Origin: Schaalia sp. JY-X169
Lineage (GTDB): Bacteria; Actinomycetota; Actinomycetes; Actinomycetales; Actinomycetaceae
Assembly: GCF_014069575.1 (NCBI RefSeq)
Contig: NZ_CP059675.1
Span: 1,302,001-1,366,000, forward strand
Direction of reading: 5' to 3'
DNA length: 64,000 nt
In this document: piece after piece, positions 1 to 64,000 of the stretch
How positions within the stretch are numbered: the first letter of the stretch is position 1
Layout: the number at the start of each line of letters is the position of its first letter
Notes under the pieces: generated by a model
The model's database searches: none
What the model saw: only the letters and a program-made list of their open reading frames with translations
What the model was told of the DNA's origin: nothing
Program-made: the position numbers and the translations under genes

Positions 1-1
1 T

Positions 2-424
2 GATTCCAGAGTTCGGAAGTTACCCGACCAACTCACTGGGCTCCTGGCGGTCGAGGTCGCAGTGCTCATACTCGTCTCTCCCTGGACAATTGGTGTTGCG
101 TCGCAGTGGTTCCTGCCGATAGTCGCAGGGGCCGTCGTTTGGACTCTGCCATTGGCAGTTGGTCAAAGACTTGGACAAGTGGGGCTGGGGGATGTCAAGT
201 TAGCTCCGGTGCTGGGAGCAGCCCTAGCAACATGCTCCTTTCGCGTGGCCCTTCTTGGACTAGCCGCCGCGTTTGTGGCAGCAGCCATCCGCGCACTGTT
301 TCTAACAGTACGCGGGGGACTCTCTAAGAGGTTCTCCTTTGGCCCCTACCTGATGGGAAGTGCACTGGGGTGCTGGGCGCTTGCGACTCTTGGACCTCTG
401 TCACCCGGCTCAAGCGGATTGTGA
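2..424 (+). CDS. Type IV prepilin peptidase, C-terminal part (A24 family)
   Basis: The frame is open from base 2, so the gene begins upstream of the window. Prepilin peptidases are membrane aspartyl proteases that cleave (and often methylate) prepilins. The visible part has a DSRVRKLP segment near the start, matching the first catalytic Asp region, then GLGDVKL, the family GxGD motif with the second Asp, and a late FGPYL. Hydrophobic segments lie between them. Both catalytic Asp are therefore present. It ends 12 bases before aroC. Family assignment rests on the motifs; the substrate (tad/flp-type or competence pilins) cannot be seen here. Confidence 0.75.
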   Translation, partial: DSRVRKLPDQLTGLLAVEVAVLILVSPWTIGVASQWFLPIVAGAVVWTLPLAVGQRLGQVGLGDVKLAPVLGAALATCSFRVALLGLAAAFVAAAIRALFLTVRGGLSKRFSFGPYLMGSALGCWALATLGPLSPGSSGL

Positions 425-436
425 AAAGCTGGGTCC

Positions 437-1672
437 ATGCTGAAATGGACAACTGCTGGAGAATCACACGGTCCCGCTTTGGTCGCTTCTCTGGAGGGCG
501 CACCTGCAGGGATACTTGTAAGTACCGCTTTGATTGCGGAGGCGCTCGCTGAACGCCGACTAGGTTATGGTCGTGGGCCGAGGCAACAGTTTGAGAAGGA
601 CCGCGTCGATATCCTCACTGGTGTTCGCCATGGCCGCACAACCGGAGCACCAATCACCATCGTCATTCACAATTCCGAGTGGCCAAAGTGGGAGGCCGTG
701 ATGAGCGCTGATCCGGTACCACAAGAAGCTCTTCTTGTAGATGCTGGACGTGGTGATGTTCGGGAGATGGCGCGGAACAAACCGCTGACACGCCCTCGTC
801 CCGGGCACGCCGACCTAGCAGGTGTTCTTTCTTACCGGCAGGAGGACGCAAGGAACATCCTGGAACGCGCATCCGCGCGAGAGACGGCTGCACGCGTCGC
901 TCTTGGCGCAGTAGCAAAACAGCTTCTTCATCAAGTCTGCGGTACCGAGATCGTCTCCCACGTTGTGAGCATTGGGCAAGCAAGCGTACGAGCAGTCCCA
1001 CTTCCCACCCCCGCAGACTACGACCAGTTGCGCGCTTCTCCAGTCCGCACCCTAGGGGCGAGGGCGGAAGAGGCCTTCATCAAAGCTATCGATGAGGCGG
1101 AAGAAAACCAGGAAACCATTGGCGGAGTTGCCGAAGTGATCGCGTACAACGTCCCCGTGGGACTCGGTTCTCACGTGTCATCAGACAGGAAGCTGGACGC
1201 GGCGATCGCGTGGGCCCTGATGAGTATCCAGTCTGCGAAGGCCGTGGAAATTGGTGAGGGCTTCGAGACTGTTGCGAGTCCCGGTTCGGCTGCTCACGAC
1301 GAGATAGTGCGCCAGGATGGCGCCATCACCCGTTCCTCGAATAGGGCCGGGGGAATCGAGGGGGGAACCTCAAACGGTCAGCCTATCGTTGCAAGGGTTG
1401 GCTTCAAACCAATCTCCACTGTGCCCAGGGCTCTTCCTTCAGTTGATCTTGCAACCGGTGAGGCGAGCTCCGCTTTCCACCAGCGATCGGACACTTGCCA
1501 GGTAGTTCCGGGCGCTGTCATTGCCGAAGCAATGGTTGCCCTCGTCCTCGCACAGGCACTCACTGACCGTTTTGGCGGGGCGTCCGTCGAAGAGGTACGC
1601 GCCCAGTTCGACCTCCAGGAGGCATACGTCAGTAGCAGACTTCGCATCAAGCAGGAGGGTGAAAGCAGTTGA
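437..1672 (+). CDS. aroC: Chorismate synthase
   Basis: Makes chorismate from 5-enolpyruvylshikimate-3-phosphate with reduced FMN, the last common step of aromatic amino acid synthesis. The 411 residues show the family signatures GESHG (residues 8-12), GRGDVREMA, SARETAARV and the GGTSNGQP region near 305. Length fits actinobacterial AroC. Start ATG begins MLKWTTAGESHG, as in homologues; the upstream ribosome site is weak. The stop overlaps the TTG start of the fused aroKB gene, so the two are translationally coupled. Confidence 0.95.
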   Translation: MLKWTTAGESHGPALVASLEGAPAGILVSTALIAEALAERRLGYGRGPRQQFEKDRVDILTGVRHGRTTGAPITIVIHNSEWPKWEAVMSADPVPQEALLVDAGRGDVREMARNKPLTRPRPGHADLAGVLSYRQEDARNILERASARETAARVALGAVAKQLLHQVCGTEIVSHVVSIGQASVRAVPLPTPADYDQLRASPVRTLGARAEEAFIKAIDEAEENQETIGGVAEVIAYNVPVGLGSHVSSDRKLDAAIAWALMSIQSAKAVEIGEGFETVASPGSAAHDEIVRQDGAITRSSNRAGGIEGGTSNGQPIVARVGFKPISTVPRALPSVDLATGEASSAFHQRSDTCQVVPGAVIAEAMVALVLAQALTDRFGGASVEEVRAQFDLQEAYVSSRLRIKQEGESS

Positions 1673-3273
1673 TAGCACAGCTCCCCACAAGTCAACCCTG
1701 GTATCTGATTGGTCTCCCCGGGAGTGGGAAGTCAAAAGTGGGCCGAATTCTTGGCGCAACGTTGCGCGTGCCGCATATCGACATTGACGCGGAGATAGAG
1801 CGTACCTCCGGGAAGACCATCAGCGAGATCTTCTCGGGGGAGGGCGAAGCAGCGTTTCGGCAGCAGGAAGCCAAAGCGATCCTCGCAACCGCTGGTCAAC
1901 CCGGCGTGTTCTCGCTTGGCGGAGGATGCGTTGAGACCCCGGAAGTCCGTGATTTTCTTCGCGACCAGACGGTGATTTGGATTGAAGCGCACCATCGTGA
2001 GCTACTGGCAAGGGTTTCACGCAACACGAGACGCCCACTGCTGGTGGACAACCCCGAGCAGAAGCTTCTGGACCTGACGGAGCGCCGCAGCCCCCTCTAC
2101 CGTGAGGTTGCCACGTGCACAGCCCAGTCTACTTCCGGCCCCCCCGACGAGGTCGTGCGTCAGATCTTGCGCCGACTTCTTGAGTGGGACTTCGTCTCCG
2201 TCAGGGGCACCCACAGATATAACGTCATAACAGGGAGCGGTGTATCGGAGCTTCTGGCCGGGTATATTCCAGCGGACGCTACGAAGGCGCTGCTCGTCGT
2301 CCCGGACGCCCTTGCCAATCAGGCATCCCACATTGAGAGCATTCTGCGCGGGGCAGGCCTTGAAGTCCATGTCTTCGCACACAGGGACGGAGAGACCGCT
2401 AAGGACCTTGGGACGTTATCCCGCGCTTGGGACATGCTTGGGAAAGCTCGCATCGGAAGAAGAGACCTAGTCGTCACATTTGGCGGCGGAGTGAGCACAG
2501 ACCTGGGCGGTTTCGTGGCTGCCACATGGTTGCGTGGGGTTCCAGTCATCCATCTTCCCACTACGCTACTCGCAATGGTCGACGCCTCAATCGGCGGCAA
2601 AACGGGGATAGACACCCCCGCGGGAAAGAACCTCGTCGGCGCCTTCTACGATCCTCTAGCCGTGCTGGTTGATTTGGACAGCCTCGTCACGCTGCCACAG
2701 AGTGAGTACACCGCGGGCCTCGCAGAGGTAATAAAAACCGGCCTCATCGAAGACCCAGAAATCCTCCGGATCATAGAAGACAATCCGCGTATTGGGGACG
2801 TCGCATGGGCAGCCAGTGAAGGCATGGATACGGTCGCGGAAATCGTCCAGCGTTCCATCGCTGTGAAGGCAAGAATTGTCAGCGCGGACCGCCTTGAAGG
2901 TGGACTCAGGGAGACGCTCAACTACGGTCACACCATGGGACACGCTATTGAACGTGCAGAGAACTACGGCATGCGCCACGGCGAAGCAGTGGCAATCGGG
3001 TGCATCTTCGCGGCGCACCTCGGCGTGGAGTTGGGCCTGATCAACGCTGAGACTGCACACAAACACGAGCTGCTCTTTGAGTCGGTAGGGTTGCCGACTC
3101 GATATCGCGGTAACCTCTCGGTTCTCATGGAAGGTTTGGCCACGGACAAGAAGGCACGGCAGGGTAAACTGCGTTTCGTCTTGCTCAGTGCAGGTACCCA
3201 CCCTGCGGTACAAGAGGTCACAAACGACACCGTCGTCCGCGTGGCTACACTCCTTGAAATGGAGGAAAGATGA
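1669..3273 (+). CDS. aroKB: Fused shikimate kinase / 3-dehydroquinate synthase
   Basis: One 534-residue protein carries two pathway enzymes. Residues about 1-165 are shikimate kinase: Walker A GLPGSGKS (15-22), DID (38-40), FR (63-64), GGG (84-86) and RRPLL, so the kinase looks active. From about 170 to the end is 3-dehydroquinate synthase, with the NAD and metal region GGGVSTDLGG and the block LPTTLLAMVDASIGGKTG. Combined length equals the sum of the two separate enzymes. The start is TTG in a TTGA overlap with aroC, preceded by GGAGGG. AroK-AroB fusions are known in some Actinobacteria such as bifidobacteria. Confidence 0.93.
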   Translation: MIAQLPTSQPWYLIGLPGSGKSKVGRILGATLRVPHIDIDAEIERTSGKTISEIFSGEGEAAFRQQEAKAILATAGQPGVFSLGGGCVETPEVRDFLRDQTVIWIEAHHRELLARVSRNTRRPLLVDNPEQKLLDLTERRSPLYREVATCTAQSTSGPPDEVVRQILRRLLEWDFVSVRGTHRYNVITGSGVSELLAGYIPADATKALLVVPDALANQASHIESILRGAGLEVHVFAHRDGETAKDLGTLSRAWDMLGKARIGRRDLVVTFGGGVSTDLGGFVAATWLRGVPVIHLPTTLLAMVDASIGGKTGIDTPAGKNLVGAFYDPLAVLVDLDSLVTLPQSEYTAGLAEVIKTGLIEDPEILRIIEDNPRIGDVAWAASEGMDTVAEIVQRSIAVKARIVSADRLEGGLRETLNYGHTMGHAIERAENYGMRHGEAVAIGCIFAAHLGVELGLINAETAHKHELLFESVGLPTRYRGNLSVLMEGLATDKKARQGKLRFVLLSAGTHPAVQEVTNDTVVRVATLLEMEER

Positions 3274-3827
3274 GTTCGTTCCCCGTCCTCGTAATACTGG
3301 GAGCCTCCGGATCCGGCAAGTCCGCAGTGGCTGATGCACTTGGACGAAGGCTTGAGCTGCGCGTCGTTGAGGTGGAAGCAATGGTGGCGGAGCGGGCAGG
3401 AGTTCCATTGGGAGAGATGATGACGGACTCTCCTGAGGATGCCCTTGAAGCCTTGGCCGTGGCATCCCAGGACGTGCTCGCCGAGGGCGGTCCCGGAGCG
3501 GGGGCGATTGTCGTGCTCAGTCCTTCCGCGGTTCTGAACCCCGGGGTAATGGTGGCTTTAGAAGCGGCCAAAGCCGCGGGAACCAAGGTCACTGCCCTAC
3601 GCGCATCACTGTCCTCACTGGTTCGCAGAAACGGTTTGGATGCTATTCGTCCAACCAACCTGGGCACTCCGCGAGCGTGGTTTAGGACGCAGTTAGCCAC
3701 TCTAGAGGAGGCGTACTCGAAAGTGGCAGACGTTTGGTGCGATACTGATACCTGCGATAGCGCCATGGCCGCGCGGTTAATCGCAGCAGACCTCGGGTTT
3801 TCCTTCCCTGCAAGGATGCCTGACTAA
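3270..3827 (+). CDS. Degenerate shikimate-kinase-like P-loop protein
   Basis: A 185-residue protein that keeps Walker A (GASGSGKS, residues 11-18) and aligns by eye with shikimate kinase over its whole length, including RNGLDAIRP in place of the lid motif RPLL and EEAYSKVAD in place of the late RxPLYxExA. It has lost the substrate residues: DxD is VEVE, the FR pair is absent and the GGG motif is absent. It probably binds a nucleotide but is unlikely to phosphorylate shikimate. ATG overlaps the aroKB stop (ATGA) with a GGAGGAAAG ribosome site, so it is coupled to an intact kinase. Function is unknown. Confidence 0.7.
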
Positions 3828-3843
3828 CCAGAAAGTAGTACCC

Positions 3844-4407
3844 GTGGCAACAACGAACGACCTCAAGAACGGCATGATCCTCGTCATTGACGGAAACCTC
3901 TGGCAAGTGGTCGAATTCCAACACGTCAAGCCAGGTAAGGGCCCTGCTTTCGTTCGCACCAAGATCCGCAATGTGCTCTCGGGCAAGACCGTCGATAAGA
4001 CGTTCAACGCTGGACTGAAAGTTGAGACGGCGACGGTCGATCGCCGTGACATGACGTACCTGTACCACGACGGTGAAGACTTCGTCTTCATGGATGATTC
4101 CACGTATGAGCAGATACCACTGTCAGCAGCGATCGTTGGGGATGCCGCAAACTACTTGACTGACAACCAGAGGGCGGTTGTTGCGTTCCATGGTGACCAG
4201 GTGCTTTCCGTCGAACTACCCGCAACTGTGACCCTGCGCATCACGCACACCGAGCCAGGTCTCCAGGGAGACCGCTCGTCTGCAGGCACCAAGCCCGCAA
4301 CGATTGAAACGGGATTTGAGATTCAGGTTCCGCTCTACATGGATGAAGACACTCTGATCAAAGTTGATACACGGACGGGCGCATTTGCCGGTCGTGTAAA
4401 CGAGTAG
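3844..4407 (+). CDS. efp: Translation elongation factor P
   Basis: Relieves ribosomes stalled on consecutive prolines. The 187 residues comprise the KOW-like N domain and two OB domains, with typical C-terminal sequence ([13 protein letters not shown]). The tip loop is PGKGP (residues 30-34), with Lys32 at the position modified in E. coli. A PGKGP loop is the hallmark of the actinobacterial subfamily that works without modification, which fits the absence of epmA or ymfI nearby. Start is GTG at 3844 with AGAAAG upstream. It is followed after 16 bases by nusB, the common actinobacterial order. Confidence 0.96.
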
Positions 4408-4423
4408 CAGGACGGGCAGCGCC

Positions 4424-4975
4424 GTGGCACATGACAGAGGGCGGTTCACTTCGCGCACCAAGGCACGAAAGAGGGCTGCCGAGGTTCTCTATGAAGCCGA
4501 CCAGAAGAGGGTCGTTGCTTCTCCAAGTGATCTTCTGAGTCTTCTTGAGGAGCGGAAGGAGTTCACGTCCGCCCCCTCGCCGCTGCCCGCATACTCGGTT
4601 GAGATTATTGAGGGTGTCGCGTCGGCTCTTCCGCAAGTCGATGACCTTCTTAATCAACATGCCAAGGGAGCGGGGATCGACCGGTTACCCGCCGTAGATC
4701 TTGCAGTCTTGCGGGTGGCCGTCTGGGAGATGCTTCACAACTCAGAGGAAGTCCCACGGATCACAGCCATTGACGAGGCCGTTTCCGTTGTCAAGCAGAT
4801 TTCTACCGACGCTTCCCCCGCCTATGTGAATGCCGTCCTTGATGCGGTGCGCTTGCATCTCGATAGGGACGAGGTCGCCACAGCTTCGCCAGCTACTTCT
4901 GATTTTGAAGAAAAGACCCCGAAACAGGAAGTGGAGACGGAGTTCGACCTCGATGAGCTGCTCGACGAGTACTAG
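4424..4975 (+). CDS. nusB: Transcription antitermination factor NusB
   Basis: All-helical RNA-binding protein that joins NusE (S10) on boxA of rRNA leaders. The 183 residues show the N-terminal RxxAxxxLYxADQ pattern, the middle DLLNQHAKG and DRLPAVDLAVLRVAVWEML regions, and a late PAYVNAVLDAV, all family landmarks. A charged tail of about 40 residues follows the fold, common in Actinobacteria. Start is GTG at 4424, 16 bases after efp. In many relatives the pyrimidine genes follow; here the next gene is mihF. Confidence 0.93.
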   Translation: MAHDRGRFTSRTKARKRAAEVLYEADQKRVVASPSDLLSLLEERKEFTSAPSPLPAYSVEIIEGVASALPQVDDLLNQHAKGAGIDRLPAVDLAVLRVAVWEMLHNSEEVPRITAIDEAVSVVKQISTDASPAYVNAVLDAVRLHLDRDEVATASPATSDFEEKTPKQEVETEFDLDELLDEY

Positions 4976-5076
4976 TTCTTATCCCACCTGTGGGTTTACG
5001 CTCTGATTCCACACGCGAAGGCGGACTCTGCCCTAGAGTAAATGCAGTTATGAAACATTCTTTGGGGAGATAGATT

Positions 5077-5391
5077 ATGCCGCTTCCAGAACTTACGGCC
5101 CAGCAGCGTGAAGACGCACTAGAGAAGGCTACGGCGGCAAGACGCCGTCGAGCTGAAGTTAAGGTGGGCCTGAAGAGTCGGAACATTTCCTTGGGACAGT
5201 TCTTTGAACTGGCAGACGAGGATGAGGCGCTTGCGAAGATGCGCGCGAAGTCTCTCCTTGAGTCCCTACCTCGCGTCGGTGTGCACAGGTCCGCCCTGAT
5301 AATGGATGAGATCGGGATTTCTAAGACTCGACGTGTGCGCGGGTTAGGAAGAGTGCAACGCGAGGCTCTTCTCGACATGTTCGGGAACTAG
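5077..5391 (+). CDS. mihF: Actinobacterial integration host factor (mIHF)
   Basis: A 104-residue nucleoid protein that binds and bends DNA, unrelated to HU/IHF of Proteobacteria. The family pattern is clear: PLPELT and ALEKATAARRRRAEVK near the N terminus, a long helix, then LPRVG and the helix-two-turn-helix end GISKTRRVRGLG. The start ATG has GGGGAGATAGATT upstream. It precedes gmk, the usual mihF-gmk-rpoZ order. The gap from nusB is 101 bases and probably carries its own promoter. Confidence 0.93.
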   Translation: MPLPELTAQQREDALEKATAARRRRAEVKVGLKSRNISLGQFFELADEDEALAKMRAKSLLESLPRVGVHRSALIMDEIGISKTRRVRGLGRVQREALLDMFGN

Positions 5392-5476
5392 CCCGCACGA
5401 ACTGCTTCGCGAATCCAGAAAGTGACGAGGACCGCAACGGTTTTTCACCTGAGAACTTTTGTGCAATCGTTGGGAT

Positions 5477-6034
5477 ATGAAACCCGCTCCACTCTTTGTT
5501 GTCGCTGGCCCTACCGCAGTTGGCAAAGGCACAGTTGTGGCCGCACTGAGAAGTAGACACCCCGATCTGCCACTGTCAGTTTCAGCGACGACTCGTGATC
5601 CGAGGCCGGGGGAAGTAAGCGGAGTCGACTACTTCTTTGTGTCTGATGGTGAGTTCGACAGGATGGTAGACAGGGGCGAGTTCTTAGAGTGGGCGGTAGT
5701 GCACAGTATTCATCGCTACGGGACACCCGCCGCATGGGTTGAAGAACAACGAAGCGCTGGCAGACCAGTTCTGCTGGAGTTGGACCTTGCTGGCGCACGC
5801 CAAGTCAAACGAAAAATCCCCGATGCCGTCTTGATCTTCATCGCTCCTCCTGCTTGGGAAGATCTGCAAAGACGTCTTGTCTCTCGAGGAACAGAAACCC
5901 TAGAGGAACAGTCTCGACGCCTTCGCACAGCGCGCGATGAGATGGCGGCCTCGGGGGAGTTCAATGTGGTTTTGGTAAACCATGACGTCGATCGCACAGC
6001 TGCGGAACTGGCCCAGGTCATGGGGCTGAACTAG
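5477..6034 (+). CDS. gmk: Guanylate kinase
   Basis: Phosphorylates GMP to GDP. About 185 residues with P-loop GPTAVGKGTV near residue 13, the GMP-binding TTRDPRPGE and VDYFFVS, and FLEWAVVHSIHRYGTP, all standard. I chose ATG 5477 (MKPAPLFVVAGPT) over the GTG at 5459 because it fits family length; there is no strong ribosome site and AATCGT lies at -12 to -7, so a leaderless transcript is possible. It is followed by rpoZ. Confidence 0.92.
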   Translation: MKPAPLFVVAGPTAVGKGTVVAALRSRHPDLPLSVSATTRDPRPGEVSGVDYFFVSDGEFDRMVDRGEFLEWAVVHSIHRYGTPAAWVEEQRSAGRPVLLELDLAGARQVKRKIPDAVLIFIAPPAWEDLQRRLVSRGTETLEEQSRRLRTARDEMAASGEFNVVLVNHDVDRTAAELAQVMGLN

Positions 6035-6103
6035 AATAGTGCGGGTATGTGGGCGAACGCCCTAGTGACAAACCTGCTCCGTAGCGGGCAAGAGGAGAAA
6101 TAC

Positions 6104-6370
6104 ATGTCGGGAATTGTGGCCCAGCCAGAAGGTATCACCTACCCGCCGATCGACGAGCTGCTCGAACGTGCTGACTCAAAGTACGCCCTCGTCATTCTTG
6201 CGGCCAAGCGCGCCCGTCAGATCAACTCTTACCGGATGCAGCTGGACTCCAACATGATTCAGTCTGTTGGCCCAGTTGTCCCCTTTGAAGCCGACGATAA
6301 GGCTCTAGCAATCTCCCTACGCGAAATCGTGGAAGACAAGTTGGAACTTGGACGCAACGAAGAAGCGTAG
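6104..6370 (+). CDS. rpoZ: RNA polymerase omega subunit
   Basis: Small subunit that binds the beta-prime C terminus and helps polymerase assembly. From ATG 6104 the protein is 88 residues and starts [15 protein letters not shown]; it contains [27 protein letters not shown], split here as [13 protein letters not shown] then [14 protein letters not shown], the conserved core. An AGAGGAGAAATAC ribosome site decides this start over the ATG at 6047. A TAGAAT hexamer at 6032-6037 may be its promoter. It overlaps the start of coaBC by 23 bases. Confidence 0.93.
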
Positions 6371-7616
6371 TACAGCGCCTGTCGCGATTGTCGGCGTCGG
6401 CGGTGGGATAGCCGCCTATAAGGTCGGCTATCTTGTGCGCTTCTTGCGCAAAGAGGGGTGGGAAGTGCACGTTCTTCCCACCCGGTCAGCTTTGCGGTTT
6501 GTCGGTGAGCCAACCTGGCGTGAGCTTTCTGAAAACCCGGTGACAACCGACGTGTTTTCGCCAGAGGGTCCCGGACATATTCACCTTGCAAATCGGGCTG
6601 ATCTGATCGTTGTCGCGCCAGCCACAGCCAACATTATTGCCAAGATCCGTGTCGGCATCGCCGATGACATGCTGACAACCACCATTGCTGCAAGTGCGGC
6701 CCCTCTGGTCCTAGCCCCTGCTATGCACACACAAATGTGGGAGAGTGCAGCCACGCAAGAGAACATAGCTGTGCTGCAGGCGCGGGGCGTTCACGTCATC
6801 AAACCTGAGTCTGGGTCCCTATCCTCAGGGGACGAGGGGCTTGGCAGACTACCTGACCCCGAAGCCATCGGTGCCGATGCATTGCGTATCTGGGAACAGA
6901 CCCAATCTGGGTCGCACGCGAGCCAATCTGAGAGAGAGCTTGCGCTCTCTGGCCGCAGGGTAGTCATTACGGCTGGAGGCACGCAGGAACCCATTGACCC
7001 AGTTAGGTACGTGGGAAACAGATCGTCGGGAACGCAGGGGATTTCCCTTGTCAATGCTGCACTCGACCAGGGTGCCGAAGTGACTCTGATCGCCGCGGCT
7101 ATGAGTGCAGCCATTCCCATCCACCCAAGTCTCACCGTGGTTCACGCGGCCACGGCAAGCGATTTGGCAACAAGTGTGCGCTCGGAGGTCGGTCACTCCG
7201 ATGCCCTGATCATGGCTGCGGCAGTCGCCGATTTTACGCCGATCAGTGTCTCTGATGAGAAGATCAAGAAGACTGCAACCACTGAAGAACTTGTGTTAAC
7301 CCTGCACCGTACAGAGGACATACTCGCTTCAGTAGCCAAGTCACCACAGAGGCCGTCCGCCCTCATCGGTTTTGGCGCGGAAACCGGCAGCCGCGCCCAG
7401 GTTGAGCACCTTGGATCCCGCAAAGCCCGGGCAAAGGGGTGCGACCTATTGGCGGTAAACCAGGTCGGTAACGGAATCGGATTCGGCGACGTACCCAACA
7501 CCCTGGTGTATTTTGATGCTGCCGGTGAGATAGTCGGTGAAACCAGCGGGTCAAAAGACCAGGTTGCCGCAGATTTGATCTCTCGTGTGGCAGAGCTCTT
7601 GCGAAAGAAGGACTAA
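6348..7616 (+). CDS. coaBC: Bifunctional phosphopantothenoylcysteine decarboxylase/synthetase
   Basis: Two steps of coenzyme A synthesis in one 422-residue protein. CoaC (about 1-185) has the flavin fold with [10 protein letters not shown] and the catalytic-His region [10 protein letters not shown]. CoaB (about 195-422) has [20 protein letters not shown] and AAAVADF. Compared with E. coli Dfp, the PxMN motif reads PAMH (124-127) and the Cys of the active-site flap is Ser (SSGDEGLGR, 159-167). As I recall, mycobacterial CoaBC carries the same two changes, so this is probably a lineage form rather than decay. The start TTG lies inside rpoZ. Confidence 0.92.
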
Positions 7617-7618
7617 TT

Positions 7619-8833
7619 GTGTCAATAGGGGAACTTCGCCCGTTCACTTCCGAGTCTGTAACGGAAGGGCACCCAGACAAGCTTTGTGATCGAGTCTCCG
7701 ACGCGATTCTTGATGAGATTCTTGACCAGGACAGAGCTGCTCGCGTTGCTGTTGAGGTGGTGGCAACAAAGGGTCTCGTGCACGTGGTCGGTGAAATAAA
7801 CACGAACGCTTACGTTGAGATTCCCAATGTTGTCCGCGAAGAGATCGTCCGCATCGGCTATGACAGCCAGCAGGCAGGTTTCGACGGCAACTCCTGTGGT
7901 GTCTCTGTTGCTATCGGGCAGCAGAGCCCCGATATTTCCGGCGGTGTTAACGAGTCGTTAGAGGTTCGCGATCACCTGGCTGACGGCAGCGATCCGCGCG
8001 ATGTGCAGGGTGCTGGCGACCAGGGAATCATGTTCGGATTCGCATCCGACGAGACCCCGGATCTGATGCCGGCCCCGATTTGGCTGGCGCAAAAGCTGGC
8101 CATGCGCTTGGCTGAAGTTCGCAAGTTGGGAATCGTCGATGGCCTGCTCCCGGATGGAAAGACCCAGGTTACGCTTCTGTACGAGGGCGACCGCCCGGTA
8201 GCTGTCGACAATGTTGTTGTCTCAAGTCAACACGTTGAGAGTCTGGCGGAAGTTGACTTGCGCGACGCCATCAACTCAGAAGTCATCGACCCCGTTTTTG
8301 CGAACTGCGGTATTGCGCTTGACTTTGCGACAGCGCGCAGGATGGTCAACCCTTCCGGAAGGTTTGTGCTTGGCGGTCCGGCAGCCGACGCGGGGCTCAC
8401 CGGTCGAAAGATCATCGTGGACACCTACGGTGGTAGCGCGTCGCACGGCGGCGGTGCATTCTCCGGTAAAGACCCGTCCAAGGTGGATCGTTCGGCCTCG
8501 TACGCCGCTCGGTGGATAGCTAAGAATGTTGTTGCTTCGGGACTCGCGAAGAAGTGCAAAATCCAGTTGGCATACGCGATCGGTTCCTCCCGCCCAGTCT
8601 CGATCACGATTGATACCTACGGTACCGGCATCATTCCGGAGGTAGCGTTGGCGGCTGTCATCGAAGATGTGTTTGATCTGCGCCCCTTGGGTATCATTGA
8701 AGATCTTCGCCTACTCGATACCTCCTTGGTTCACTACCGGGACACGGCTGCTTACGGACACTTTGGTCGTCCTGGCTTTAGTTGGGAAGAAATTGACCGT
8801 ACCGAGGATCTGCTGACAGCGGCAAAGGTGTAG
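7619..8833 (+). CDS. metK: S-adenosylmethionine synthetase
   Basis: Makes S-adenosylmethionine from methionine and ATP. The 404 residues contain the N-terminal TSESVTEGHPDKLCDRVSDA (family ATP/methionine motif), GAGDQGIMFG and, late, GGGAFSGKDPSKVDRSA with the P-loop-like GGGAFSGKD. Length is normal. The start is GTG at 7619, 3 bases after the coaBC stop, with AAGGA upstream. No SAM riboswitch is visible. priA follows after 26 bases. Confidence 0.96.
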   Translation: MSIGELRPFTSESVTEGHPDKLCDRVSDAILDEILDQDRAARVAVEVVATKGLVHVVGEINTNAYVEIPNVVREEIVRIGYDSQQAGFDGNSCGVSVAIGQQSPDISGGVNESLEVRDHLADGSDPRDVQGAGDQGIMFGFASDETPDLMPAPIWLAQKLAMRLAEVRKLGIVDGLLPDGKTQVTLLYEGDRPVAVDNVVVSSQHVESLAEVDLRDAINSEVIDPVFANCGIALDFATARRMVNPSGRFVLGGPAADAGLTGRKIIVDTYGGSASHGGGAFSGKDPSKVDRSASYAARWIAKNVVASGLAKKCKIQLAYAIGSSRPVSITIDTYGTGIIPEVALAAVIEDVFDLRPLGIIEDLRLLDTSLVHYRDTAAYGHFGRPGFSWEEIDRTEDLLTAAKV

Positions 8834-8859
8834 CAACATGGGGATAGGGAGGTGGACGC

Positions 8860-10722
8860 ATGTCTGACCAAACTATCGCTAGTGCACCAACCACAACTGA
8901 CGCCGACTCCGTGGAGTTTCCTGGCCGCGGCGTGGCCCAGGTCATCGTCGACATCGATGCTCCCCACCTGGATGAGCCGTACGATTATGCCGTACCCGTA
9001 GAGTTTCGCGACACGGTATGCGTAGGTTCACAGGTTCAGGTCCGTTTTGGACGACGGAGGGTGAGCGGCTATGTCGTGGGATTATCCGCAAGCTCGTCAT
9101 TCTCTGGAAAACTGGCTCCCATTTTGCGGGTTGTCACACCGCTTCCAGTCCTGTCCAAGGCTCTTCTTGAGACGATCAACTACCTGAGCCTTCGCTACTG
9201 CGCGACAAGGAGTCAGCTTCTCTCATTCGTTGTGCCTACCCGTCGGGCCCGCGTCGAAAAAAGCTTCGGGGATGCGATTGCGACCGCACGCAGCGCGGGA
9301 GAGGGCATCTTCCAGGAGCCTGCCACCGCTCTGCTACCGCCGTCGCAGGTTGAGAGGAAGGTGATCACCGCACTTCCCGGTGACCGCCAGAAAATGCTTA
9401 CCAACCTGGTGAGTGAGATCGCAGCACTGGGGGCAACCGCCCTCGTCCTAGCACCAACTGCCGCGTCAAGCCAACAGATTTGCGGGGAACTAGAGCAGAG
9501 CCCTGGGCTGCGTGTGGGACACATTGATGCTGAACAGAGTGCTGATCGTCGCTATCGCGTCTATCTTCAGGCGCTTCTGGGCAGGTTTGACGTTCTGGTC
9601 GGTTCCAGATCGGCGGTGTGGACACCACTCCCGAACCTTCACACGATCGTCATCTGGGACGACGGAGACGATCGCTACAGGGAACAAAGGGCACCCAGGC
9701 TGGACGCCCTCGACGTGGCGGTCGCTCGCAGCCATGTCGAGCATGTGGCGCTCGTGTGTTTGTCGTACGCACGCTCTATCAAGGCTCAGGCGCTGGTGGA
9801 GACCGGTTGGGCGTCCGAGGTCGTTCCCCCCGGGGACCTAGTTCGTTCCACAGTTCCGCGAGTGGCGATGTTTGATGGTTTTTCCGCTGAGCGCGAGGGC
9901 GCGACCGGGTTCACGCGACTACCCGACGCCGCTTACCGAATGATACGGAAGGGATTAACGGAAGGTCCTGTCCTTGTCTCAGTTCCTGCGGCAGGTTCGG
10001 TAACAGAAACTGGATCCGGCTACTTTCGAGTTGGATCCGATCGGGTCCGCGATGAACTCGAGAGGGCATTTCCCGGGGTGCAAGTAGTGGTCTCTTCATC
10101 TACCGGGGGAGTGGTGCGATCCCTGGAAGATTCCCAAGGCATAGTCGTCTCGACGCCCGGGGTCGAGCCGCGGACTTCGGAAGGCTACTCATCAATCGTG
10201 ATCACGGGAGCAAGTGGCGTGGCGTACCGCGATAGCCTGGACGGGAGCCTCGACGCCCTCCGCAGGTGGATGGAAGCGGCGGCTCTCGCGGCGCCGAAGG
10301 CCCCACTCCTGCTGGTCGGTGAAGTCCCCATGCCTCTTCTGGATTCACTCGTGTACTGGCGCCCTCAAATTCTGGCTCACGATGAATGGATGAGGCGGCA
10401 AGAGTTGGGGTTTCCGCCCGCACGATGGACGGTTGCCATAGAGGGCAACACCTTCGCTGTTGAGGCAGAGTTGGCGGCCGCAGAGCAGTCAATGGGGGTG
10501 GCACAGGCTCGATTCCCCGGCGAAGAATGGGCCCCTCTCACGCTGGTGAGTCACGAAACCCGGGTTGGAGACGATGGGCACGTAAGAGAGCGTGTAGTTT
10601 TGTCGGTGGCTCCTCGTAACATTCGAAGACTAATGGTGGCGTTGGGGGAAGCGCGACGGGAGCTCAGTCGTAATGGCCGGGAGCTACCAGGCTTTGACAT
10701 CAACCCCAGTTCACTGGTTTAA
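8860..10722 (+). CDS. priA: PriA-like primosomal protein, helicase-inactive
   Basis: A 620-residue relative of PriA, the replication-restart helicase. The N-terminal 3'-end-binding region (RGVAQVIVDIDAPHLDEPYDY) is well kept. The ATPase is not: the Walker A position reads GDRQKMLTNL, the DEEH box reads WDDGDD, and the paired zinc cysteines of the C-terminal part are absent. The gene lies between metK and fmt as in other Actinobacteria, where PriA is generally thought to lack helicase activity. Start ATG has GGGAGGTGGACGC upstream. It may still act as a restart scaffold. Confidence 0.85.
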   Translation: MSDQTIASAPTTTDADSVEFPGRGVAQVIVDIDAPHLDEPYDYAVPVEFRDTVCVGSQVQVRFGRRRVSGYVVGLSASSSFSGKLAPILRVVTPLPVLSKALLETINYLSLRYCATRSQLLSFVVPTRRARVEKSFGDAIATARSAGEGIFQEPATALLPPSQVERKVITALPGDRQKMLTNLVSEIAALGATALVLAPTAASSQQICGELEQSPGLRVGHIDAEQSADRRYRVYLQALLGRFDVLVGSRSAVWTPLPNLHTIVIWDDGDDRYREQRAPRLDALDVAVARSHVEHVALVCLSYARSIKAQALVETGWASEVVPPGDLVRSTVPRVAMFDGFSAEREGATGFTRLPDAAYRMIRKGLTEGPVLVSVPAAGSVTETGSGYFRVGSDRVRDELERAFPGVQVVVSSSTGGVVRSLEDSQGIVVSTPGVEPRTSEGYSSIVITGASGVAYRDSLDGSLDALRRWMEAAALAAPKAPLLLVGEVPMPLLDSLVYWRPQILAHDEWMRRQELGFPPARWTVAIEGNTFAVEAELAAAEQSMGVAQARFPGEEWAPLTLVSHETRVGDDGHVRERVVLSVAPRNIRRLMVALGEARRELSRNGRELPGFDINPSSLV

Positions 10723-10753
10723 CAACGTCAGGTAAGGAAAGGGGCGCAGAATC

Positions 10754-11746
10754 TTGGCGCTACGCATTATTTTTGGCGGTACCCCGAGTGTCGCACTCCC
10801 GACTCTTGCCGCCCTCGTCGAATCAGAGCACAGCGTGGTTGGGGTGGTGACACGGCCCCCAAGACGGCGGGGACGCTCAAAAGCACTGGTTCCCAGTGAG
10901 GTGGCGGCCTTCGCACAAGAGCATGGAATTCCGCTTCTTGAGACAGAACGTCCCAGGGATGATGAGTCATTGGCGTGGATAAAATCCGCCCGCGCCGATC
11001 TGGGGGTGGTCGTCGCCTTTGGCGCACTCCTCACACAGCCTGTTCTCGATGCGCTTCCGCTGGGGTGGATCAATCTTCATTTTTCATCGTTGCCAGATCT
11101 GCGCGGTGCTGCGCCGGTGCAAAGGGCACTTCTTCGCGGGGACACGGAACTAGGTAGCAGCGTGTTCCAACTCGAACGGGGAATGGATACGGGCCCGGTG
11201 TTCTCATCCGTGCGGCACTCGATTGATCCTCATGCGACGTCCGGGGAAGCACTTGAACACCTTGGTAGCGTTGGGGCCGCTCAGGTTGTTGCTGTCGTGG
11301 ACGCCCTGAGTGAGGGGACCGCTGTCGCGGTGCCTCAGGATACGGGCGTGTATGGAGAGAACATTTCACAGGCACCCAAGCTGGCTCGAGCCGATGGCTT
11401 TATCGACTTCAAGGAGGCGGCTGGCGAGGTGGTAGACCGCGTGCGCGGGGTAACGCCAGATCCGGGAGCGTGGACCACCCTTCCTGACAGATCAGTCATG
11501 AAACTGGGTCCGCTCCACCGGATTTCGCCACAGGGCGGTGAGCTCCCAACAGAAAAAGACAGGGCTCTACCGGGCTCAATGACACTTGAAAAGGGCGGTC
11601 TACAAGTCGCCTGCGCGGACGGCGCAGTCCAACTCGGTGAGGTTGGTCCGGCAGGAAAGAAGTGGATGGCCGCCAGCGATTGGTTTCGCGGTGCTCGACT
11701 GCCAGAAGGCGCACGTTTAGGCGGGGCAATGGATGGGGGCAAGTAG
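10754..11746 (+). CDS. fmt: Methionyl-tRNA formyltransferase
   Basis: Formylates initiator Met-tRNA. The 330 residues show FGGTPSVALPTL at the start, VVAFGALL, the formyl-transfer signature LHFSSLPDLRGAAPVQRAL, QLERGMDTGP and a C-terminal OB-like domain. The start is TTG at 10754 with AGGAAAGGGG upstream. The stop TAG directly abuts the ATG of rsmB, so these two are one unit after priA. Confidence 0.94.
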   Translation: MALRIIFGGTPSVALPTLAALVESEHSVVGVVTRPPRRRGRSKALVPSEVAAFAQEHGIPLLETERPRDDESLAWIKSARADLGVVVAFGALLTQPVLDALPLGWINLHFSSLPDLRGAAPVQRALLRGDTELGSSVFQLERGMDTGPVFSSVRHSIDPHATSGEALEHLGSVGAAQVVAVVDALSEGTAVAVPQDTGVYGENISQAPKLARADGFIDFKEAAGEVVDRVRGVTPDPGAWTTLPDRSVMKLGPLHRISPQGGELPTEKDRALPGSMTLEKGGLQVACADGAVQLGEVGPAGKKWMAASDWFRGARLPEGARLGGAMDGGK

Positions 11747-13168
11747 ATGAGTGTCAAGGGTGGTAAAACGGATCCAGCCAGGATGGTGGCGGCCGAAGTC
11801 CTCATTGAAGTTGAAGAGGGGGGCAGATTCGCCAACTTAGTCCTTCCCAAGGCGCTAAGGACTGAGCAAACCAGAAACAGGCGCTTTGACTTCAGGGATA
11901 GCGCGTTCACCTCAGAGCTGGTCTATGGCACTCTGCGGCGTCAAGGACTGCTTGACTTCGCATTGGCTAAGCACTGCTCGAAGCCGCTCCTCAGCTTGGA
12001 TATCCCTGTCCTGGTCAGCCTCCGCATGGGGGCCTACCAGCTTCTATATATGAGGGTCGCGGACCATGCAGCGGTGTCAGAAACCGTTGAGGTGGCACGC
12101 AGTCTGGCAGGCGAAGGAGCATCTAAGTTTGTCAATGCTGTTCTGCGCTCCCTGCAACGTGAAGGGAGCGAGGCCGTGTTCGCACGGGTTGCCGCGATTG
12201 GTGATGAGCAGACCCGCTTGGCCACGAAACACTCCCATCCCGGATGGATTGTTTCTGACATCCGCGAAGCCTTACGTGCAAGGGGCATTGACCCCAACGA
12301 GCTCGGTGATGCACTTGAGGCTAACAACGCTGCACCACGCGTCACACTTGTTGCCAGACCCGGATTAATTACCGCCGCCGAACTCGCCCAGGAGGCCGAG
12401 GATGTCTTGGGTGTAACAACGCGGCAGGGCAGCATTAGCGAGTATGCGGTGGTACTCGACGAGGGCGGTGACCCCGGGGCGCTCCCATCCGTGAGAAGCG
12501 GTCGCGCCGCAGTTCAAGACGAAGGCTCTCAGCTGGCTGCGATCCTTCTTGCTCAGGCACCAGTGCAAGGAAGCGACACCCGTTGGCTCGACATGTGTGC
12601 TGGGCCAGGCGGCAAGTCCGCGCTCCTCGCCGCGCTCGGGTCAGATCGGGGCGTGGAGCTCATTGCGAATGAGGTAAACCCCCGCAGGGCTCGCCTAGTC
12701 GAGCGATCGGTGCAGGCAGTCAGCAACGTTACTGTAACGACTTCTGATGGAAGAGATATCAAGACGGACCAACTCTTTGACCGGGTGCTGGTTGATGCTC
12801 CCTGCCTGGGCTTGGGTTCACTACGGCGCCGGCCCGAATCAAGGTGGCGTCACTCCCGAAGCGACCTCGACGAACTGATCCCCTTACAAGAGGAGCTCCT
12901 GGCTTCAGGAATGCGCTTGACCAGGCCCGGGGGAGTGATCGCCTGGGTGACCTGCTCACCTCACACCGCGGAAACTCTCGGACAGGTTCAAAAGGTTCTT
13001 GACGGAGGGTTAGTGGAGCTGGTTGACGCTGCAGCGCTGGCACAGGCGGGCTCTCCCGACGATCTGGATCTGCAAACCGGAGACGACATCGCCGCGCAGA
13101 CTGTTCAACTGTGGCCCCACCGCCACGGGACCGACGCCATGTTCGTAGCATTACTGAGACGCATGTAG
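11747..13168 (+). CDS. rsmB: 16S rRNA m5C967 methyltransferase (RsmB/Sun)
   Basis: Methylates C967 of 16S rRNA using S-adenosylmethionine. The 473 residues have a NusB-like N-terminal RNA-binding domain (LVYGTLRRQGLLDF, FVNAVLRSL) and a C-terminal Rossmann methyltransferase: DEGSQLAA, DMCAGPGGKSALLAAL, VDAPCLGLGSLRRRPE with the first catalytic Cys, and WVTCSPHTAE with the second. It starts immediately after fmt and ends 18 bases before rpe. Confidence 0.94.
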   Translation: MSVKGGKTDPARMVAAEVLIEVEEGGRFANLVLPKALRTEQTRNRRFDFRDSAFTSELVYGTLRRQGLLDFALAKHCSKPLLSLDIPVLVSLRMGAYQLLYMRVADHAAVSETVEVARSLAGEGASKFVNAVLRSLQREGSEAVFARVAAIGDEQTRLATKHSHPGWIVSDIREALRARGIDPNELGDALEANNAAPRVTLVARPGLITAAELAQEAEDVLGVTTRQGSISEYAVVLDEGGDPGALPSVRSGRAAVQDEGSQLAAILLAQAPVQGSDTRWLDMCAGPGGKSALLAALGSDRGVELIANEVNPRRARLVERSVQAVSNVTVTTSDGRDIKTDQLFDRVLVDAPCLGLGSLRRRPESRWRHSRSDLDELIPLQEELLASGMRLTRPGGVIAWVTCSPHTAETLGQVQKVLDGGLVELVDAAALAQAGSPDDLDLQTGDDIAAQTVQLWPHRHGTDAMFVALLRRM

Positions 13169-13174
13169 GACAGA

Positions 13175-13180
13175 TAGGGT
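13175..13180 (+). promoter_or_regulatory. Predicted -10 box for leaderless rpe
   Basis: TAGGGT occupies exactly -12 to -7 from the ATG of rpe at 13187, the spacing expected if transcription starts at the A of the start codon. A GAGG just upstream of ATG is too close to act well as a ribosome site. Confidence 0.5.
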
Positions 13181-13186
13181 AGAGGA

Positions 13187-13870
13187 ATGGATGTAAAGAT
13201 AGCCCCGTCAATTCTCTCCTGCGACATCGGCCGCCTTGCCCAAGAGCTTGACCGTATTTCAAACGCGGACCTGGTGCACGTAGATGTTATGGATGGCCAC
13301 TTTGTACCGAACCTGACGTGGGGTCTTCCCGTTGTGGAGGCCGCGGTTCGACACGGGGGACTTCCTGTTGACACGCACCTCATGATCGAAGATCCTGACC
13401 GCTGGGCCGTACAGTACGCGCAAGCGGGCGCGGCCTCGGTCACCTTCCATGCCGAAGCGGCAACGGCACCAATCACGCTTGCGCGGAGCATTCGCAAGGC
13501 AGGGGCACGTGCAGCAGTGGCCTTCCGACCCTCGACTCAAATCGGCGCCTACCTGGACTTCATAGACGAATTCGACATGATTTTGGTGATGACCGTTGAG
13601 CCAGGCTTCGGAGGACAACGGTTCCTAGATTCGACATTGCCGAAGATTCGCCAAGTTCGCAAAGCCATTACTGATTGCGGTGCGGCAATACAGCTTCAGG
13701 TCGATGGGGGAATCGATAAGCAGACTATTCTCGGTGCAGCCGAGGCCGGAGCCGATGTTTTCGTGGCAGGCTCAGCAGTGTTCGACAGCGACGATCCGGC
13801 CGCACAGATAGAGGCCCTGCGTAGAGAGGCTAATGCAATCCTCAACGGCCCCAAGGCATTCTTGGCCTAG
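13187..13870 (+). CDS. rpe: Ribulose-phosphate 3-epimerase
   Basis: Interconverts ribulose-5-phosphate and xylulose-5-phosphate in the pentose phosphate pathway. The 227-residue TIM barrel shows APSILSCD, HVDVMDGHFVPNLT, DTHLMIEDP, MTVEPGFGGQRF and QVDGGI, covering the metal ligands and phosphate site. Position after rsmB is conserved in Actinobacteria, where the riboflavin operon usually comes next; here an FMN riboswitch and a transporter follow instead. Confidence 0.96.
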   Translation: MDVKIAPSILSCDIGRLAQELDRISNADLVHVDVMDGHFVPNLTWGLPVVEAAVRHGGLPVDTHLMIEDPDRWAVQYAQAGAASVTFHAEAATAPITLARSIRKAGARAAVAFRPSTQIGAYLDFIDEFDMILVMTVEPGFGGQRFLDSTLPKIRQVRKAITDCGAAIQLQVDGGIDKQTILGAAEAGADVFVAGSAVFDSDDPAAQIEALRREANAILNGPKAFLA

Positions 13871-13931
13871 TATTGCCGTTCGTGACAAACCATGCACCAG
13901 GCTCCGCTACCGCCGATGCTGAACACCATGG

Positions 13932-13937
13932 CATAAT
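13932..13937 (+). promoter_or_regulatory. Candidate extended -10 promoter of the FMN riboswitch transcript
   Basis: TGGCATAAT reads as an extended -10 (TGN plus CATAAT) and predicts a start near 13944, just before the first paired bases of the riboswitch. No convincing -35 is seen. Confidence 0.4.
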
Positions 13938-13944
13938 CGAAGCA

Positions 13945-14059
13945 TAGCTCCGGGGTCGGTGAAAGTCCGAGCCGGCGGTGAAAGCCCGCGACCCGCCATC
14001 AGGCGGTTGAATCGGTGAAATTCCGATGCCGACGGTTAAAGTCCGGATGGGAGGAGCGG
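13945..14059 (+). promoter_or_regulatory. FMN riboswitch (RFN element)
   Basis: The conserved RFN blocks appear in order: GGGGTCGGTGAAAGTCCG, CCGGCGGT, AAAGCCCGCGA, CGGTGAAATTCCGATGCCGA, then GTTAAAGTCCGGATGGGAGG. P1 closes between GCTCC (13947-13951) and GGAGC (14053-14057). FMN riboswitches repress riboflavin synthesis or uptake genes when FMN is high. About 50 bases separate it from the GTG of the permease; no run of T follows, so control of translation start is more likely than termination (inference). Confidence 0.95.
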
Positions 14060-14107
14060 GCCGTCAGTGCTACCTGGCGCGCCCTACCCCGTGGCGGAAA
14101 GGCTACG

Positions 14108-14926
14108 GTGGCCAGACGCACAAACCAATCCTCGCCATTCCTTGCCTGGATGGCGCCCCTAAGCATCGCCGTAATCGTGCTGGGGCTGTGGTGGATGCTC
14201 ACAACTCTGCGACCGGTTGAAGCCTGGGTATTTCCTACCCCCAACGCCTTTTTCGAAAGGCTCGTGACCCTGCTGAGTCAGTCGTGGATGTGGCAAAGGA
14301 TTGCGGTTACATCAGGCGAAGCTGTCATTGGGGCGGTATTTGGCACAGTCGTTGCTCTTCCCCTAGCCTGGGGGATCTTCAACAACGAGTTTGTCCGCGC
14401 TGGAGTTGAGCCATTTCTGGGAGCAACCCAGGCGATCCCGGCCATTGCCATCGCACCCCTTTTGGTCCTGTGGATGGGAAACGGGTTCACGCCGATTATC
14501 GTCCTTTGTGCACTGATCACGTTCTTTCCCGTCCTCGTCTCCACAACTGTCGGCTTGCGCCAGATGGATACCGACGTCCTCGATGCAGCGGCTCTCGATG
14601 GGGCATCGGGATGGGCCATGATCCACTCGATCGAGGCACCGTTGGCCGCCCCGGCAATACTGGCCGGTATTCGCAATGGATTCGCACTATCCGTCACCGG
14701 CGCGATTGTCGGTGAGATGGTGATGGGCGGGGCGGGACTCGGTCAGGTGCTAACGCAGCAGCGGCACAACCTCGACACCGCAGGAATGTTCGTCACTGTT
14801 TTCATCCTCGCCACTATGGCCATGATCCTTTACGGCCTCATCTACAGCGCGGAGCGTCGCGCACGCCGCGACGTTTCACCTTCACGACACGATCGCCCTC
14901 GACCAGAAAGCAGGACATCAGCATGA
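14108..14926 (+). CDS. ribX: ABC transporter permease, riboflavin uptake (RibX-like)
   Basis: A membrane permease of the nitrate/taurine/thiamine-precursor type: about six hydrophobic segments and the EAA-loop-like ALDGASGWAMIHSIEAPLA. The frame is open from 14015 but that start lies inside the riboswitch; GTG at 14108 has GGAAAGG upstream and gives 272 residues beginning with a polar stretch. Control by an FMN riboswitch and pairing with an NMT1-like lipoprotein match RibXY, described for Chloroflexus and some Actinobacteria. No ATPase gene lies beside it. Substrate is inferred from the riboswitch. Confidence 0.82.
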   Translation: MARRTNQSSPFLAWMAPLSIAVIVLGLWWMLTTLRPVEAWVFPTPNAFFERLVTLLSQSWMWQRIAVTSGEAVIGAVFGTVVALPLAWGIFNNEFVRAGVEPFLGATQAIPAIAIAPLLVLWMGNGFTPIIVLCALITFFPVLVSTTVGLRQMDTDVLDAAALDGASGWAMIHSIEAPLAAPAILAGIRNGFALSVTGAIVGEMVMGGAGLGQVLTQQRHNLDTAGMFVTVFILATMAMILYGLIYSAERRARRDVSPSRHDRPRPESRTSA

Positions 14927-16026
14927 CCGCTACTGCAACCAAGAGAACGTCACGAAGCGCACGTCTGCTGACGGCTGCCAGCATCCTCCTTGTCTCGACA
15001 ATGGGACTGGCAGGGTGTGCGGGCTCGTCGACACCCCAAAGCGGAGGTACGACCGCAGGCGAAATCCCGCAATCCGGCCTGGCGGGGGAGACCGTAGATC
15101 TGGGTGTCGGAGGAGAAGGAGTCACCATTGGGCTTACCTACGTTCCCAGTGTTCAGTTTGCGCCCGTTTACGTAGCGGGTACGGATGAGATCTTTCGCGC
15201 GGCTGGCATCGGGGCCTCCATTCGGCACCACGGAGGTGATGAGGGGCTCTTCACCGCTTTGATGTCGGGAGACGAGGACGTCACTGTTGCTAGTGGCGAT
15301 GAGGTCCTCCAGGCCCGCACTATGGGGATGGATCTGGTTTCGATCGGTGCTTACTACCACGAGTACCCGGTTGTTGTCGTGGCTAAGGAAGACAGCGGAA
15401 TTTCGACAATCGCTGACTTACGCGGCAAAAAAGTGGGATTGCCAGGTGAATTTGGCTCCAACTGGTTTGGACTCCTAGCGGCTCTCCAGGATGCAAACAT
15501 GACCACGGGGGACATAACAGTGGTCCCCATTGGCTATACGCAAGCAGCATCTTTGGCATCGGACCAAGTGGACGCGATAGTTGGATTCGTGAATTCAGAT
15601 GTGGTCCAGTTGCAGGATTTGGGAGTCCCAATCACGGTTGTCCCTCTCACCGAAGACCCCACACCGCTGGTTGGGGCATCAATCGTCACGACCCGTAAGT
15701 GGCTTGACGCCAATCCGAAGTTGGCCGAGGGCGTAGTCGGAGCTATCACCGCGGGTGCAGACCGAGTTGTGGCAAATCCTCAGCACGCACTTGAGGTGAC
15801 AGCCCTGTGGGATCCGGCTTTGGAAGACCCACAAACACGACGGGGAGCCAGCGCTGTCCTGGACGCAACCATTCCGCTCTGGCTTGATTCCGAGGGCGTC
15901 ACATCCGGCTTACAGAACCTTGAGACATGGGCAGAAATGGGCACCTTCCTGTCAGGTGTCCTGGACGAAGAGATTCCCAAAGCCGAGGTCGAGGCAGCCG
16001 TGACTAACGACTTCGCGAAGAAGTGA
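14923..16026 (+). CDS. ribY: Substrate-binding lipoprotein, NMT1/THI5-like (RibY-like)
   Basis: A 367-residue lipoprotein: basic N terminus, hydrophobic stretch and lipobox GLAGC around residues 29-33. The mature part resembles the NMT1/THI5 periplasmic-binding fold (VQFAPVYVA, DLRGKKVGLPGEFGS, LASDQVDAIVGF). Members bind pyrimidine thiamine precursors, sulfonates or, in RibY, riboflavin. ATG overlaps the permease stop (ATGA), so both are translated from the FMN-controlled transcript. Riboflavin or another flavin is the probable ligand. Confidence 0.82.
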   Translation: MTATATKRTSRSARLLTAASILLVSTMGLAGCAGSSTPQSGGTTAGEIPQSGLAGETVDLGVGGEGVTIGLTYVPSVQFAPVYVAGTDEIFRAAGIGASIRHHGGDEGLFTALMSGDEDVTVASGDEVLQARTMGMDLVSIGAYYHEYPVVVVAKEDSGISTIADLRGKKVGLPGEFGSNWFGLLAALQDANMTTGDITVVPIGYTQAASLASDQVDAIVGFVNSDVVQLQDLGVPITVVPLTEDPTPLVGASIVTTRKWLDANPKLAEGVVGAITAGADRVVANPQHALEVTALWDPALEDPQTRRGASAVLDATIPLWLDSEGVTSGLQNLETWAEMGTFLSGVLDEEIPKAEVEAAVTNDFAKK

Positions 16027-16082
16027 GAGGCGAATTACTCTTCCCGGCGCGGACACATTCCACTGCTTCCGGACTGCCCGGT

Positions 16083-16088
16083 TAGGGT
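16083..16088 (+). promoter_or_regulatory. Predicted -10 box for leaderless hisE
   Basis: TAGGGT lies exactly at -12 to -7 from the hisE ATG (16095). The bases between, TTTCCC, cannot serve as a ribosome site, so a leaderless transcript is likely. Confidence 0.55.
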
Positions 16089-16094
16089 TTTCCC

Positions 16095-16358
16095 ATGACC
16101 ACTTTCGAAGATCTTTTTGCTGAACTAGAAGTCAAAGCCAAGGACCGCCCTGAGGGTTCCGGCACCGTCAAGGAGCTTGACGCGGGCGTGCATGCAATCG
16201 GTAAGAAGATAGTTGAGGAAGCTGCGGAAGTCTGGATGGCTGCTGAGTACGAATCAAAAGCAGACCTTGCCCTGGAAATCTCTCAGCTGCTTTACCATCT
16301 GCAGGTCATGATGGTTGCAAAAGAGGTTTCCCTCGACGATATCTACAAGTACCTGTGA
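16095..16358 (+). CDS. hisE: Phosphoribosyl-ATP pyrophosphatase
   Basis: Second step of histidine synthesis, hydrolysing phosphoribosyl-ATP to phosphoribosyl-AMP. The 87 residues form one all-alpha MazG-like domain with [14 protein letters not shown] and the [11 protein letters not shown] helix, the metal-binding part. Length fits the standalone actinobacterial HisE (not fused to HisI). The start has no ribosome site but a TAGGGT box. Its stop overlaps the GTG of hisG. Confidence 0.93.
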
Positions 16359-17212
16359 GCAAAATGTTGCGAATTGCAGTTCCCAATAAGGGATCCCTCT
16401 CTGAGTCAGCTGTCAACCTCTTGGCCGAGGCCGGGTACAGGACCAGGCGCAGGGGCAGGGAACTCGTCCTTGCCGACGCCGCGAACGACGTGGAGATCTT
16501 CTTCCTCCGGCCTCGCGATATTGCGGTGTATGTGGGTCAGGGGCGAATCCAAGCGGGGATTACGGGTCGTGACCTTCTGCTAGATTCCGGCACTAAGGCA
16601 ACTGAGATGCTGGGACTTGGCTTCGGTCGCTCACGCTTCCGATTTGCTGCTCCCATTGGCACCAAGAGTGAACTCGCTGATCTTCAAGGGGCACGAATCG
16701 CTGCTTCTTACGACCTTCTGGTGAGCGGTTACCTCGCATCCCATGGGATAAACGCCGATGTGATTCACCTTGACGGAGCAGTCGAATCATCAGTGCAGTT
16801 AGGCGTTGCCGACGCCATAGCTGACGTTGTGGAGACAGGCTCGACACTCAAAGCTGCCGGACTAGAAACATTCGGCCCAACAATTCTTCAGTCGGAAGCA
16901 ATCCTCATTACCGCGCCCCAGCATCTTTCCGATCCAGCACTTCAAGTGTTGGAGCAGAGGCTGCGCGGTGTCATCGTCGCTCGCGATCACGTACTCATTG
17001 ACTACAACATTCGCGGCGACCACCTAGAGGCGGCCACAGCGTTGGCACCGGGTCTGGAATCGCCAACCGTTTCTACTCTGGCTGAGGCGGATTGGAAGGC
17101 AGTTCGGGTCGTTGTGCGCCGGGCTGACATGAACCAGGTCATGGACTCTCTGCTGAATGTCGGCGCTGAGGGCATCATCGTCACCTCCCTGGTTGCCTCT
17201 CGACTACGCTAG
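16355..17212 (+). CDS. hisG: ATP phosphoribosyltransferase, long form
   Basis: First committed step of histidine synthesis: ATP plus PRPP to phosphoribosyl-ATP. The 285 residues begin [16 protein letters not shown] and carry the family region [19 protein letters not shown], the PRPP loop. A C-terminal domain of about 75 residues is present, which in long-form HisG binds histidine and gives feedback inhibition; no hisZ is needed. GTG start in a GTGA overlap with hisE. Confidence 0.95.
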
Positions 17213-17241
17213 GACAAGGCAAATAGAAACTTGGGGGCGCA

Positions 17242-18234
17242 GTGGTTCAAGCAAAAGTTCAGGCGCCCCTACGTATCCTGAATCTTGCGCTCAATCTTCT
17301 GAACACTCGTGAGGGCCTAGGCCGTGTCCAACTCATGACCGTGGTGAGGGGATACGGCGCAACGGACTCAGCCAGTGCCCAGCGCGTGTTTGAGAGGGAT
17401 ATTGAACACTTGCGACGGATGGGTTTGGCCGTCGATGTTCAAGACCGCTTTGACGCTGCTACCTACCGTATTTCAGCTTCATCGCTACCGGCACAAGGAA
17501 CGATCTTGACGGACCGCGAGGTCGCGTTGCTCCTGCGGGCAGTGGATGCGTGGAGTGATGGAAGCGGCGAAATGGAAGCCCTGCGCAACAAGCTGCGCGG
17601 ATTCTCAGAAACCGTCCTCGCGCCCCAGCAGAGCAGCACGCGCTTCAGCCTGGAATCTGCCAACGGCCTCGAAATTGTTCAAGGAGCAATTGAGCAGGCA
17701 CGGCCCGTTGCCTTTGACTATCTGTCCCAAAAGGGGGCATCCCAGCGCTGCGTTGCGCCCTGGAGAGTCATTGTTCGTGGTCGTGCGCTCTACCTATGGG
17801 GATTTGATCTGGACGCTTGGGAGCCAAGACTCTTCAGATTCTCCCGGTTCCTCACCATCCCTGCATTTGCGGCTCCCCCTGACTCAACACCGTCACAAGG
17901 TCCCCTTCAAGAGGTGGCTTTCGCCCCGGATTTCTTCTTGATTCAGCCTGTGATGTTGGTGAGACACGGTAGCTCTCCCATCACAAGTGCCCACTCAACC
18001 CCACTTCCAGAGGTGGATTCTGCCGAGGCTGGGTCCACGGCTGCAATGCCAGCACCGGAAGACACCGGCATGTGGCGACGGCGCGTGGGGGAGCGGGAGG
18101 ATGCGCACATATGGGAGGAGCGCCTGCTCCGAGAAGCACGTGATGTCCGCGTCCTTGAACCCTCTTGGCTTGCTGAGCTTATCGAGACTCGGCTGAGATC
18201 AGCGGCCGCCTGGAGGGACGAAGACCGTGCCTGA
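17242..18234 (+). CDS. pafB: WYL-domain transcription regulator PafB
   Basis: Forms with PafC the activator of the mycobacterial-type DNA damage response, which is LexA-independent. The 330 residues have an N-terminal winged-helix region (APLRILNLALNLLNTREGL; FERDIEHLRRMG) and a WYL domain in the middle (RCVAPWRVIVRGRALYLWGFD). Start GTG with GGGGGCGCA upstream. It overlaps pafC by 8 bases. A low-complexity Pro/Ser/Ala linker lies near residues 210-270. No proteasome gene is nearby although the family name refers to one. Confidence 0.87.
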   Translation: MVQAKVQAPLRILNLALNLLNTREGLGRVQLMTVVRGYGATDSASAQRVFERDIEHLRRMGLAVDVQDRFDAATYRISASSLPAQGTILTDREVALLLRAVDAWSDGSGEMEALRNKLRGFSETVLAPQQSSTRFSLESANGLEIVQGAIEQARPVAFDYLSQKGASQRCVAPWRVIVRGRALYLWGFDLDAWEPRLFRFSRFLTIPAFAAPPDSTPSQGPLQEVAFAPDFFLIQPVMLVRHGSSPITSAHSTPLPEVDSAEAGSTAAMPAPEDTGMWRRRVGEREDAHIWEERLLREARDVRVLEPSWLAELIETRLRSAAAWRDEDRA

Positions 18235-19222
18235 ACCCAGTACGACCATCCTTGCCCGCCTCATCTCTATGGTGCGCATCATCGATGCCCAGCCAGGCAT
18301 TTCCGTCACCGAACTTGCGCAGTTCTTCGGCCGACCAGAGAAGCGCATACGGGCCGACATAGATCTTCTTGATAATGCCGGCATTGGGGATCTGCTCCCG
18401 GGAAGAACGTTTGAAATTGACTATGACCTCTACACCGAGCAGGGCCTCCTCACGCTGCGTTCACAACTGAATCTCTCCGCTCCTCTGCCGATTACGGAAA
18501 AAGAGTTTGCGCGCCTAGTTACCGCTCTCCAAGCAATGGCTCCAACCCTTACTGAATCTGAGCAACAGATACTGCCACAGACTCTGTCTACGCTCTTAGC
18601 AGCTCGTAGTCGCATGCAGGCGACCACCGCCGATGGGGATGCTCTCGCCAATCTCACACCCGCTATCTCGGAAGTAACAAGGGAGAAGGTTGCAGAGGTG
18701 CAAAGGGCTCTCACAGATTGCACCGCAATTGTTTTCGATTACGTCAATGGTGCGGGGAGGCACTCCCACCGAACTGTCTCCCCATCCGCCCTCGTCCTCG
18801 AAAGAGACGGCTGGGTGATGACAGGATACTGTCACACAGCAGAGTCAGAACGAACGTTTAGGCTCGACCGAACGACCAATCTCGCGGTTGTCCAAACGGC
18901 CTTTACACCGCCGGTTGACGCAACGTCTTCGGGCCAGGGAATGGAATCCGGGGAACCGGGCGAAGCTGTCATAGTCACCCTTGACCCAGGAGCCGCGTGG
19001 GCTCTTCGAGAGTCGCCGGCCACGATTGTAGAAGAAGGCCGCGCCGGAGCATTGACTGCTACATACCGGGTGTGGGATCCAACCTGGATGCGCACGGAGC
19101 TCCTGGCGCTAGCACCCTATGTGGAGGACGTCTCCCCACACCACTACCTAGAAGAGGCCGCCGTTTACGCGCGACAAGCACTCGAAGAGCCATTGCAAGG
19201 AGAGGACACAGGTAATGCCTGA
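18227..19222 (+). CDS. pafC: WYL-domain transcription regulator PafC
   Basis: Partner of PafB. The 331 residues start with a helix-turn-helix (PGISVTELAQFFGRPEKRIR, DIDLLDNAG) followed by the typical PafC middle part (EKEFARLVTALQAMAPTL) and a WYL domain (HRTVSPSALVLERDGWVMTG). GTG start with TGGAGGGACGAAGACC upstream, inside the end of pafB. The stop overlaps the helicase start by 8 bases, giving one operon pafB-pafC-helY. Confidence 0.87.
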   Translation: MPEPSTTILARLISMVRIIDAQPGISVTELAQFFGRPEKRIRADIDLLDNAGIGDLLPGRTFEIDYDLYTEQGLLTLRSQLNLSAPLPITEKEFARLVTALQAMAPTLTESEQQILPQTLSTLLAARSRMQATTADGDALANLTPAISEVTREKVAEVQRALTDCTAIVFDYVNGAGRHSHRTVSPSALVLERDGWVMTGYCHTAESERTFRLDRTTNLAVVQTAFTPPVDATSSGQGMESGEPGEAVIVTLDPGAAWALRESPATIVEEGRAGALTATYRVWDPTWMRTELLALAPYVEDVSPHHYLEEAAVYARQALEEPLQGEDTGNA

Positions 19223-21962
19223 ACAAGAAGAGGTACTCAGCGCTGCGGACCGCATGGCGCAGTTCCGACGCCACATGGTTGTTCAGGAATCCGGCCTCGA
19301 GCAGTACCTGTCATCCCTGCATTTCTCCCCAGACCCATTCCAGGTTGAGGCATTAGAACACTTAGCCTTGGGTTCTTCCGTCCTCGTTTGTGCCCCTACC
19401 GGAGCAGGCAAGACCGTCGTCGGTGAGGGGGCAACATACCTTGCTAGGGCCCGCGGCAAGCAGGTCTACTACACGACGCCCATCAAGGCGCTCTCCAATC
19501 AGAAGCTGCGCGACTTTCGTGACCGCTTCGGCGACGACGAGGTCGGTCTACTCACCGGCGACACCGCCATCAACCCGGACGCGCCAATCATCGTCATGAC
19601 AACCGAAGTGCTTCGCAACATGATCTACGCGGGCAAGGATCTTCGTGACCTGGGCGTGGTAGTCATGGATGAGGTTCACTACCTTTCAGACCGCTTCCGT
19701 GGCCCGGTGTGGGAAGAAATCCTCATTCAGCTACCCGAGCACGTCCTCATCGTGGCGCTGTCCGCCACACTGTCGAACGCGCGGGAATTTGGCCGTTGGG
19801 TCGAGGACGTGCGGGGCTCCTGCGAAGTTGTGATCTCTGATGACCGCCCCGTTCCCCTCTACCAGCACATGATGGTGGGGCCGCGCATATATGACCTCTA
19901 CGCACGACCAAAACAGGCGGCCGCGGGGAAGGGGACACGCGCAATCAACCCCGACCTGCAAGCCGCAATAAGTCAGATCCAAGAACGAAGCCCCGGTCCC
20001 TACGGCGGACGAGGACGACCGTCGCGGCGCAGACGCGTTCCCGTTTCCCGGTACCGCATGCTCGAATCACTACAGCAAAAGAGGTTGCTACCGGCGATCG
20101 TCTTCGTTTTCTCTCGTGCGGGATGCGAGGACGCCGCAAATGACGCAGCAACCTTTGGACTGCAGCTAACCACCTCCAGTGAGCGCTTGGCGATCAGGGA
20201 AGAAGTTGAACAGACGCTCTCAAGCATCCCCATTGAAGACCATGGTGCCCTTAACCTGCACCAGTGGGGTCATACCCTGGAGGAGGGCGTTGCTGCCCAC
20301 CACGCCGGACTCTTACCACAGCAGAAGGAAGCTGTTGAAAGACTCTTCGGGAGAGGTCTCATCAAGGCCGTGTTTGCAACCGAAACACTGGCTCTAGGCA
20401 TTAACATGCCCGCACGCACCGTGGTAATCGAGTCTTTAGAGAAGTGGGATGGAAGCGAGCACGTGCGCCTCACTCCGCGTGAGTACACCCAGCTAACAGG
20501 ACGAGCGGGACGGCGAGGAATCGACATCGAGGGGCACGCCCTCGTCATTGAGCGCGGTGTCGTCACACCCGAGGAAGTTGTTGAGCTTTCTTCCGGGCGG
20601 TCCTACCCCCTCCATAGCGCTTTTCACCCCAACTACAACATGGCCGTCAATCTTCTGTCTCGACTTGATCTTGAAGACGCAACCGAGATCCTTGAGTCAT
20701 CGTTCGCCCAGTTCCAAACGGACGCCTCAGTCGTCAAGGACGCCCAGAGGCTACGGCGAGCTAACAATCGCCTGGATGAGGCAGCCGCAAAGCTTCACTG
20801 CGATCACGGTGATGCGGCGGAGTATTTTGGGCTTCGTGAACAGGTGACGACGCTGCAGAAACGTGCGGCAAAGGCATCAAGGGACGGTCGCGCTCAGCAG
20901 CAGGGACGGATCCTCGCAGAGCTTAAGGTTGGCGATGTAGTGCGGTTCAAGAAGGGACGCAGACTTCGTAGCGCAGTCGTTGTACAGGCTCCAACATCAG
21001 GGTTTGCGACTCCGCTTGCACGAGTGGTTGGTGAGGACGGAAAACCTGGGTCTGTGGGCCCACGCGAGGCCGAGGGTGGCTTGGAAGTCCTGGGGCGCAT
21101 GCCGGTTCCGGATAGGGGAGCGAAGCGTCCCAAAGACCGCGCAGAGCTTGCTGCAGCATTGCGCAACGCAGACTTTACACGTGCCCACACACGCAGCCGA
21201 GGCCGTGATGATGCCAAGGTGTCAAAAATGCTCGATGAGGCTGCCGTCCTCGAAGAGAGAATCCGCAAGCATCCAGTTCACAGTTGCCCAGATCGGGAAA
21301 GTCATGCGGGCATTGGACATGAGTACGCGAGGCTTCTGCGGGAGCGAAATGCACTCGCAAAGAAAATCAATGACCGCAGCTCAGAGATTGTCGACGAATT
21401 CAAAGCGGTTTGCTCCGTCCTTCGTAGTCTTGGCTTCCTGGACGGTAACCATGTGACGCAACGCGGACAAAGATTGCGACGCATCTTTGGAGAGCGTGAC
21501 CTGCTGGTAGCGCAGGTCATCGCCGAGAATGCCTGGGCTGGCTTGAAACCGGAGGAGCTGGCGGCAATCGTCAGTGCAATCGTCTATGAGCCACGGGGCG
21601 AGGACGGAGTATCAGCCGTTCCTGCAAACTTCCCAACCGCAGGACTAGAGACAGCTTGGTCTACCACCATGGACGTTTTCAATCAGGTTCACGGCGCGGA
21701 AGTCCGAGCAAACCATGAAGTCACAAAGCCACCTGCCGGACAGCTGCTCGATGCCATGTACCGCTGGTCAAAGGGTTCATCACTAGCAACAATCCTGGAA
21801 AAAACTGAACTCTCTGGCGGAGACTTTGTCCGCTGGGTACGCCAAGTCTTAGACATGCTTGATCAGCTGCGCCGCCTCGAGGATCCTGAAATCAGAACCG
21901 CTGCCACCAAGGCACGCTCCAAACTTCTGCACGGAGTTGTGGCATGGACCGAGTTCTCGTGA
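19215..21962 (+). CDS. helY: Ski2/Mtr4-like RNA helicase HelY
   Basis: A 915-residue superfamily 2 helicase. Motifs in order: APTGAGKTVVGEG (Walker A, near 60), TTPIKALSNQK (Ia), DEVH box MDEVHYLSD, SATLSNAREF (III), ALGINMPARTVV and TGRAGRRGID (VI). The last third holds the helical DSHCT region typical of Ski2/Mtr4 proteins. In Actinobacteria this gene sits next to pafBC and the Tat genes; tatA/tatC are absent here. ATG start with AGGAGAGGACACAGGTA upstream, though the gene overlaps pafC. Role in RNA processing is inferred from the family. Confidence 0.92.
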   Translation: MPEQEEVLSAADRMAQFRRHMVVQESGLEQYLSSLHFSPDPFQVEALEHLALGSSVLVCAPTGAGKTVVGEGATYLARARGKQVYYTTPIKALSNQKLRDFRDRFGDDEVGLLTGDTAINPDAPIIVMTTEVLRNMIYAGKDLRDLGVVVMDEVHYLSDRFRGPVWEEILIQLPEHVLIVALSATLSNAREFGRWVEDVRGSCEVVISDDRPVPLYQHMMVGPRIYDLYARPKQAAAGKGTRAINPDLQAAISQIQERSPGPYGGRGRPSRRRRVPVSRYRMLESLQQKRLLPAIVFVFSRAGCEDAANDAATFGLQLTTSSERLAIREEVEQTLSSIPIEDHGALNLHQWGHTLEEGVAAHHAGLLPQQKEAVERLFGRGLIKAVFATETLALGINMPARTVVIESLEKWDGSEHVRLTPREYTQLTGRAGRRGIDIEGHALVIERGVVTPEEVVELSSGRSYPLHSAFHPNYNMAVNLLSRLDLEDATEILESSFAQFQTDASVVKDAQRLRRANNRLDEAAAKLHCDHGDAAEYFGLREQVTTLQKRAAKASRDGRAQQQGRILAELKVGDVVRFKKGRRLRSAVVVQAPTSGFATPLARVVGEDGKPGSVGPREAEGGLEVLGRMPVPDRGAKRPKDRAELAAALRNADFTRAHTRSRGRDDAKVSKMLDEAAVLEERIRKHPVHSCPDRESHAGIGHEYARLLRERNALAKKINDRSSEIVDEFKAVCSVLRSLGFLDGNHVTQRGQRLRRIFGERDLLVAQVIAENAWAGLKPEELAAIVSAIVYEPRGEDGVSAVPANFPTAGLETAWSTTMDVFNQVHGAEVRANHEVTKPPAGQLLDAMYRWSKGSSLATILEKTELSGGDFVRWVRQVLDMLDQLRRLEDPEIRTAATKARSKLLHGVVAWTEFS

Positions 21963-23554
21963 GAGTACCGGCACAGTGGCGAAGCAGGTCTGCAACTGGG
22001 CGTACCTGGCTCGACCTGGTTCTTATCCTGGTTTCGGCCGCAGCAATGTGGGCCGCCTTTCCTTTCGCTAATCTGTGGTTTCTTGCGATCCCTTCAATCG
22101 CATTACTCGTGGCGTTGGTGGACCGTATTCATCCGGGACGCGCAGCCGGATACGCAGCAGTATGGGCAATGGCGTTCTTCATGCCGCATATTTCCTGGAT
22201 GCAGATTGCAACTGACAATACGGTCATCGCCTGGGTCGCACTGGCCGGAGCGCAGGCATTCTTCATCGCCCTGTGGGGTCTGGCGCTGTCTGCAATGCGA
22301 ACTTGGGCTTGGGCCCAGAGCATTTGGGGGGAAGCGCTTGGCGGAGCCCTGCTCTGGGTCACTTTCGAAGAACTACGTTCCCGAGTTCCCTTCGGGGGTT
22401 TCCCCTGGGGCAAACTTGCATACACGCAGGTGGATAGTCCTTTGCTTGCATTTGCTCCGCTAGGGGGCGAGGTCCTAACTTCATTTGTTGCGGTTGTCAT
22501 CGCGATCGTTCTGAGACGCGCTCTGGCTCTGCGGACAGCACCCAACAGAGAAGAGAGCTTCTTCGCCCGTCTTGCGGCGCTTGGTATCGCAGGTGTCCTC
22601 TTCATCGCACCGGCGTTATATTCCCTTCCCAAGAGTCAGGAAAACGGGGAGATTGAACTAGCGCTAATCCAGGGCAACGTCGAAATTCCGATGGCAGAAA
22701 CCTTCGCAACGCCGCGGAAGGTAACGGGCAACCACGCCCGCCAAACCCTGGCTATGTTGGATGAAGGTCATGAGGTCGACCTCATCCTCTGGGGGGAAAA
22801 TGCGACTGATATCGACCCGCGTATTGACCCGGCGACGGCCGCCCTCGTCGAAGAGGTAGTGGACCGGGCCGGCAAACCGGTCATGCTGGGCGTGATGGAG
22901 TACGCGGGGGAGCAGCGCTATAACTGGATGGCTGTCTGGGATCCAGACCGGGGGTTGCTAGAGGAAATGTACGGGAAGCAGCACCCTGTCCCGTGGGGAG
23001 AGTACGTTCCTCTCAGAGAGATTTCAGAGTTCCTGGCCACCGCGTCTGCGCAGATCAGCGTGGATATGGCATCCGTTGATAACCCTGCTTTCATGGAGGT
23101 GGAACTCTCCGACGGCAGGAGCATTCCCCTTGCTGTGGGGATCTGCTTTGAAGTTGCCTATGAGCCGCTGATCGCCGAGGGCGTGGCAATGGGCGGCGAA
23201 CTGATCGTTATCCCCACCAATAATGCTCACTTTCAGAATTCCGCAGAGTCAGACCAGCAGTTGCAGATGGCACGCTTCAGAGCAGCTGAGTTCTCACGGT
23301 CCACTGTCCAAGTGTCGACAAATGGCGTCTCTGGAATGATCCGCCCCGACGGTTCGCTAGTTGCAGTCACCGGGACACAGGAGGCAGCACACCTGGTTGG
23401 GGAACTACCTCTCCGCACATCCATAACGCCGTTTACTTATGTGGCGTCTTTCATGCCGGTTCTCGTGATGGTCGGCGGATTGCTCTTGGCATCAACGAGC
23501 CTCGGCGCGTATTACTACGCCCGAGGCCGTGATAAGAGGACGGAAGAGGGTTAG
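21944..23554 (+). CDS. lnt: Apolipoprotein N-acyltransferase
   Basis: Adds the third acyl chain to lipoprotein N-terminal Cys. The 536 residues have about six N-terminal membrane segments, a nitrilase-like extracellular domain and a last membrane helix near 500. The catalytic triad is visible: Glu in WGENA, Lys in MYGKQHPVPWGEYVPLR, Cys in GICFEVAYE. It is not fused to a dolichol-phosphate mannose synthase, unlike in Mycobacterium. ATG 21944 (GGAG upstream) lies within helY; GTG 21959 is an alternative. It ends with a 4-base convergent overlap with rbpA. Confidence 0.93.
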   Translation: MDRVLVRVPAQWRSRSATGRTWLDLVLILVSAAAMWAAFPFANLWFLAIPSIALLVALVDRIHPGRAAGYAAVWAMAFFMPHISWMQIATDNTVIAWVALAGAQAFFIALWGLALSAMRTWAWAQSIWGEALGGALLWVTFEELRSRVPFGGFPWGKLAYTQVDSPLLAFAPLGGEVLTSFVAVVIAIVLRRALALRTAPNREESFFARLAALGIAGVLFIAPALYSLPKSQENGEIELALIQGNVEIPMAETFATPRKVTGNHARQTLAMLDEGHEVDLILWGENATDIDPRIDPATAALVEEVVDRAGKPVMLGVMEYAGEQRYNWMAVWDPDRGLLEEMYGKQHPVPWGEYVPLREISEFLATASAQISVDMASVDNPAFMEVELSDGRSIPLAVGICFEVAYEPLIAEGVAMGGELIVIPTNNAHFQNSAESDQQLQMARFRAAEFSRSTVQVSTNGVSGMIRPDGSLVAVTGTQEAAHLVGELPLRTSITPFTYVASFMPVLVMVGGLLLASTSLGAYYYARGRDKRTEEG

Positions 23555-23916
23555 GGTCTGCGATAGTCCGTATCGAAGATCAAGTCGCCGTTGCGGTATG
23601 CCTCGAGCTGTTCCTGGAGCAGTACGTCCAATTCCTCAAGGCTGCGTCGTTCCAGCAACATATCCCAGTGGGTACGCTGTGGCTTGATGTTTTTTGATTC
23701 ATCTTCTTCGGCTGCTTCGCCCACAAGTTCCGCAACTTCGCCGCAACGGCATTCCCAAGTTGCAGGGGGTTCTGCATCAAAGGCCATTGCAATCTTGAAC
23801 TCGTGGCCATTGGAGCAGACGTATTTTGCCTCAAAGCGCTCAGCGAAAACTACGCCATCTTCAGACTCCAATGATTTGGACCCTATTTGCATGCCTCGTA
23901 ATGCACGGTCAGCCAC
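23551..23916 (-). CDS. rbpA: RNA polymerase-binding protein RbpA
   Basis: Actinobacterial transcription factor that binds sigma region 2 and stabilises open promoter complexes. From GTG 23916 (AAGGAGACGCA upstream) it is 121 residues, starting MADRALRG as in homologues. The core has CSNGHEF and WECRCG, a likely zinc site with Cys, His, Cys, Cys as in Streptomyces RbpA. The C-terminal sigma-interacting helix is present (RTHWDMLLERRSLEELD). A longer reading frame to 23952 exists but lacks a ribosome site. Confidence 0.95.
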   Translation of the reverse strand: MADRALRGMQIGSKSLESEDGVVFAERFEAKYVCSNGHEFKIAMAFDAEPPATWECRCGEVAELVGEAAEEDESKNIKPQRTHWDMLLERRSLEELDVLLQEQLEAYRNGDLIFDTDYRRP

Positions 23917-24047
23917 TGCGTCTCCTTGGGTGTACAGACAGAGCACGGCCAAAGGGGCACGTGCAGCAAACTATTTTACCCCTGAAGACTAGAGATTCCC
24001 ACCTTGGACGCCGAGGGCGAACGAAACAGCAGGTAGCTACGATCCGA

Positions 24048-24061
24048 TAATGTACATTATG
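24048..24061. repeat. 14-bp perfect palindrome between acyP and rbpA
   Basis: ATAATGTACATTAT reads the same on both strands. It lies 8 bases beyond the acyP stop and about 130 bases upstream of the rbpA start. It may be a repressor site or a weak AT-rich hairpin; no regulator can be assigned. Confidence 0.5.
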
Positions 24062-24068
24062 TCAGATT

Positions 24069-24356
24069 CTAGTAGACGACTTTGAAGTCCCTCAGTCCCT
24101 CCGGAGTTGAACGTGAGGTTTCCAGTCTTGAAACGTGGGCTCCGGGGAATCCCCTACGAAGGGTCTGGAGGAACATATCAACACGATGCTCCACACCTTC
24201 AACGTGAATCTTTACGCTGCCGTCATACTCATTACGCACCCAGCCAGCCACACCTTGTTCGTCAGCGGCCCACATTGTGCGGTAACGAAATCCGACACCC
24301 TGCACATGACCGCGGACCACGACGTCCACTGCTTTCAGGTACTGGTCGCCAGACAT
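24069..24356 (-). CDS. acyP: Acylphosphatase
   Basis: Hydrolyses acyl phosphates such as carbamoyl and acetyl phosphate. The 95 residues match the alpha/beta ferredoxin-like family: GHVQGVGFRYRT with the catalytic Arg, and GWVRNEYDGSVKIHVEG with the catalytic Asn. ATG 24356 overlaps the stop of the upstream MerR gene as TAATG, so it is coupled to it. Physiological role in bacteria is often unclear. Confidence 0.92.
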   Translation of the reverse strand: MSGDQYLKAVDVVVRGHVQGVGFRYRTMWAADEQGVAGWVRNEYDGSVKIHVEGVEHRVDMFLQTLRRGFPGAHVSRLETSRSTPEGLRDFKVVY

Positions 24357-24916
24357 TAGGACGCTGCTTGCTTCTCACGGCGACGGCGCGCCAGCTCATC
24401 CATCCCCACTACCGTGGAGTCGGCTTCTACCGGGAACTGCGCCAAGCTGCCTTCGACCTCACGCCACACGCGCCCAACGGCGATTCCAAACACGCCCTGG
24501 CCACCCTGGAGCAGGTCGACAATTTCATCCGGCGACGAGCACTCATACACGGAAGCACCGTCACTCATTAGCGTGATAGAAGCGAGGTCATCGATACCGC
24601 GTTCGGAAAGCTGTTGGACTGCGACACGGACCTGCTGCAATGAGATCCCCGTATCAAGTAGCTTCTTGACGACTTTGAGGACCAGGATGTCCTTGAAGGA
24701 GTACAGACGCTGGCTACCGGATCCCGCAGCGGCTCGAAGGCTTGGCTCCACGAGGCCGGTGCGCGCCCAGTAGTCAAGCTGGCGGTATGTAATTCCAGTG
24801 GCTTCGCAGGCCACGGGTCCACGATAACCAGCGGCTACATCCACCTGTGCAAGCGGGTCGCCAAATAGCATGGGCTGACGTGTCCGATCTGTCTTAGCAG
24901 AAACCTCTGGACTCAC
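24356..24916 (-). CDS. MerR-family regulator (Rv1830-like)
   Basis: A 186-residue MerR-type DNA-binding protein. The winged helix covers about residues 30-105: GITYRQLDYWARTGLVEPS, then RLYSFKDILVLKVVKKLLDTG. The C-terminal part (DLLQGGQGVFGIAVG) is typical of the actinobacterial group of Mycobacterium Rv1830, linked to growth and cell-division control there. GTG start with AAGGAGATGCC upstream. It belongs with the second MerR gene and garA, the conserved Rv1827-Rv1830 neighbourhood, though the bifunctional nuclease gene that lies between them in Mycobacterium is missing. Confidence 0.87.
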   Translation of the reverse strand: MSPEVSAKTDRTRQPMLFGDPLAQVDVAAGYRGPVACEATGITYRQLDYWARTGLVEPSLRAAAGSGSQRLYSFKDILVLKVVKKLLDTGISLQQVRVAVQQLSERGIDDLASITLMSDGASVYECSSPDEIVDLLQGGQGVFGIAVGRVWREVEGSLAQFPVEADSTVVGMDELARRRREKQAAS

Positions 24917-25070
24917 GGCATCTCCTTGCTGAGTTCTTACGAACAGGTCTATCTTCGGGTCATTGTTCTACAACCAACTGCCACCTACAACACCTAACGA
25001 TAGCGCGGTTGTTCCAGTCTCACGCTTAACCTGAGGGTTAGGCTTGGGTGTGTCGCAGTAATTTTCGTGC

Positions 25071-25844
25071 CTACTCCCCCAGTGAGTCGACGGCAATTTG
25101 CAAGTAAGCAGTGTGGAGAGCACCGGCCAGCTCGCCCATTTCCTCAGCCTGAGCCCTGGCCCTCTCTATGTCGCCGGGGCGGTCGCGCCGGGAAGACGAA
25201 GAGATTGCAAAGTCGATAATGTCTGCACTTCGATCTGCGCTGCTGCGAATAGTTCGTAGGTTCCGTGCAGGAAGGCCAGCGGCTACCAAAGCAGTGATCA
25301 AGCGAACCACCTGTACTGTTCCACCGGCAAAATGGCCGCCCAGGTCCGGGGCGATCAAACCAAGCTTGACGTAAGACTCTAGAACCGCGCGTGAACAGCC
25401 AGTTAGCTCCCCCAGCTCACGCACAGTGATGGTGCGGCCTCTCTCGGGGACCACGGCAACGCCATCTGAAGATACCAGCCGCGCCCGCGGGGGTGCTTCG
25501 ACGTCATGGCCGTTGTCGAGGGCTTCAAGCTCCTCAAGTATGACCCGTAGTGGCGCGTAGGAATCCCTTTGTTTCGTCAGAATCAGTCTGATGCGTTCGA
25601 CGTCCGCGGACGAGTACTTGCGGTATCCCGACGCAGTGCGATGAGGTGTGACCAGGCCCTTTTCTTCCAAGAACCGCACCTTGGAAACTGTGGTAGCTGG
25701 AAACTCCCTGTCCAGAATCTTCACGACCTGGCCGATTGTCATCACCGCGTCACGGGAAACGCCTCGAGGCCAAGGTTCTAGCGCCTGTGGCCGTTGGGAA
25801 GAAATGGTGTCCCTTGCCGGCCCTGCGCTACGTGCAGCGCCCAC
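25071..25844 (-). CDS. MerR-family regulator (Rv1828-like)
   Basis: A 257-residue MerR protein; the HTH is MTIGQVVKILDREFPATTVS followed by KVRFLEEKGLVTPHRT and RKYSSADVERIRLILTKQR. A second HTH-like part sits near residue 140 (TVRELGELTGCSRAVLESYV), as in Mycobacterium Rv1828. The GTG at 25844 overlaps the garA stop (TAGTG) but has no ribosome site; an ATG at 25742, 35 codons in, is a possible start. The protein probably binds promoter inverted repeats; targets are unknown. Confidence 0.85.
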   Translation of the reverse strand: MGAARSAGPARDTISSQRPQALEPWPRGVSRDAVMTIGQVVKILDREFPATTVSKVRFLEEKGLVTPHRTASGYRKYSSADVERIRLILTKQRDSYAPLRVILEELEALDNGHDVEAPPRARLVSSDGVAVVPERGRTITVRELGELTGCSRAVLESYVKLGLIAPDLGGHFAGGTVQVVRLITALVAAGLPARNLRTIRSSADRSADIIDFAISSSSRRDRPGDIERARAQAEEMGELAGALHTAYLQIAVDSLGE

Positions 25845-26275
25845 TATCGTTGAGACGACGGGTGGTATGTGAGTCGGTACTTGCCAACCTGGACCTCATC
25901 CCCCGCCGACAGCAGTGCCTGATCAACTCGCTCACGGTTCACATACGTGCCGTTCAGGGCACCGGAGTCCCGAACGTAGTGGCGCCCCTCTTTGACGAGA
26001 AACTGGCAGTGTTTGCGCGAAACGGTTACGTCGTCGAGAAAGATATCCGACGAGGCCGAACGCCCCGCGTTAGTCACCTCTTGATCCAAGAGGAACCGGG
26101 CCCCGGAATTCGGTCCACGCTGAACAATCAAAAGCGCATTCCCCGGCGGGAGAGCATCTACCGCCGCCTGGTCCCGCGCTGAGAGTGGAACCTTCGAGAC
26201 CTCAGACGCGTCGGACTCTTCAGGAGTACCGAAGAACGCGGTACTTGTTGGGTCAAAAGTTGCTTCTTCAGCCAC
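25844..26275 (-). CDS. garA: FHA-domain metabolic regulator GarA/OdhI
   Basis: Controls 2-oxoglutarate dehydrogenase and glutamate metabolism; it is switched off by Ser/Thr kinases. From GTG 26275 (AAGGAGGACGAA upstream) it is 143 residues. The FHA domain (about 48-135) has the phosphothreonine-binding pattern GRS (71-73), SRKH (86-89) and NGTYVN (108-113). The N-terminal acceptor motif, ETTSVF in Mycobacterium, reads PTSTAFF at 9-15, so acceptors are probably Thr10, Ser11 or Thr12. gcvH, upstream of garA in Mycobacterium, is absent. Confidence 0.9.
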   Translation of the reverse strand: MAEEATFDPTSTAFFGTPEESDASEVSKVPLSARDQAAVDALPPGNALLIVQRGPNSGARFLLDQEVTNAGRSASSDIFLDDVTVSRKHCQFLVKEGRHYVRDSGALNGTYVNRERVDQALLSAGDEVQVGKYRLTYHPSSQR

Positions 26276-26380
26276 TTCGTCCTCCTTGTTTCCACCTAAA
26301 CTTTGCGGACCGACATACTCCTGACCGATCCAAACTGAGACCATCCTAGTCGCTTTCCCGCACTCTTTGTTGGTCGACCG

Positions 26381-27142
26381 TCAGTCAATTGCTGGCTTGG
26401 CCCAGACCGGTTCGAACGGTTCTGTAACAGCCTTGATCTGAAGCAAGTTTGAAACTTCAGTGGTAACCATGGCCCCGTACGCTTTGAACTGAGAGACCGC
26501 CCCTCCTCTGATCTCCAACGCGACAGACAGAGTCGAGCCATCACCTATTGCGCGCCATTCGTAAGGTGGAGACAACGGTGCCCCACTAGCAACGATCCCC
26601 CCCTGGGAGTCCGTTCCAAACCAGGCGCGGGCATTTAGTCGGACATCATTAATGGAAATCGATTCGGCGCCTGCGTTCCTAAGTTCCGCCAAAGTCGTGA
26701 CGAACACTGAAACGGGGATCATCTCTTGCTGAGCCGACACCCTCATTATGATGCCCGGCCCCTCCACCGGAACTGTGCCGGCAGCGACCTCGGCCTGTGA
26801 CGTAGCCAAGGCAACTGCATCACGGGCAGCCTGGCTGGCATCAGCAGCCTCCTTAAGCTCAGTGAGCTGCCCCTGCAGAGCGCTTCTTTCATTGCGTAGC
26901 GCATCCTCGCGTTGCTCTAGGTCCCCTAGCAGAGCAACCAGCTGATCCTCGTTGAGACCGGCTAGAGGATCCGCTGCCTGCGTTCGCACTGTCGTTGTGA
27001 TCGCTAAGCCGATCAGTAAGAACATTGCCAGCAGCAGAATGTGCAGCGGACGGGGCCTGGAGACAAAAGAGTTGATGAACCGCTGAGGGCTGAAACCTCG
27101 ACGTTCATGAGAGTGGTGCCGACTTGGAGTGCTTGGTCCCAT
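26381..27142 (-). CDS. DUF881 membrane-anchored protein (downstream copy)
   Basis: A 253-residue protein with a basic N terminus, one membrane segment (about 32-55: LHILLLAMFLLIGLAI), a coiled-coil stretch (EDQLVALLGDLEQREDALR) and a C-terminal DUF881 domain outside the membrane. Such proteins flank DUF1290 in Actinobacteria (Mycobacterium Rv1823-Rv1825) near division and envelope genes; the biochemical role is not established. ATG follows the DUF1290 stop by one base. Confidence 0.87.
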   Translation of the reverse strand: MGPSTPSRHHSHERRGFSPQRFINSFVSRPRPLHILLLAMFLLIGLAITTTVRTQAADPLAGLNEDQLVALLGDLEQREDALRNERSALQGQLTELKEAADASQAARDAVALATSQAEVAAGTVPVEGPGIIMRVSAQQEMIPVSVFVTTLAELRNAGAESISINDVRLNARAWFGTDSQGGIVASGAPLSPPYEWRAIGDGSTLSVALEIRGGAVSQFKAYGAMVTTEVSNLLQIKAVTEPFEPVWAKPAID

Positions 27143-27143
27143 G

Positions 27144-27476
27144 TTAGGCCTTGAAAATCAAGCGACGGATGGATGCCGAGTTGCTGAAGATACGGATACC
27201 CAAGACGACGATCACTGCCGTAGTCATCGCGCCACCGACACCAAGCTGGACACCGAGGAACACTAGGAAACAGGCAATCAGGACGTTCCAGAAGAACGAG
27301 GCGATAAAGACTCGATCGGAAAAAACACCTTCCAACCAGGCACGAAAGGCTCCAAAAAGGGCGTCGAGTGCCGCCACCACCGCTACGGGCAGGAATGGCT
27401 GTAAGCCCAAAGGGATGACGGGCTCAAAGATCAGGCCGGCTACAACACCCAGTATCAATCCGATTGCTGCTATCAC
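27144..27476 (-). CDS. sbp: DUF1290 small basic membrane protein (Sbp)
   Basis: A 110-residue protein with three or four membrane segments, including IGLILGVVAGLIFEP, VAVVAALDALFGAFRAW and FFWNVLIACFLVFLGVQLG. This is the small basic protein family, found beside DUF881 genes and, in Bacillus, near ftsA/ftsZ. GTG 27476 has AGGGGGAACCAA upstream and gives the normal family length; the longer reading frame to 27539 would overlap the previous gene. Function unknown. Confidence 0.87.
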   Translation of the reverse strand: MIAAIGLILGVVAGLIFEPVIPLGLQPFLPVAVVAALDALFGAFRAWLEGVFSDRVFIASFFWNVLIACFLVFLGVQLGVGGAMTTAVIVVLGIRIFSNSASIRRLIFKA

Positions 27477-27486
27477 TTGGTTCCCC

Positions 27487-28314
27487 CTACTGCGATTCCA
27501 TGGGAGTCGCCTGACTCGATCGTAGTGGTATTGCGCCAAGGGTAAGGCTCTCGGCTCGAGTCTCAGTCACCTGAGCGGAAGTGGCTTTCTCTATCTCAGC
27601 GACGCGCTCCGCTCCGCTGCCGCTCTGTAGTGCAGCCAACAGTTCGGTGGGATCTCCGATCGCCTCAATAACATAGGGCGATACAACCGGGTCGAGGTTC
27701 ACAAGTATTGAAGACCCTGCCATCCGAACCGATGTGCTTGCGACAACCCTGTGCCCATTGATCGCCATTGCCTCCGCTCCCCCTGACCACAAAATGTTGA
27801 CAACTGCCCTAAGGTCAGCGTCTCTGAAACGGCTTGCGCGTCCCGACAGTGAGGTTGCCTGCTCAGCGATAGAAACCACTACACCCGGACCTGCACTTCG
27901 AACACTTCCTGCGCTCACAGCAAGTCCAGAACCCAGCTCCATTGATTCACCCTCAAGCACCTCCGAAGCTCGCGCTTGAGCCTGTAGTCCCTGATTTTCT
28001 TCATCTAGAATCCGTACGCGTACTTGCGCATCGCGTACCTGTTGCGCAAGAAGCGCCCGTGGACTCGTCACATCATCATTGATGTTGCGCAGGTTGAGAG
28101 CCGCTACCGTCATCCCAAAGCCAAGTGCTGCAGTCAAGACTAGAGCCACGACTCTTCTTGCCAAGGAGCTCTTCGGAGCGTCGATTTCTGCAGCATCGTA
28201 GTATCCGGGGTCCAGCGAGAATCTCTCAATGTTCTTGAGAAGTAGCATCGAAGCCGCAGGGTCCCTGTGTGCCGCGTCAACGGCGGGCACGCCTGCGGGG
28301 TCATCGTGACTCAC
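27487..28314 (-). CDS. DUF881 membrane-anchored protein (upstream copy)
   Basis: A 275-residue protein: cytoplasmic head of about 50 residues, a membrane segment (VVALVLTAALGFGMTVAAL), a short coiled coil (LLAQQVRDAQVRVRILDEEN) and a DUF881 domain with the typical GPGVVVSIAEQ and NILWSGGAEAMAINGHRV. It is first in the minus-strand unit DUF881-DUF1290-DUF881. GTG start with GGGAGGTGCCCC upstream. It diverges from the murE-like gene across 51 bases. Confidence 0.87.
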   Translation of the reverse strand: MSHDDPAGVPAVDAAHRDPAASMLLLKNIERFSLDPGYYDAAEIDAPKSSLARRVVALVLTAALGFGMTVAALNLRNINDDVTSPRALLAQQVRDAQVRVRILDEENQGLQAQARASEVLEGESMELGSGLAVSAGSVRSAGPGVVVSIAEQATSLSGRASRFRDADLRAVVNILWSGGAEAMAINGHRVVASTSVRMAGSSILVNLDPVVSPYVIEAIGDPTELLAALQSGSGAERVAEIEKATSAQVTETRAESLTLGAIPLRSSQATPMESQ

Positions 28315-28353
28315 GGGGCACCTCCCAACGTCGGAACCGAGTCCTGCCTGACC

Positions 28354-28359
28354 TAGAAT
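28354..28359 (+). promoter_or_regulatory. Predicted -10 box for the leaderless MurE-like gene
   Basis: TAGAAT at exactly -12 to -7 from ATG 28366 predicts transcription starting at the start codon. GGGGG lies just upstream of ATG but may not be transcribed. Confidence 0.55.
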
Positions 28360-28365
28360 GGGGGC

Positions 28366-29955
28366 ATGTCTTCACTATCTGAGATACGTCCCCAGACTAC
28401 TGCTCTCCCGCTAGATATTGCACTAGAGGGCTGCGGTACGTGGCAAATGTGGACCGATGAGAATGGATTGGTCGACCCCTCTGACACCCTAAAGGCACTC
28501 CCGGTTACAGGAGTCTCAGTCAGTACGGATGACTTGGACGCCGACTGGGTGTTTGTAGGTGTCCCAGGAGCGCATCGCCACGGAGCATCTCTTTGGGAAG
28601 CGGCGCGACTTGGCGGTGCAAGCGTGATTGTCACTGATCAGGATGGAGCCGAACTGGCCCAAGATGCGGATCTACCAATCGTCGTCGTTTCTAACCCTCG
28701 TCACACGGCTGCCATGATGGCCGCAAACCTTCACGCACCCGCGCAGAAGGACCTGGTTATTGCAGGTGTGACCGGAACCAATGGCAAGACCACCACCACG
28801 TATTTTCTGCGTTCCGCCCTCGCCTCCGGCCTTGGACAAATGGGACTGTTCGGAACACTCGAAGTTAACACGGGTTCCCTGTCTGTCACGGCACACAGAA
28901 CCACCCATGAGGCTCCTGTCGTTCATCGCGCCCTGGCCGCCACAGCGCAGGCAGGCTTGAGGGGCGCTGTCGTCGAGGTCTCGTCGCATGCTCTCTCCCT
29001 AGGAAGGGTTGATGGGATCGACTTCGACCTTGCGATATTTACCAACCTGCAGCACGATCACCTGGACTTCTATGAGAACAGCATGGACCTCTATTTTGAG
29101 GCCAAGGCATCACTCTTCGAACCATCACGCACCAGGGCCGGAGTCAGCGCGGTTGATGACGAATATGGGCGTCGCCTCGTTCGCCAGGCCCAGGTTCCCA
29201 TGCACGCGGTCCAGGTCCTCACAGACGATGACCTTTGCGACTTGGCCGTCCCTCTTTGGAGAGTCACAGGTGTGACTCCGAACCGAGCGATCGGTGGGAA
29301 CACGTTCACACTCACAGACCCAAGTGGAACCGAGTACCAAGCAGTCTGCCCAATTCCCGGTCTGGTCAATGTTCAGGACGCGGCTCTCGCCATCGTCGGC
29401 GCAGGGCTCCTTGGTGTTCCAATTCAAGATGCAATCGATGGTGTCGCCAATGCACCAGCCGTTCCCGGAAGAATGCAGTGGGTGCCGAGTCTTCCAAATC
29501 AACCCCTGGTACTTGTGGACTTCGCGCATACCCCCGAAGCCCTTGAGCGGCTGCTACTAGACATGCGCCCGCTCTGCCACGGCGAGGTAATCCTCGTATT
29601 TGGCACAGACGGTGACCGCGACCCGAGCAAAAGAGTCCCACTCGGTGAGGTAGCGGCTCAGAGTGGAGACCGACTGTGGGTTACCGATGAGAATCCACGC
29701 TGGGAAGATGCCCAGGCTATCCGCACTCAAATCCTCGAGGGGGTTCGCAAAACTCGTCCAAGCATGAAGGATGTGATCGAGGTGACGACATGTCGTCGAG
29801 ACGCGATACGGGAGGCAATCTACAGCGCCAGAGAGGGGGATGTTGTCATCATCTCTGGCAAGGGACCGGAAACTTATCAGGACATTCGCGGGGTCAAGCA
29901 TGCGTTTGAGGATGCAGCTGTGGCTTCCGAGGTGCTTGCCGCCTACGCCAAGTAG
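28366..29955 (+). CDS. murE: UDP-N-acetylmuramyl-tripeptide ligase (MurE-like)
   Basis: Mur ligase that adds the third amino acid of the peptidoglycan stem peptide. The 529 residues show the P-loop GVTGTNGKTTTTYFL (about 137-151), the HRTTHEAP substrate region, VVEVSSHALSLGRVDG with the carbamylated-Lys neighbourhood, FTNLQHDHLDFY, and FAHTPEALE. The specificity loop reads DENPRWEDA, with NPR as in diaminopimelate ligases, though Actinomycetaceae usually use Lys or Orn. It sits outside a dcw cluster, so it may be a second MurE. Confidence 0.87.
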   Translation: MSSLSEIRPQTTALPLDIALEGCGTWQMWTDENGLVDPSDTLKALPVTGVSVSTDDLDADWVFVGVPGAHRHGASLWEAARLGGASVIVTDQDGAELAQDADLPIVVVSNPRHTAAMMAANLHAPAQKDLVIAGVTGTNGKTTTTYFLRSALASGLGQMGLFGTLEVNTGSLSVTAHRTTHEAPVVHRALAATAQAGLRGAVVEVSSHALSLGRVDGIDFDLAIFTNLQHDHLDFYENSMDLYFEAKASLFEPSRTRAGVSAVDDEYGRRLVRQAQVPMHAVQVLTDDDLCDLAVPLWRVTGVTPNRAIGGNTFTLTDPSGTEYQAVCPIPGLVNVQDAALAIVGAGLLGVPIQDAIDGVANAPAVPGRMQWVPSLPNQPLVLVDFAHTPEALERLLLDMRPLCHGEVILVFGTDGDRDPSKRVPLGEVAAQSGDRLWVTDENPRWEDAQAIRTQILEGVRKTRPSMKDVIEVTTCRRDAIREAIYSAREGDVVIISGKGPETYQDIRGVKHAFEDAAVASEVLAAYAK

Positions 29956-30051
29956 TGTGTTGATCAGAGACTTGCCAACATACAATCAGTAGAGATCAAC
30001 AGAGCACGGGTTCATACCCCGCTCCCAAACGTCACTTTGCGAGGACGACCA

Positions 30052-31602
30052 ATGGAACCGACAACCACCGACAACGGGTTTGACGACAGTGACCTTTTCG
30101 ATGAGGAGTCTGCCGTGTCCCCTGGCACGGATTTCACTGAGGAAGCCGAGGTCGAGGACGCAGAGCTTCAGCTTCAGCGCATGCGTGCAATGCGTGCCGA
30201 CCTCGCCCAGTACGACCTCGAGGCTGAGGACCTGGAGCTCCTCAGTCAGGGTGATGACTGGTCCCAGCCCGACCTCGAATACTCCTCACGTCCCGTTGTT
30301 GCCGTAATCGGGCGGCCGAATGTCGGCAAGTCAACTCTTGTCAACCGTGTGCTGGGGCGCCGTGAAGCAGTTGTCCAAGACACGCCCGGTGTGACCCGCG
30401 ACCGAGTTCTCTACGACGCGGAGTGGGCCGGGGTTGATTTCGTCCTCGTCGACACTGGCGGATGGGAGGTTGACGTTAAAGGTTTGGATCGCCAAATCGC
30501 GGAACAGGCCGAGGTCGCAATAGATCTGGCCGATGTCATCATCTTTGTTGTGGATGCCAACGTCGGCGCAACGTCGACAGATGAGCAGGTTGTTCCTCTA
30601 CTCCGCAAGTCTGGAAAGCCGGTTATTCTTGCCGCAAATAAAGCCGACTCCTCAACACAGGAGTCTGACGTTACGGCGCTGTGGTCCCTGGGTTTAGGTG
30701 AGCCCTACGCCATCTCGGCCCTGCATGGTCGCGGCGCCGGTGACATGTTGGACGCGGTTGTCCGCGCGATGCCAGAAGAGTCCGCACACCCGACAAAACG
30801 ACGTCCGTCCGCCATCAGGCGTATTGCCCTTGTTGGTCGACCCAACGTAGGCAAGTCTTCACTTCTGAATGCTCTTGCCGGGGAAACGCGGGCAGTTGTC
30901 CACGACCTGGCTGGCACCACCCGTGACCCAATCGACGAGATCGTTGAAATCGAGGGACGCCAGTGGGAGTTCATCGATACGGCAGGCATAAAGCGCCGAC
31001 TACACCGCACCAGCGGCGCCGACTACTATGCCTCCATCCGCACGCAGGCGGCTTTGGAACGCGCTGAGATTGCGCTGGTACTCGTCGATGCGTCAGTCCC
31101 GCTGACAGAGCAAGACGTCCGCGTCATACAGCAGGCAGTAGATGCCGGGCGTGGCATCGTCATCGTCAACAACAAGTGGGACCTGGTTGATGATGAGCAA
31201 CGGGTTGCGTTGATGAAGCAGGAGGAGCGTGAACTGGTGCAGGTTGACTGGGCTCCCCGCATCAATCTGTCCGCGAAAACTACCTGGCATGTCAACAGGA
31301 TTACGCGCGCCCTCGACACAGCCCTTGACGGTTGGGAGACGCGCGTCTCCACAGGGCGCCTCAACGCCTTTTTTGGTCGCCTCACTTCTGCCCATCCCCA
31401 TCCATTGCGCGGCGGCAAGCAACCGCGCATTCTCTTCGGGACGCAGGCTTCAACCGCTCCCCCACGCTTCGTCCTCTTTACAACCGGTTTCTTGGACCCT
31501 GCCTACAGACGTTTCATTCAGCGACGTTTGCGGGAGGAGTTTGGCTTCGAAGGCACGCCGATCCAACTGTCGGTTCGCGTGCGAGAGCGCCGCCGCCGGT
31601 AA
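30052..31602 (+). CDS. der: GTPase Der (EngA)
   Basis: Double GTPase needed for 50S ribosome assembly. From ATG 30052 (GCGAGGACGACCA upstream) it has 516 residues: an acidic N-terminal extension of about 80 residues, first GTPase domain ([29 protein letters not shown]), second domain ([31 protein letters not shown]) and a C-terminal KH-like domain ending in basic residues. The N-terminal extension is common in Actinobacteria. Confidence 0.95.
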
Positions 31603-31649
31603 AGCAGAGGAAGTAGAAAGTAGTAAGTAGTCACGGGAAGTTGATTAAA

Positions 31650-32438
31650 GTGTTCAGCAGTTACATTGCTATTGGAGACAGTTTTACAGAAGGACTTGGG
31701 GACCCGCGGCCTGACGGTTCCCTTCGCGGGTGGGCTGACCGCGTGGCGGCCGGCTTGGCAAATGGTTACTCGGCTTCGCCGGACGGCAACAACCGCCCCT
31801 TCCGCTACGCAAACTTGGCGATTCGAGGACGAAAGCTCGGTCCGATCATTGCAGAACAGCTGCAGCCTGCCCTAGCGCAGAGTCCCGATGTCATGTCATT
31901 TAACGCCGGTGGCAACAACATGTTGCGGCCAAAGTTCGATCCGGCCGAGTCGATCGATCAAATCGTCGAAGCCGTCGAGGCGATCCGCGTGACCGGAACC
32001 CATGTCCTCCTCCTCGCGGGTCCGGACCCTGTCAACAACCTCCCCATGGGCCATGTCTTCTCCTCAAGAGGCGAGCAGTACACGGAGTTGGCCACAAATG
32101 CGGTTGCCGGCATGGATGGTGTCACCTTTGTCGACAACTTCAACGACCTGGCGTTCCGCGACTCAACATACTGGTCCGAGGACGGTCTACACCTGTCACC
32201 CGCGGGGCACCTTCGAGTGGCCGCTAACTGCCTAGACGCACTCGGGATTTCCTACCCGAATGATTGGGCCGATCCGCGTTACCCGGTGCCTGACCCGAAA
32301 AATTACCGCAGCCCGGCCTACTTCAACACATACATCACTCCGTGGATCGGACGTCGCCTCACGGGTCGTTCCTCCGGTGATGGCCGAATGGCTAAGCGTC
32401 CTCTGCTGAGTGAGTTCCGCGCCGAATACGACCTGTGA
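31650..32438 (+). CDS. SGNH/GDSL-family hydrolase
   Basis: About 262 residues of a GDSL esterase type. Block I is YIAIGDSFTEGLGD (catalytic Ser), block III is SFNAGGNNML (Gly-x-Asn oxyanion), and block V is SEDGLHLSPAGH with the catalytic Asp and His. No signal peptide is seen, so it should be cytoplasmic. The start is unclear: TTG 31641 directly follows GGGAAG, while GTG 31650 has better spacing. Substrate is unknown. Confidence 0.85.
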   Translation: MFSSYIAIGDSFTEGLGDPRPDGSLRGWADRVAAGLANGYSASPDGNNRPFRYANLAIRGRKLGPIIAEQLQPALAQSPDVMSFNAGGNNMLRPKFDPAESIDQIVEAVEAIRVTGTHVLLLAGPDPVNNLPMGHVFSSRGEQYTELATNAVAGMDGVTFVDNFNDLAFRDSTYWSEDGLHLSPAGHLRVAANCLDALGISYPNDWADPRYPVPDPKNYRSPAYFNTYITPWIGRRLTGRSSGDGRMAKRPLLSEFRAEYDL

Positions 32439-32552
32439 GGCAACGCGGTCGTCCTCGTCCGCATGATGGCGACTGCGGGGGCGTCCGCCCTTATTTGGCA
32501 CACTTGCCGCTAGCAAACTGTTTCCACACATCTACAACTTTTGGAGGGTATC

Positions 32553-33617
32553 TTGTCGGGAATGCCGCAGACCCAGGGACTTATCCATCGCTATGCACAG
32601 TGGTTGCCGGTAGCGGAGGGCCAGCCAATCATCAGCCTCGGTGAGGGTTCGACGCCGCTGGTGTACTGCCGGGTAATTTCTGAACGCGTAGGCAATGAGG
32701 TGTGGGTTAAGGTCGAGGGCGCGAACCCGACAGGTTCCTTCAAGGACCGCGGCATGACGGTGGCGGTGTCTATGGCTGCTGCTCGCGGAGCACAGGCTGT
32801 TGTCTGTGCTTCCACGGGAAACACTTCTGCGTCGGCAGCTGCCTATGCAGTTCAGGCAGGAATGACCCCCGTTGTCCTCCTCCCCGCGGGCAAGATCGCC
32901 AAGGGCAAACTTGCTCAGTCGGTGGTGTACGGGGCGCGAATCGTGCAGATTGACGGCAACTTTGATGACTGCCTCGACGTGGCCCGCAAGCTGGATGCCA
33001 ACTATCCGATCGCCCTTGTTAACTCGGTGAACCCGGATCGCATTGAGGGGCAGAAAACGGCTTCGTTCGAGATCGTTGATTCACTTGGTGACGCCCCCGA
33101 TATTCATATGCTCCCCGTTGGCAATGCCGGGAACATTACCGCTTATTGGAAGGGCTATCGCGAATACTTCGAGGCCGGTAAGTCCACGCGACTGCCGCAG
33201 ATGTGGGGCTTCCAGGCGGCTGGCTCAGCGCCGTTTGTTGTCGGTCACCCGATCGCGGACCCCGAAACCGTTGCGACGGCAATTCGCATTGGTAACCCGG
33301 CCTCGTGGGATCAAGCAGTTGCGGCGCGTGATGACTCAGGCGGTCGAATCGAGGCTGTTACAGATGAAGAGATCCTTGCTGCGCAGGCACTCCTGGCGGC
33401 GAGCGAGGGTGTGTTTGTCGAACCGGCCTCGGCCGCGGGCATCGCGGGTCTTCTGAAGTCCAGCGAGGCGGGCACGCTTCCGACAGGTAAGACCATCACC
33501 ATCACGGTGACTGGTAACGGTCTAAAAGATATTGACACAGCCATGCTGGGACGCGACATTGTCGCCGAGGTGCTGCCTGCGGATGTGGACCTAGTCGCGA
33601 CCAGTCTGGGTCTCTAG
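32553..33617 (+). CDS. thrC: Threonine synthase
   Basis: PLP enzyme converting O-phosphohomoserine to threonine. The 354 residues contain [11 protein letters not shown] with the PLP Lys, [15 protein letters not shown], and the phosphate cradle [17 protein letters not shown] chose TTG 32553 ([14 protein letters not shown]) because GGAGGG sits 4 bases before it; the in-frame TTG at 32541 overlaps that site. thrB follows after 5 bases. No T-box or leader peptide is seen upstream. Confidence 0.95.
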
Positions 33618-33622
33618 AAGCA

Positions 33623-34549
33623 ATGACAATGCTCATCCCCGTGGGACGTAGCGCAACGGTTCGTACACCGGCAACCACCGCGAACCTGGGGCCCGGTTTT
33701 GACGCACTGGGTTTGGCTCTCGACTGGGTTGATCAAGCTTCCGTGGCTGTCATTGAAGACGGATACACTTTTTCGCTGTCGGGAGCCGGTGCGGCTGCGC
33801 TTCCCCGGGATGCGAGCCATCTCGTCCTCAAAACGATCCTGCGCGGCATCGAGGATCTGGGAGTGGAAGTTCCAGGTCTGTCGTTTACGGCTCACAACAC
33901 CATTCCGCTCGCGAGGGGGCTTGGCTCGTCGTCCGCTGCCATTTCTGCGGGGCTAGCGCTGGCCTGGGGGCTGGTTTACCCGGATCGACCCCTTGACCGC
34001 TCCTGGGCCTTTGGCGTTGCTGTCGACATAGAGGGCCACCCCGACAACGTTGGACCAGCCATATTTGGTGGGCTCACAATCGGCTGGCTCCGCCAGGGTA
34101 CGTGGCAGATCGCCCAGGCCACGGTCCGGGAGGATATTCGTATCACGGCCCTGGTGCCATCAACCGTGCTTGAGACTGAGAAGGCACGCGCCGCGATGCC
34201 TGCCAGTATTCCGCTTGAGGATGCCATCGCGAACTCAGCACACACCGCTCTGCTTATGCATGCTTTTGCGTCGGCGCCAGAGCTACTGCTTGATGGCACA
34301 TCCGACCGGCTCCACCAGGAGTATCGCCGCGGCCTCTATCCGGTTTCGCTGGCACTGGTAGAGCACCTACGCGGCCAGGGTCTGGCAGCCTGCATCTCAG
34401 GTGCGGGCCCCACGGTCGTTGTCTTCCACAGCAGTGACCAAGGCGCCCTTGTTGACCTAACGCTTGAAGCGGCGGCTGGCGATCCTCGCTTTGCCGGATT
34501 TACCAGTCACTCACTGCGCATTGGCGACGGGGTGCAGGTCGTCTCCTGA
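33623..34549 (+). CDS. thrB: Homoserine kinase
   Basis: GHMP kinase phosphorylating homoserine, the step before ThrC. The 308 residues have ATTANLGPGFDALGLAL at the N terminus, the GHMP motif PLARGLGSSSAAISAG (ATP binding), EGHPDNVGPAIFGG and the C-terminal ACISGAGPTVV. It is in an operon with thrC; hom is not in the window. A strong hairpin follows at 34565-34598. Confidence 0.95.
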   Translation: MTMLIPVGRSATVRTPATTANLGPGFDALGLALDWVDQASVAVIEDGYTFSLSGAGAAALPRDASHLVLKTILRGIEDLGVEVPGLSFTAHNTIPLARGLGSSSAAISAGLALAWGLVYPDRPLDRSWAFGVAVDIEGHPDNVGPAIFGGLTIGWLRQGTWQIAQATVREDIRITALVPSTVLETEKARAAMPASIPLEDAIANSAHTALLMHAFASAPELLLDGTSDRLHQEYRRGLYPVSLALVEHLRGQGLAACISGAGPTVVVFHSSDQGALVDLTLEAAAGDPRFAGFTSHSLRIGDGVQVVS

Positions 34550-34564
34550 TGTTTGGGTTGAAGT

Positions 34565-34598
34565 CTTGGGCGGCTGCGCGCAAATGCAGCCGCCCAAG
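34565..34598. terminator. Bidirectional terminator between thrB and asd
   Basis: A perfect 13-bp stem CTTGGGCGGCTGC / GCAGCCGCCCAAG with an 8-base loop sits between two convergent genes. It can stop transcription from either side. T tracts are short on both sides. Confidence 0.8.
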
Positions 34599-34614
34599 AT
34601 GGAGCCCGACAGGC

Positions 34615-35706
<1,092 letters not shown>

Positions 35707-35857
35707 CTACTAGCAATGAACAGCGTACGAGGACGTGCGAAGTTGTCCATCAAACGACCAGACTTCGGACCGTTGCTCTCGTTTGGCTCAAGGACCCTTG
35801 GTGAACTTGGCGCTCTGAGTACAAGTAGACTCCTAACGTCACAGTATTGGAGGAACA

Positions 35858-36271
35858 GTGCAGATCAACATTCCCCGCGAGTTTAGGCTGGATGCGGTAC
35901 CCGCCACCATGACGCTGTCCGACGAGGATCTGGATGCCCTACTTGGGGACTTCCCAGCGGAACTTACATCAACTGATCGGACCGCAACTTTTCGGTTCGA
36001 AAGTCCGCGAGCCGCGGCAGACTTTGTGGATTCTCTGGACGGACAAATCCCCTACTCGGCCCGCGAAATGACAGAGGAGGACGGAGAAGTCTTTGAGACA
36101 CCCGGCCTCGGAAGCGTTGCGCGTGACATTGTCGGCAAGTCTTCGTCGCATTTGGGGGGCGCAGACAAGACCGCACGTGCTTGGGGCATTGCAGCCTTCT
36201 CGGTTGCAGTCTCCGGGACGGTCATTGCACTAACTGCTCTGGCAATTGGGATCATCTCACTCGTAATGTAA
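35858..36271 (+). CDS. Hypothetical protein with C-terminal membrane helix
   Basis: A 137-residue protein I do not recognise. It starts MQINIPREFRLDAVPATMTL, has an acidic N-terminal part, a middle region with charged loops, and one clear membrane segment at about 112-136 (AAFSVAVSGTVIALTALAIG). GTG 35858 has a good GGAGGAACA ribosome site, supporting translation. It sits alone between asd and the membrane protein/GntR pair. Confidence 0.6.
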   Translation: MQINIPREFRLDAVPATMTLSDEDLDALLGDFPAELTSTDRTATFRFESPRAAADFVDSLDGQIPYSAREMTEEDGEVFETPGLGSVARDIVGKSSSHLGGADKTARAWGIAAFSVAVSGTVIALTALAIGIISLVM

Positions 36272-36321
36272 CGGGCTAGCGCTCACCTCGGCAGGACCAG
36301 CTCGATGGCCAAAGACTTTGT

Positions 36322-36343
36322 ATCAATGACTTGACACATTGAT
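36322..36343 (+). promoter_or_regulatory. Promoter with inverted-repeat operator for the membrane protein-GntR operon
   Basis: ATCAATG and CATTGAT form a perfect 7-bp inverted repeat with an 8-base spacer, and the spacer contains TTGACA (36331-36336), a consensus -35. Repressor bound here would block the promoter. The downstream operon encodes a YtrA-type GntR protein, so autoregulation is likely (inference). Confidence 0.6.
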
Positions 36344-36387
36344 TCATTAGTTGGATGATTGTGCTACCCACTGAGAGGAGTTCAACC

Positions 36388-37239
36388 ATGTCCACGTCCT
36401 TCATAACGGTTCTTCTGATAGTTTTCGTCGCCGTCGCTCTCTTTACCGTAGTCGTGGGCATCGTGCTCACAATTGTCGTCAAGACCGAGGATCCGAGCCA
36501 CGGCGCGAGGCGTCGCATACAAATCCTCTATGGCACCGCAGCACTGGTCGGCATTGCTTTCGCGGCGCTTGCCGCCTATGCGTTTCCAACCATCTACGTC
36601 AACTCGACCGTGGTACCGGGCCTGCTTGCGGCTCTCGGTCCTCTACTTGCCGGGATCCTCTTTGTTGATGTGGCAGCCCTTGGTGAGTCCTTTTGGCCCC
36701 GACCGAAAGGCCAGAAGCGCGGCGCATACCTGACCCGACGACCCGCCCTCGCCAACGCCGACGCAGCTGCCCGGATTGCAACGATTGTCTGGGCCGTTCT
36801 ACTGGTGCTGTCACTGATCCTCTTCGGATCGATTGCTACCAAGGGAGGTGACGCGAGCGGGAGGGCGATCGCGCACGTCGCCGCAGATCCCGCTGTCAAT
36901 GGTCAGAGTGGCCCGTTCCCAGGATGGCCCTACGGAATCCCCATGCTCGTCCTAGCGGCGGTCCTGATCGCGTTGGCGCTTGCGGTACTCCACGTGATTG
37001 CGCGCCGCCCCGCAGTTAGTGGGAGCACACCGCAAAGTGACGCTCAACTGCGGCGTATATCCGCAACGAACCTCTTGAAAGGGACTCAAGCATCGCTCGC
37101 AGTCAGCCTTGCCGGAGTGCTACTGATTGCCGGGCAATCCAGTGCCAATGCGGGTTACTGGTGGGGACCAGTCTGCATCGCATTGTCAGTGGCGATCTTG
37201 ATTGCAGCGGTGGTCATCCTAGTGTGGCGATCACGATGA
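36388..37239 (+). CDS. Polytopic membrane protein co-encoded with a GntR regulator
   Basis: A 283-residue protein with about seven membrane segments (for instance FITVLLIVFVAVALFTVVVG, IATIVWAVLLVLSLILFG, WWGPVCIALSVAILIAAVV). I see no catalytic or transporter motif. ATG 36388 has GAGAGGAG seven bases upstream, better than the earlier frame start at 36355. The stop overlaps the GntR start (ATGA). In many Actinobacteria a YtrA-type regulator is paired with such a membrane protein that may sense or export antimicrobial compounds; this is only suggestive. Confidence 0.75.
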   Translation: MSTSFITVLLIVFVAVALFTVVVGIVLTIVVKTEDPSHGARRRIQILYGTAALVGIAFAALAAYAFPTIYVNSTVVPGLLAALGPLLAGILFVDVAALGESFWPRPKGQKRGAYLTRRPALANADAAARIATIVWAVLLVLSLILFGSIATKGGDASGRAIAHVAADPAVNGQSGPFPGWPYGIPMLVLAAVLIALALAVLHVIARRPAVSGSTPQSDAQLRRISATNLLKGTQASLAVSLAGVLLIAGQSSANAGYWWGPVCIALSVAILIAAVVILVWRSR

Positions 37240-37607
37240 GCGCGCAAATCAGCATCGACATCACTTCGGCTGTTCCACCGTTTGAACAGGTGCGTTCCCA
37301 GTTGGCAGCCCTGATTTCCGCCGGCGTCCTCACTCCTGGCACCCGGCTCCCCACAGTTCGGGACTTGGCCGCGGATCTCGGGATCGCCGTTGGAACCGTG
37401 ACCAGGGCATACCGGGAACTGGAGAGTTTGGGATTGGTGACATCCCGGCGACGGACAGGAACAGTTGTTGCCGAGGGCGCTCCGGATCTCTCCGAGGCGC
37501 TGAGAGACTCAGTCAGTCAGTTGATCGCTGCTGCTAACGCCTCACAAATGCCGGATGACGAAGTGCTTGCAATCGTGCAGGGCGCGTTACTACGAAGAAA
37601 CCGGTAA
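37236..37607 (+). CDS. GntR-family regulator, YtrA subfamily
   Basis: A 123-residue repressor: winged helix at about 12-75 (PPFEQVRSQLAALISAGVL, RLPTVRDLAADLGIAVGTVT, RAYRELESLGLV) and a short C-terminal dimer helix, the compact YtrA form without a ligand domain. ATG overlaps the membrane gene stop. The operon promoter carries an inverted repeat around its -35 at 36322-36343. Confidence 0.88.
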   Translation: MSAQISIDITSAVPPFEQVRSQLAALISAGVLTPGTRLPTVRDLAADLGIAVGTVTRAYRELESLGLVTSRRRTGTVVAEGAPDLSEALRDSVSQLIAAANASQMPDDEVLAIVQGALLRRNR

Positions 37608-37644
37608 CGGGCTCGGTGGGGCGGCCCGCTCGGGATATCCGCTC

Positions 37645-37669
37645 GAGTCGGCCCAGTCTGGGCCGACTC
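37645..37669. terminator. Bidirectional terminator between the GntR gene and tpx
   Basis: Perfect 11-bp stem GAGTCGGCCCA / TGGGCCGACTC with a GTC loop, between two convergent genes. No long T run follows. Confidence 0.75.
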
Positions 37670-37679
37670 CTAGGCTTCG

Positions 37680-38186
37680 CTAGTAGACCTGTTCCAGTGC
37701 TTCCATAACCAGTTCGTAGTCAGGTTCGTCGTGTATTTCTGGAACCTGCTGCGTGTAAGACACCGTCCCGTCCGGTTCAACGATGACAACTGCCCTGGAC
37801 AGGAGTCCAGCTAGCGGCCCTGTCGTCATTGTTACCCCGTAGTCCTCACCAAATGTGGAGCGGAATGCCGATGCTGTCACGGCATTGTCAATCCCATCCG
37901 CCCCGCAGAAGCGGGCCAGAGCGAAGGGAAGATCCTTCGATGCACAGACAACCACGGTGTTTGGAAGCTCTGCTGCTATTTTGTTGAACCGACGTACCGA
38001 CATGGCACAGACACCGGTGTCTACTGAGGGGAAGATGTTGAGAACAATGCGTTTACCAGCAAAATCCTCATCATTGACTTCACTCAAGTCATTAGCGACA
38101 AGTGAGAAATGTGGGGCTTTGGTCCCCTTTTCTGGGAGGGAGCCGATCGTTTGGACTTCATTTCCTTCAAGTGTAATTGTGCTCAT
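37680..38186 (-). CDS. tpx: Thiol peroxidase
   Basis: Atypical two-Cys peroxiredoxin that reduces peroxides with thioredoxin. The 168 residues contain FPSVDTGVCAMSVRRF with peroxidatic Cys60 and RFCGADG with resolving Cys94, the standard Tpx spacing. Start ATG follows AGGACT closely; GACGAT at -12 to -7 might make it leaderless. It lies just 4 bases past the end of the upstream P-type ATPase gene, so it may also be co-transcribed with it. Confidence 0.95.
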   Translation of the reverse strand: MSTITLEGNEVQTIGSLPEKGTKAPHFSLVANDLSEVNDEDFAGKRIVLNIFPSVDTGVCAMSVRRFNKIAAELPNTVVVCASKDLPFALARFCGADGIDNAVTASAFRSTFGEDYGVTMTTGPLAGLLSRAVVIVEPDGTVSYTQQVPEIHDEPDYELVMEALEQVY

Positions 38187-38190
38187 AGTC

Positions 38191-40122
38191 CTATCGTCCC
38201 ACTTTGCTCAAGACTCTGCCAGTGGCATTGTCCTGCTGCCCGGCCTGCGCAAGGTATTTTTGCTTGCTGGGCAACTTGCCAGATAGTGCCCGTAGCGCGT
38301 AGAGGATTGCAGCTAGGTCAACAATCTCCTGGGTCAGTGCCCCAACCATGGCTGGAATGGCTCCTGTCGCTGCCACCAGCATCAGTCCAACACTGAGGAT
38401 AATGCCGATCCAGATCGCAGTGAGCGCAACCCGCATAGTCTGCTTTGCGATGGTATGAGCATCTGCAACCTTCCATACGCTATCTGGCACGATCACGGCA
38501 TCTGCGGCTTCGCCAGCCGCCGTCGCCCCACGAGCGCCCATTGCTATGCCAACATCCGCAGAGGCGAGCGCCGGCGCATCATTCACACCATCGCCGACCA
38601 TGAGTGCTGGCCGAGGTTGGAGATCGTGGACAAGCGCAACCTTCTGCTCAGGTCGCAATGAGTAGCGAACATCAGTTATTCCCGCTTGGGCACCGATTTC
38701 TCTAGCCGTACTCTCGCCATCACCTGTCAGCATCTCAATGGTCTCAACACCCTGATCGCGAAGGTAGGCAACCAGCGCAGGAGCGTCAGGTCGCATTTGG
38801 TCCGCGAGGACGATGACTCCGGCAGGCTCTCCATTGATGGTCATGTATGAAGCAACCTCACCCGGTTCTAGCCTCACACCATACTCAGGGCTGTGAGGCG
38901 CGTCCGTTCCGAGCACGAAGTGCCTGCTGCCAATAACTACTCGGCGCTGACCAAATGTTGCGCTGACACCCGATCCTGCGGTCTCTTCGGCTGTCTCAGC
39001 CGCCAAGAGTCCGAGGCCGCGGCCCTTTGCAGCAGCCACAATGCCTACTGCAAGCACATGGGCCGAGTACTGTTCAGCAGATGCTGCCAACTTCAGAACT
39101 TCAGACTCGTCAAAACCCGGATAGGTATCAACTCGGACGACCTCGGGCCGTCCTCCAGTGATCGTGCCCGTCTTGTCAAAGGCAGCGCTGCGAATGTTAG
39201 ACAGGCTTTCGATTACTGCGCCACCCTTGAAAATCACGCCGTTCTTGGCACTGCGTGACAGGCCACCCATGAATGCCACCGGTGCCGCAATCAAGAGCGG
39301 GCACGGAGTTGCGAGGACGAGAACCTCAGCGAACCTGACCGCGTCACCGGAAATGAACCATGCTGTTCCGGCGATTATCAACGCCAGTGCCGTGAAAGGT
39401 ACAGCGAAACGGTCGGCAATTCGGACAACTGGAGCCTTCTGCTTTTCCGCATCGGCTACCAGCGCGACGATCTGCTGGTACTGAGAGTTTTCAGTAGTAC
39501 GTAGAGCCTCAAGGCGGACGGCCTCGTCACCGTTGAGAGATCCAGAGGGGACCTCACTGCCTGCACGAAGGTTCACAGGCAACGACTCGCCCGTGATGGC
39601 TGACTCGTCAAATGACCCGCGTGTGCTTAGCAACTTTGCGTCAACCGGGACGACTTCACCGGGTCGCACAAGCAAGTGATCACCCACGCGAACCTGAGCA
39701 GCTGGGACGTCTTCAATAGCTTCGTCTTTATCTCCTTGGCGTGAGGAGAACCTGTGGGCCGTTTGGGGGGCCTGCTCAAGAAGTGCGGTGAGCGCACTCT
39801 TTGCACGGTTGCTTGCGTAATCCTCCAGGGCTTCTCCCCCGGTCAGCATGAGCACAATAATTATTGATGCCCCGTATTCGCCGACAGCCAGAGTTGCCAC
39901 CATCGCCATCACTGCGAGCACATCCAGCCCAAAGTTCCCAGCCATCATGTCGCGGACCATGTCCACTACTGTCCAGAGAACCACCCCGCCCACATAGATG
40001 GTGGCCAACACCTGAGCGATCGTCGTGTAGCCAAGGAGTGCGGTCACGAGGACGATCAGGCCAATCAGAATGGTCGCGCCCACCAGAGGGTAGCGGCGCG
40101 CTGCATCTCTAATCTTTCTCAT
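38191..40122 (-). CDS. Heavy-metal P1B-type ATPase (TPC motif)
   Basis: A metal-exporting or importing P-type ATPase of about 643 residues from ATG 40122. It shows the actuator TGES region, the ion site ATPCPLLIAAP in place of CPC, the phosphorylation site DKTGTITGG, and GDGVNDAPAL. No N-terminal HMA metal-binding domain is present. TPC motifs define a less studied subgroup linked to Ni, Fe or other divalent metals. The frame extends to 40200, but that stretch overlaps a palindrome and lacks a ribosome site. Metal specificity cannot be decided. Confidence 0.85.
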   Translation of the reverse strand: MRKIRDAARRYPLVGATILIGLIVLVTALLGYTTIAQVLATIYVGGVVLWTVVDMVRDMMAGNFGLDVLAVMAMVATLAVGEYGASIIIVLMLTGGEALEDYASNRAKSALTALLEQAPQTAHRFSSRQGDKDEAIEDVPAAQVRVGDHLLVRPGEVVPVDAKLLSTRGSFDESAITGESLPVNLRAGSEVPSGSLNGDEAVRLEALRTTENSQYQQIVALVADAEKQKAPVVRIADRFAVPFTALALIIAGTAWFISGDAVRFAEVLVLATPCPLLIAAPVAFMGGLSRSAKNGVIFKGGAVIESLSNIRSAAFDKTGTITGGRPEVVRVDTYPGFDESEVLKLAASAEQYSAHVLAVGIVAAAKGRGLGLLAAETAEETAGSGVSATFGQRRVVIGSRHFVLGTDAPHSPEYGVRLEPGEVASYMTINGEPAGVIVLADQMRPDAPALVAYLRDQGVETIEMLTGDGESTAREIGAQAGITDVRYSLRPEQKVALVHDLQPRPALMVGDGVNDAPALASADVGIAMGARGATAAGEAADAVIVPDSVWKVADAHTIAKQTMRVALTAIWIGIILSVGLMLVAATGAIPAMVGALTQEIVDLAAILYALRALSGKLPSKQKYLAQAGQQDNATGRVLSKVGR

Positions 40123-40163
40123 GCGGATAGCATTGCCAGTTTTCGGCGGGATTTCAAGGAAGG

Positions 40164-40181
40164 TAAGGGTTGCCAACCTTA
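40164..40181. promoter_or_regulatory. Imperfect palindrome upstream of the metal ATPase (DtxR/MntR-like)
   Basis: TAAGGGTTGCCAACCTTA has half sites TAAGG and CCTTA around an 8-base centre and matches about 11 of 17 positions of the DtxR/IdeR consensus by eye. It lies about 42 bases before ATG 40122. A metal-responsive repressor site is plausible. Confidence 0.4.
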
Positions 40182-40307
40182 GGAAGACAGCCAGCGACAC
40201 GGCAGCTTCTACGGGCCCAGAACTGCCTCAAGGCCCTATGATTACAGTGTTCAGGCGGGAGGCTCCGTATCGGTGAGTCCTGACCTACTTATATAGAGGA
40301 GACCATT

Positions 40308-40904
40308 GTGGCGGACAAGACATCTGCAAGTGAGAAGCTGCGCGTAACAATAACCACCTACCGTTGGGGTTTCGGCATTGCGGGCTTGGTAGCAATCGCT
40401 ATGGGCATCTTTGTCTTGGTGTGGCCGAATGAAATGGTGAAGATCGCTGCCCTGCTAGTAGGGATCTACGCAGTACTTTCCGGGCTGATCTACATCTTCA
40501 CGGCCATTCGAGCTAAGGAGCTCAAGTCGCTTGCGCGGATTACCCGCGTGGTTGCGGGCATCGCCTTCATCACGGCCGGCATTGTCATGCTTAGCTTCCT
40601 CAGTGCCTCAGCAGTGGTCCTCGCAAACGTCCTCGGCGTCATCCTGGGCATCTTGTGGATGGTCGAGGGCGTCTCTGCACTTATACTCTTGCGTGGTCGC
40701 GTCGAACAGAATGCGCTGGCAACAGCCTATGCAGTCGTTGCGCTTGTCATTGGGGTCTTGCTACTACTCACCCCGGTGTGGGGAACCGCGTTCTTGCGCT
40801 GGATGATCGGTTTTGGTCTTGTCCTCCTCGGCATTGCCCAGGTTTACCGGGCCGCGATGGCATCGCGTGAGATCAAGGTCAATATTGAGGTGAAGGAAGG
40901 CTAG
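40308..40904 (+). CDS. DUF308 (HdeD-like) membrane protein
   Basis: A 198-residue protein with six membrane segments in three repeated pairs, matching the DUF308/HdeD family: FGIAGLVAIAMGIFVLVWP, AALLVGIYAVLSGLIYIF, VVAGIAFITAGIVML and MIGFGLVLLGIAQVYRA. In E. coli HdeD relates to acid resistance; the function in Actinobacteria is unknown. GTG start with GAGGAGACCATT upstream. It appears monocistronic. Confidence 0.87.
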   Translation: MADKTSASEKLRVTITTYRWGFGIAGLVAIAMGIFVLVWPNEMVKIAALLVGIYAVLSGLIYIFTAIRAKELKSLARITRVVAGIAFITAGIVMLSFLSASAVVLANVLGVILGILWMVEGVSALILLRGRVEQNALATAYAVVALVIGVLLLLTPVWGTAFLRWMIGFGLVLLGIAQVYRAAMASREIKVNIEVKEG

Positions 40905-40919
40905 GGCCTGACTCAGGCC
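40905..40919 (+). terminator. Small hairpin after the DUF308 gene
   Basis: GGCCTG-ACT-CAGGCC forms a 6-bp stem directly after the stop codon. There is no T run, so termination here is weakly supported. Confidence 0.35.
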
Positions 40920-41213
40920 GGGCCACGGCACCCCTGCAGATCCGTGAAATGTATACGTTGGGCGCTAATGTTAGTCGCGGGTGCCCACCCCCGGGTTACT
41001 TCGGTTCCCCACATATACATTTCGCGCCGCGTCGGGCGGACAGCACCGGAACGGGGCTGAAAATGCCGGACTACCTTGAGTGCCGTGGCGCCGCGGAGCG
41101 ACTTAGGACATACGGAGCCGGGCAGGCCCGGTTTGACCTAAAATCACATCGTTATGTGAGCCTAGGCGGCTCCGCATGCCTGGGGGTCTCCCACGCTGCG
41201 GCCGAAACTGTGT
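40920..41213. other. Non-coding stretch with two nested inverted-repeat structures
   Basis: About 294 bases without a credible gene. GAAATGTATA (40946-40955) pairs perfectly with TATACATTTC (41014-41023) across 58 bases. Further on, GGAGCCG (41114-41120) pairs with CGGCTCC (41167-41173) and encloses a 6-bp hairpin TCACAT-CGTT-ATGTGA (41144-41159). It could be a structured RNA, a terminator of the small minus-strand gene at 41214, or an element remnant. A 94-codon open frame on the plus strand has no ribosome site. Confidence 0.5.
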
Positions 41214-41378
41214 CTACTTACGACCGAAGCTGAAGAAGCCGCCCTTTGAGGATTCGGACTTCGGGTGCCCGTCGCACCACTGTCCCTTGGGAACGCTGGC
41301 CTTAACTGCGGCCACATGCTGCCCACAGCCACTCCATGTTGTCTTACCGCAGGTCTTGCACTTAACTGGTGAACACAT
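41214..41378 (-). CDS. Small Cys-rich protein, 54 residues, possible zinc knuckle
   Basis: Translated by hand from ATG 41378 to TAG. The protein begins MCSPVKCKTCGKTTWSGCGQ and ends GGFFSFGRK; Cys at 2, 7, 10, 18, 35 and His at 21, 38 suggest a metal site (CxxC plus CxxH-like pairs). AAAGGATTGAAAACT precedes the ATG. It starts 65 bases after the CoA-disulfide reductase stop on the same strand, so it is probably the last gene of that persulfide-linked unit. I recall similar short actinobacterial proteins but no assigned function. Confidence 0.7.
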   Translation of the reverse strand: MCSPVKCKTCGKTTWSGCGQHVAAVKASVPKGQWCDGHPKSESSKGGFFSFGRK

Positions 41379-41442
41379 AGTTTTCAATCCTTTGTTGTTA
41401 CTTTGCTACTTTGTTGAAGTTATTGAAGTACTGCATCGAGCC

Positions 41443-43140
41443 CTACTTGATGATCTCAACCTCGGGAATAACGCCCCCGGCAATCGCATCACGAATGGTC
41501 AGCATGCCCCCTGACAGATTGCGAACATCATCGAACCCTTCTTGGACGAGGATCCGTTCCGCGAGGAAGGACCGCACACCCGACTGGCAGTGGACCCGGA
41601 CTGGGCGTCCCCCTGCCGCCTCTCTCACCTCGTCAAGGCGTGCCCGCAACTCCGTGTGAGGAATGTTGAGAGCCCCTTCCAGATGCCCTGAGGCAAACTC
41701 GCTTGCACTGCGAACATCCAAGACCAGGCTGTTCTCTAGAACCTCGGGGATCTCGCTCGCATACCACAGCTTTGTAACCCCATCCATAACATTCTGACCG
41801 TAGTAGCCAATCATGTTGACGGGATCCTTTGCACTGCCGTAAGGGGGCGAGTAAGACAGGTCCAGGTCAATGAGGTCATCAACCTTCAGTCCGCCCCTCA
41901 TCGCGGTCGCCAGCACGTCGATTCTCTTCTCGACGCCGTTTTCTCCAACTGCCTGGGCACCCAGGAGCGTGCCGTCTGCCTTTGAGAAGTGCACGACCAT
42001 GTGGATCTGCGTCGCACCGGGGAAATATGCTGCGTGGTCGTTGGGGTGAGTGTAAACCGTGTGGTAGTCGATTCCCGAAGCGTCGAGGGCGCGACGGTTC
42101 GCTCCGGTCATGGCTGCAGTAAATTTGCCGACCCGAACAACTGCAGTGCCCAGCGGCACAGCAAACTGCCGCGCTTGCACTTCAGTCGTGCCTGCGCCCC
42201 GCGCAATGTCATCAGCGATGAGGCGACCGGCCCTGTTGGCAGGTCCGGCCAAAGGTACCGGGCGCAGTGCACCCGTGAGCGGATCCGGCGAAGCAACGGC
42301 GTCGCCTCCTGCCCAAATGCCTGGGAGGTTAGTCCGACCGTGACGGTCAACCACCAGTGCACCGCGTTCAGTTTTCAGGCCCGCGGCCTCGAACACCGTG
42401 GTAGCCGGGCGAACACCAATGGAGAGAACAACCAGGTCTGCTGGCAGGCGGCGCCCATCCGCTAGGACAACGTCCACGGCATCTCCGGATGGTTCGATAC
42501 TTGCTGCTGCCACGCCGGTCACTGTCTCAATGCCCAGGCGGTGTAGTTCTGAGGTCACCCGTGCCGCAACTTCCGGTTCAGTCGGCGGAAGTACGTGAGG
42601 CGCCAACTCAACGATCGTGGTTTTCACGCCTTGATGAGCCAAGGCCTCGGCAGCTTCCAACCCGATGAACCCAGCACCCAGAACAACTGCCTGCCTAACG
42701 CTGCCCTCTAGGACACGCTTGCGCATCTCTAGGGCATCGGGAACAGTACGCATGTGCCAAACCTGTTCCGAGTCAAACCCGGGTAGGTCGGGACGCAGCG
42801 CAACCGCACCCGGAGCAAGGATCAGGTTGTCATAATGCAGGACGTCCTCGCCGTCCCCGCTGCGAACCATGACGGTCTTTGCCTCAGCATCCACGCCGAC
42901 CACTTCGTGACCGGTGCGTACGTCCAGATTGAGAGCGGCCCGCAGCTTCTCGGGGGTCTGCACCAGCAGTGCGGCGCCATCCTCTATCTCTCCACCGACG
43001 TAATATGGCAAACCACAGTTCGCGTAAGAAACGTAGGGGCCCTTCTCAAGGACAATGATCTCTGCGGTTTCATCGAGGCGGCGCAGGCGCGCAGCCGCAC
43101 TCATCCCTGTTGCTACTCCCCCAACGACAACTGTGCGCAT
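41443..43140 (-). CDS. CoA-disulfide reductase-rhodanese fusion
   Basis: A 565-residue flavoprotein. Residues about 1-450 are a class III pyridine nucleotide-disulfide oxidoreductase: VVVGGVATGMSAAARLRRL (FAD), SYANCGLPYY with the single active Cys, VVLGAGFIGLEAAEAL (NAD(P)H) and a dimerisation domain. Residues about 470-565 are a rhodanese domain with the active loop HCQSGVRS. Such fusions reduce CoA persulfide or polysulfide. ATG 43140 has AGGAGG nine bases upstream. A perfect ATACCCC palindrome sits in its promoter. Confidence 0.92.
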   Translation of the reverse strand: MRTVVVGGVATGMSAAARLRRLDETAEIIVLEKGPYVSYANCGLPYYVGGEIEDGAALLVQTPEKLRAALNLDVRTGHEVVGVDAEAKTVMVRSGDGEDVLHYDNLILAPGAVALRPDLPGFDSEQVWHMRTVPDALEMRKRVLEGSVRQAVVLGAGFIGLEAAEALAHQGVKTTIVELAPHVLPPTEPEVAARVTSELHRLGIETVTGVAAASIEPSGDAVDVVLADGRRLPADLVVLSIGVRPATTVFEAAGLKTERGALVVDRHGRTNLPGIWAGGDAVASPDPLTGALRPVPLAGPANRAGRLIADDIARGAGTTEVQARQFAVPLGTAVVRVGKFTAAMTGANRRALDASGIDYHTVYTHPNDHAAYFPGATQIHMVVHFSKADGTLLGAQAVGENGVEKRIDVLATAMRGGLKVDDLIDLDLSYSPPYGSAKDPVNMIGYYGQNVMDGVTKLWYASEIPEVLENSLVLDVRSASEFASGHLEGALNIPHTELRARLDEVREAAGGRPVRVHCQSGVRSFLAERILVQEGFDDVRNLSGGMLTIRDAIAGGVIPEVEIIK

Positions 43141-43159
43141 GCGGGTGGTCCTCCTATTG

Positions 43160-43195
43160 TTTGATTTCAACGACTATTTATTTGATTTCAACGAC
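43160..43195. repeat. Two 15-bp direct repeats, 21-bp period, before the CoA-disulfide reductase
   Basis: TTTGATTTCAACGAC occurs at 43160-43174 and 43181-43195, identical copies spaced two helical turns apart (minus strand GTCGTTGAAATCAAA). They lie between the ATACCCC palindrome and the ribosome site. They could bind a second regulator on one DNA face or shape the 5' leader. Confidence 0.7.
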
Positions 43196-43202
43196 GTTTA
43201 CT

Positions 43203-43218
43203 ATACCCCATGGGGTAT
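43203..43218. promoter_or_regulatory. CstR/CsoR-type operator upstream of the CoA-disulfide reductase
   Basis: ATACCCCATGGGGTAT is a perfect 16-bp palindrome of the form recognised by CsoR-family repressors, including the persulfide sensor CstR. On the minus strand it overlaps a TATAGT -10 candidate. No CsoR-family gene is in the window, so the regulator would act from elsewhere. Confidence 0.72.
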
Positions 43219-43225
43219 CAAGAGC

Positions 43226-43254
43226 GGGGTGTGTGGATTGTCTCCACACACCCC
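43226..43254 (-). terminator. Terminator after the SQR-small protein unit
   Basis: Perfect 12-bp stem GGGGTGTGTGGA / TCCACACACCCC with a 5-base loop, 26 bases past the stop of the 71-residue gene and just upstream of the next promoter. It separates the two transcription units. Confidence 0.78.
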
Positions 43255-43279
43255 ATTTAACTCCTGCTAACCACCTGCG

Positions 43280-43495
43280 CTAGTCGTGCGAATGGCCTTT
43301 CAGGACCATACGCATGATAGTTAGATCAAACCCAACAAACTTCACAAACTGCGGGATCAAGGACTTCCTTGCCCGCAAGGTTGCGTCGGTTGGCAGGGGT
43401 GCAGCTGCAAGGTCTGCAACTGGTCCCCCAACATACTTGTCAGTAGTAGTCGATTCCGACATTGCTTCCGCCTTCTCACTTGTCATCTCAGTCAC
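43280..43495 (-). CDS. Small conserved protein coupled to SQR
   Basis: A 71-residue protein starting at GTG 43495 in a GTGA overlap with the SQR stop (an ATG ten codons later is an alternative). The N-terminal half is polar (TTDKYVGGPVADLAAAPLPT); the end is an amphipathic helix, SLIPQFVKFVGFDLTIMRMV, followed by the His-containing tail KGHSHD. The helix could rest on the membrane face and help SQR dock or exchange quinone; this is inference. I do not know a family name. Confidence 0.65.
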   Translation of the reverse strand: MTEMTSEKAEAMSESTTTDKYVGGPVADLAAAPLPTDATLRARKSLIPQFVKFVGFDLTIMRMVLKGHSHD

Positions 43496-44946
43496 TCCGG
43501 AATCAAGAACCAGAAGGGGTTAGCCTTCGCCTTGTAGATGAATAGGTAGTGCAACATCAGCTTCACCCAGTGCCCGGACAATCCAATGTCTCCGCGAGTG
43601 TCTTTGATGTCGCGACCCGTCGGGTACTTCACGTAGTCAGGTACGACCGGCATCATTGTCATCGCAGCAGCAGAACCCTGCGTCATTCCCGTACCTGCGG
43701 ACGCAACACACGCAGCCCCCATGTTTGCCATGGAAGCAGATACTGCAGTCGCATTGGGGTCCTTGATTCGTTTAGCGATGGTCTGAGCCACAGCCTTGCC
43801 CATGACGCCCGAAGGCATTCCCGTCCTCGGCGGAGCAGGTGCGATCATGGTCCCGTTTGGAGTAGTCCGAGGGCGCGAGATCTGGTGGGGTGGAGCAAAC
43901 GCAATACCGACTGCAAACACGTTGGGGAACAACGGGGCTTCATAGGTCTTGGGCCAGTCCGCGGCTCGCCACTCCTCGTAAGGCTTCGGCGTGTAGTCGG
44001 CGTCAACCTTCATAAACCCGGACGGGGCGAACATCTTTTCAGAGATATCCGTACCGTCAGCATCGAAAGCCTTGAGTGGGACCCCACCGAACGGGGGAAG
44101 CAGCATCGCGAAATCGAACGATAGCTTGTGCTTCTCACCATCGAGCGTCTCATACGTAATGACGCCATCGGCGATCTGCTCGACCGCAGTTCCAAGGATG
44201 GCCTCGACGTTGCGCTCCCTGAACAGCGACCCAGTCCACAGTTCAGAAGAGGTCTCAAAACCTCGGTCGACGAAGGTCATGCCATCGACGCCAAAGTCGC
44301 CGAGTTCCGCCTCATTTGTGAGGAAGACGAGCCGAACCATGTCGCGAACTCCGGCTTTACGAAGTCGATCGTCGACGTTGAAAACATACTCGAAGGCAGC
44401 GCCCTCACAGGTGCATGTGCCATGACCCGTGCCGACCACTGCAACCTGCTTCTGACCCGCTCTGGCACGCTCAATCAGCGCGTCCAACTCCCTTGCCGCA
44501 TGTACAGCGTGGTCGGCGGTGCACACCGAAACAGTCTCACCCTGATCCGGACCCAGCCCCGGCGTCGCTTCAAAGCGCAGCTTGGGGCCTGTTGCGTTGA
44601 TCAGATAGTCGTAAGGGATGCGCGCCCTGCGTCCTTCTTGCTCGGGCAGCGTGCTCTCAACCTCAACGAATCCACTATCGACGCCATCACCACCGTTCGG
44701 CCAAATCTGGGTGGCCTTCGCTTGCACCAGGTTGATGCCCTTTTTCTTGTATATCGGGGCAAGTGGAAACAAGACCTTCTGCTGAGGCATTGTTCCAACA
44801 CCAACCCAGATGTTTGATGGAATCCAGTTCCAGTCCCGATTTGGCGTAACAACCGTCACGCTGTGTTCTTTGCCAAGCATGCGACGCAAATGCAAGGCTG
44901 CTGTGTGCCCTGAAACGCCGGCGCCCAACACCACTATGTTGGCCAT
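43492..44946 (-). CDS. sqr: Sulfide:quinone oxidoreductase
   Basis: A membrane-associated flavoprotein of 484 residues that oxidises sulfide to persulfide or polysulfide and reduces quinone. It has FAD motif ANIVVLGAGVSGHTAALHLR, NATGPKLRFEATPG, and the C-terminal FAVGIAFAPPH. Cys lie in GHGTCTCEGAAFEY and in MGAACVASAG, the positions expected for redox-active Cys of the archaeal/actinobacterial SQR type. The C-terminal part (HYLFIYKAKANPFWFLIPE) is amphipathic. Start ATG 44946 or 44952 follows AAGGGAGAGA. The 71-residue gene overlaps its end. Confidence 0.87.
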   Translation of the reverse strand: MANIVVLGAGVSGHTAALHLRRMLGKEHSVTVVTPNRDWNWIPSNIWVGVGTMPQQKVLFPLAPIYKKKGINLVQAKATQIWPNGGDGVDSGFVEVESTLPEQEGRRARIPYDYLINATGPKLRFEATPGLGPDQGETVSVCTADHAVHAARELDALIERARAGQKQVAVVGTGHGTCTCEGAAFEYVFNVDDRLRKAGVRDMVRLVFLTNEAELGDFGVDGMTFVDRGFETSSELWTGSLFRERNVEAILGTAVEQIADGVITYETLDGEKHKLSFDFAMLLPPFGGVPLKAFDADGTDISEKMFAPSGFMKVDADYTPKPYEEWRAADWPKTYEAPLFPNVFAVGIAFAPPHQISRPRTTPNGTMIAPAPPRTGMPSGVMGKAVAQTIAKRIKDPNATAVSASMANMGAACVASAGTGMTQGSAAAMTMMPVVPDYVKYPTGRDIKDTRGDIGLSGHWVKLMLHYLFIYKAKANPFWFLIPE

Positions 44947-44978
44947 GCGCATTCTCTCCCTTGATGATGTACGCGTGA

Positions 44979-45011
44979 ACGAGGACGTCGCTCATTCGAT
45001 GACGTCCTCGT
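44979..45011. repeat. Perfect 11-bp inverted repeat in the SQR leader
   Basis: ACGAGGACGTC (44979-44989) and GACGTCCTCGT (45001-45011) are exact complements with an 11-base loop. It lies between the predicted SQR promoter and its ribosome site, so it should form an mRNA hairpin or bind a dimeric regulator. It could also act as a terminator for the upstream aldo/keto reductase gene. Confidence 0.65.
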
Positions 45012-45018
45012 CTCAAGC

Positions 45019-45036
45019 ATACGCCCCCCGGGGTAT
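45019..45036. promoter_or_regulatory. CstR/CsoR-like operator in the SQR promoter
   Basis: ATACGCCCCCCGGGGTAT shares the GGGGTAT half and 12 of 16 positions with the perfect palindrome at 43203. On the minus strand it overlaps a TATGCT -10 candidate and its spacer, placing it in the core promoter of sqr. Confidence 0.55.
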
Positions 45037-45055
45037 TTTGGAGCGGGATTACGAC

Positions 45056-45988
45056 TTAGGGAACAATATGATCGGCAGCCCGGAACAGTCCATACCATTC
45101 CTTGCGCGTTAACTCCACGGTCCCATCAGCTACGGCGCGAAGACGATCCGGCGTGGTGGTACCAAGCACCACCTGCATCTTTGCGGGATGGCGGGTAATC
45201 CACGACGCAACGATGGCCTCCTCGGCAACCCCATAACTCTTTGCTAGACGCGCAATCACCTTGTTGAGGGGCGCAAACTGGGGGTTACCCAGGAAGGTGC
45301 CATCAAAGAAGCGTGCTTGGAATGGCGACCAGGCCTGGACCGTGATCTGGTTTGCGCGACAGTAGTCCAGCACCCCACCCCCATCAATGACAACAGATTG
45401 GGATTCCCTGGCCATGTTTGAAGCAATCCCTTGAGTAACGATTGGACAGTTTGTCAGAGAAAGCTGCAACTGGTTGATTGCCAAAGGTTGCTTGACCGCC
45501 GTCTTCAAGACATCAATCTGGCGCGGAGTGTGATTGGAAACCCCAAAATGGCGGACTTTCCCAGAGCGATGCAAGTCGTCAAAGGCCCGCGCAACCTCTT
45601 CAGGTTCGACGAGGGCGTCTGGGCGGTGCAACAGAAGGAAGTCAATGTAGTCGGTTCCCAGCGCCTCAAGAGACCCGTCAACCTGCTTCATAATGTGGTC
45701 ATAGGACAGGTCGTAGTAGCCCTCTCCGCGAATGATTCCGCACTTGGTCTGCAGAATAATCTCATCACGTTCAAGGCTCGATAGTTGAAGGGCATCAGCA
45801 AACTTACGTTCACACTGGTGCCAGTCATTGCCGTAGATGTCCGCGTGGTCAAAGTAGTTGACTCCACCGGCGCGTGCCGCATCATAGAGGGCCCGAATCG
45901 CCTCGTTGCTCTTATCTGCAATTCGCATCTGACCCGAAACGACCCTGGGCGCAACAACATCTGTCTGGGGCAGGATGTAAGTCTTCAT
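45056..45988 (-). CDS. Aldo/keto reductase, YdhF-like
   Basis: A 310-residue TIM-barrel NADPH oxidoreductase. Catalytic residues are visible as Asp in NYFDHADIYG (with the Tyr), Lys in LQTKCGI and His in LLLHRPD; the C-terminal cofactor site VVLGTTTPDRL is present. ATG 45988 (AAAGGGAAGTTCA upstream) gives MKTYILPQTDV; the longer frame start at 46024 is unsupported. It is divergent from the ASCH gene. Substrate is unknown. Confidence 0.9.
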   Translation of the reverse strand: MKTYILPQTDVVAPRVVSGQMRIADKSNEAIRALYDAARAGGVNYFDHADIYGNDWHQCERKFADALQLSSLERDEIILQTKCGIIRGEGYYDLSYDHIMKQVDGSLEALGTDYIDFLLLHRPDALVEPEEVARAFDDLHRSGKVRHFGVSNHTPRQIDVLKTAVKQPLAINQLQLSLTNCPIVTQGIASNMARESQSVVIDGGGVLDYCRANQITVQAWSPFQARFFDGTFLGNPQFAPLNKVIARLAKSYGVAEEAIVASWITRHPAKMQVVLGTTTPDRLRAVADGTVELTRKEWYGLFRAADHIVP

Positions 45989-46029
45989 TGAACTTCCCTT
46001 TCGTTCGGTACGACGCGCGCCCACCTGGG

Positions 46030-46035
46030 TAAACT
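46030..46035 (+). promoter_or_regulatory. Predicted -10 box for the leaderless ASCH gene
   Basis: TAAACT at exactly -12 to -7 from ATG 46042, with TGCGCC in between and no ribosome site. Confidence 0.5.
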
Positions 46036-46041
46036 TGCGCC

Positions 46042-46446
46042 ATGACTAAATCATACGAAGCTACCCCTCCCAACATCCAGAGAGTTAACGAGTTTTGGGC
46101 AGGTGCGGCAGATGAAATAGAGGTTCACTCGGACAGCGCCCTCTTTGGAGAACAGACTGAAGCGGGCCTGATGCCTCCAGCGTTCCAGTTTTCCGATGAT
46201 AAAGCGGAGGCCACGCGCGTCGCTCAAGAGGTCCTCGCTGGCAAGAAGACCACCTTTACGACGCCACTGAACGACTTCACCGATCAGGGTGCGCCGCTGC
46301 CCGCCCCCGGTGACATGTCAATCATCTGCGATGGAAACGGCGAACCTGTAGCCCTGGTCTCAGATACGGATGTCAAGACCGAATGGGCCGAAGATGACCC
46401 CTCAAACAAAGTGGTCATTGAAACCTTCGAGGTCATCTACTCCTAA
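46042..46446 (+). CDS. Short ASCH-domain protein
   Basis: A 134-residue protein of the ASCH superfamily (PUA-like fold, proposed RNA binding). Landmarks are VNEFWAGAADEIE, VLAGKKTTFTTPL, LPAPGDMSIICDGNGEPVAL and the end strand VVIETFEVIYS. Typical relatives have about 150-170 residues with a segment (GEGD, YWxxxH, F) between the TDV and the final strand; that segment of about 30-40 residues is missing, though the frame and ends are intact. It looks leaderless and ends 10 bases from the convergent proA. Confidence 0.72.
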   Translation: MTKSYEATPPNIQRVNEFWAGAADEIEVHSDSALFGEQTEAGLMPPAFQFSDDKAEATRVAQEVLAGKKTTFTTPLNDFTDQGAPLPAPGDMSIICDGNGEPVALVSDTDVKTEWAEDDPSNKVVIETFEVIYS

Positions 46447-46456
46447 ACCCCGGCCC

Positions 46457-47767
46457 TCACTGCCGAATATGGCCATCTCCCACCACAATCCATTTCGTGG
46501 TGGTGAGTTCGGCCAGACCCATCGGCCCGCGGGCATGCAGCTTTTGGGTAGAGATGCCGATTTCTGCCCCAAGTCCAAACTCTCCCCCGTCCGTGAATCT
46601 GGTTGAGGCATTCACATTCACAACGGCGGAATCGACCTCGGCCGTAAAGCGTTCGCTAGACAGAAGCGACGTCGTGCAGATGGCGTCGGTATGTCCCGAC
46701 GACCACAGGCGAATGTGTTCGAGGGCGGAATCCAGGTCCGGCACCACCCGTACCGCGACATCCATCGATAGATACTCGGTTGCCCAATCCTCGTCCGTTG
46801 CCGTCAGGACATCAACACCGCTGGGAGCGAGAGCCTGCGTGTGCGCGTCGCCGTGAATCGTCACGCCCCCCTCCGCGAGCGCGACAAGTAGCCGCGGAAG
46901 GAAACTCGGCGCCACGACCTCGTTCACTAAAATCGTCTCAGTCGCATTGCACACCGAAATCCGGTGCGTCTTTGAGTTGATTGCGATCGCTAGGGCTTGG
47001 TCTTCATCTACTTGCGCGTCAACGTAGACGTGGCAGTTTCCCACCCCGGTTTCAATCACCGGCACTGATGCTTCACGCACCACTGTCTGAATCAGGTTCG
47101 CGCCACCGCGAGGCACTAGGACATCAACCAAACCGCGCGCTCTCATCAGGGCGACCGCACCGGCGCGCCCATACCTGTCGATAGACTGCACCAAGTCCGC
47201 TGGTAGCCCCTGTTGCACGAGGGCGGCAGCGATTACGTCGACGAGGGCGGTGTTGCTCTCCAATGCTGCACTGCCGCCGCGGAGGATGACCGCGTTCCCA
47301 CTCTTCAGGGCGATACCCGCAGCATCCACTGTCACGTTGGGACGGGCTTCGTAGATCATTCCAACGACACCCATCGGCACCCGCAGCTGGCGCAGGCGGA
47401 TCCCATTCGGCAAAGTTGAGCCGCGGACGACCTCGCCCACGGGATCGGGCAGAGTCGCGAGGTCGCGCAGAGCGCCCGCAATTCCGCGCAGACGGCCCTC
47501 ATCCAGCGCGAGTCGATCCAGCAGGCCCTCATCCAAGCCCGCTTCCCTCTCTCGGTCAACATCTGCCTGGTTTGCCGTGAGGATCCTCTGCTGATTCACG
47601 AGCAGCGCATCCGCGACGGCCTCAAGGGCACGGTTCTTTGTGTCGGTTGATGCAGTCGCTAGAGAGCGGGCAGCAACCTTTGCTCGCCGGGCAATGTCCA
47701 CGACTCCGGCTTCTGCGGATGACGACTCGTGGGCAGTAGAGAAGGTCTCACTCGTGGGGAAAGTCAT
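46457..47767 (-). CDS. proA: Gamma-glutamyl phosphate reductase
   Basis: Second step of proline synthesis, making glutamate semialdehyde. The 436 residues of the aldehyde-dehydrogenase fold include the family signature near the end of the catalytic domain, [24 protein letters not shown] with the catalytic-region Cys, and the late [19 protein letters not shown]. It follows proB by 78 bases. A TAGGTT box at -12 to -7 predicts its own leaderless transcript. Confidence 0.96.
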
Positions 47768-47773
47768 ACCGAC

Positions 47774-47779
47774 AACCTA
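47774..47779 (-). promoter_or_regulatory. Predicted -10 box for leaderless proA
   Basis: On the minus strand TAGGTT occupies -12 to -7 from the proA ATG (47767), with no ribosome site in between. proA may thus be transcribed independently of proB. Confidence 0.5.
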
Positions 47780-47845
47780 GACCGGCGGGCCCTCGTCTGC
47801 CAAGGGCGCCACTTTGTGGACGACGAGCCGGACGGGGTGACGCGC

Positions 47846-49018
47846 CTAACGCACCCGCCGGTGACGCGCCATTACCACCAGCTCATCGCGGTGAACCACC
47901 TCGTGCGCGTACCTCTCCCCCAGCGTCTCCTCGACACCCGCCATGGACAAGCCCGCAATCTGGGGAATCCGCGGTGAAGAGAAGCCAGCCAGGCCCCGTG
48001 CGACAATTGCGCCATCCGGGGCCACAATTTCCACCGCGTCACCCGCGATGAACTCCCCCTCTGATCCGACCACACCCGCAGGAAGCAACGAGGCATTGCG
48101 ATCGGCCACCGCCCGGGCGGCGCCCTCGTCCACCAGAATCTGTCCCCGAATATCCGCCGCATAGGCAAGCCAGAGCTGGCGAGCCGGAAGCCGACTGGCC
48201 GTCGCCTCAAACCAAGTACCCACCTCTTCCCCCGCCAGCGCCGCACCCGCATTCTGGGCCGAGGTCAGCAACACCGGGACACCCGACGACATCGACATGG
48301 CCGCTGCCTGAATCTTCGTGATCATCCCGCCTGTGCCAAAAGCGGTTCCCCGCGTGCCAACATCGAGCCTCTCCGCCTCGGAGAAACTCCGGATGGATCG
48401 GACCCGCGCAGCGTCGGGCAGCCGAGGATTCTTGTCATAAAGCGCATCCACATCCGTGAGAAGAACGAGGGCGTCTGCGTGCACCAAGTGAGCCGTCAGC
48501 GCGGCAAGTTTGTCATTGTCCCCAAAGCGGATCTCATCAGTTGCGACCGTGTCATTCTCATTGACAATAGGAATCACCCCCAGAGACAAGAGTGTGTCGA
48601 GGGCGCGGCGCGCATTCTTATAGTTGGTGCGCCGCAAGACGTCCTCGGCCGTGAGGAGGACCTGGCCAACAATGTAGCCAAGTTCAGCGAACTGCCTGGT
48701 GTATTCGGCAATCAACAGACCCTGCCCAACGCTTGCAGCCGCTTGAGCACCGGACAACGTGCGCGGCTTGCACTTCAATCCCAGGGGACCCATAGCGGCC
48801 GCCTGGGCACCCGATGAAACCAGCACAACTTCCTGGCCTCGACCTCGGGCGGCGGCAATCGTCTTAGTCAGGCGGCCCACGGCGCCAAGATCAAGGTGAC
48901 CGTCAGGGCGCGTCAGAGAGGATGAGCCAACCTTGATAACTAGTCGCTGCGCTCCGGGGATATCCGAGCGCGACAGGGTAGCCGCGCGGGGCGTTCCACC
49001 ATTTTCTGCTGCTTCCAT
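47846..49018 (-). CDS. proB: Glutamate 5-kinase with PUA domain
   Basis: First step of proline synthesis: phosphorylates glutamate. The 390 residues have an amino-acid-kinase domain (VIKVGSSSLTRPDGHLD, VLVSSGAQAAAMGPLG, IPIVNENDTVATDEIRFGDN, TDVDALYDKNP, GTGGMITKIQAA) and a C-terminal PUA domain from about 295. Allosteric inhibition by proline is typical. obg, often upstream in Actinobacteria, is absent; a GH13 gene lies upstream instead. Confidence 0.95.
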   Translation of the reverse strand: MEAAENGGTPRAATLSRSDIPGAQRLVIKVGSSSLTRPDGHLDLGAVGRLTKTIAAARGRGQEVVLVSSGAQAAAMGPLGLKCKPRTLSGAQAAASVGQGLLIAEYTRQFAELGYIVGQVLLTAEDVLRRTNYKNARRALDTLLSLGVIPIVNENDTVATDEIRFGDNDKLAALTAHLVHADALVLLTDVDALYDKNPRLPDAARVRSIRSFSEAERLDVGTRGTAFGTGGMITKIQAAAMSMSSGVPVLLTSAQNAGAALAGEEVGTWFEATASRLPARQLWLAYAADIRGQILVDEGAARAVADRNASLLPAGVVGSEGEFIAGDAVEIVAPDGAIVARGLAGFSSPRIPQIAGLSMAGVEETLGERYAHEVVHRDELVVMARHRRVR

Positions 49019-49042
49019 CTTGTGTCTCTGCCTCCTGCACCC

Positions 49043-50296
49043 CTAGATGGTGGGCTTGCCCCAAAGGATGACCCCGTCCTGGTCGCGAATCACGACACTT
49101 CCAGCGCCTTCTAGGCTGATAGCGGTTTCGATGTGTCGCCTTCCGTCCTCGGATATGGTCCGGTAGACGTATCGTGTGTGCTCAACAAGCACGGGCTCAG
49201 TGGTGGCGCGGACCAGCCACGGGTTGCGACGCCTCAGCGCAATCAACGCTTTGTGCGACTCAAGTGTTGCTTTGCCGAAGCCAAGTAGGCCATCTGGCGT
49301 CTCGGGCATCCTCGGGCGGATTGCGTCATCCCCCGCAACATTCTCTTCCTTGATACCAGTGAAGCCCTGCTCATCCCCGTAGTAAACCGATGGTATCCCC
49401 CCAACGGTCATGAGGATCGCGAACGCAATCACGGCCCCATTCGCGCCAAGAGTGGAAGCAATTCTGGTCACGTCATGGTTGCCAACGAATGTGTTGGGAA
49501 CAAAGTGCTCCAAGAAGTCGTTGTGTCTCTTCAAACCCCAGTCGAGCTCGAAGAAGTTCTCATCCAGGATGCTGGACCAGATCGCCTTCCACAGTTCGTA
49601 CTGCGTAACAGAATCAACTGTCGACTCTTCAACAAACTCGACATAGTCGCCGTGGATGACTTCACCCAGGAACCAGGCGTCCGGGTATGCCTCACGCGCC
49701 GCCGGGAGGATCTTCGCCCAAAACCACGGGGCCACCGAGTAAGCAGCGTCCAGCCGCCACCCGTCGATGCCCTTACCCAACCAGTGGTTAATCACCTCAG
49801 ACACGTAGGTTTGCGCCGCCGGGCTCGCATGGTTGAGACGCACCAGTGAACCGTGGCCTTCAAAAACGCGCGGTTGCGGACCACCGCTTGCATCCCAGTC
49901 AATGTCGAAGAGGTCGGCGTCGGGCGAGTCGGGCCCTTCAGCCAGTGCAGCGAGAACCTGGGGATTCTGGGACCCCACATGGCTGAACACCCCATCGAGA
50001 AGAACCCGCAGCCCACGCTTCTTGCATTCCGCAAGAAGTAGGTCGAAGTCCTCTTCAGTTCCCAGTCGAGGATCGATTGTGAACTGATCAAGGGTGTCGT
50101 AACCATGAGAGGAAGAAAGGAAGAGAGGACCGAACAGGATGCCTGAAACACCCAACTGTGTGGCGTAATCAAGCCAGTCGATTACTTGGAGCAGACGGTG
50201 GCTCTCGCCCTCGTCGCCACCCTGATCGCGAATTGGGGCGCCGACGAATCCCAGGGGATAAAGATGCCACCAGATTGTGTTGTCAACCCAGTTCAC
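49043..50296 (-). CDS. GH13 alpha-amylase-family protein
   Basis: About 417 residues of the GH13 (alpha-amylase) barrel. Conserved regions: DGVFSHVG (I), GWRLDAAYS with the nucleophile Asp (II), FLGEVIHG with the acid Glu (III) and FVGNHDVTR (IV). The start MNWVDNTIWWHLYPLGF and the lack of a signal peptide point to an intracellular enzyme acting on maltodextrins or similar alpha-glucans. GTG 50296 has GAGG upstream; GTG 50314 is an alternative. Specificity is not assignable by eye. Confidence 0.87.
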   Translation of the reverse strand: MNWVDNTIWWHLYPLGFVGAPIRDQGGDEGESHRLLQVIDWLDYATQLGVSGILFGPLFLSSSHGYDTLDQFTIDPRLGTEEDFDLLLAECKKRGLRVLLDGVFSHVGSQNPQVLAALAEGPDSPDADLFDIDWDASGGPQPRVFEGHGSLVRLNHASPAAQTYVSEVINHWLGKGIDGWRLDAAYSVAPWFWAKILPAAREAYPDAWFLGEVIHGDYVEFVEESTVDSVTQYELWKAIWSSILDENFFELDWGLKRHNDFLEHFVPNTFVGNHDVTRIASTLGANGAVIAFAILMTVGGIPSVYYGDEQGFTGIKEENVAGDDAIRPRMPETPDGLLGFGKATLESHKALIALRRRNPWLVRATTEPVLVEHTRYVYRTISEDGRRHIETAISLEGAGSVVIRDQDGVILWGKPTI

Positions 50297-50352
50297 ATTA
50301 GCCTCGCTTCTCACGACTCCGCTTTGACATTTGTACCGAGCTTAGCCCTGAC

Positions 50353-51483
50353 CTAGGCGATGAATACCGATCCGGCGAAGCCTGCAAAAAGAACCAGGTG
50401 TGCCACCCCTAATGGCACGGTCGTCCGCCGCCGGGTATACGTGACCCACAGCAGGATCAGCGTTGCCAGAAGCAACGCAACATCCAACCCACGCAAGCCA
50501 AATACGACAACGTTGCCTGTCACCACCCCGATGACGAGGACGGATGGCACGGTCAAACCAACGGTGGAAACAAAAGCGCCAAGGCAGAGGTTGACAACCC
50601 GCTGCATCTCATTGTTGAGCGCCGCCCGCAGGGTGGTCAGCGTTTCTGGTGTGAAGACAATGGCCGCGATCACCACGCCCCCGAGGGCGATAGGCAGATG
50701 CAACTCACTGACCCCGAAGTCGATGAGGGTTGCCAGGTGTTCCGCCAACATGGCGATGGCTACCAGGAGCGCGACAAGGATCAGGAACCTCGCGGCAAGT
50801 GAGTCAACTGGTGACGCTTTCGCTGGAGAGGTTTTCTCGTCAGTGCGACCGTGTCCCTTAAGAGCCACCCCACCCGTATGTGGAGCTCGAAAAAGATTCC
50901 GTCCTCGGCCAATTTGGAAGACCAGGAACACCGCGTAGCCCACGCCCACAACATTCGCCAGGATGAGGGCCGCAGCCGTTGGGAATGAGCCAGTGTAAGG
51001 GCGGAAAACGACGGGGCCGAGGAAGGTTGCCAGTGCGAGCGTGGTGATCAAGACCAGATAGATGCGGGTGCCGCCAGGATTGAACCGCTGGGGGCCGTTG
51101 CGGCGGGCCCCGATGACAATCGCGACACCGACAACCAGGTTGAGGATGATCATCATTACCGAGTAGATGGAGTCACGTGCGATCGTGGGCGCGGGACTGG
51201 GCCCAAGCATGACAGCCGCAATCAGGACCACTTCGATCACCACGACTGAGAGCGTGAGAATCAGAGACCCGTACGGCTCCCCCAGCCGCTTGGCCAGTGC
51301 GTTGGCTTCGGCGAGGACGCCAAAGGAGGCGAAGATAATCACCCCGAGGAGAGCGATAAAACCAACGATGACGAGGCCGACCGGGGTTGAAGTTGGATCG
51401 ACATGGAACAGTTGGAACAGGCCCACTGCCAGCCACGCGGTGAGGAGCCGAAGCAGGCGAAAGACCCCGCGGTCAGTCCGCAT
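50353..51483 (-). CDS. chaA: ChaA-like calcium/cation:proton antiporter
   Basis: A 376-residue membrane protein of the CaCA superfamily with about ten or eleven helices. Two inverted alpha-repeats are visible: GEPYGSLILTLSVVVIEVVL and FTPETLTTLRAALNNEMQRV followed by LGAFVSTVGLTVPSVL, carrying the acidic ion-site residues. It resembles E. coli ChaA (Na/Ca/K:H exchange). It overlaps the end of the carbonic anhydrase gene by 11 bases, suggesting co-transcription and perhaps a joint role in pH/bicarbonate balance (inference). Confidence 0.88.
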   Translation of the reverse strand: MRTDRGVFRLLRLLTAWLAVGLFQLFHVDPTSTPVGLVIVGFIALLGVIIFASFGVLAEANALAKRLGEPYGSLILTLSVVVIEVVLIAAVMLGPSPAPTIARDSIYSVMMIILNLVVGVAIVIGARRNGPQRFNPGGTRIYLVLITTLALATFLGPVVFRPYTGSFPTAAALILANVVGVGYAVFLVFQIGRGRNLFRAPHTGGVALKGHGRTDEKTSPAKASPVDSLAARFLILVALLVAIAMLAEHLATLIDFGVSELHLPIALGGVVIAAIVFTPETLTTLRAALNNEMQRVVNLCLGAFVSTVGLTVPSVLVIGVVTGNVVVFGLRGLDVALLLATLILLWVTYTRRRTTVPLGVAHLVLFAGFAGSVFIA

Positions 51484-51988
51484 CTGTCACCGGTAAAAGT
51501 GCCCCCGTCTTGGGGTCCAGTAGGAAACCGCGCACTGTGACATCTGCGGAAAGTAGCGGATAGTTCCGGATGATCTCTACATCCGCCCGAACGGTCGCCT
51601 CCGGGTCACCAATGGTAAGCCAATCAACCATCGACGCGGGGGCTTCCAGCGCGAGGTTCTCGCGAGCAAGCACCTCGACGATTCCCGCCTGAGTCGTCCC
51701 CGACATTCCGCAATCAAGATGCTGAACTACAAAGATTTCGTCAGTGCCCAGTAGTCGGGTGGAAGCCACTAGAGATCGCAGTGCATCATCTGATGCCCGC
51801 CCTCCCGCATTGCGGATGTAGTGAGCCTCAGGAACTGACAATCCCAGAGCTCGATCAGGCTCCAGTCTGCAATCCATGCAGGTTAGTACCGCGATCTTGC
51901 GAGTCGGTCGGTGCGGCAAATCTTCCGGGTATGGATACGCTTCGACGTATTCAGCGTTCGCAGCGAGTACTTTCTCAAGTTCAGACAT
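51473..51988 (-). CDS. Beta-carbonic anhydrase
   Basis: Interconverts CO2 and bicarbonate. The 171 residues show the zinc ligands and catalytic dyad of the short beta class: TCMDCR (Cys, then Asp-Arg), NAGGRASDDALRSL and HLDCG (His-x-x-Cys). Length matches the small type-D-like mycobacterial enzymes. TAGATT sits at -12 to -7 from the ATG, predicting a leaderless transcript. chaA follows with overlap. Confidence 0.93.
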   Translation of the reverse strand: MSELEKVLAANAEYVEAYPYPEDLPHRPTRKIAVLTCMDCRLEPDRALGLSVPEAHYIRNAGGRASDDALRSLVASTRLLGTDEIFVVQHLDCGMSGTTQAGIVEVLARENLALEAPASMVDWLTIGDPEATVRADVEIIRNYPLLSADVTVRGFLLDPKTGALLPVTDAD

Positions 51989-51994
51989 GATGTC

Positions 51995-52000
51995 AATCTA
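51995..52000 (-). promoter_or_regulatory. Predicted -10 box for the leaderless carbonic anhydrase gene
   Basis: On the minus strand TAGATT lies exactly at -12 to -7 from ATG 51988; the six bases between, TGACAT order GACATC, hold no ribosome site. Confidence 0.5.
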
Positions 52001-52007
52001 CCGCCGA

Positions 52008-52769
52008 CTAGCCCCGCTGGGGAAAAAGGCGACGGAGCATGCCTGAGCGCAACCGTTCGTGATTCACTGCCGCGACCGCCGACAGGGGGATTGAAGCCGG
52101 GCAGACGATCGCGCATTCGCCGTAGTTGGAACAGGGGCCAAAGTTCTGATCCGCCACTTCGACCATGCGCTTGGCCCTGCGGGCACGCTCCTCAGCGGGG
52201 AGCGGCAGGAGAGACAGGTGCATCAGCTTCGACCCGACAAACAGGTTGGCTGACCCATTAGGACAGGCCGCCACACACGCACCACACCCGATACATGCCG
52301 CGAAGTCCAGAGCGTTCTCTACAGTTGTGTGGTCCACCGGCACCGCTTCGGCGTCCGGGGCAGTGCCCGTGTCGATGCTGACGTAGCCACCGGCTTCAAT
52401 CACCGCGTCTAGTGCGCGCCGATCAACCATGAGATCCCGAATGACAGGATATGCCGCTGAGCCGAGGGGAGAAATGCGTACCGTCTGCCCATCTTGGAAG
52501 GAGCGCAGGCGCTGGTGGCAGGCGGGCGTGTTCTCTTCTGGGCCGTGAGGAAATCCATTTACCGTGATCCCACAGGCACCGCAGATACCTTCTCGACAGT
52601 CCGACTCAAACGTGACGGCGTCCCGACCCGCAGAGACCAAACGTTCGTTGAGCCGGTCAAGGACCTCAAGGATGGACATCGATTCGTCGAGGTCGTCCAC
52701 CGTGAAACGTTCCCAGCGTGGGTTGGCATCAGCATTGTCCTGGCGAAGGACCTCCAACTTGAGTTTCAT
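52008..52769 (-). CDS. sdhB: Succinate dehydrogenase iron-sulfur subunit
   Basis: Carries electrons from FAD to quinone. From ATG 52769 (AAGGAGCTACGC upstream) it has 253 residues. The 2Fe-2S site is CREGICGACG with a later Cys; the 4Fe-4S and 3Fe-4S sites are CIGCGACVAACPNGS and CSNYGECAIVCP. ATG overlaps the sdhA stop (ATGA). A longer frame to 52868 lies inside sdhA and is not needed. Confidence 0.95.
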   Translation of the reverse strand: MKLKLEVLRQDNADANPRWERFTVDDLDESMSILEVLDRLNERLVSAGRDAVTFESDCREGICGACGITVNGFPHGPEENTPACHQRLRSFQDGQTVRISPLGSAAYPVIRDLMVDRRALDAVIEAGGYVSIDTGTAPDAEAVPVDHTTVENALDFAACIGCGACVAACPNGSANLFVGSKLMHLSLLPLPAEERARRAKRMVEVADQNFGPCSNYGECAIVCPASIPLSAVAAVNHERLRSGMLRRLFPQRG

Positions 52770-54778
52770 GCGTAGCTCCTTGTGGCAAGTGGGACCGCAG
52801 TGAAGGTGAGCGGTTCGCAATGGCGGATGAAGGACAGTCGCCCCGATGAGTCCCGGGCGCTCTGCCACGCTGAGGCAAACGCCCAGTTCCTGTCATCTCG
52901 CTTTGCTTCGCCATCAACCTGGTACTCGCTGCGGAAGTGGGCCCCGGCTGATTCGCGGCGGTCTAAGGCGTCAACGATCATTAGCTCAGCCAAATCCAAG
53001 AAGTCGGCGACCCTACCTGCTTTTTCGAGGGTTTGGTTGATGTTTTCTCCCGATCCGGGCACGGAAACTTCCCTCCAGAACCTCTCCCGGAGCTCAATCA
53101 CTTCGCGCCTTGCCTCAGTCAGCGATGTCTCAGAACGCTCAACCCCGCAACCCCTATAGAGAATGTCGCCCAGTTCGCGGTGGAAGGCTCCTGGGCTGAC
53201 GTCTCCGCCAACTTCAAGGAGTCTGCTCACCCTGGTTGAGACATCGCGAACCGTCGCGAGCACCGCTGGGTCGTCCTCGTCGATCAGAGTTTCCCCCAAA
53301 TGCGGCGCCAAGTAGTTGGGAACGGAGAACGGCAGGGTGAACCAGCCGTCAACACACGCACTGAGCAGCGAATTTGCCCCCAGTCGGTTTGCGCCGTGAT
53401 AGCTCCAGCCTGCTTCCCCACCCACAAAGAGGCCGGGAATGTTGCTCATCAGGTCATAGTCCGTCCACAGGCCCCCCATCGTGAAGTGAGCTCCCGGGGC
53501 AATGCGCATGGGGACGGTGTATGGGTCCTCTCCCGTTGCGTGCTGGTACATGGTGAAGAGGTTCCCGTAGCGTTCACCAATCGTCTTAGCGCCCACTTTC
53601 GAGATTGCGTCTGAGAAATCGAGGTACACCGAGTTCTTCAGCGGACCCACGCCCTTACCGAGGTTGATCTGCTCAGTTGCCGCCCTCGACGAAATGTCGC
53701 GCGGAGCCAGGTTTCCAAATGCCGGATACTTTCGCTCTAGGTAGTAGTCCCGCTCCGACTCTGGGATCTCACCCGGCGCGCGGGAATCGCCCGCAACCTT
53801 TGGGACCCAGATCCTTCCGTCATTACGAAGAGATTCGCTCATCAGAATCGTTTTGGACTGCCACGGGGAGTTAACGGGCAGTGCGGTGGGGTGGAACTGC
53901 ACGAAACTGGGGTGTGACATCCACGCCCCACGCATGTGAGCCCTCCACGCTGCCGTGGCATTTGAGTTCAACGCTAGCGTTGAGTAGTAGTAGACGGACC
54001 CGTATCCGCCGGTCGCCAAGATAACGGCGTGAGCAGGAATTGCGCGTACCTCACCGGTCACCAAGTCGCGGACAACCACCCCGCGCGCCTCACCATCCTT
54101 GACGATGAGGTCGAGCATCTCGGTTCTGGTGTGCAGCGTGACCCGGCCGCGATCAACCTGCCGCAATAGTGCTTGAGCTGCAGCGATCTGCAACTGCTGA
54201 CCCGACTGACCCCGCGTGTAGTACGTCCTGGAAACCTGCACCCCACCAAAGGAACGCGTCGCAAGCGTCCCTCCATACTCCCTGGCAAACGGCGCTCCAA
54301 TAGCGTTCATGTGGTCGATGACGCGTACCGACTCCTCACCAAGGCGAAATGCCTCTGCTTCGCGCCCTCGAAAGTCTCCGCCCTTGACGGTATCTTTCAC
54401 GAACCGACCTAGCGAGTCTCCGTCGACCTTGCGTGCTCGGGCGGCGTTTATGCCTCCCTGTGCAGCAACTGAGTGGGCCCGTCGCGGAGCATCATGGTAC
54501 GTGACTGCCTCAACGTTGTAGCCGAGTTCGCCAAGGGTCGCGCAAGCGCCCGCTCCGGCCAGTCCTGTCCCAACTACAACGACGGTGAACTTACTGCGGT
54601 TGAGCGGACTAACAAGGCGGTACTGGTCTTTGCGGCGCGCCCACGCGGTCTCTGGGTCTCCGTCCGGAACTCCGGAATCCACCGTAGACCCAACTTGGAC
54701 ACGTGGCGCCGACGAGGGCGGAGCCACAAAAGGCCGGGTCGTTTTGCCGCGCTTTTGCCAAGAAATCCCAAAACTCAT
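52766..54778 (-). CDS. sdhA: Succinate dehydrogenase flavoprotein subunit
   Basis: Oxidises succinate to fumarate. From ATG 54778 (ATGA overlap with the sdhC stop) it has 670 residues: a 60-residue N-terminal stretch, FAD fold VVVVGTGLAGAGACATLGEL, RRAHSVAAQGGINAA with the His that binds FAD covalently, HPSFVQFHPTALP, and catalytic Arg region RIAPGAHFTMGGLWTDYD. The arrangement sdhC-sdhA-sdhB with a single membrane subunit is the type B complex, usually coupled to menaquinone. The frame upstream to 54979 is within sdhC. Confidence 0.95.
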   Translation of the reverse strand: MSFGISWQKRGKTTRPFVAPPSSAPRVQVGSTVDSGVPDGDPETAWARRKDQYRLVSPLNRSKFTVVVVGTGLAGAGACATLGELGYNVEAVTYHDAPRRAHSVAAQGGINAARARKVDGDSLGRFVKDTVKGGDFRGREAEAFRLGEESVRVIDHMNAIGAPFAREYGGTLATRSFGGVQVSRTYYTRGQSGQQLQIAAAQALLRQVDRGRVTLHTRTEMLDLIVKDGEARGVVVRDLVTGEVRAIPAHAVILATGGYGSVYYYSTLALNSNATAAWRAHMRGAWMSHPSFVQFHPTALPVNSPWQSKTILMSESLRNDGRIWVPKVAGDSRAPGEIPESERDYYLERKYPAFGNLAPRDISSRAATEQINLGKGVGPLKNSVYLDFSDAISKVGAKTIGERYGNLFTMYQHATGEDPYTVPMRIAPGAHFTMGGLWTDYDLMSNIPGLFVGGEAGWSYHGANRLGANSLLSACVDGWFTLPFSVPNYLAPHLGETLIDEDDPAVLATVRDVSTRVSRLLEVGGDVSPGAFHRELGDILYRGCGVERSETSLTEARREVIELRERFWREVSVPGSGENINQTLEKAGRVADFLDLAELMIVDALDRRESAGAHFRSEYQVDGEAKRDDRNWAFASAWQSARDSSGRLSFIRHCEPLTFTAVPLATRSYA

Positions 54779-55539
54779 GACAACCACCCCATCTGCACCG
54801 CCACCGGAATAAAGCCATTGCCCGCCAAAATCACCAGCGCGCACAAGCCGCCCACCCAAACCAGCACCTGCCGCAAGCGGTAACCCATTGCTCCGAGGTC
54901 TTGCCCAGCGGTTTGCACCCCGTGGAACACGTGCGCAGAAAGCAACACCATCACAAGAAGGTAGATGGCAGCCATCCAAGGTCTCTGAAACGAGGCAACC
55001 AGGTTCGCGTAGGCGTAGGAGGCCGATTCGGTGTGCCCCGCAAACTCCACGGGTGCGACGGGAGAGGCTCCAAGGGTGAGGTCAAGAACGTGCATGATCA
55101 GGAAGGCGAGAATCGCTACGCCCGTGTATGGCATCAACTGCGCAGAAACTGACTTCACGGTGCCCCGGCCGCCGCGTGCTCGGTCCCGCAGATTGATGCG
55201 TGCGCTCTTGCCGCCCGCTCTGCGTCCTCGCAGCCACACGATGGTAGCCGCCCAGACATGAAGCAAGAGTGCCACCACAAGGATGATCCTCATGGCCCAG
55301 AGTATGAATCCCTCGGGAAAGAGCGGGTAGAACGCGTGGCGAAGCCAGTGGGCGTAGGTGTTGAAGGAATCGGGGCCAATGAAGACTTTGAGGTTGCCGT
55401 AGAGGTGGATCAGCACGAACGCCACCCAGATCAGGCCGGTCACTGCCATCGTCACTTTTAGCGCCCAGTTGCCGGGAGGTCGCCATCCGCCGTGCACCTT
55501 CTCAAGGTCGGTGCTTGCTGAGTCTGTCTTCGTCGCCAT
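54775..55539 (-). CDS. sdhC: Succinate dehydrogenase cytochrome b subunit, type B
   Basis: A 254-residue membrane anchor with five helices and two haem b sites, as in Bacillus/Wolinella-type complexes. Candidate His ligands lie in VLIHLYGNLKVF, RHAFYPLFPEG, LLLHVWAATIVWLR, FLIMHVLDLT and SAHVFHGVQTA. From ATG 55539 the protein begins MATKTDSASTD; GAGGGGGCGAG upstream decides this start over 55557. First gene of sdhCAB. Confidence 0.93.
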   Translation of the reverse strand: MATKTDSASTDLEKVHGGWRPPGNWALKVTMAVTGLIWVAFVLIHLYGNLKVFIGPDSFNTYAHWLRHAFYPLFPEGFILWAMRIILVVALLLHVWAATIVWLRGRRAGGKSARINLRDRARGGRGTVKSVSAQLMPYTGVAILAFLIMHVLDLTLGASPVAPVEFAGHTESASYAYANLVASFQRPWMAAIYLLVMVLLSAHVFHGVQTAGQDLGAMGYRLRQVLVWVGGLCALVILAGNGFIPVAVQMGWLS

Positions 55540-55557
55540 CTCGCCCCCTCTACCCAA

Positions 55558-56250
55558 CTATATGGAAGAGGTCACGCTTTTGACGCGACTTCGGTCCCAC
55601 GGAATCGTCCACCCCAGCTCATCGAATAGTCGGGAAAGGATCATTGCCGTGAAACCCCAGACAATGTGGCCCCCGAACTGGGGTCCGAGGACGAACATGG
55701 GACCCGTAAACCGCGTGCCGGAATGGTTCAGTATGGAGACACCCCGTCGCACTGGGTCCAGAAGCTCACCGACTGGCACCCGAAACACGTCAGCCGTTTC
55801 TGTCCCATCTGGTACCAGCGGTGAGGCTTTGTGCCACCAGGCTAGGACCGGGGTCACCAGGTTACCGCTGTTTGGAATCAGTGCGGTCGTGAGGGGCCCC
55901 AGGTCGGTGACTCCCGCCGGTTCCAAGCCGGTTTCCTCTGCTGCTTCCCTTACCGCGGTGGCAAATGGGCTGCAGTCACCGGGCTCGACCCCTCCCCCGG
56001 GAAAGGCAATCTGCCCGGGGTGGTGGCTGAGCGTGGTGGAGCGGCGAAGCAGGAGGACGTCCAACTCCGGTGGTACCGCGCCGAGAGGCGTGGCTGCGGG
56101 AACCGCATCAAGGCTCCCAAAGAGAAGTAGCACGGCCGACTTGCGAACTGCGAGTCCCCCTCCATCAACCGGCATATCGAAATCGAAGGACTCAGCATTG
56201 TCAGCCAAGCGTCGGAGGTCGGAAAGCGCATCCTCCACTGATCTAGACAT
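55558..56250 (-). CDS. Nudix hydrolase, CoA-pyrophosphatase-like
   Basis: A 230-residue Nudix protein. The catalytic box is GGGVEPGDCSPFATAVREAA followed by EETGL; the preceding RRSTTLSHHPGQIAFPGG matches the coenzyme A diphosphatase (NudL) pattern of LLxRRSxxxxxHPGQxxFPGG. It probably hydrolyses CoA or its derivatives to 4'-phosphopantetheine. TAGGCT at -12 to -7 of the ATG predicts a leaderless transcript. It lies 18 bases before sdhC, so the sdh genes could be expressed with it. Confidence 0.9.
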   Translation of the reverse strand: MSRSVEDALSDLRRLADNAESFDFDMPVDGGGLAVRKSAVLLLFGSLDAVPAATPLGAVPPELDVLLLRRSTTLSHHPGQIAFPGGGVEPGDCSPFATAVREAAEETGLEPAGVTDLGPLTTALIPNSGNLVTPVLAWWHKASPLVPDGTETADVFRVPVGELLDPVRRGVSILNHSGTRFTGPMFVLGPQFGGHIVWGFTAMILSRLFDELGWTIPWDRSRVKSVTSSI

Positions 56251-56256
56251 GGGTCC

Positions 56257-56262
56257 AGCCTA
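56257..56262 (-). promoter_or_regulatory. Predicted -10 box for the leaderless Nudix gene
   Basis: Minus-strand TAGGCT lies exactly at -12 to -7 from ATG 56250, with GGACCC between and no usable ribosome site. Confidence 0.5.
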
Positions 56263-56307
56263 TGTCGGGTCACCTCAGATGTGGGCATGAACTGCCACAA
56301 TCGACAT

Positions 56308-57450
56308 GTGAAGGTCGTAATCGCACCCGACTCGTTCAAAGAGTCCATGTCTGCAGCCATGGCTGCAGAGGCCATGAGGCGGGGCCTTCTGACGGCTGTC
56401 CCCCATGCTCATGTAATCGTCTGCCCGATGGCTGACGGTGGGGAAGGGTCCTTGCAGACCGTACTCAACGCCCCTGCTAGCCGGTTCGCTCCCGTTCAGA
56501 TGTGCGTCCAAGGCGCCCTCGGGCAACCAAAAACTACGCGGTATGCCTGGAATGGCGTTCAACGTAACGCCTTTATCGAGTCTGCGGAAGCAATCGGGCT
56601 ACAAACCGTCCCTCCTTCAGAGAGGAACATCTGGAGACAGTCATCGTTCGGGGTCGGCGAACTCGTCCGCGATGCACTGGATTGGGGCGCCCGGAAAATC
56701 ACCGTGGGGCTCGGTGGTAGTTCCACAAACGACGGTGGCGTCGGCGCACTGGCTGCCCTCGGTATGCGACTTATGGACGAGGACGGAAATGCAGTCGAGG
56801 CCACCCCACAGGGATTGAAGAGCCTTGCCCGGGTTGACCTAGGGCAGCTGGATCCACGCATCTTCGAGTGTGAACTCGAGGTCGCAGTGGATGTCGACAA
56901 TCCCCTGTTCGGACCTCGGGGCGCGACAGCGGTTTTTGGTCCTCAAAAAGGGGCTACACCCGATGATATTCCTCAACTCGAAGTGGTTCTCGAACGCCTG
57001 GTGGGCGCCGTCCATTCCGCCTCCGGAGCGGACGGCACTTCCAACACTCACATACGGCCCGGTGCCGGCGCTGCCGGAGGGTTGGGGTGGGCCTTCATGG
57101 AGGTCCTCGGCGCCACACCGAAGTCTGGAGTCGACCTGATCTCTCAGATCGTGGGACTTCCTGATGCGCTGTCTGGCGCAGACCTCCTCCTCACCGGTGA
57201 AGGCAGTTTCGATGCCCAAACCCTGGGTGGAAAAACAGTCATGGGCGTTGTCCAGCAGGCGGCACAACGCGGCATTCCAACCGTGGTGTTTGCTGGACGT
57301 GTCAACAGTCAAAAATCCGACATCTTGGATGGAATCAAGGACATTGTGGAAATCAGCCCACGCGATCTTCCCTTAGAGGTCGCTCTTCAGAATGGGCCCA
57401 CCAACCTCGAAAAGGCGGTAGCAGCCTATTTCACGCAGACGAAGCACTGA
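56308..57450 (+). CDS. glxK: Glycerate kinase
   Basis: Phosphorylates D-glycerate. The 380 residues match glycerate kinase type 1: KVVIAPDSFKESMSAAMAAE at the N terminus, PMADGGEGSLQTVL, GLGGSSTNDGGVGALAALG and DLLLTGEGSFDAQTLGGKT. GTG 56308 fits family start; no ribosome site is present and CACAAT at -12 to -7 fits a leaderless start. The ATG at 56287 is an alternative. It ends one base from the convergent alarmone synthetase gene. Neighbouring glyoxylate genes are not seen. Confidence 0.9.
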   Translation: MKVVIAPDSFKESMSAAMAAEAMRRGLLTAVPHAHVIVCPMADGGEGSLQTVLNAPASRFAPVQMCVQGALGQPKTTRYAWNGVQRNAFIESAEAIGLQTVPPSERNIWRQSSFGVGELVRDALDWGARKITVGLGGSSTNDGGVGALAALGMRLMDEDGNAVEATPQGLKSLARVDLGQLDPRIFECELEVAVDVDNPLFGPRGATAVFGPQKGATPDDIPQLEVVLERLVGAVHSASGADGTSNTHIRPGAGAAGGLGWAFMEVLGATPKSGVDLISQIVGLPDALSGADLLLTGEGSFDAQTLGGKTVMGVVQQAAQRGIPTVVFAGRVNSQKSDILDGIKDIVEISPRDLPLEVALQNGPTNLEKAVAAYFTQTKH

Positions 57451-57451
57451 G

Positions 57452-58213
57452 TCAACTTGAGCGGCGGGCCTGTTCCCACAGTTGCTGGAGTACTTCCTCA
57501 TTGAGAACCGGGGTCGCAGGCTCTTCAACGAAGCTTGAGTTGCCATGTACCTGGCGGTGGAGCTGCTCCATACGATGATCCAAGATCTCTGCCGCAGCAG
57601 CCGCTTCTGTCAGCTCTTCGACAATGTGGTCCGGCACTTCACCGTCATACTTGTAGAAAATCTTGTGCTCCAACGCAGCCCAGAAATCCATAGCAATGGT
57701 TCTGATCTGGATCTCCACCGGCACCCGTACCGGACCCGTAGAAAGGAAAACGGGGATCTCAATAATCGCGTGGAGACTCTTGTATCCATTGGGCTTAGGG
57801 TTGGCGATATAGTCCTTGAGCTCAAGGATTGTAATGTCATCCTGAGAACTGAGTGCCTGCAGCACCCGATATGTGTCTGCTTTGAAACTGCAGGTGATGC
57901 GTATCCCCGCTATGTCCCGCACATTCTCCCGAATCGCCTGAACCGAAGGGGCAATCCCCCGACGGTTCATTTTCGAAAGAATGGATTCTGCAGACTTAAC
58001 CCTGGAGGTGACGTGCTCAATCGGGTTGTACTTCTGCAAGTGCAGGAACTCTTCCCGAAGGATCGTCACCTTGGTGAGGACCTCATCAATACCGAACTGG
58101 TACTCCATCATCATGCGCGTGAAGTCGTCACGCATTTGCCTTGCAAAGTTCGCCATCTCGATGCTGGGCTGCGGCATGGTGACGATTTGTTGCGACTCGG
58201 AGGACGTACTCAT
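57452..58213 (-). CDS. relQ: Small alarmone synthetase (RelQ-like)
   Basis: Makes (p)ppGpp/pGpp from GTP/GDP and ATP without a hydrolase domain. From ATG 58213 it has 253 residues. Synthetase motifs: RVKSAESILSKMNRRG, VRDIAGIRITCSF with the catalytic Asp region, NPKPNGYKSLHAII, and EIQIRTIAMDFWAALEHKI with the Glu. A helical C-terminal tail as in RelP/RelQ proteins may drive oligomerisation. TACACT at -12 to -7 predicts a leaderless mRNA. Confidence 0.92.
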   Translation of the reverse strand: MSTSSESQQIVTMPQPSIEMANFARQMRDDFTRMMMEYQFGIDEVLTKVTILREEFLHLQKYNPIEHVTSRVKSAESILSKMNRRGIAPSVQAIRENVRDIAGIRITCSFKADTYRVLQALSSQDDITILELKDYIANPKPNGYKSLHAIIEIPVFLSTGPVRVPVEIQIRTIAMDFWAALEHKIFYKYDGEVPDHIVEELTEAAAAAEILDHRMEQLHRQVHGNSSFVEEPATPVLNEEVLQQLWEQARRSS

Positions 58214-58219
58214 AGTGGA

Positions 58220-58225
58220 AGTGTA
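58220..58225 (-). promoter_or_regulatory. Predicted -10 box for the leaderless relQ gene
   Basis: Minus-strand TACACT at exactly -12 to -7 from ATG 58213; TCCACT lies between, with no ribosome site. Confidence 0.5.
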
Positions 58226-58269
58226 GGCGCCAGCAGTCACGGTCACCGCTTTCCGCAAACTGTTCAGCT

Positions 58270-59814
58270 TCAGGCTGACAGGGTTGAATCTTCTCCATTC
58301 ACGTAGGAAATAAACCGCTGGAAAGCGGCACTTCCCTCAGGGTCATTCTTGTACACGCCCGCATGTTCGAGGACGGTTGCAAAAGCCTTCCCCACCTCGT
58401 CCTCGACCACCTTCTGGGCATTTTCGGCAGTGACCCGATCTGCAAACCCCTCAGCCCACTCCGCATGTTTTTCAGTTAGTTCGCTTTCCCGCAAGTCTGC
58501 GCTGGCAACTAGACCGTCCGCAACCGCGGCCAGTTCATCCTTGAGGCGGGCGGGAAGCACGGCCAATCCCATAACTTCAATCAGGCCGATGTTCTCTTTC
58601 TTGAGGTGGTGCAGTTCAGCGTGGGGATGGTAGAGACCAAGTGGGTGCTCTTCGGTGGTGAGATTGTTGCGGAGGACCAGATCCAGTTCAAACCGTGCGC
58701 CGCGTCTGCGCGCAATCGGCGTGATTGTGGAATGGGGTTCCCCATCCGTGACCGCAAGAACCATGGCGTCCTCGTCCGTGTAACCGCGCCACTTCGTGAG
58801 GATCTTGTCGGCCAGGTCAATCAGTCGATGTGGATCGTCAGCGGTGAGGCGCAGGACCGACATGGGCCACTCGACAATGCCGGCGTCCACGTCCTCGTAC
58901 CCGGTGAACTCGACTGTCTCACGCAGGGGTGCCCGCTCCATTGCGAACTCGAATCGGCCCCCCTGGAAGTGGTCGTGAGAGAGAATTGACCCGCCGACAA
59001 TTGGTAAGTCCGCATTCGACCCAACAAAGTAGTGGGGAAACTGAGCGACAAAGTCCAGTAGTTTCCCAAACGCGGCCCGGTCGATCTTCATCGGTGTGTG
59101 CTCTTCATTGAAGACGATGCAGTGCTCGTTGTAGTAGACGTATGGCGAGTACTGGATGTACCAGGGCGCGCTGTTGATCGTCACCGGAACCAAACGATGG
59201 TTCTGCCGGGCTGGGTGATTGAGTCTTCCCGCGTACCCTTCGTTCTCTGCGCACAGCAGGCACAGCGGGTATTCGGCTGCCGGCATGTTGCGTGCCGCCG
59301 CGATGGCTCTGGGGTCCTTCTCAGGCTTCGCCAGGTTAATCGTCATGTCGATTGTCCCGTAGTCTGTGGCGCTCTGCCAGGCAACATCTTTCGCCATGCG
59401 ATCGCGGCGAATGTAGTTGGTGTCTTGACTAAGGGCGTAGTACCAGTCGGTCGCGGACTGGGGGTCGACCTCGGCAAGTTCGCGGAACCGGCGGCGAACT
59501 TCGCGCGGCGGCGGAGTTAGTCGGCCCATGAGAGCAGTATCGAAGAGGTCGCGGTACACCACAGAGTCCTGCTCGACAACGCCGCGAGCAACCGCGTCAT
59601 CAGTCAGGACATCGAGGATTTGCGCCACGTCCAGGCCCCGAATCCGCTCACCTTCATCGGCCGCCACGTAAGTGTCCCGCTGCAGTTCTTCTAGGACTCC
59701 GTTGCGAGCCCACACCCGGTCCGAGGCTTCAATCAAGCCCCGCTGATGTGCGTAATCCACCAGGGCATCAATGTATCTGCTGACTGTTCGTGTTTGGGCG
59801 TCGGCCACGAGCAC
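58270..59814 (-). CDS. galT: Galactose-1-phosphate uridylyltransferase, type 2
   Basis: Exchanges galactose-1-phosphate and UDP-glucose in the Leloir pathway. The 514 residues belong to the long Firmicutes/bifidobacterial class, which lacks the HPHxQ motif of E. coli GalT. Markers are MTINLAKPEKDPRAIA, PLCLLCAENEGYAGRLNHPA, GGSILSHDHFQGGRFEF and EEHPLGLYHPHAELHHLK. GTG start with GGGAAGAGAA upstream. It is the second gene after galK, 45 bases downstream. Confidence 0.93.
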   Translation of the reverse strand: MLVADAQTRTVSRYIDALVDYAHQRGLIEASDRVWARNGVLEELQRDTYVAADEGERIRGLDVAQILDVLTDDAVARGVVEQDSVVYRDLFDTALMGRLTPPPREVRRRFRELAEVDPQSATDWYYALSQDTNYIRRDRMAKDVAWQSATDYGTIDMTINLAKPEKDPRAIAAARNMPAAEYPLCLLCAENEGYAGRLNHPARQNHRLVPVTINSAPWYIQYSPYVYYNEHCIVFNEEHTPMKIDRAAFGKLLDFVAQFPHYFVGSNADLPIVGGSILSHDHFQGGRFEFAMERAPLRETVEFTGYEDVDAGIVEWPMSVLRLTADDPHRLIDLADKILTKWRGYTDEDAMVLAVTDGEPHSTITPIARRRGARFELDLVLRNNLTTEEHPLGLYHPHAELHHLKKENIGLIEVMGLAVLPARLKDELAAVADGLVASADLRESELTEKHAEWAEGFADRVTAENAQKVVEDEVGKAFATVLEHAGVYKNDPEGSAAFQRFISYVNGEDSTLSA

Positions 59815-59859
59815 TTCTCTTCCCTATGAGTTCAGTTCGTACGACAGCGCGCAAGGCTG

Positions 59860-61143
59860 CTAGCCCGCAATAACTCCGCCACCAACTGGGCGGATACGCA
59901 GGATATGACACATGTTCGGTCCCAACACCGCTTCGATATTGGCTTTGAAATCTGCTGCTTCATTCTCTGGGACGTATGCCTGCACGGTCCCGGCAAAGCC
60001 ACCGCCATGGACGCGCACTGCACCCCGACCAGCAAGTAGCTTCTCAGCGAGGGCGATCGTCAAACCCACCGCCTGTCCCTCCGGTGCAGATACGGAATAG
60101 ATGTTCTGCAGGTTCGTCGCAGAGGACACGCCGGATTCAGTGACCAGGTCTAGGAAATCATCGAAGTGTCCCCCTGCCAATGCGCTGGCCTGAACGGGAA
60201 CGCGGGCATTGTCCTGGAAGAAATGGATGGCTCGCAGTAGCGCCCGATCGCTTGTGGCGGCGCGGACACCGGCCAAATCCGCCCAAAACATCTCTTCGTC
60301 AACGTCCCTGAGGTGGTCCTGGCCGAAGTAGTTCGCGACCGCACCCATGTCGTGGGTGATCGCGGAATAGTCATCAGTAAGATCCGCGTGGTCTGCACCC
60401 GAATCGATAATGCACAGGACGTGACCGGAATCGGCCATGGCAAAACCGACCTCGTCAACGAGCGGATGTGCCGGGTCACCGAAGTCAATGCTGACAACCC
60501 CACCAATCGAGCATGCCATCTGGTCCATGAGACCCGAGGGCTTCCCAAAGTAAACGTTCTCTGCATACTGGCCGATCTGGGCCAGCTCTATTGATGACAG
60601 TTCACCATCGCAGAATAACGTGTTGAGGATGTTGCCAATCAGCACCTCATACGCGGCCGAGGACGAAAGGCCGGAACCAGCCAAAACCTGGGAATCAACG
60701 ACAGCATTGAAACCACCCAGGGTGTATCCGCGCTGTGCAATCGCACTGGCAACCCCACGGACCAGAGAGGGGAACTTCCCGACCTCGGCCTCTTTTTGAG
60801 CCAGGTCGCTCACATCCAGGACCAGGTCACCGAAGCCTTCCTGGTGGATGCGGATTTCGTTGGTGCCATTTGGGCCCGCGCATGCAACCATGTCCATGTT
60901 CACCGATGCGGCCAGAACCCGGCCGTGCTGGTGGTCCGTGTGGTTCCCACCCATCTCGGTTCGCCCAGCTGCGGTAAATAGTGTCGCTGGATTGCCCGGA
61001 AAGACGTCCTCGTACACCTCCACCAGGTGGATCAGCCGCTCCGTTGCGGCATCAAGCTCAGAGTCGCTTGAACCGTAAAGATCAGCCAAGACTTCGTTAA
61101 GATTTCCATCGCGCAGACGCGTCAGCAGCTCGTTAGAGTCCAT
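59860..61143 (-). CDS. galK: Galactokinase
   Basis: Phosphorylates galactose. The 427 residues of this GHMP kinase include AAGRTEMGGNHTDHQHGRV (substrate motif), GSGLSSSAAYEVLIGN (ATP motif), CIIDSGADHADLTDDYSAI and VRVHGGGFAGTVQAYVP. The galK-galT pair gives the core of the Leloir pathway; no galE or galM is in the window. TAGGAT at -12 to -7 predicts a leaderless transcript. Confidence 0.95.
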   Translation of the reverse strand: MDSNELLTRLRDGNLNEVLADLYGSSDSELDAATERLIHLVEVYEDVFPGNPATLFTAAGRTEMGGNHTDHQHGRVLAASVNMDMVACAGPNGTNEIRIHQEGFGDLVLDVSDLAQKEAEVGKFPSLVRGVASAIAQRGYTLGGFNAVVDSQVLAGSGLSSSAAYEVLIGNILNTLFCDGELSSIELAQIGQYAENVYFGKPSGLMDQMACSIGGVVSIDFGDPAHPLVDEVGFAMADSGHVLCIIDSGADHADLTDDYSAITHDMGAVANYFGQDHLRDVDEEMFWADLAGVRAATSDRALLRAIHFFQDNARVPVQASALAGGHFDDFLDLVTESGVSSATNLQNIYSVSAPEGQAVGLTIALAEKLLAGRGAVRVHGGGFAGTVQAYVPENEAADFKANIEAVLGPNMCHILRIRPVGGGVIAG

Positions 61144-61149
61144 GATGCA

Positions 61150-61155
61150 ATCCTA
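61150..61155 (-). promoter_or_regulatory. Predicted -10 box for leaderless galK
   Basis: Minus-strand TAGGAT occupies exactly -12 to -7 from ATG 61143, with TGCATC between and no ribosome site. Confidence 0.55.
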
Positions 61156-61231
61156 CCGCGGGGGCGCCGGTGACATTCATCAGTTGGAAGCAGATTGCCT
61201 GCATCTAGGACTTAGGTGCAACATTGTCTTT

Positions 61232-62083
61232 ATGAGAATCCTTTCGATCCAGTCCGCAGTCTCCTACGGCCACGTCGGCAACTCTGCCGCCGTCTTCCCT
61301 CTTCAGCGCATGGGACATGAGGTGATGCCGGTTTATACGGTCATGTTCTCCAATCACACGGGGTACGGGGATTGGAAGGGCCCGATGATGACGGGGCAGA
61401 ACGTCCGCGACATTGTTGCGGGCATCGACACCAGAGGTGGGCTCGGTGACACCGAACTAGTACTTTCCGGATACCAGGGTGGCAACGACATCGGGGACGC
61501 CATCCTCGATTCGGTCAAGTTGGTGAAGGAGCGCAACCCGAATGCGCTCTACGCTTGCGACCCGGTACTGGGAAGTGCCATCAAGGGCTGCTTCGTCTCA
61601 CCCGAGGTGCAGGCCCTGGTTCGCGACAGGGTGGTGCCCCAAGCGGACATCATCACCCCTAACCAGTTTGAGTTGGGCTTCCTCACCGGGACAGAACCAC
61701 GCACACTCGAAGAGACCCTGGAATCAGTTGATCTGGTTCGCGCTAAGGGTCCTTCAACCGTCCTCGTCACTTCGGTTGACCGTCCTGACGCACCTGCCGG
61801 AACCATCGAAATGCTAGCGGTCAATGACGAGGGCGCCTGGCTGGTGCAAACACCCCGCCTCGACTTCCACCCTTCAGGTTCCGGGGACGTCACCGCCGCA
61901 CTGTTTGCATCAGCACTGGTTGAAACTGGTTCCGCGCCACAGGCTCTTGCCCGCACAGCGGCCTCCATCTTCGATCTGCTTGAGGCGACCTATGATGCTG
62001 GCTCCTCAGAGCTGCTACTGATTGAAGCCCAGGAAGCCTTTGTCAACCCCAAGCGCAGCTTCGAAGTAACTCAGGTACGCTAG
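61232..62083 (+). CDS. pdxY: Pyridoxal kinase
   Basis: Salvages vitamin B6 by phosphorylating pyridoxal. From ATG 61232 the protein has 283 residues and begins MRILSIQSAVSYGHVGNSAA, the usual PdxY start; then DPVLGS, ITPNQFELGFLTG and the ribokinase-fold SGSGDVTAALFASAL region (read PSGSGDVTAALF) with the catalytic Asp. No ribosome site precedes the ATG; AACATT at -12 to -7 fits leaderless transcription. The frame upstream to 61142 is spurious. Confidence 0.93.
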   Translation: MRILSIQSAVSYGHVGNSAAVFPLQRMGHEVMPVYTVMFSNHTGYGDWKGPMMTGQNVRDIVAGIDTRGGLGDTELVLSGYQGGNDIGDAILDSVKLVKERNPNALYACDPVLGSAIKGCFVSPEVQALVRDRVVPQADIITPNQFELGFLTGTEPRTLEETLESVDLVRAKGPSTVLVTSVDRPDAPAGTIEMLAVNDEGAWLVQTPRLDFHPSGSGDVTAALFASALVETGSAPQALARTAASIFDLLEATYDAGSSELLLIEAQEAFVNPKRSFEVTQVR

Positions 62084-62132
62084 CCCAAACCAAGCCGGAG
62101 CTGCTCGGAGGCCCGGAGGAATGGAGTGCACC

Positions 62133-63005
62133 ATGGCGGGTGGGACAACACAGACCGTAACTTCGCACGGAGGGCTAGCCCTACCCAAGATCGGACTTGG
62201 CACCTACACACTCAACGGGATTGCCGGGGCCGAAGCGATCGAAGCTGCAATTGACATGGGGTATCGCCTTATTGACTCCGCATTCAACTATGAGAACGAG
62301 GGCGCGACTGGTGCTGCAATCAGGGCATCGTCAGTCCCCCGCGACCAACTGATCTACACATCCAAACTGCCCGGACGTCACCACCGCTACGACGATGCCG
62401 TCCTCGCCATTGAAGAATCTCTGCTGAGGACGGGCCTTGACTACATCGACCTCTACCTGATCCACTGGCCCCTTCCCAAAGTGGATCGGTACGTGGAGGC
62501 GTGGCAGGCACTGATAGACGCCCGCGACCGTGGCCTCGTCAAGTGGATCGGCGTATCCAACTTCCTGCCAGAGCACATTGAGCGCCTTGAAGCAGAAACA
62601 GGCGTTGTGCCGGAAGTCAACCAAATACAGTGCCACCCATACTTCCCCGATTCAACCCAGGTCGCCTATGACCGGAGCAAGAGAATCATCACTGAAGCCT
62701 GGACGCCACTGGGCAAGGGAAAGGCCCTGCTGGAAGAGCCGACGATTGTTGACATCGCGGAGGCCCATGACGCCACGCCAGCGCAGGTTGTGCTCGCCTG
62801 GCACATGAGCCGGGGTGCGGTGCCAATCCCCAAGTCGTCGTCGCTGGAACGCTTGGCCTCCAACCTCGAGTCAGTGAACCTGGATCTCAGTGAACCCGAG
62901 GTCGCGGCTATTACTGCGCTCGGGGAAGGCCCTGAAGGCGAAGGTCGCAGCCCGCGTGCCGGTCGCGTCCTCGACCTGGATCCGGCAACCCACGAAGAGT
63001 TCTAG
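62133..63005 (+). CDS. Aldo/keto reductase, 2,5-diketogluconate-reductase-like
   Basis: A 290-residue NADPH-dependent reductase of the AKR5-like bacterial group. The tetrad is visible: Asp and Tyr in LIDSAFNYENE, Lys in IYTSKLPG and His in YLIHWPLPK; the cofactor loop IPKSSSLERLASNL is present. ATG 62133 is preferred (GGAG plus TGCACC spacing); ATG 62121 lies only two bases after GGAGG. Physiological substrate is unknown. Confidence 0.9.
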   Translation: MAGGTTQTVTSHGGLALPKIGLGTYTLNGIAGAEAIEAAIDMGYRLIDSAFNYENEGATGAAIRASSVPRDQLIYTSKLPGRHHRYDDAVLAIEESLLRTGLDYIDLYLIHWPLPKVDRYVEAWQALIDARDRGLVKWIGVSNFLPEHIERLEAETGVVPEVNQIQCHPYFPDSTQVAYDRSKRIITEAWTPLGKGKALLEEPTIVDIAEAHDATPAQVVLAWHMSRGAVPIPKSSSLERLASNLESVNLDLSEPEVAAITALGEGPEGEGRSPRAGRVLDLDPATHEEF

Positions 63006-63086
63006 ACTGCAGTTGACCATCGCACCCCTTCTGCTAGTGCCGGGAACACAGCAGGGTCTTGAGTGATTTATGTAGGAGAGTCATCT

Positions 63087-64000
63087 ATGTCAACGTCAGC
63101 ACTGCCCGCAACCTTCACCACTTCGCGCGCGGAAGCCTTCCGCGGTGACCCCGTCGCGCGCATCGTGCAAAACGCGGTCAGTGCGCAAGGGGCGGATGAA
63201 GTCTCGCTCGATCGGGACATCATCAACCGCCTCGATGACTCCACATCGGAGCGCCTGGACACCTGGGCTGTCACCTCTCAAAAGAAGTCTGGGCGGTGCT
63301 GGAACTTCTCTGGGCTCAACGTTCTTCGGGCAAAAATCATCAACGAGCTTGGCCTGGAGGACTTTGCTTTCAGCCAGAACTTCGTTGCCTTCCACGACAA
63401 ACTTGAGAAAGCCAATCACACCCTTGCAAAGGCCATCGAGACCGCTGATCTGCCCCTGCAGAATGAGAAGGTCCGCCGCATCCTGGATAACGCCGGGGAC
63501 GATGGCGGCTACTGGTTCCAGTTCGTCGACCTAGTCACTAAGTACGGTCTGGTCCCCGTGTGGGCGATGCCGGACACAGAATCGGCTGGAAACACAGACC
63601 AGATGAACCGAGCCCTGTCAGCAGTACTGCGCAAGGCTGTGGGTCGAATTCGCAACGCTGTTCCCGAGGACCGCGATGCCATTCGCACCGCCACTCTTGA
63701 AGACGTGTGGCGGATTCTTGCCATCCACCTCGGCACACCGCCCTCGTCCTTCACCTGGCAGTACCGCGACAAAGAGAAGAATTTCCACGCGGAGGGCGTA
63801 GTGACCCCACTTGAGTTCGCCCAACGCTATCTCCCCGCAGATCTGGCGGACTACGTTGTGCTTGCACACGACCCCCGCGAAGAGCACCCGGTCGACGACG
63901 CGTACGTTGTCGCGAACCTTCCGTTCATGGAGGGCGGGAGCCCCTACGTTCACATTTCAGTGTCATTGGACGAAATGAAGAGGGCCACCATCGCCTCCAT
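63087..64000 (+). CDS. pepC: Aminopeptidase C (bleomycin-hydrolase family), 5' part
   Basis: C1B cysteine peptidase; the gene runs off the window end with 304 full codons visible. It starts MSTSALPATFTTSRAEAF after TGTAGGAGAGTCATCT. The catalytic Cys lies in QKKSGRCWNFSGLN at about residue 70, typical of bleomycin hydrolases (SGRCW). The regions FSQNFVAFHDKLEKAN and DDGGYWFQFVDLVTKYGLVP also fit. The His and Asn of the triad would lie beyond the window. Confidence 0.93.
   Translation, partial: MSTSALPATFTTSRAEAFRGDPVARIVQNAVSAQGADEVSLDRDIINRLDDSTSERLDTWAVTSQKKSGRCWNFSGLNVLRAKIINELGLEDFAFSQNFVAFHDKLEKANHTLAKAIETADLPLQNEKVRRILDNAGDDGGYWFQFVDLVTKYGLVPVWAMPDTESAGNTDQMNRALSAVLRKAVGRIRNAVPEDRDAIRTATLEDVWRILAIHLGTPPSSFTWQYRDKEKNFHAEGVVTPLEFAQRYLPADLADYVVLAHDPREEHPVDDAYVVANLPFMEGGSPYVHISVSLDEMKRATIAS

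Follow-up and report, generated by a model that had tools for sequence, protein, structure and literature searches.

A candidate CstR-type persulfide regulon with an unlinked regulator in Schaalia sp. JY-X169

In S. coelicolor, the CsoR-like repressor ScCsoR, which carries Cys37 and Cys66, binds ATACC-N6-GGTAT, as determined by EMSA and MEME, and is released from its DNA by polysulfide (PMC7533328). In E. faecalis, a CstR controls a CoA-persulfide reductase, CoAPR, in a cst-like operon (PMC9405070), and in B. licheniformis the CstR-like YrkD controls sqr (PMC9918477).

The window analysed here is the whole stretch of 64,000 nucleotides from Schaalia sp. JY-X169 (NZ_CP059675.1, positions 1,302,001 to 1,366,000), in which two operator-like sites precede sulfide and persulfide genes. 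Both sites are very probably operators of the only CsoR-family protein of the genome, a dithiol repressor of the CstR type whose gene lies at a distance of about 255 kb. What began as a motif noticed by eye thereby becomes a testable regulon with exact sites, and the searched literature describes none in this organism.

Genes and operator-like sites of the locus

As an earlier note on the sequence had stated, the locus joins a sulfide:quinone reductase (SQR), a rhodanese fusion and two small proteins, and all of the genes lie on the minus strand. The features, by position in the window, are as follows.

41214–41378, minus strand: gene directly after coaPR for a 54-aa Cys-rich protein (MCxPVxCKxCGKTTWxGCGxH...), which recurs in CstR modules
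41443–43140, minus strand: coaPR, CoA-persulfide/CoA-disulfide reductase-rhodanese fusion, 565 aa from an ATG behind AGGAGG
43203–43218, no strand assigned: candidate coaPR operator, perfect palindrome ATACCCCATGGGGTAT with 0 mismatches, 62 bp before the coaPR ATG
43220–43256, minus strand: strong hairpin GGGGTGTGTGG...CCACACACCCC located after the sqr operon and ahead of the coaPR operator (-36.6 kcal/mol, z -5.4)
43280–43495, minus strand: gene for a 71-aa protein directly 3' of sqr, its position kept beside sqr homologues of other actinobacteria
43492–44952, minus strand: sqr, sulfide:quinone reductase-like flavoprotein of 486 aa
44970–45022, minus strand: strong hairpin ACGAGGACGTC...GACGTCCTCGT in the sqr 5' leader (-32.2 kcal/mol, z -4.2)
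45021–45036, no strand assigned: operator-like sqr site ACGCCCCCCGGGGTAT with 2 mismatches, 69–84 bp before the sqr ATG

In CoAPR, a pyridine nucleotide-disulfide oxidoreductase domain is fused to a rhodanese domain, and the active-site cysteine motifs of both (NCGLPYY and HCQSGVRS) are present; its best solved relative is the coenzyme A-persulfide reductase 8a56 (E 4e-141), and the NCBIfam CoA-disulfide reductase models match it below their cut-offs. SQR aligns with the solved sulfide-quinone reductase 3sz0 (E 3e-38), including two cysteines in the CTADHA and CTCEG regions, and its C-terminal part lies outside the alignment. The 71-aa protein, kept after sqr in several actinobacteria, belongs to no Pfam or NCBIfam family. 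The hairpin at 43220–43256 has no T-run and received no terminator call; it is probably the end of the sqr transcript. In a relative (G051, L136/L135), the sqr leader carries a hairpin at the same place with a different sequence, followed by a near-identical stretch, as judged by eye.

The perfect palindrome that the earlier note had placed before the CoA-disulfide reductase-rhodanese gene was recovered exactly. Genome-wide motif statistics were based on a reversed-pattern control and on base composition, by which about 0.01 perfect ATACCCCNNGGGGTAT would be expected in 2.38 Mb; for the pattern ATACCC-N4-GGGTAT, the 2.38-Mb genome contains three perfect sites, against 0.12 expected and none for the reversed control. 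Across 151 family genomes, summed from the table, approximately 218 forward motif matches stand against 3 in the control. Genome-wide sites with two mismatches were dropped, numbering 61 against 36 in the control, with several inside unrelated genes. The central bases differ among sites and ATACC/GGTAT remains constant; the consensus is better written as ATACC-N6-GGTAT.

The related site described in the sqr promoter was likewise found, and it draws its support from conservation. By itself it is not significant, with 3 matches of up to three mismatches in the window against a shuffle mean of 1.48, and 14 of the 30 sqr homologues have no site, many of them in genomes that have CstR. These figures, together with the two mismatches, would suit a situation in which the coaPR palindrome alone is a true operator and the sqr site resembles it by chance, sqr being otherwise controlled or constitutive. 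Such a coincidence is nevertheless unlikely, because a site with at most 2 mismatches occurs within 250 bp upstream of 16/30 sqr homologues and in none of the 60 controls (reversed motif 0/30, downstream 0/30). Moreover, the 89%-identical sqr homologue of G051 has a one-mismatch site, ATGCCCCCGGGGGTAT, at -80, compared with -84 here, and other relatives have perfect sites at nearly the same place before sqr. The proposed overlap of both sites with -10 elements is plausible: TATAGT and TATGCT start inside the two sites by eye, the former on the minus strand with the final TAT of the coaPR palindrome, but neither site scored a consensus sigma-70 promoter.

The single CsoR-family regulator and the range of the motif

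A genome search proposed in the earlier note returned exactly one DUF156 (CsoR-family, PF02583) gene (73.8 bits against a cut-off of 22.8), which encodes a protein with both cysteines and lies far from the window, beside dnaG at about 1600103-1600450 of the chromosome (G000:C1). In the alignment to M. tuberculosis CsoR (2hh7), the fingerprint reads Gly-Cys-Ala-Cys against Tyr-Cys-His-Cys; in 2hh7 numbering, Cys36 and Cys65 are kept, His61 is replaced by Ala and Tyr35 by Gly. Because both sensor cysteines are kept and the copper-binding histidine is absent, the protein is regarded as CstR-like. No good ATACC-type site lies upstream of its gene, and the usual autoregulation therefore seems lost. 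In the sister genome G070, cstR is beside dnaG too, with a two-mismatch remnant upstream by eye.

That the regulator is encoded elsewhere was thus correctly predicted, but the separation is a local peculiarity, since most sampled relatives have cstR inside the coaPR operon or adjacent to it. Common orders there are [site]-coaPR-cstR-small protein, cstR-[site]-coaPR, or a divergent arrangement, and the majority of the relatives inspected have all four elements, the 54-aa gene included, in one place; here and in G070, coaPR is directly followed by the small gene and cstR adjoins dnaG instead. In 24/28 inspected CstR-class loci, ATACC-N6-GGTAT occurs upstream of cstR at a distance of up to about 2.6 kb, which is no unbiased rate because the loci were partly picked for a listed site nearby. 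In six records (L190, L204, L205, L208, L210 and L212), one of them a plasmid, the offsets of site, cstR and 54-aa gene are equal and the CstR sequences nearly identical across several genera, which may reflect either recent transfer or contamination.

Among the relatives, high-scoring DUF156 members show the copper fingerprint YC...H...C, and a lower-scoring class has C...C without that histidine; for most genomes the class follows from the score, and at the 28 loci the sequence itself was checked. Over the 151 family genomes, 80/85 with a CstR-class gene and 12/66 others contain the site, with a Fisher value of 3e-23 that is only descriptive, because the class is mostly by score and the genomes are related rather than phylogenetically independent.

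This distribution bears on whether the sites might belong to a copper-sensing repressor of the CsoR/RicR type, so that the sulfur genes would answer copper or copper-driven thiol stress. CsoR, RicR and CstR form one motif family (PMC7533328), and in the copper operon copZ-copA-csoR of the relative G106, the palindrome ATACCCCAAGGGGTAT stands immediately ahead of copZ (L140, G106:C1:2049500-2056500, site at 2103). It follows that the motif alone cannot tell copper from sulfur, and it is the sensor residues and the target genes that support the persulfide assignment. A copper sensor is very unlikely here: the only DUF156 protein of the genome has no Cu-ligand histidine and no Tyr-Cys-His-Cys fingerprint, the genome's own copper-type ATPase genes with 1.5-kb flanks contain no perfect or one-mismatch site, and the site is present in 6/23 CsoR-only relatives, compared with the fraction given above for those with CstR. 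The earlier description of the operators as CstR-like is therefore upheld by a Cys-Cys regulator without the histidine and by sulfur targets, and is qualified by the motif shared with a copper CsoR operon. On the sequences at hand, copper CsoR and CstR seem to use a common operator motif in the family, cross-talk is possible in genomes with both, and motif-based annotation must also check sensor residues because copper and persulfide members appear to share the motif. A genome of the same genus (G015, L134) has coaPR, sqr and both small genes with a copper-type CsoR only; a joint loss of operators and CstR was not adopted for it, as an imperfect palindrome whose spacer is longer by 1 bp persists in its coaPR promoter.

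The further palindromes for which the earlier note proposed a search exist as ATACCC sites, mostly before sulfur genes. Of the two other perfect sites, one precedes a rhodanese lipoprotein gene by 28 bp and one a DUF4395 gene by 25 bp. A one-mismatch site lies approximately 35 bp upstream of a gene for another SQR-like flavoprotein, with DsrC and DrsE2 genes following it; perfect sites stand at this second SQR-like gene in G093 and G106. The candidate regulon may thus reach beyond the two window operons, to five candidate target operons under one regulator. In other loci, perfect sites seen by eye, each at position 1501 of its record, precede a persulfide dioxygenase-like gene of the metallo-beta-lactamase type (L075, G060:C68) and a peroxiredoxin-like gene (L070).

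The 54-residue cysteine-rich protein

Small, widely conserved and unnamed, the 54-aa protein tracks with persulfide defence and is the least-known and most promising part of the locus. Invariant in 15 family members are M1, C2, C7, C10, GKTTW, G17, C18, G19, H21, V25 and C35. It matches no Pfam or NCBIfam family, a PDB profile search gave nothing convincing, and a literature search for CGKTTW returned one DNA-motif paper only; a fold search with its AlphaFold model (pLDDT 69, beta-beta-alpha) was dropped, as the model was too weak.

Among 80 named actinobacterial loci of this protein (best matches), a perfect ATACC-N6-GGTAT is found in 61 and the reversed motif in none, and a CstR-like DUF156 gene lies within flanks of up to 5 kb in 54/80; this set is biased, because the query came from CstR modules and several loci share the same stretch. 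Among 198 genomes drawn from across the phylum, a perfect site stands no more than 300 bp upstream of 8/22 copies, against none for the reversed control, and the site and the start codon of the 54-aa gene overlap in four of those copies, from distant lineages. The chances appear about even that this CGKTTWxGCGxH protein is an unrecognised core part of the persulfide response in actinobacteria; what it does biochemically can only be guessed at, and it might be a small carrier of the zinc-thiolate or sulfane-sulfur kind that acts together with CoAPR and rhodanese.

The start-codon overlap in distant lineages also bears on the idea that the palindromes are no regulatory protein sites at all, for instance mRNA hairpins or parts of terminators. 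Any palindrome forms a hairpin by nature, and a strong one adjoins the coaPR site; yet the idea is improbable in the extreme, for the centre varies between sites with ATACC/GGTAT kept, site occurrence follows the CstR-class genes, and the site overlaps a coding start in some of those lineages.

Proposed circuit and comparison with described systems

For operators of the CstR-type protein, the sites, their excess over chance, the link with CstR-class genes, the regulator residues and the target genes come from sequence, and DNA binding, persulfide sensing and derepression are carried over from studied relatives. Reduced CstR would occupy ATACC-N6-GGTAT over the -10 region and thereby block coaPR with the 54-aa gene and, more weakly, sqr with the 71-aa gene. 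Persulfide or polysulfide would modify both cysteines of CstR and take the repressor off the DNA. The derepressed cell would then make SQR, converting sulfide to persulfide, and the CoAPR-rhodanese, reducing CoA persulfide; through the unlinked sites, the rhodanese lipoprotein, the DUF4395 membrane protein and the second SQR-like/DsrC/DrsE2 set would be made as well.

The proposed circuit resembles that of S. coelicolor ScCsoR in its actinobacterial two-Cys DUF156 repressor, its ATACC-N6-GGTAT operator and its persulfide-handling targets; however, the S. coelicolor regulator adjoins its targets and is autoregulated, whereas it is unlinked here, and the targets there are a persulfide dioxygenase (PDO), a rhodanese and a sulfite transporter, compared with CoAPR and SQR in the window (PMC7533328). 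As in E. faecalis, a CoA-persulfide reductase-rhodanese fusion would be under CstR; the E. faecalis operon has RhdA/RhdB, and the available part of that report shows neither sqr nor a Cys-rich small protein in it (PMC9405070). A CstR-type repressor over sqr is shared with B. licheniformis YrkD, which differs in its linked 11-gene cluster, PDO and second, two-component regulator (PMC9918477); the window locus itself contains no PDO.

Proximity of regulator and targets is usual in CstR systems and does not apply here. A Cys-reactive CsoR-family regulator far from its sulfur-gene regulon is also found in Thermus thermophilus, where TTHA1953 differs in its operator, TACNNTACNNNNGTANNGTA, and in its Sox targets (PMC10318464). 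Copper CsoR/RicR proteins belong to the same protein family and have a very similar motif, but they carry a Cu-ligand histidine and control copper efflux, and this genome has no such protein. Given the parallels with S. coelicolor, E. faecalis and YrkD and the CoAPR match, the window fits a CstR-type persulfide-stress regulon, in which the kind of circuit, the operator consensus and the control of CoAPR by CstR are known, and which includes the unnamed 54-aa protein, a recurrent neighbour of this switch in many actinobacteria.
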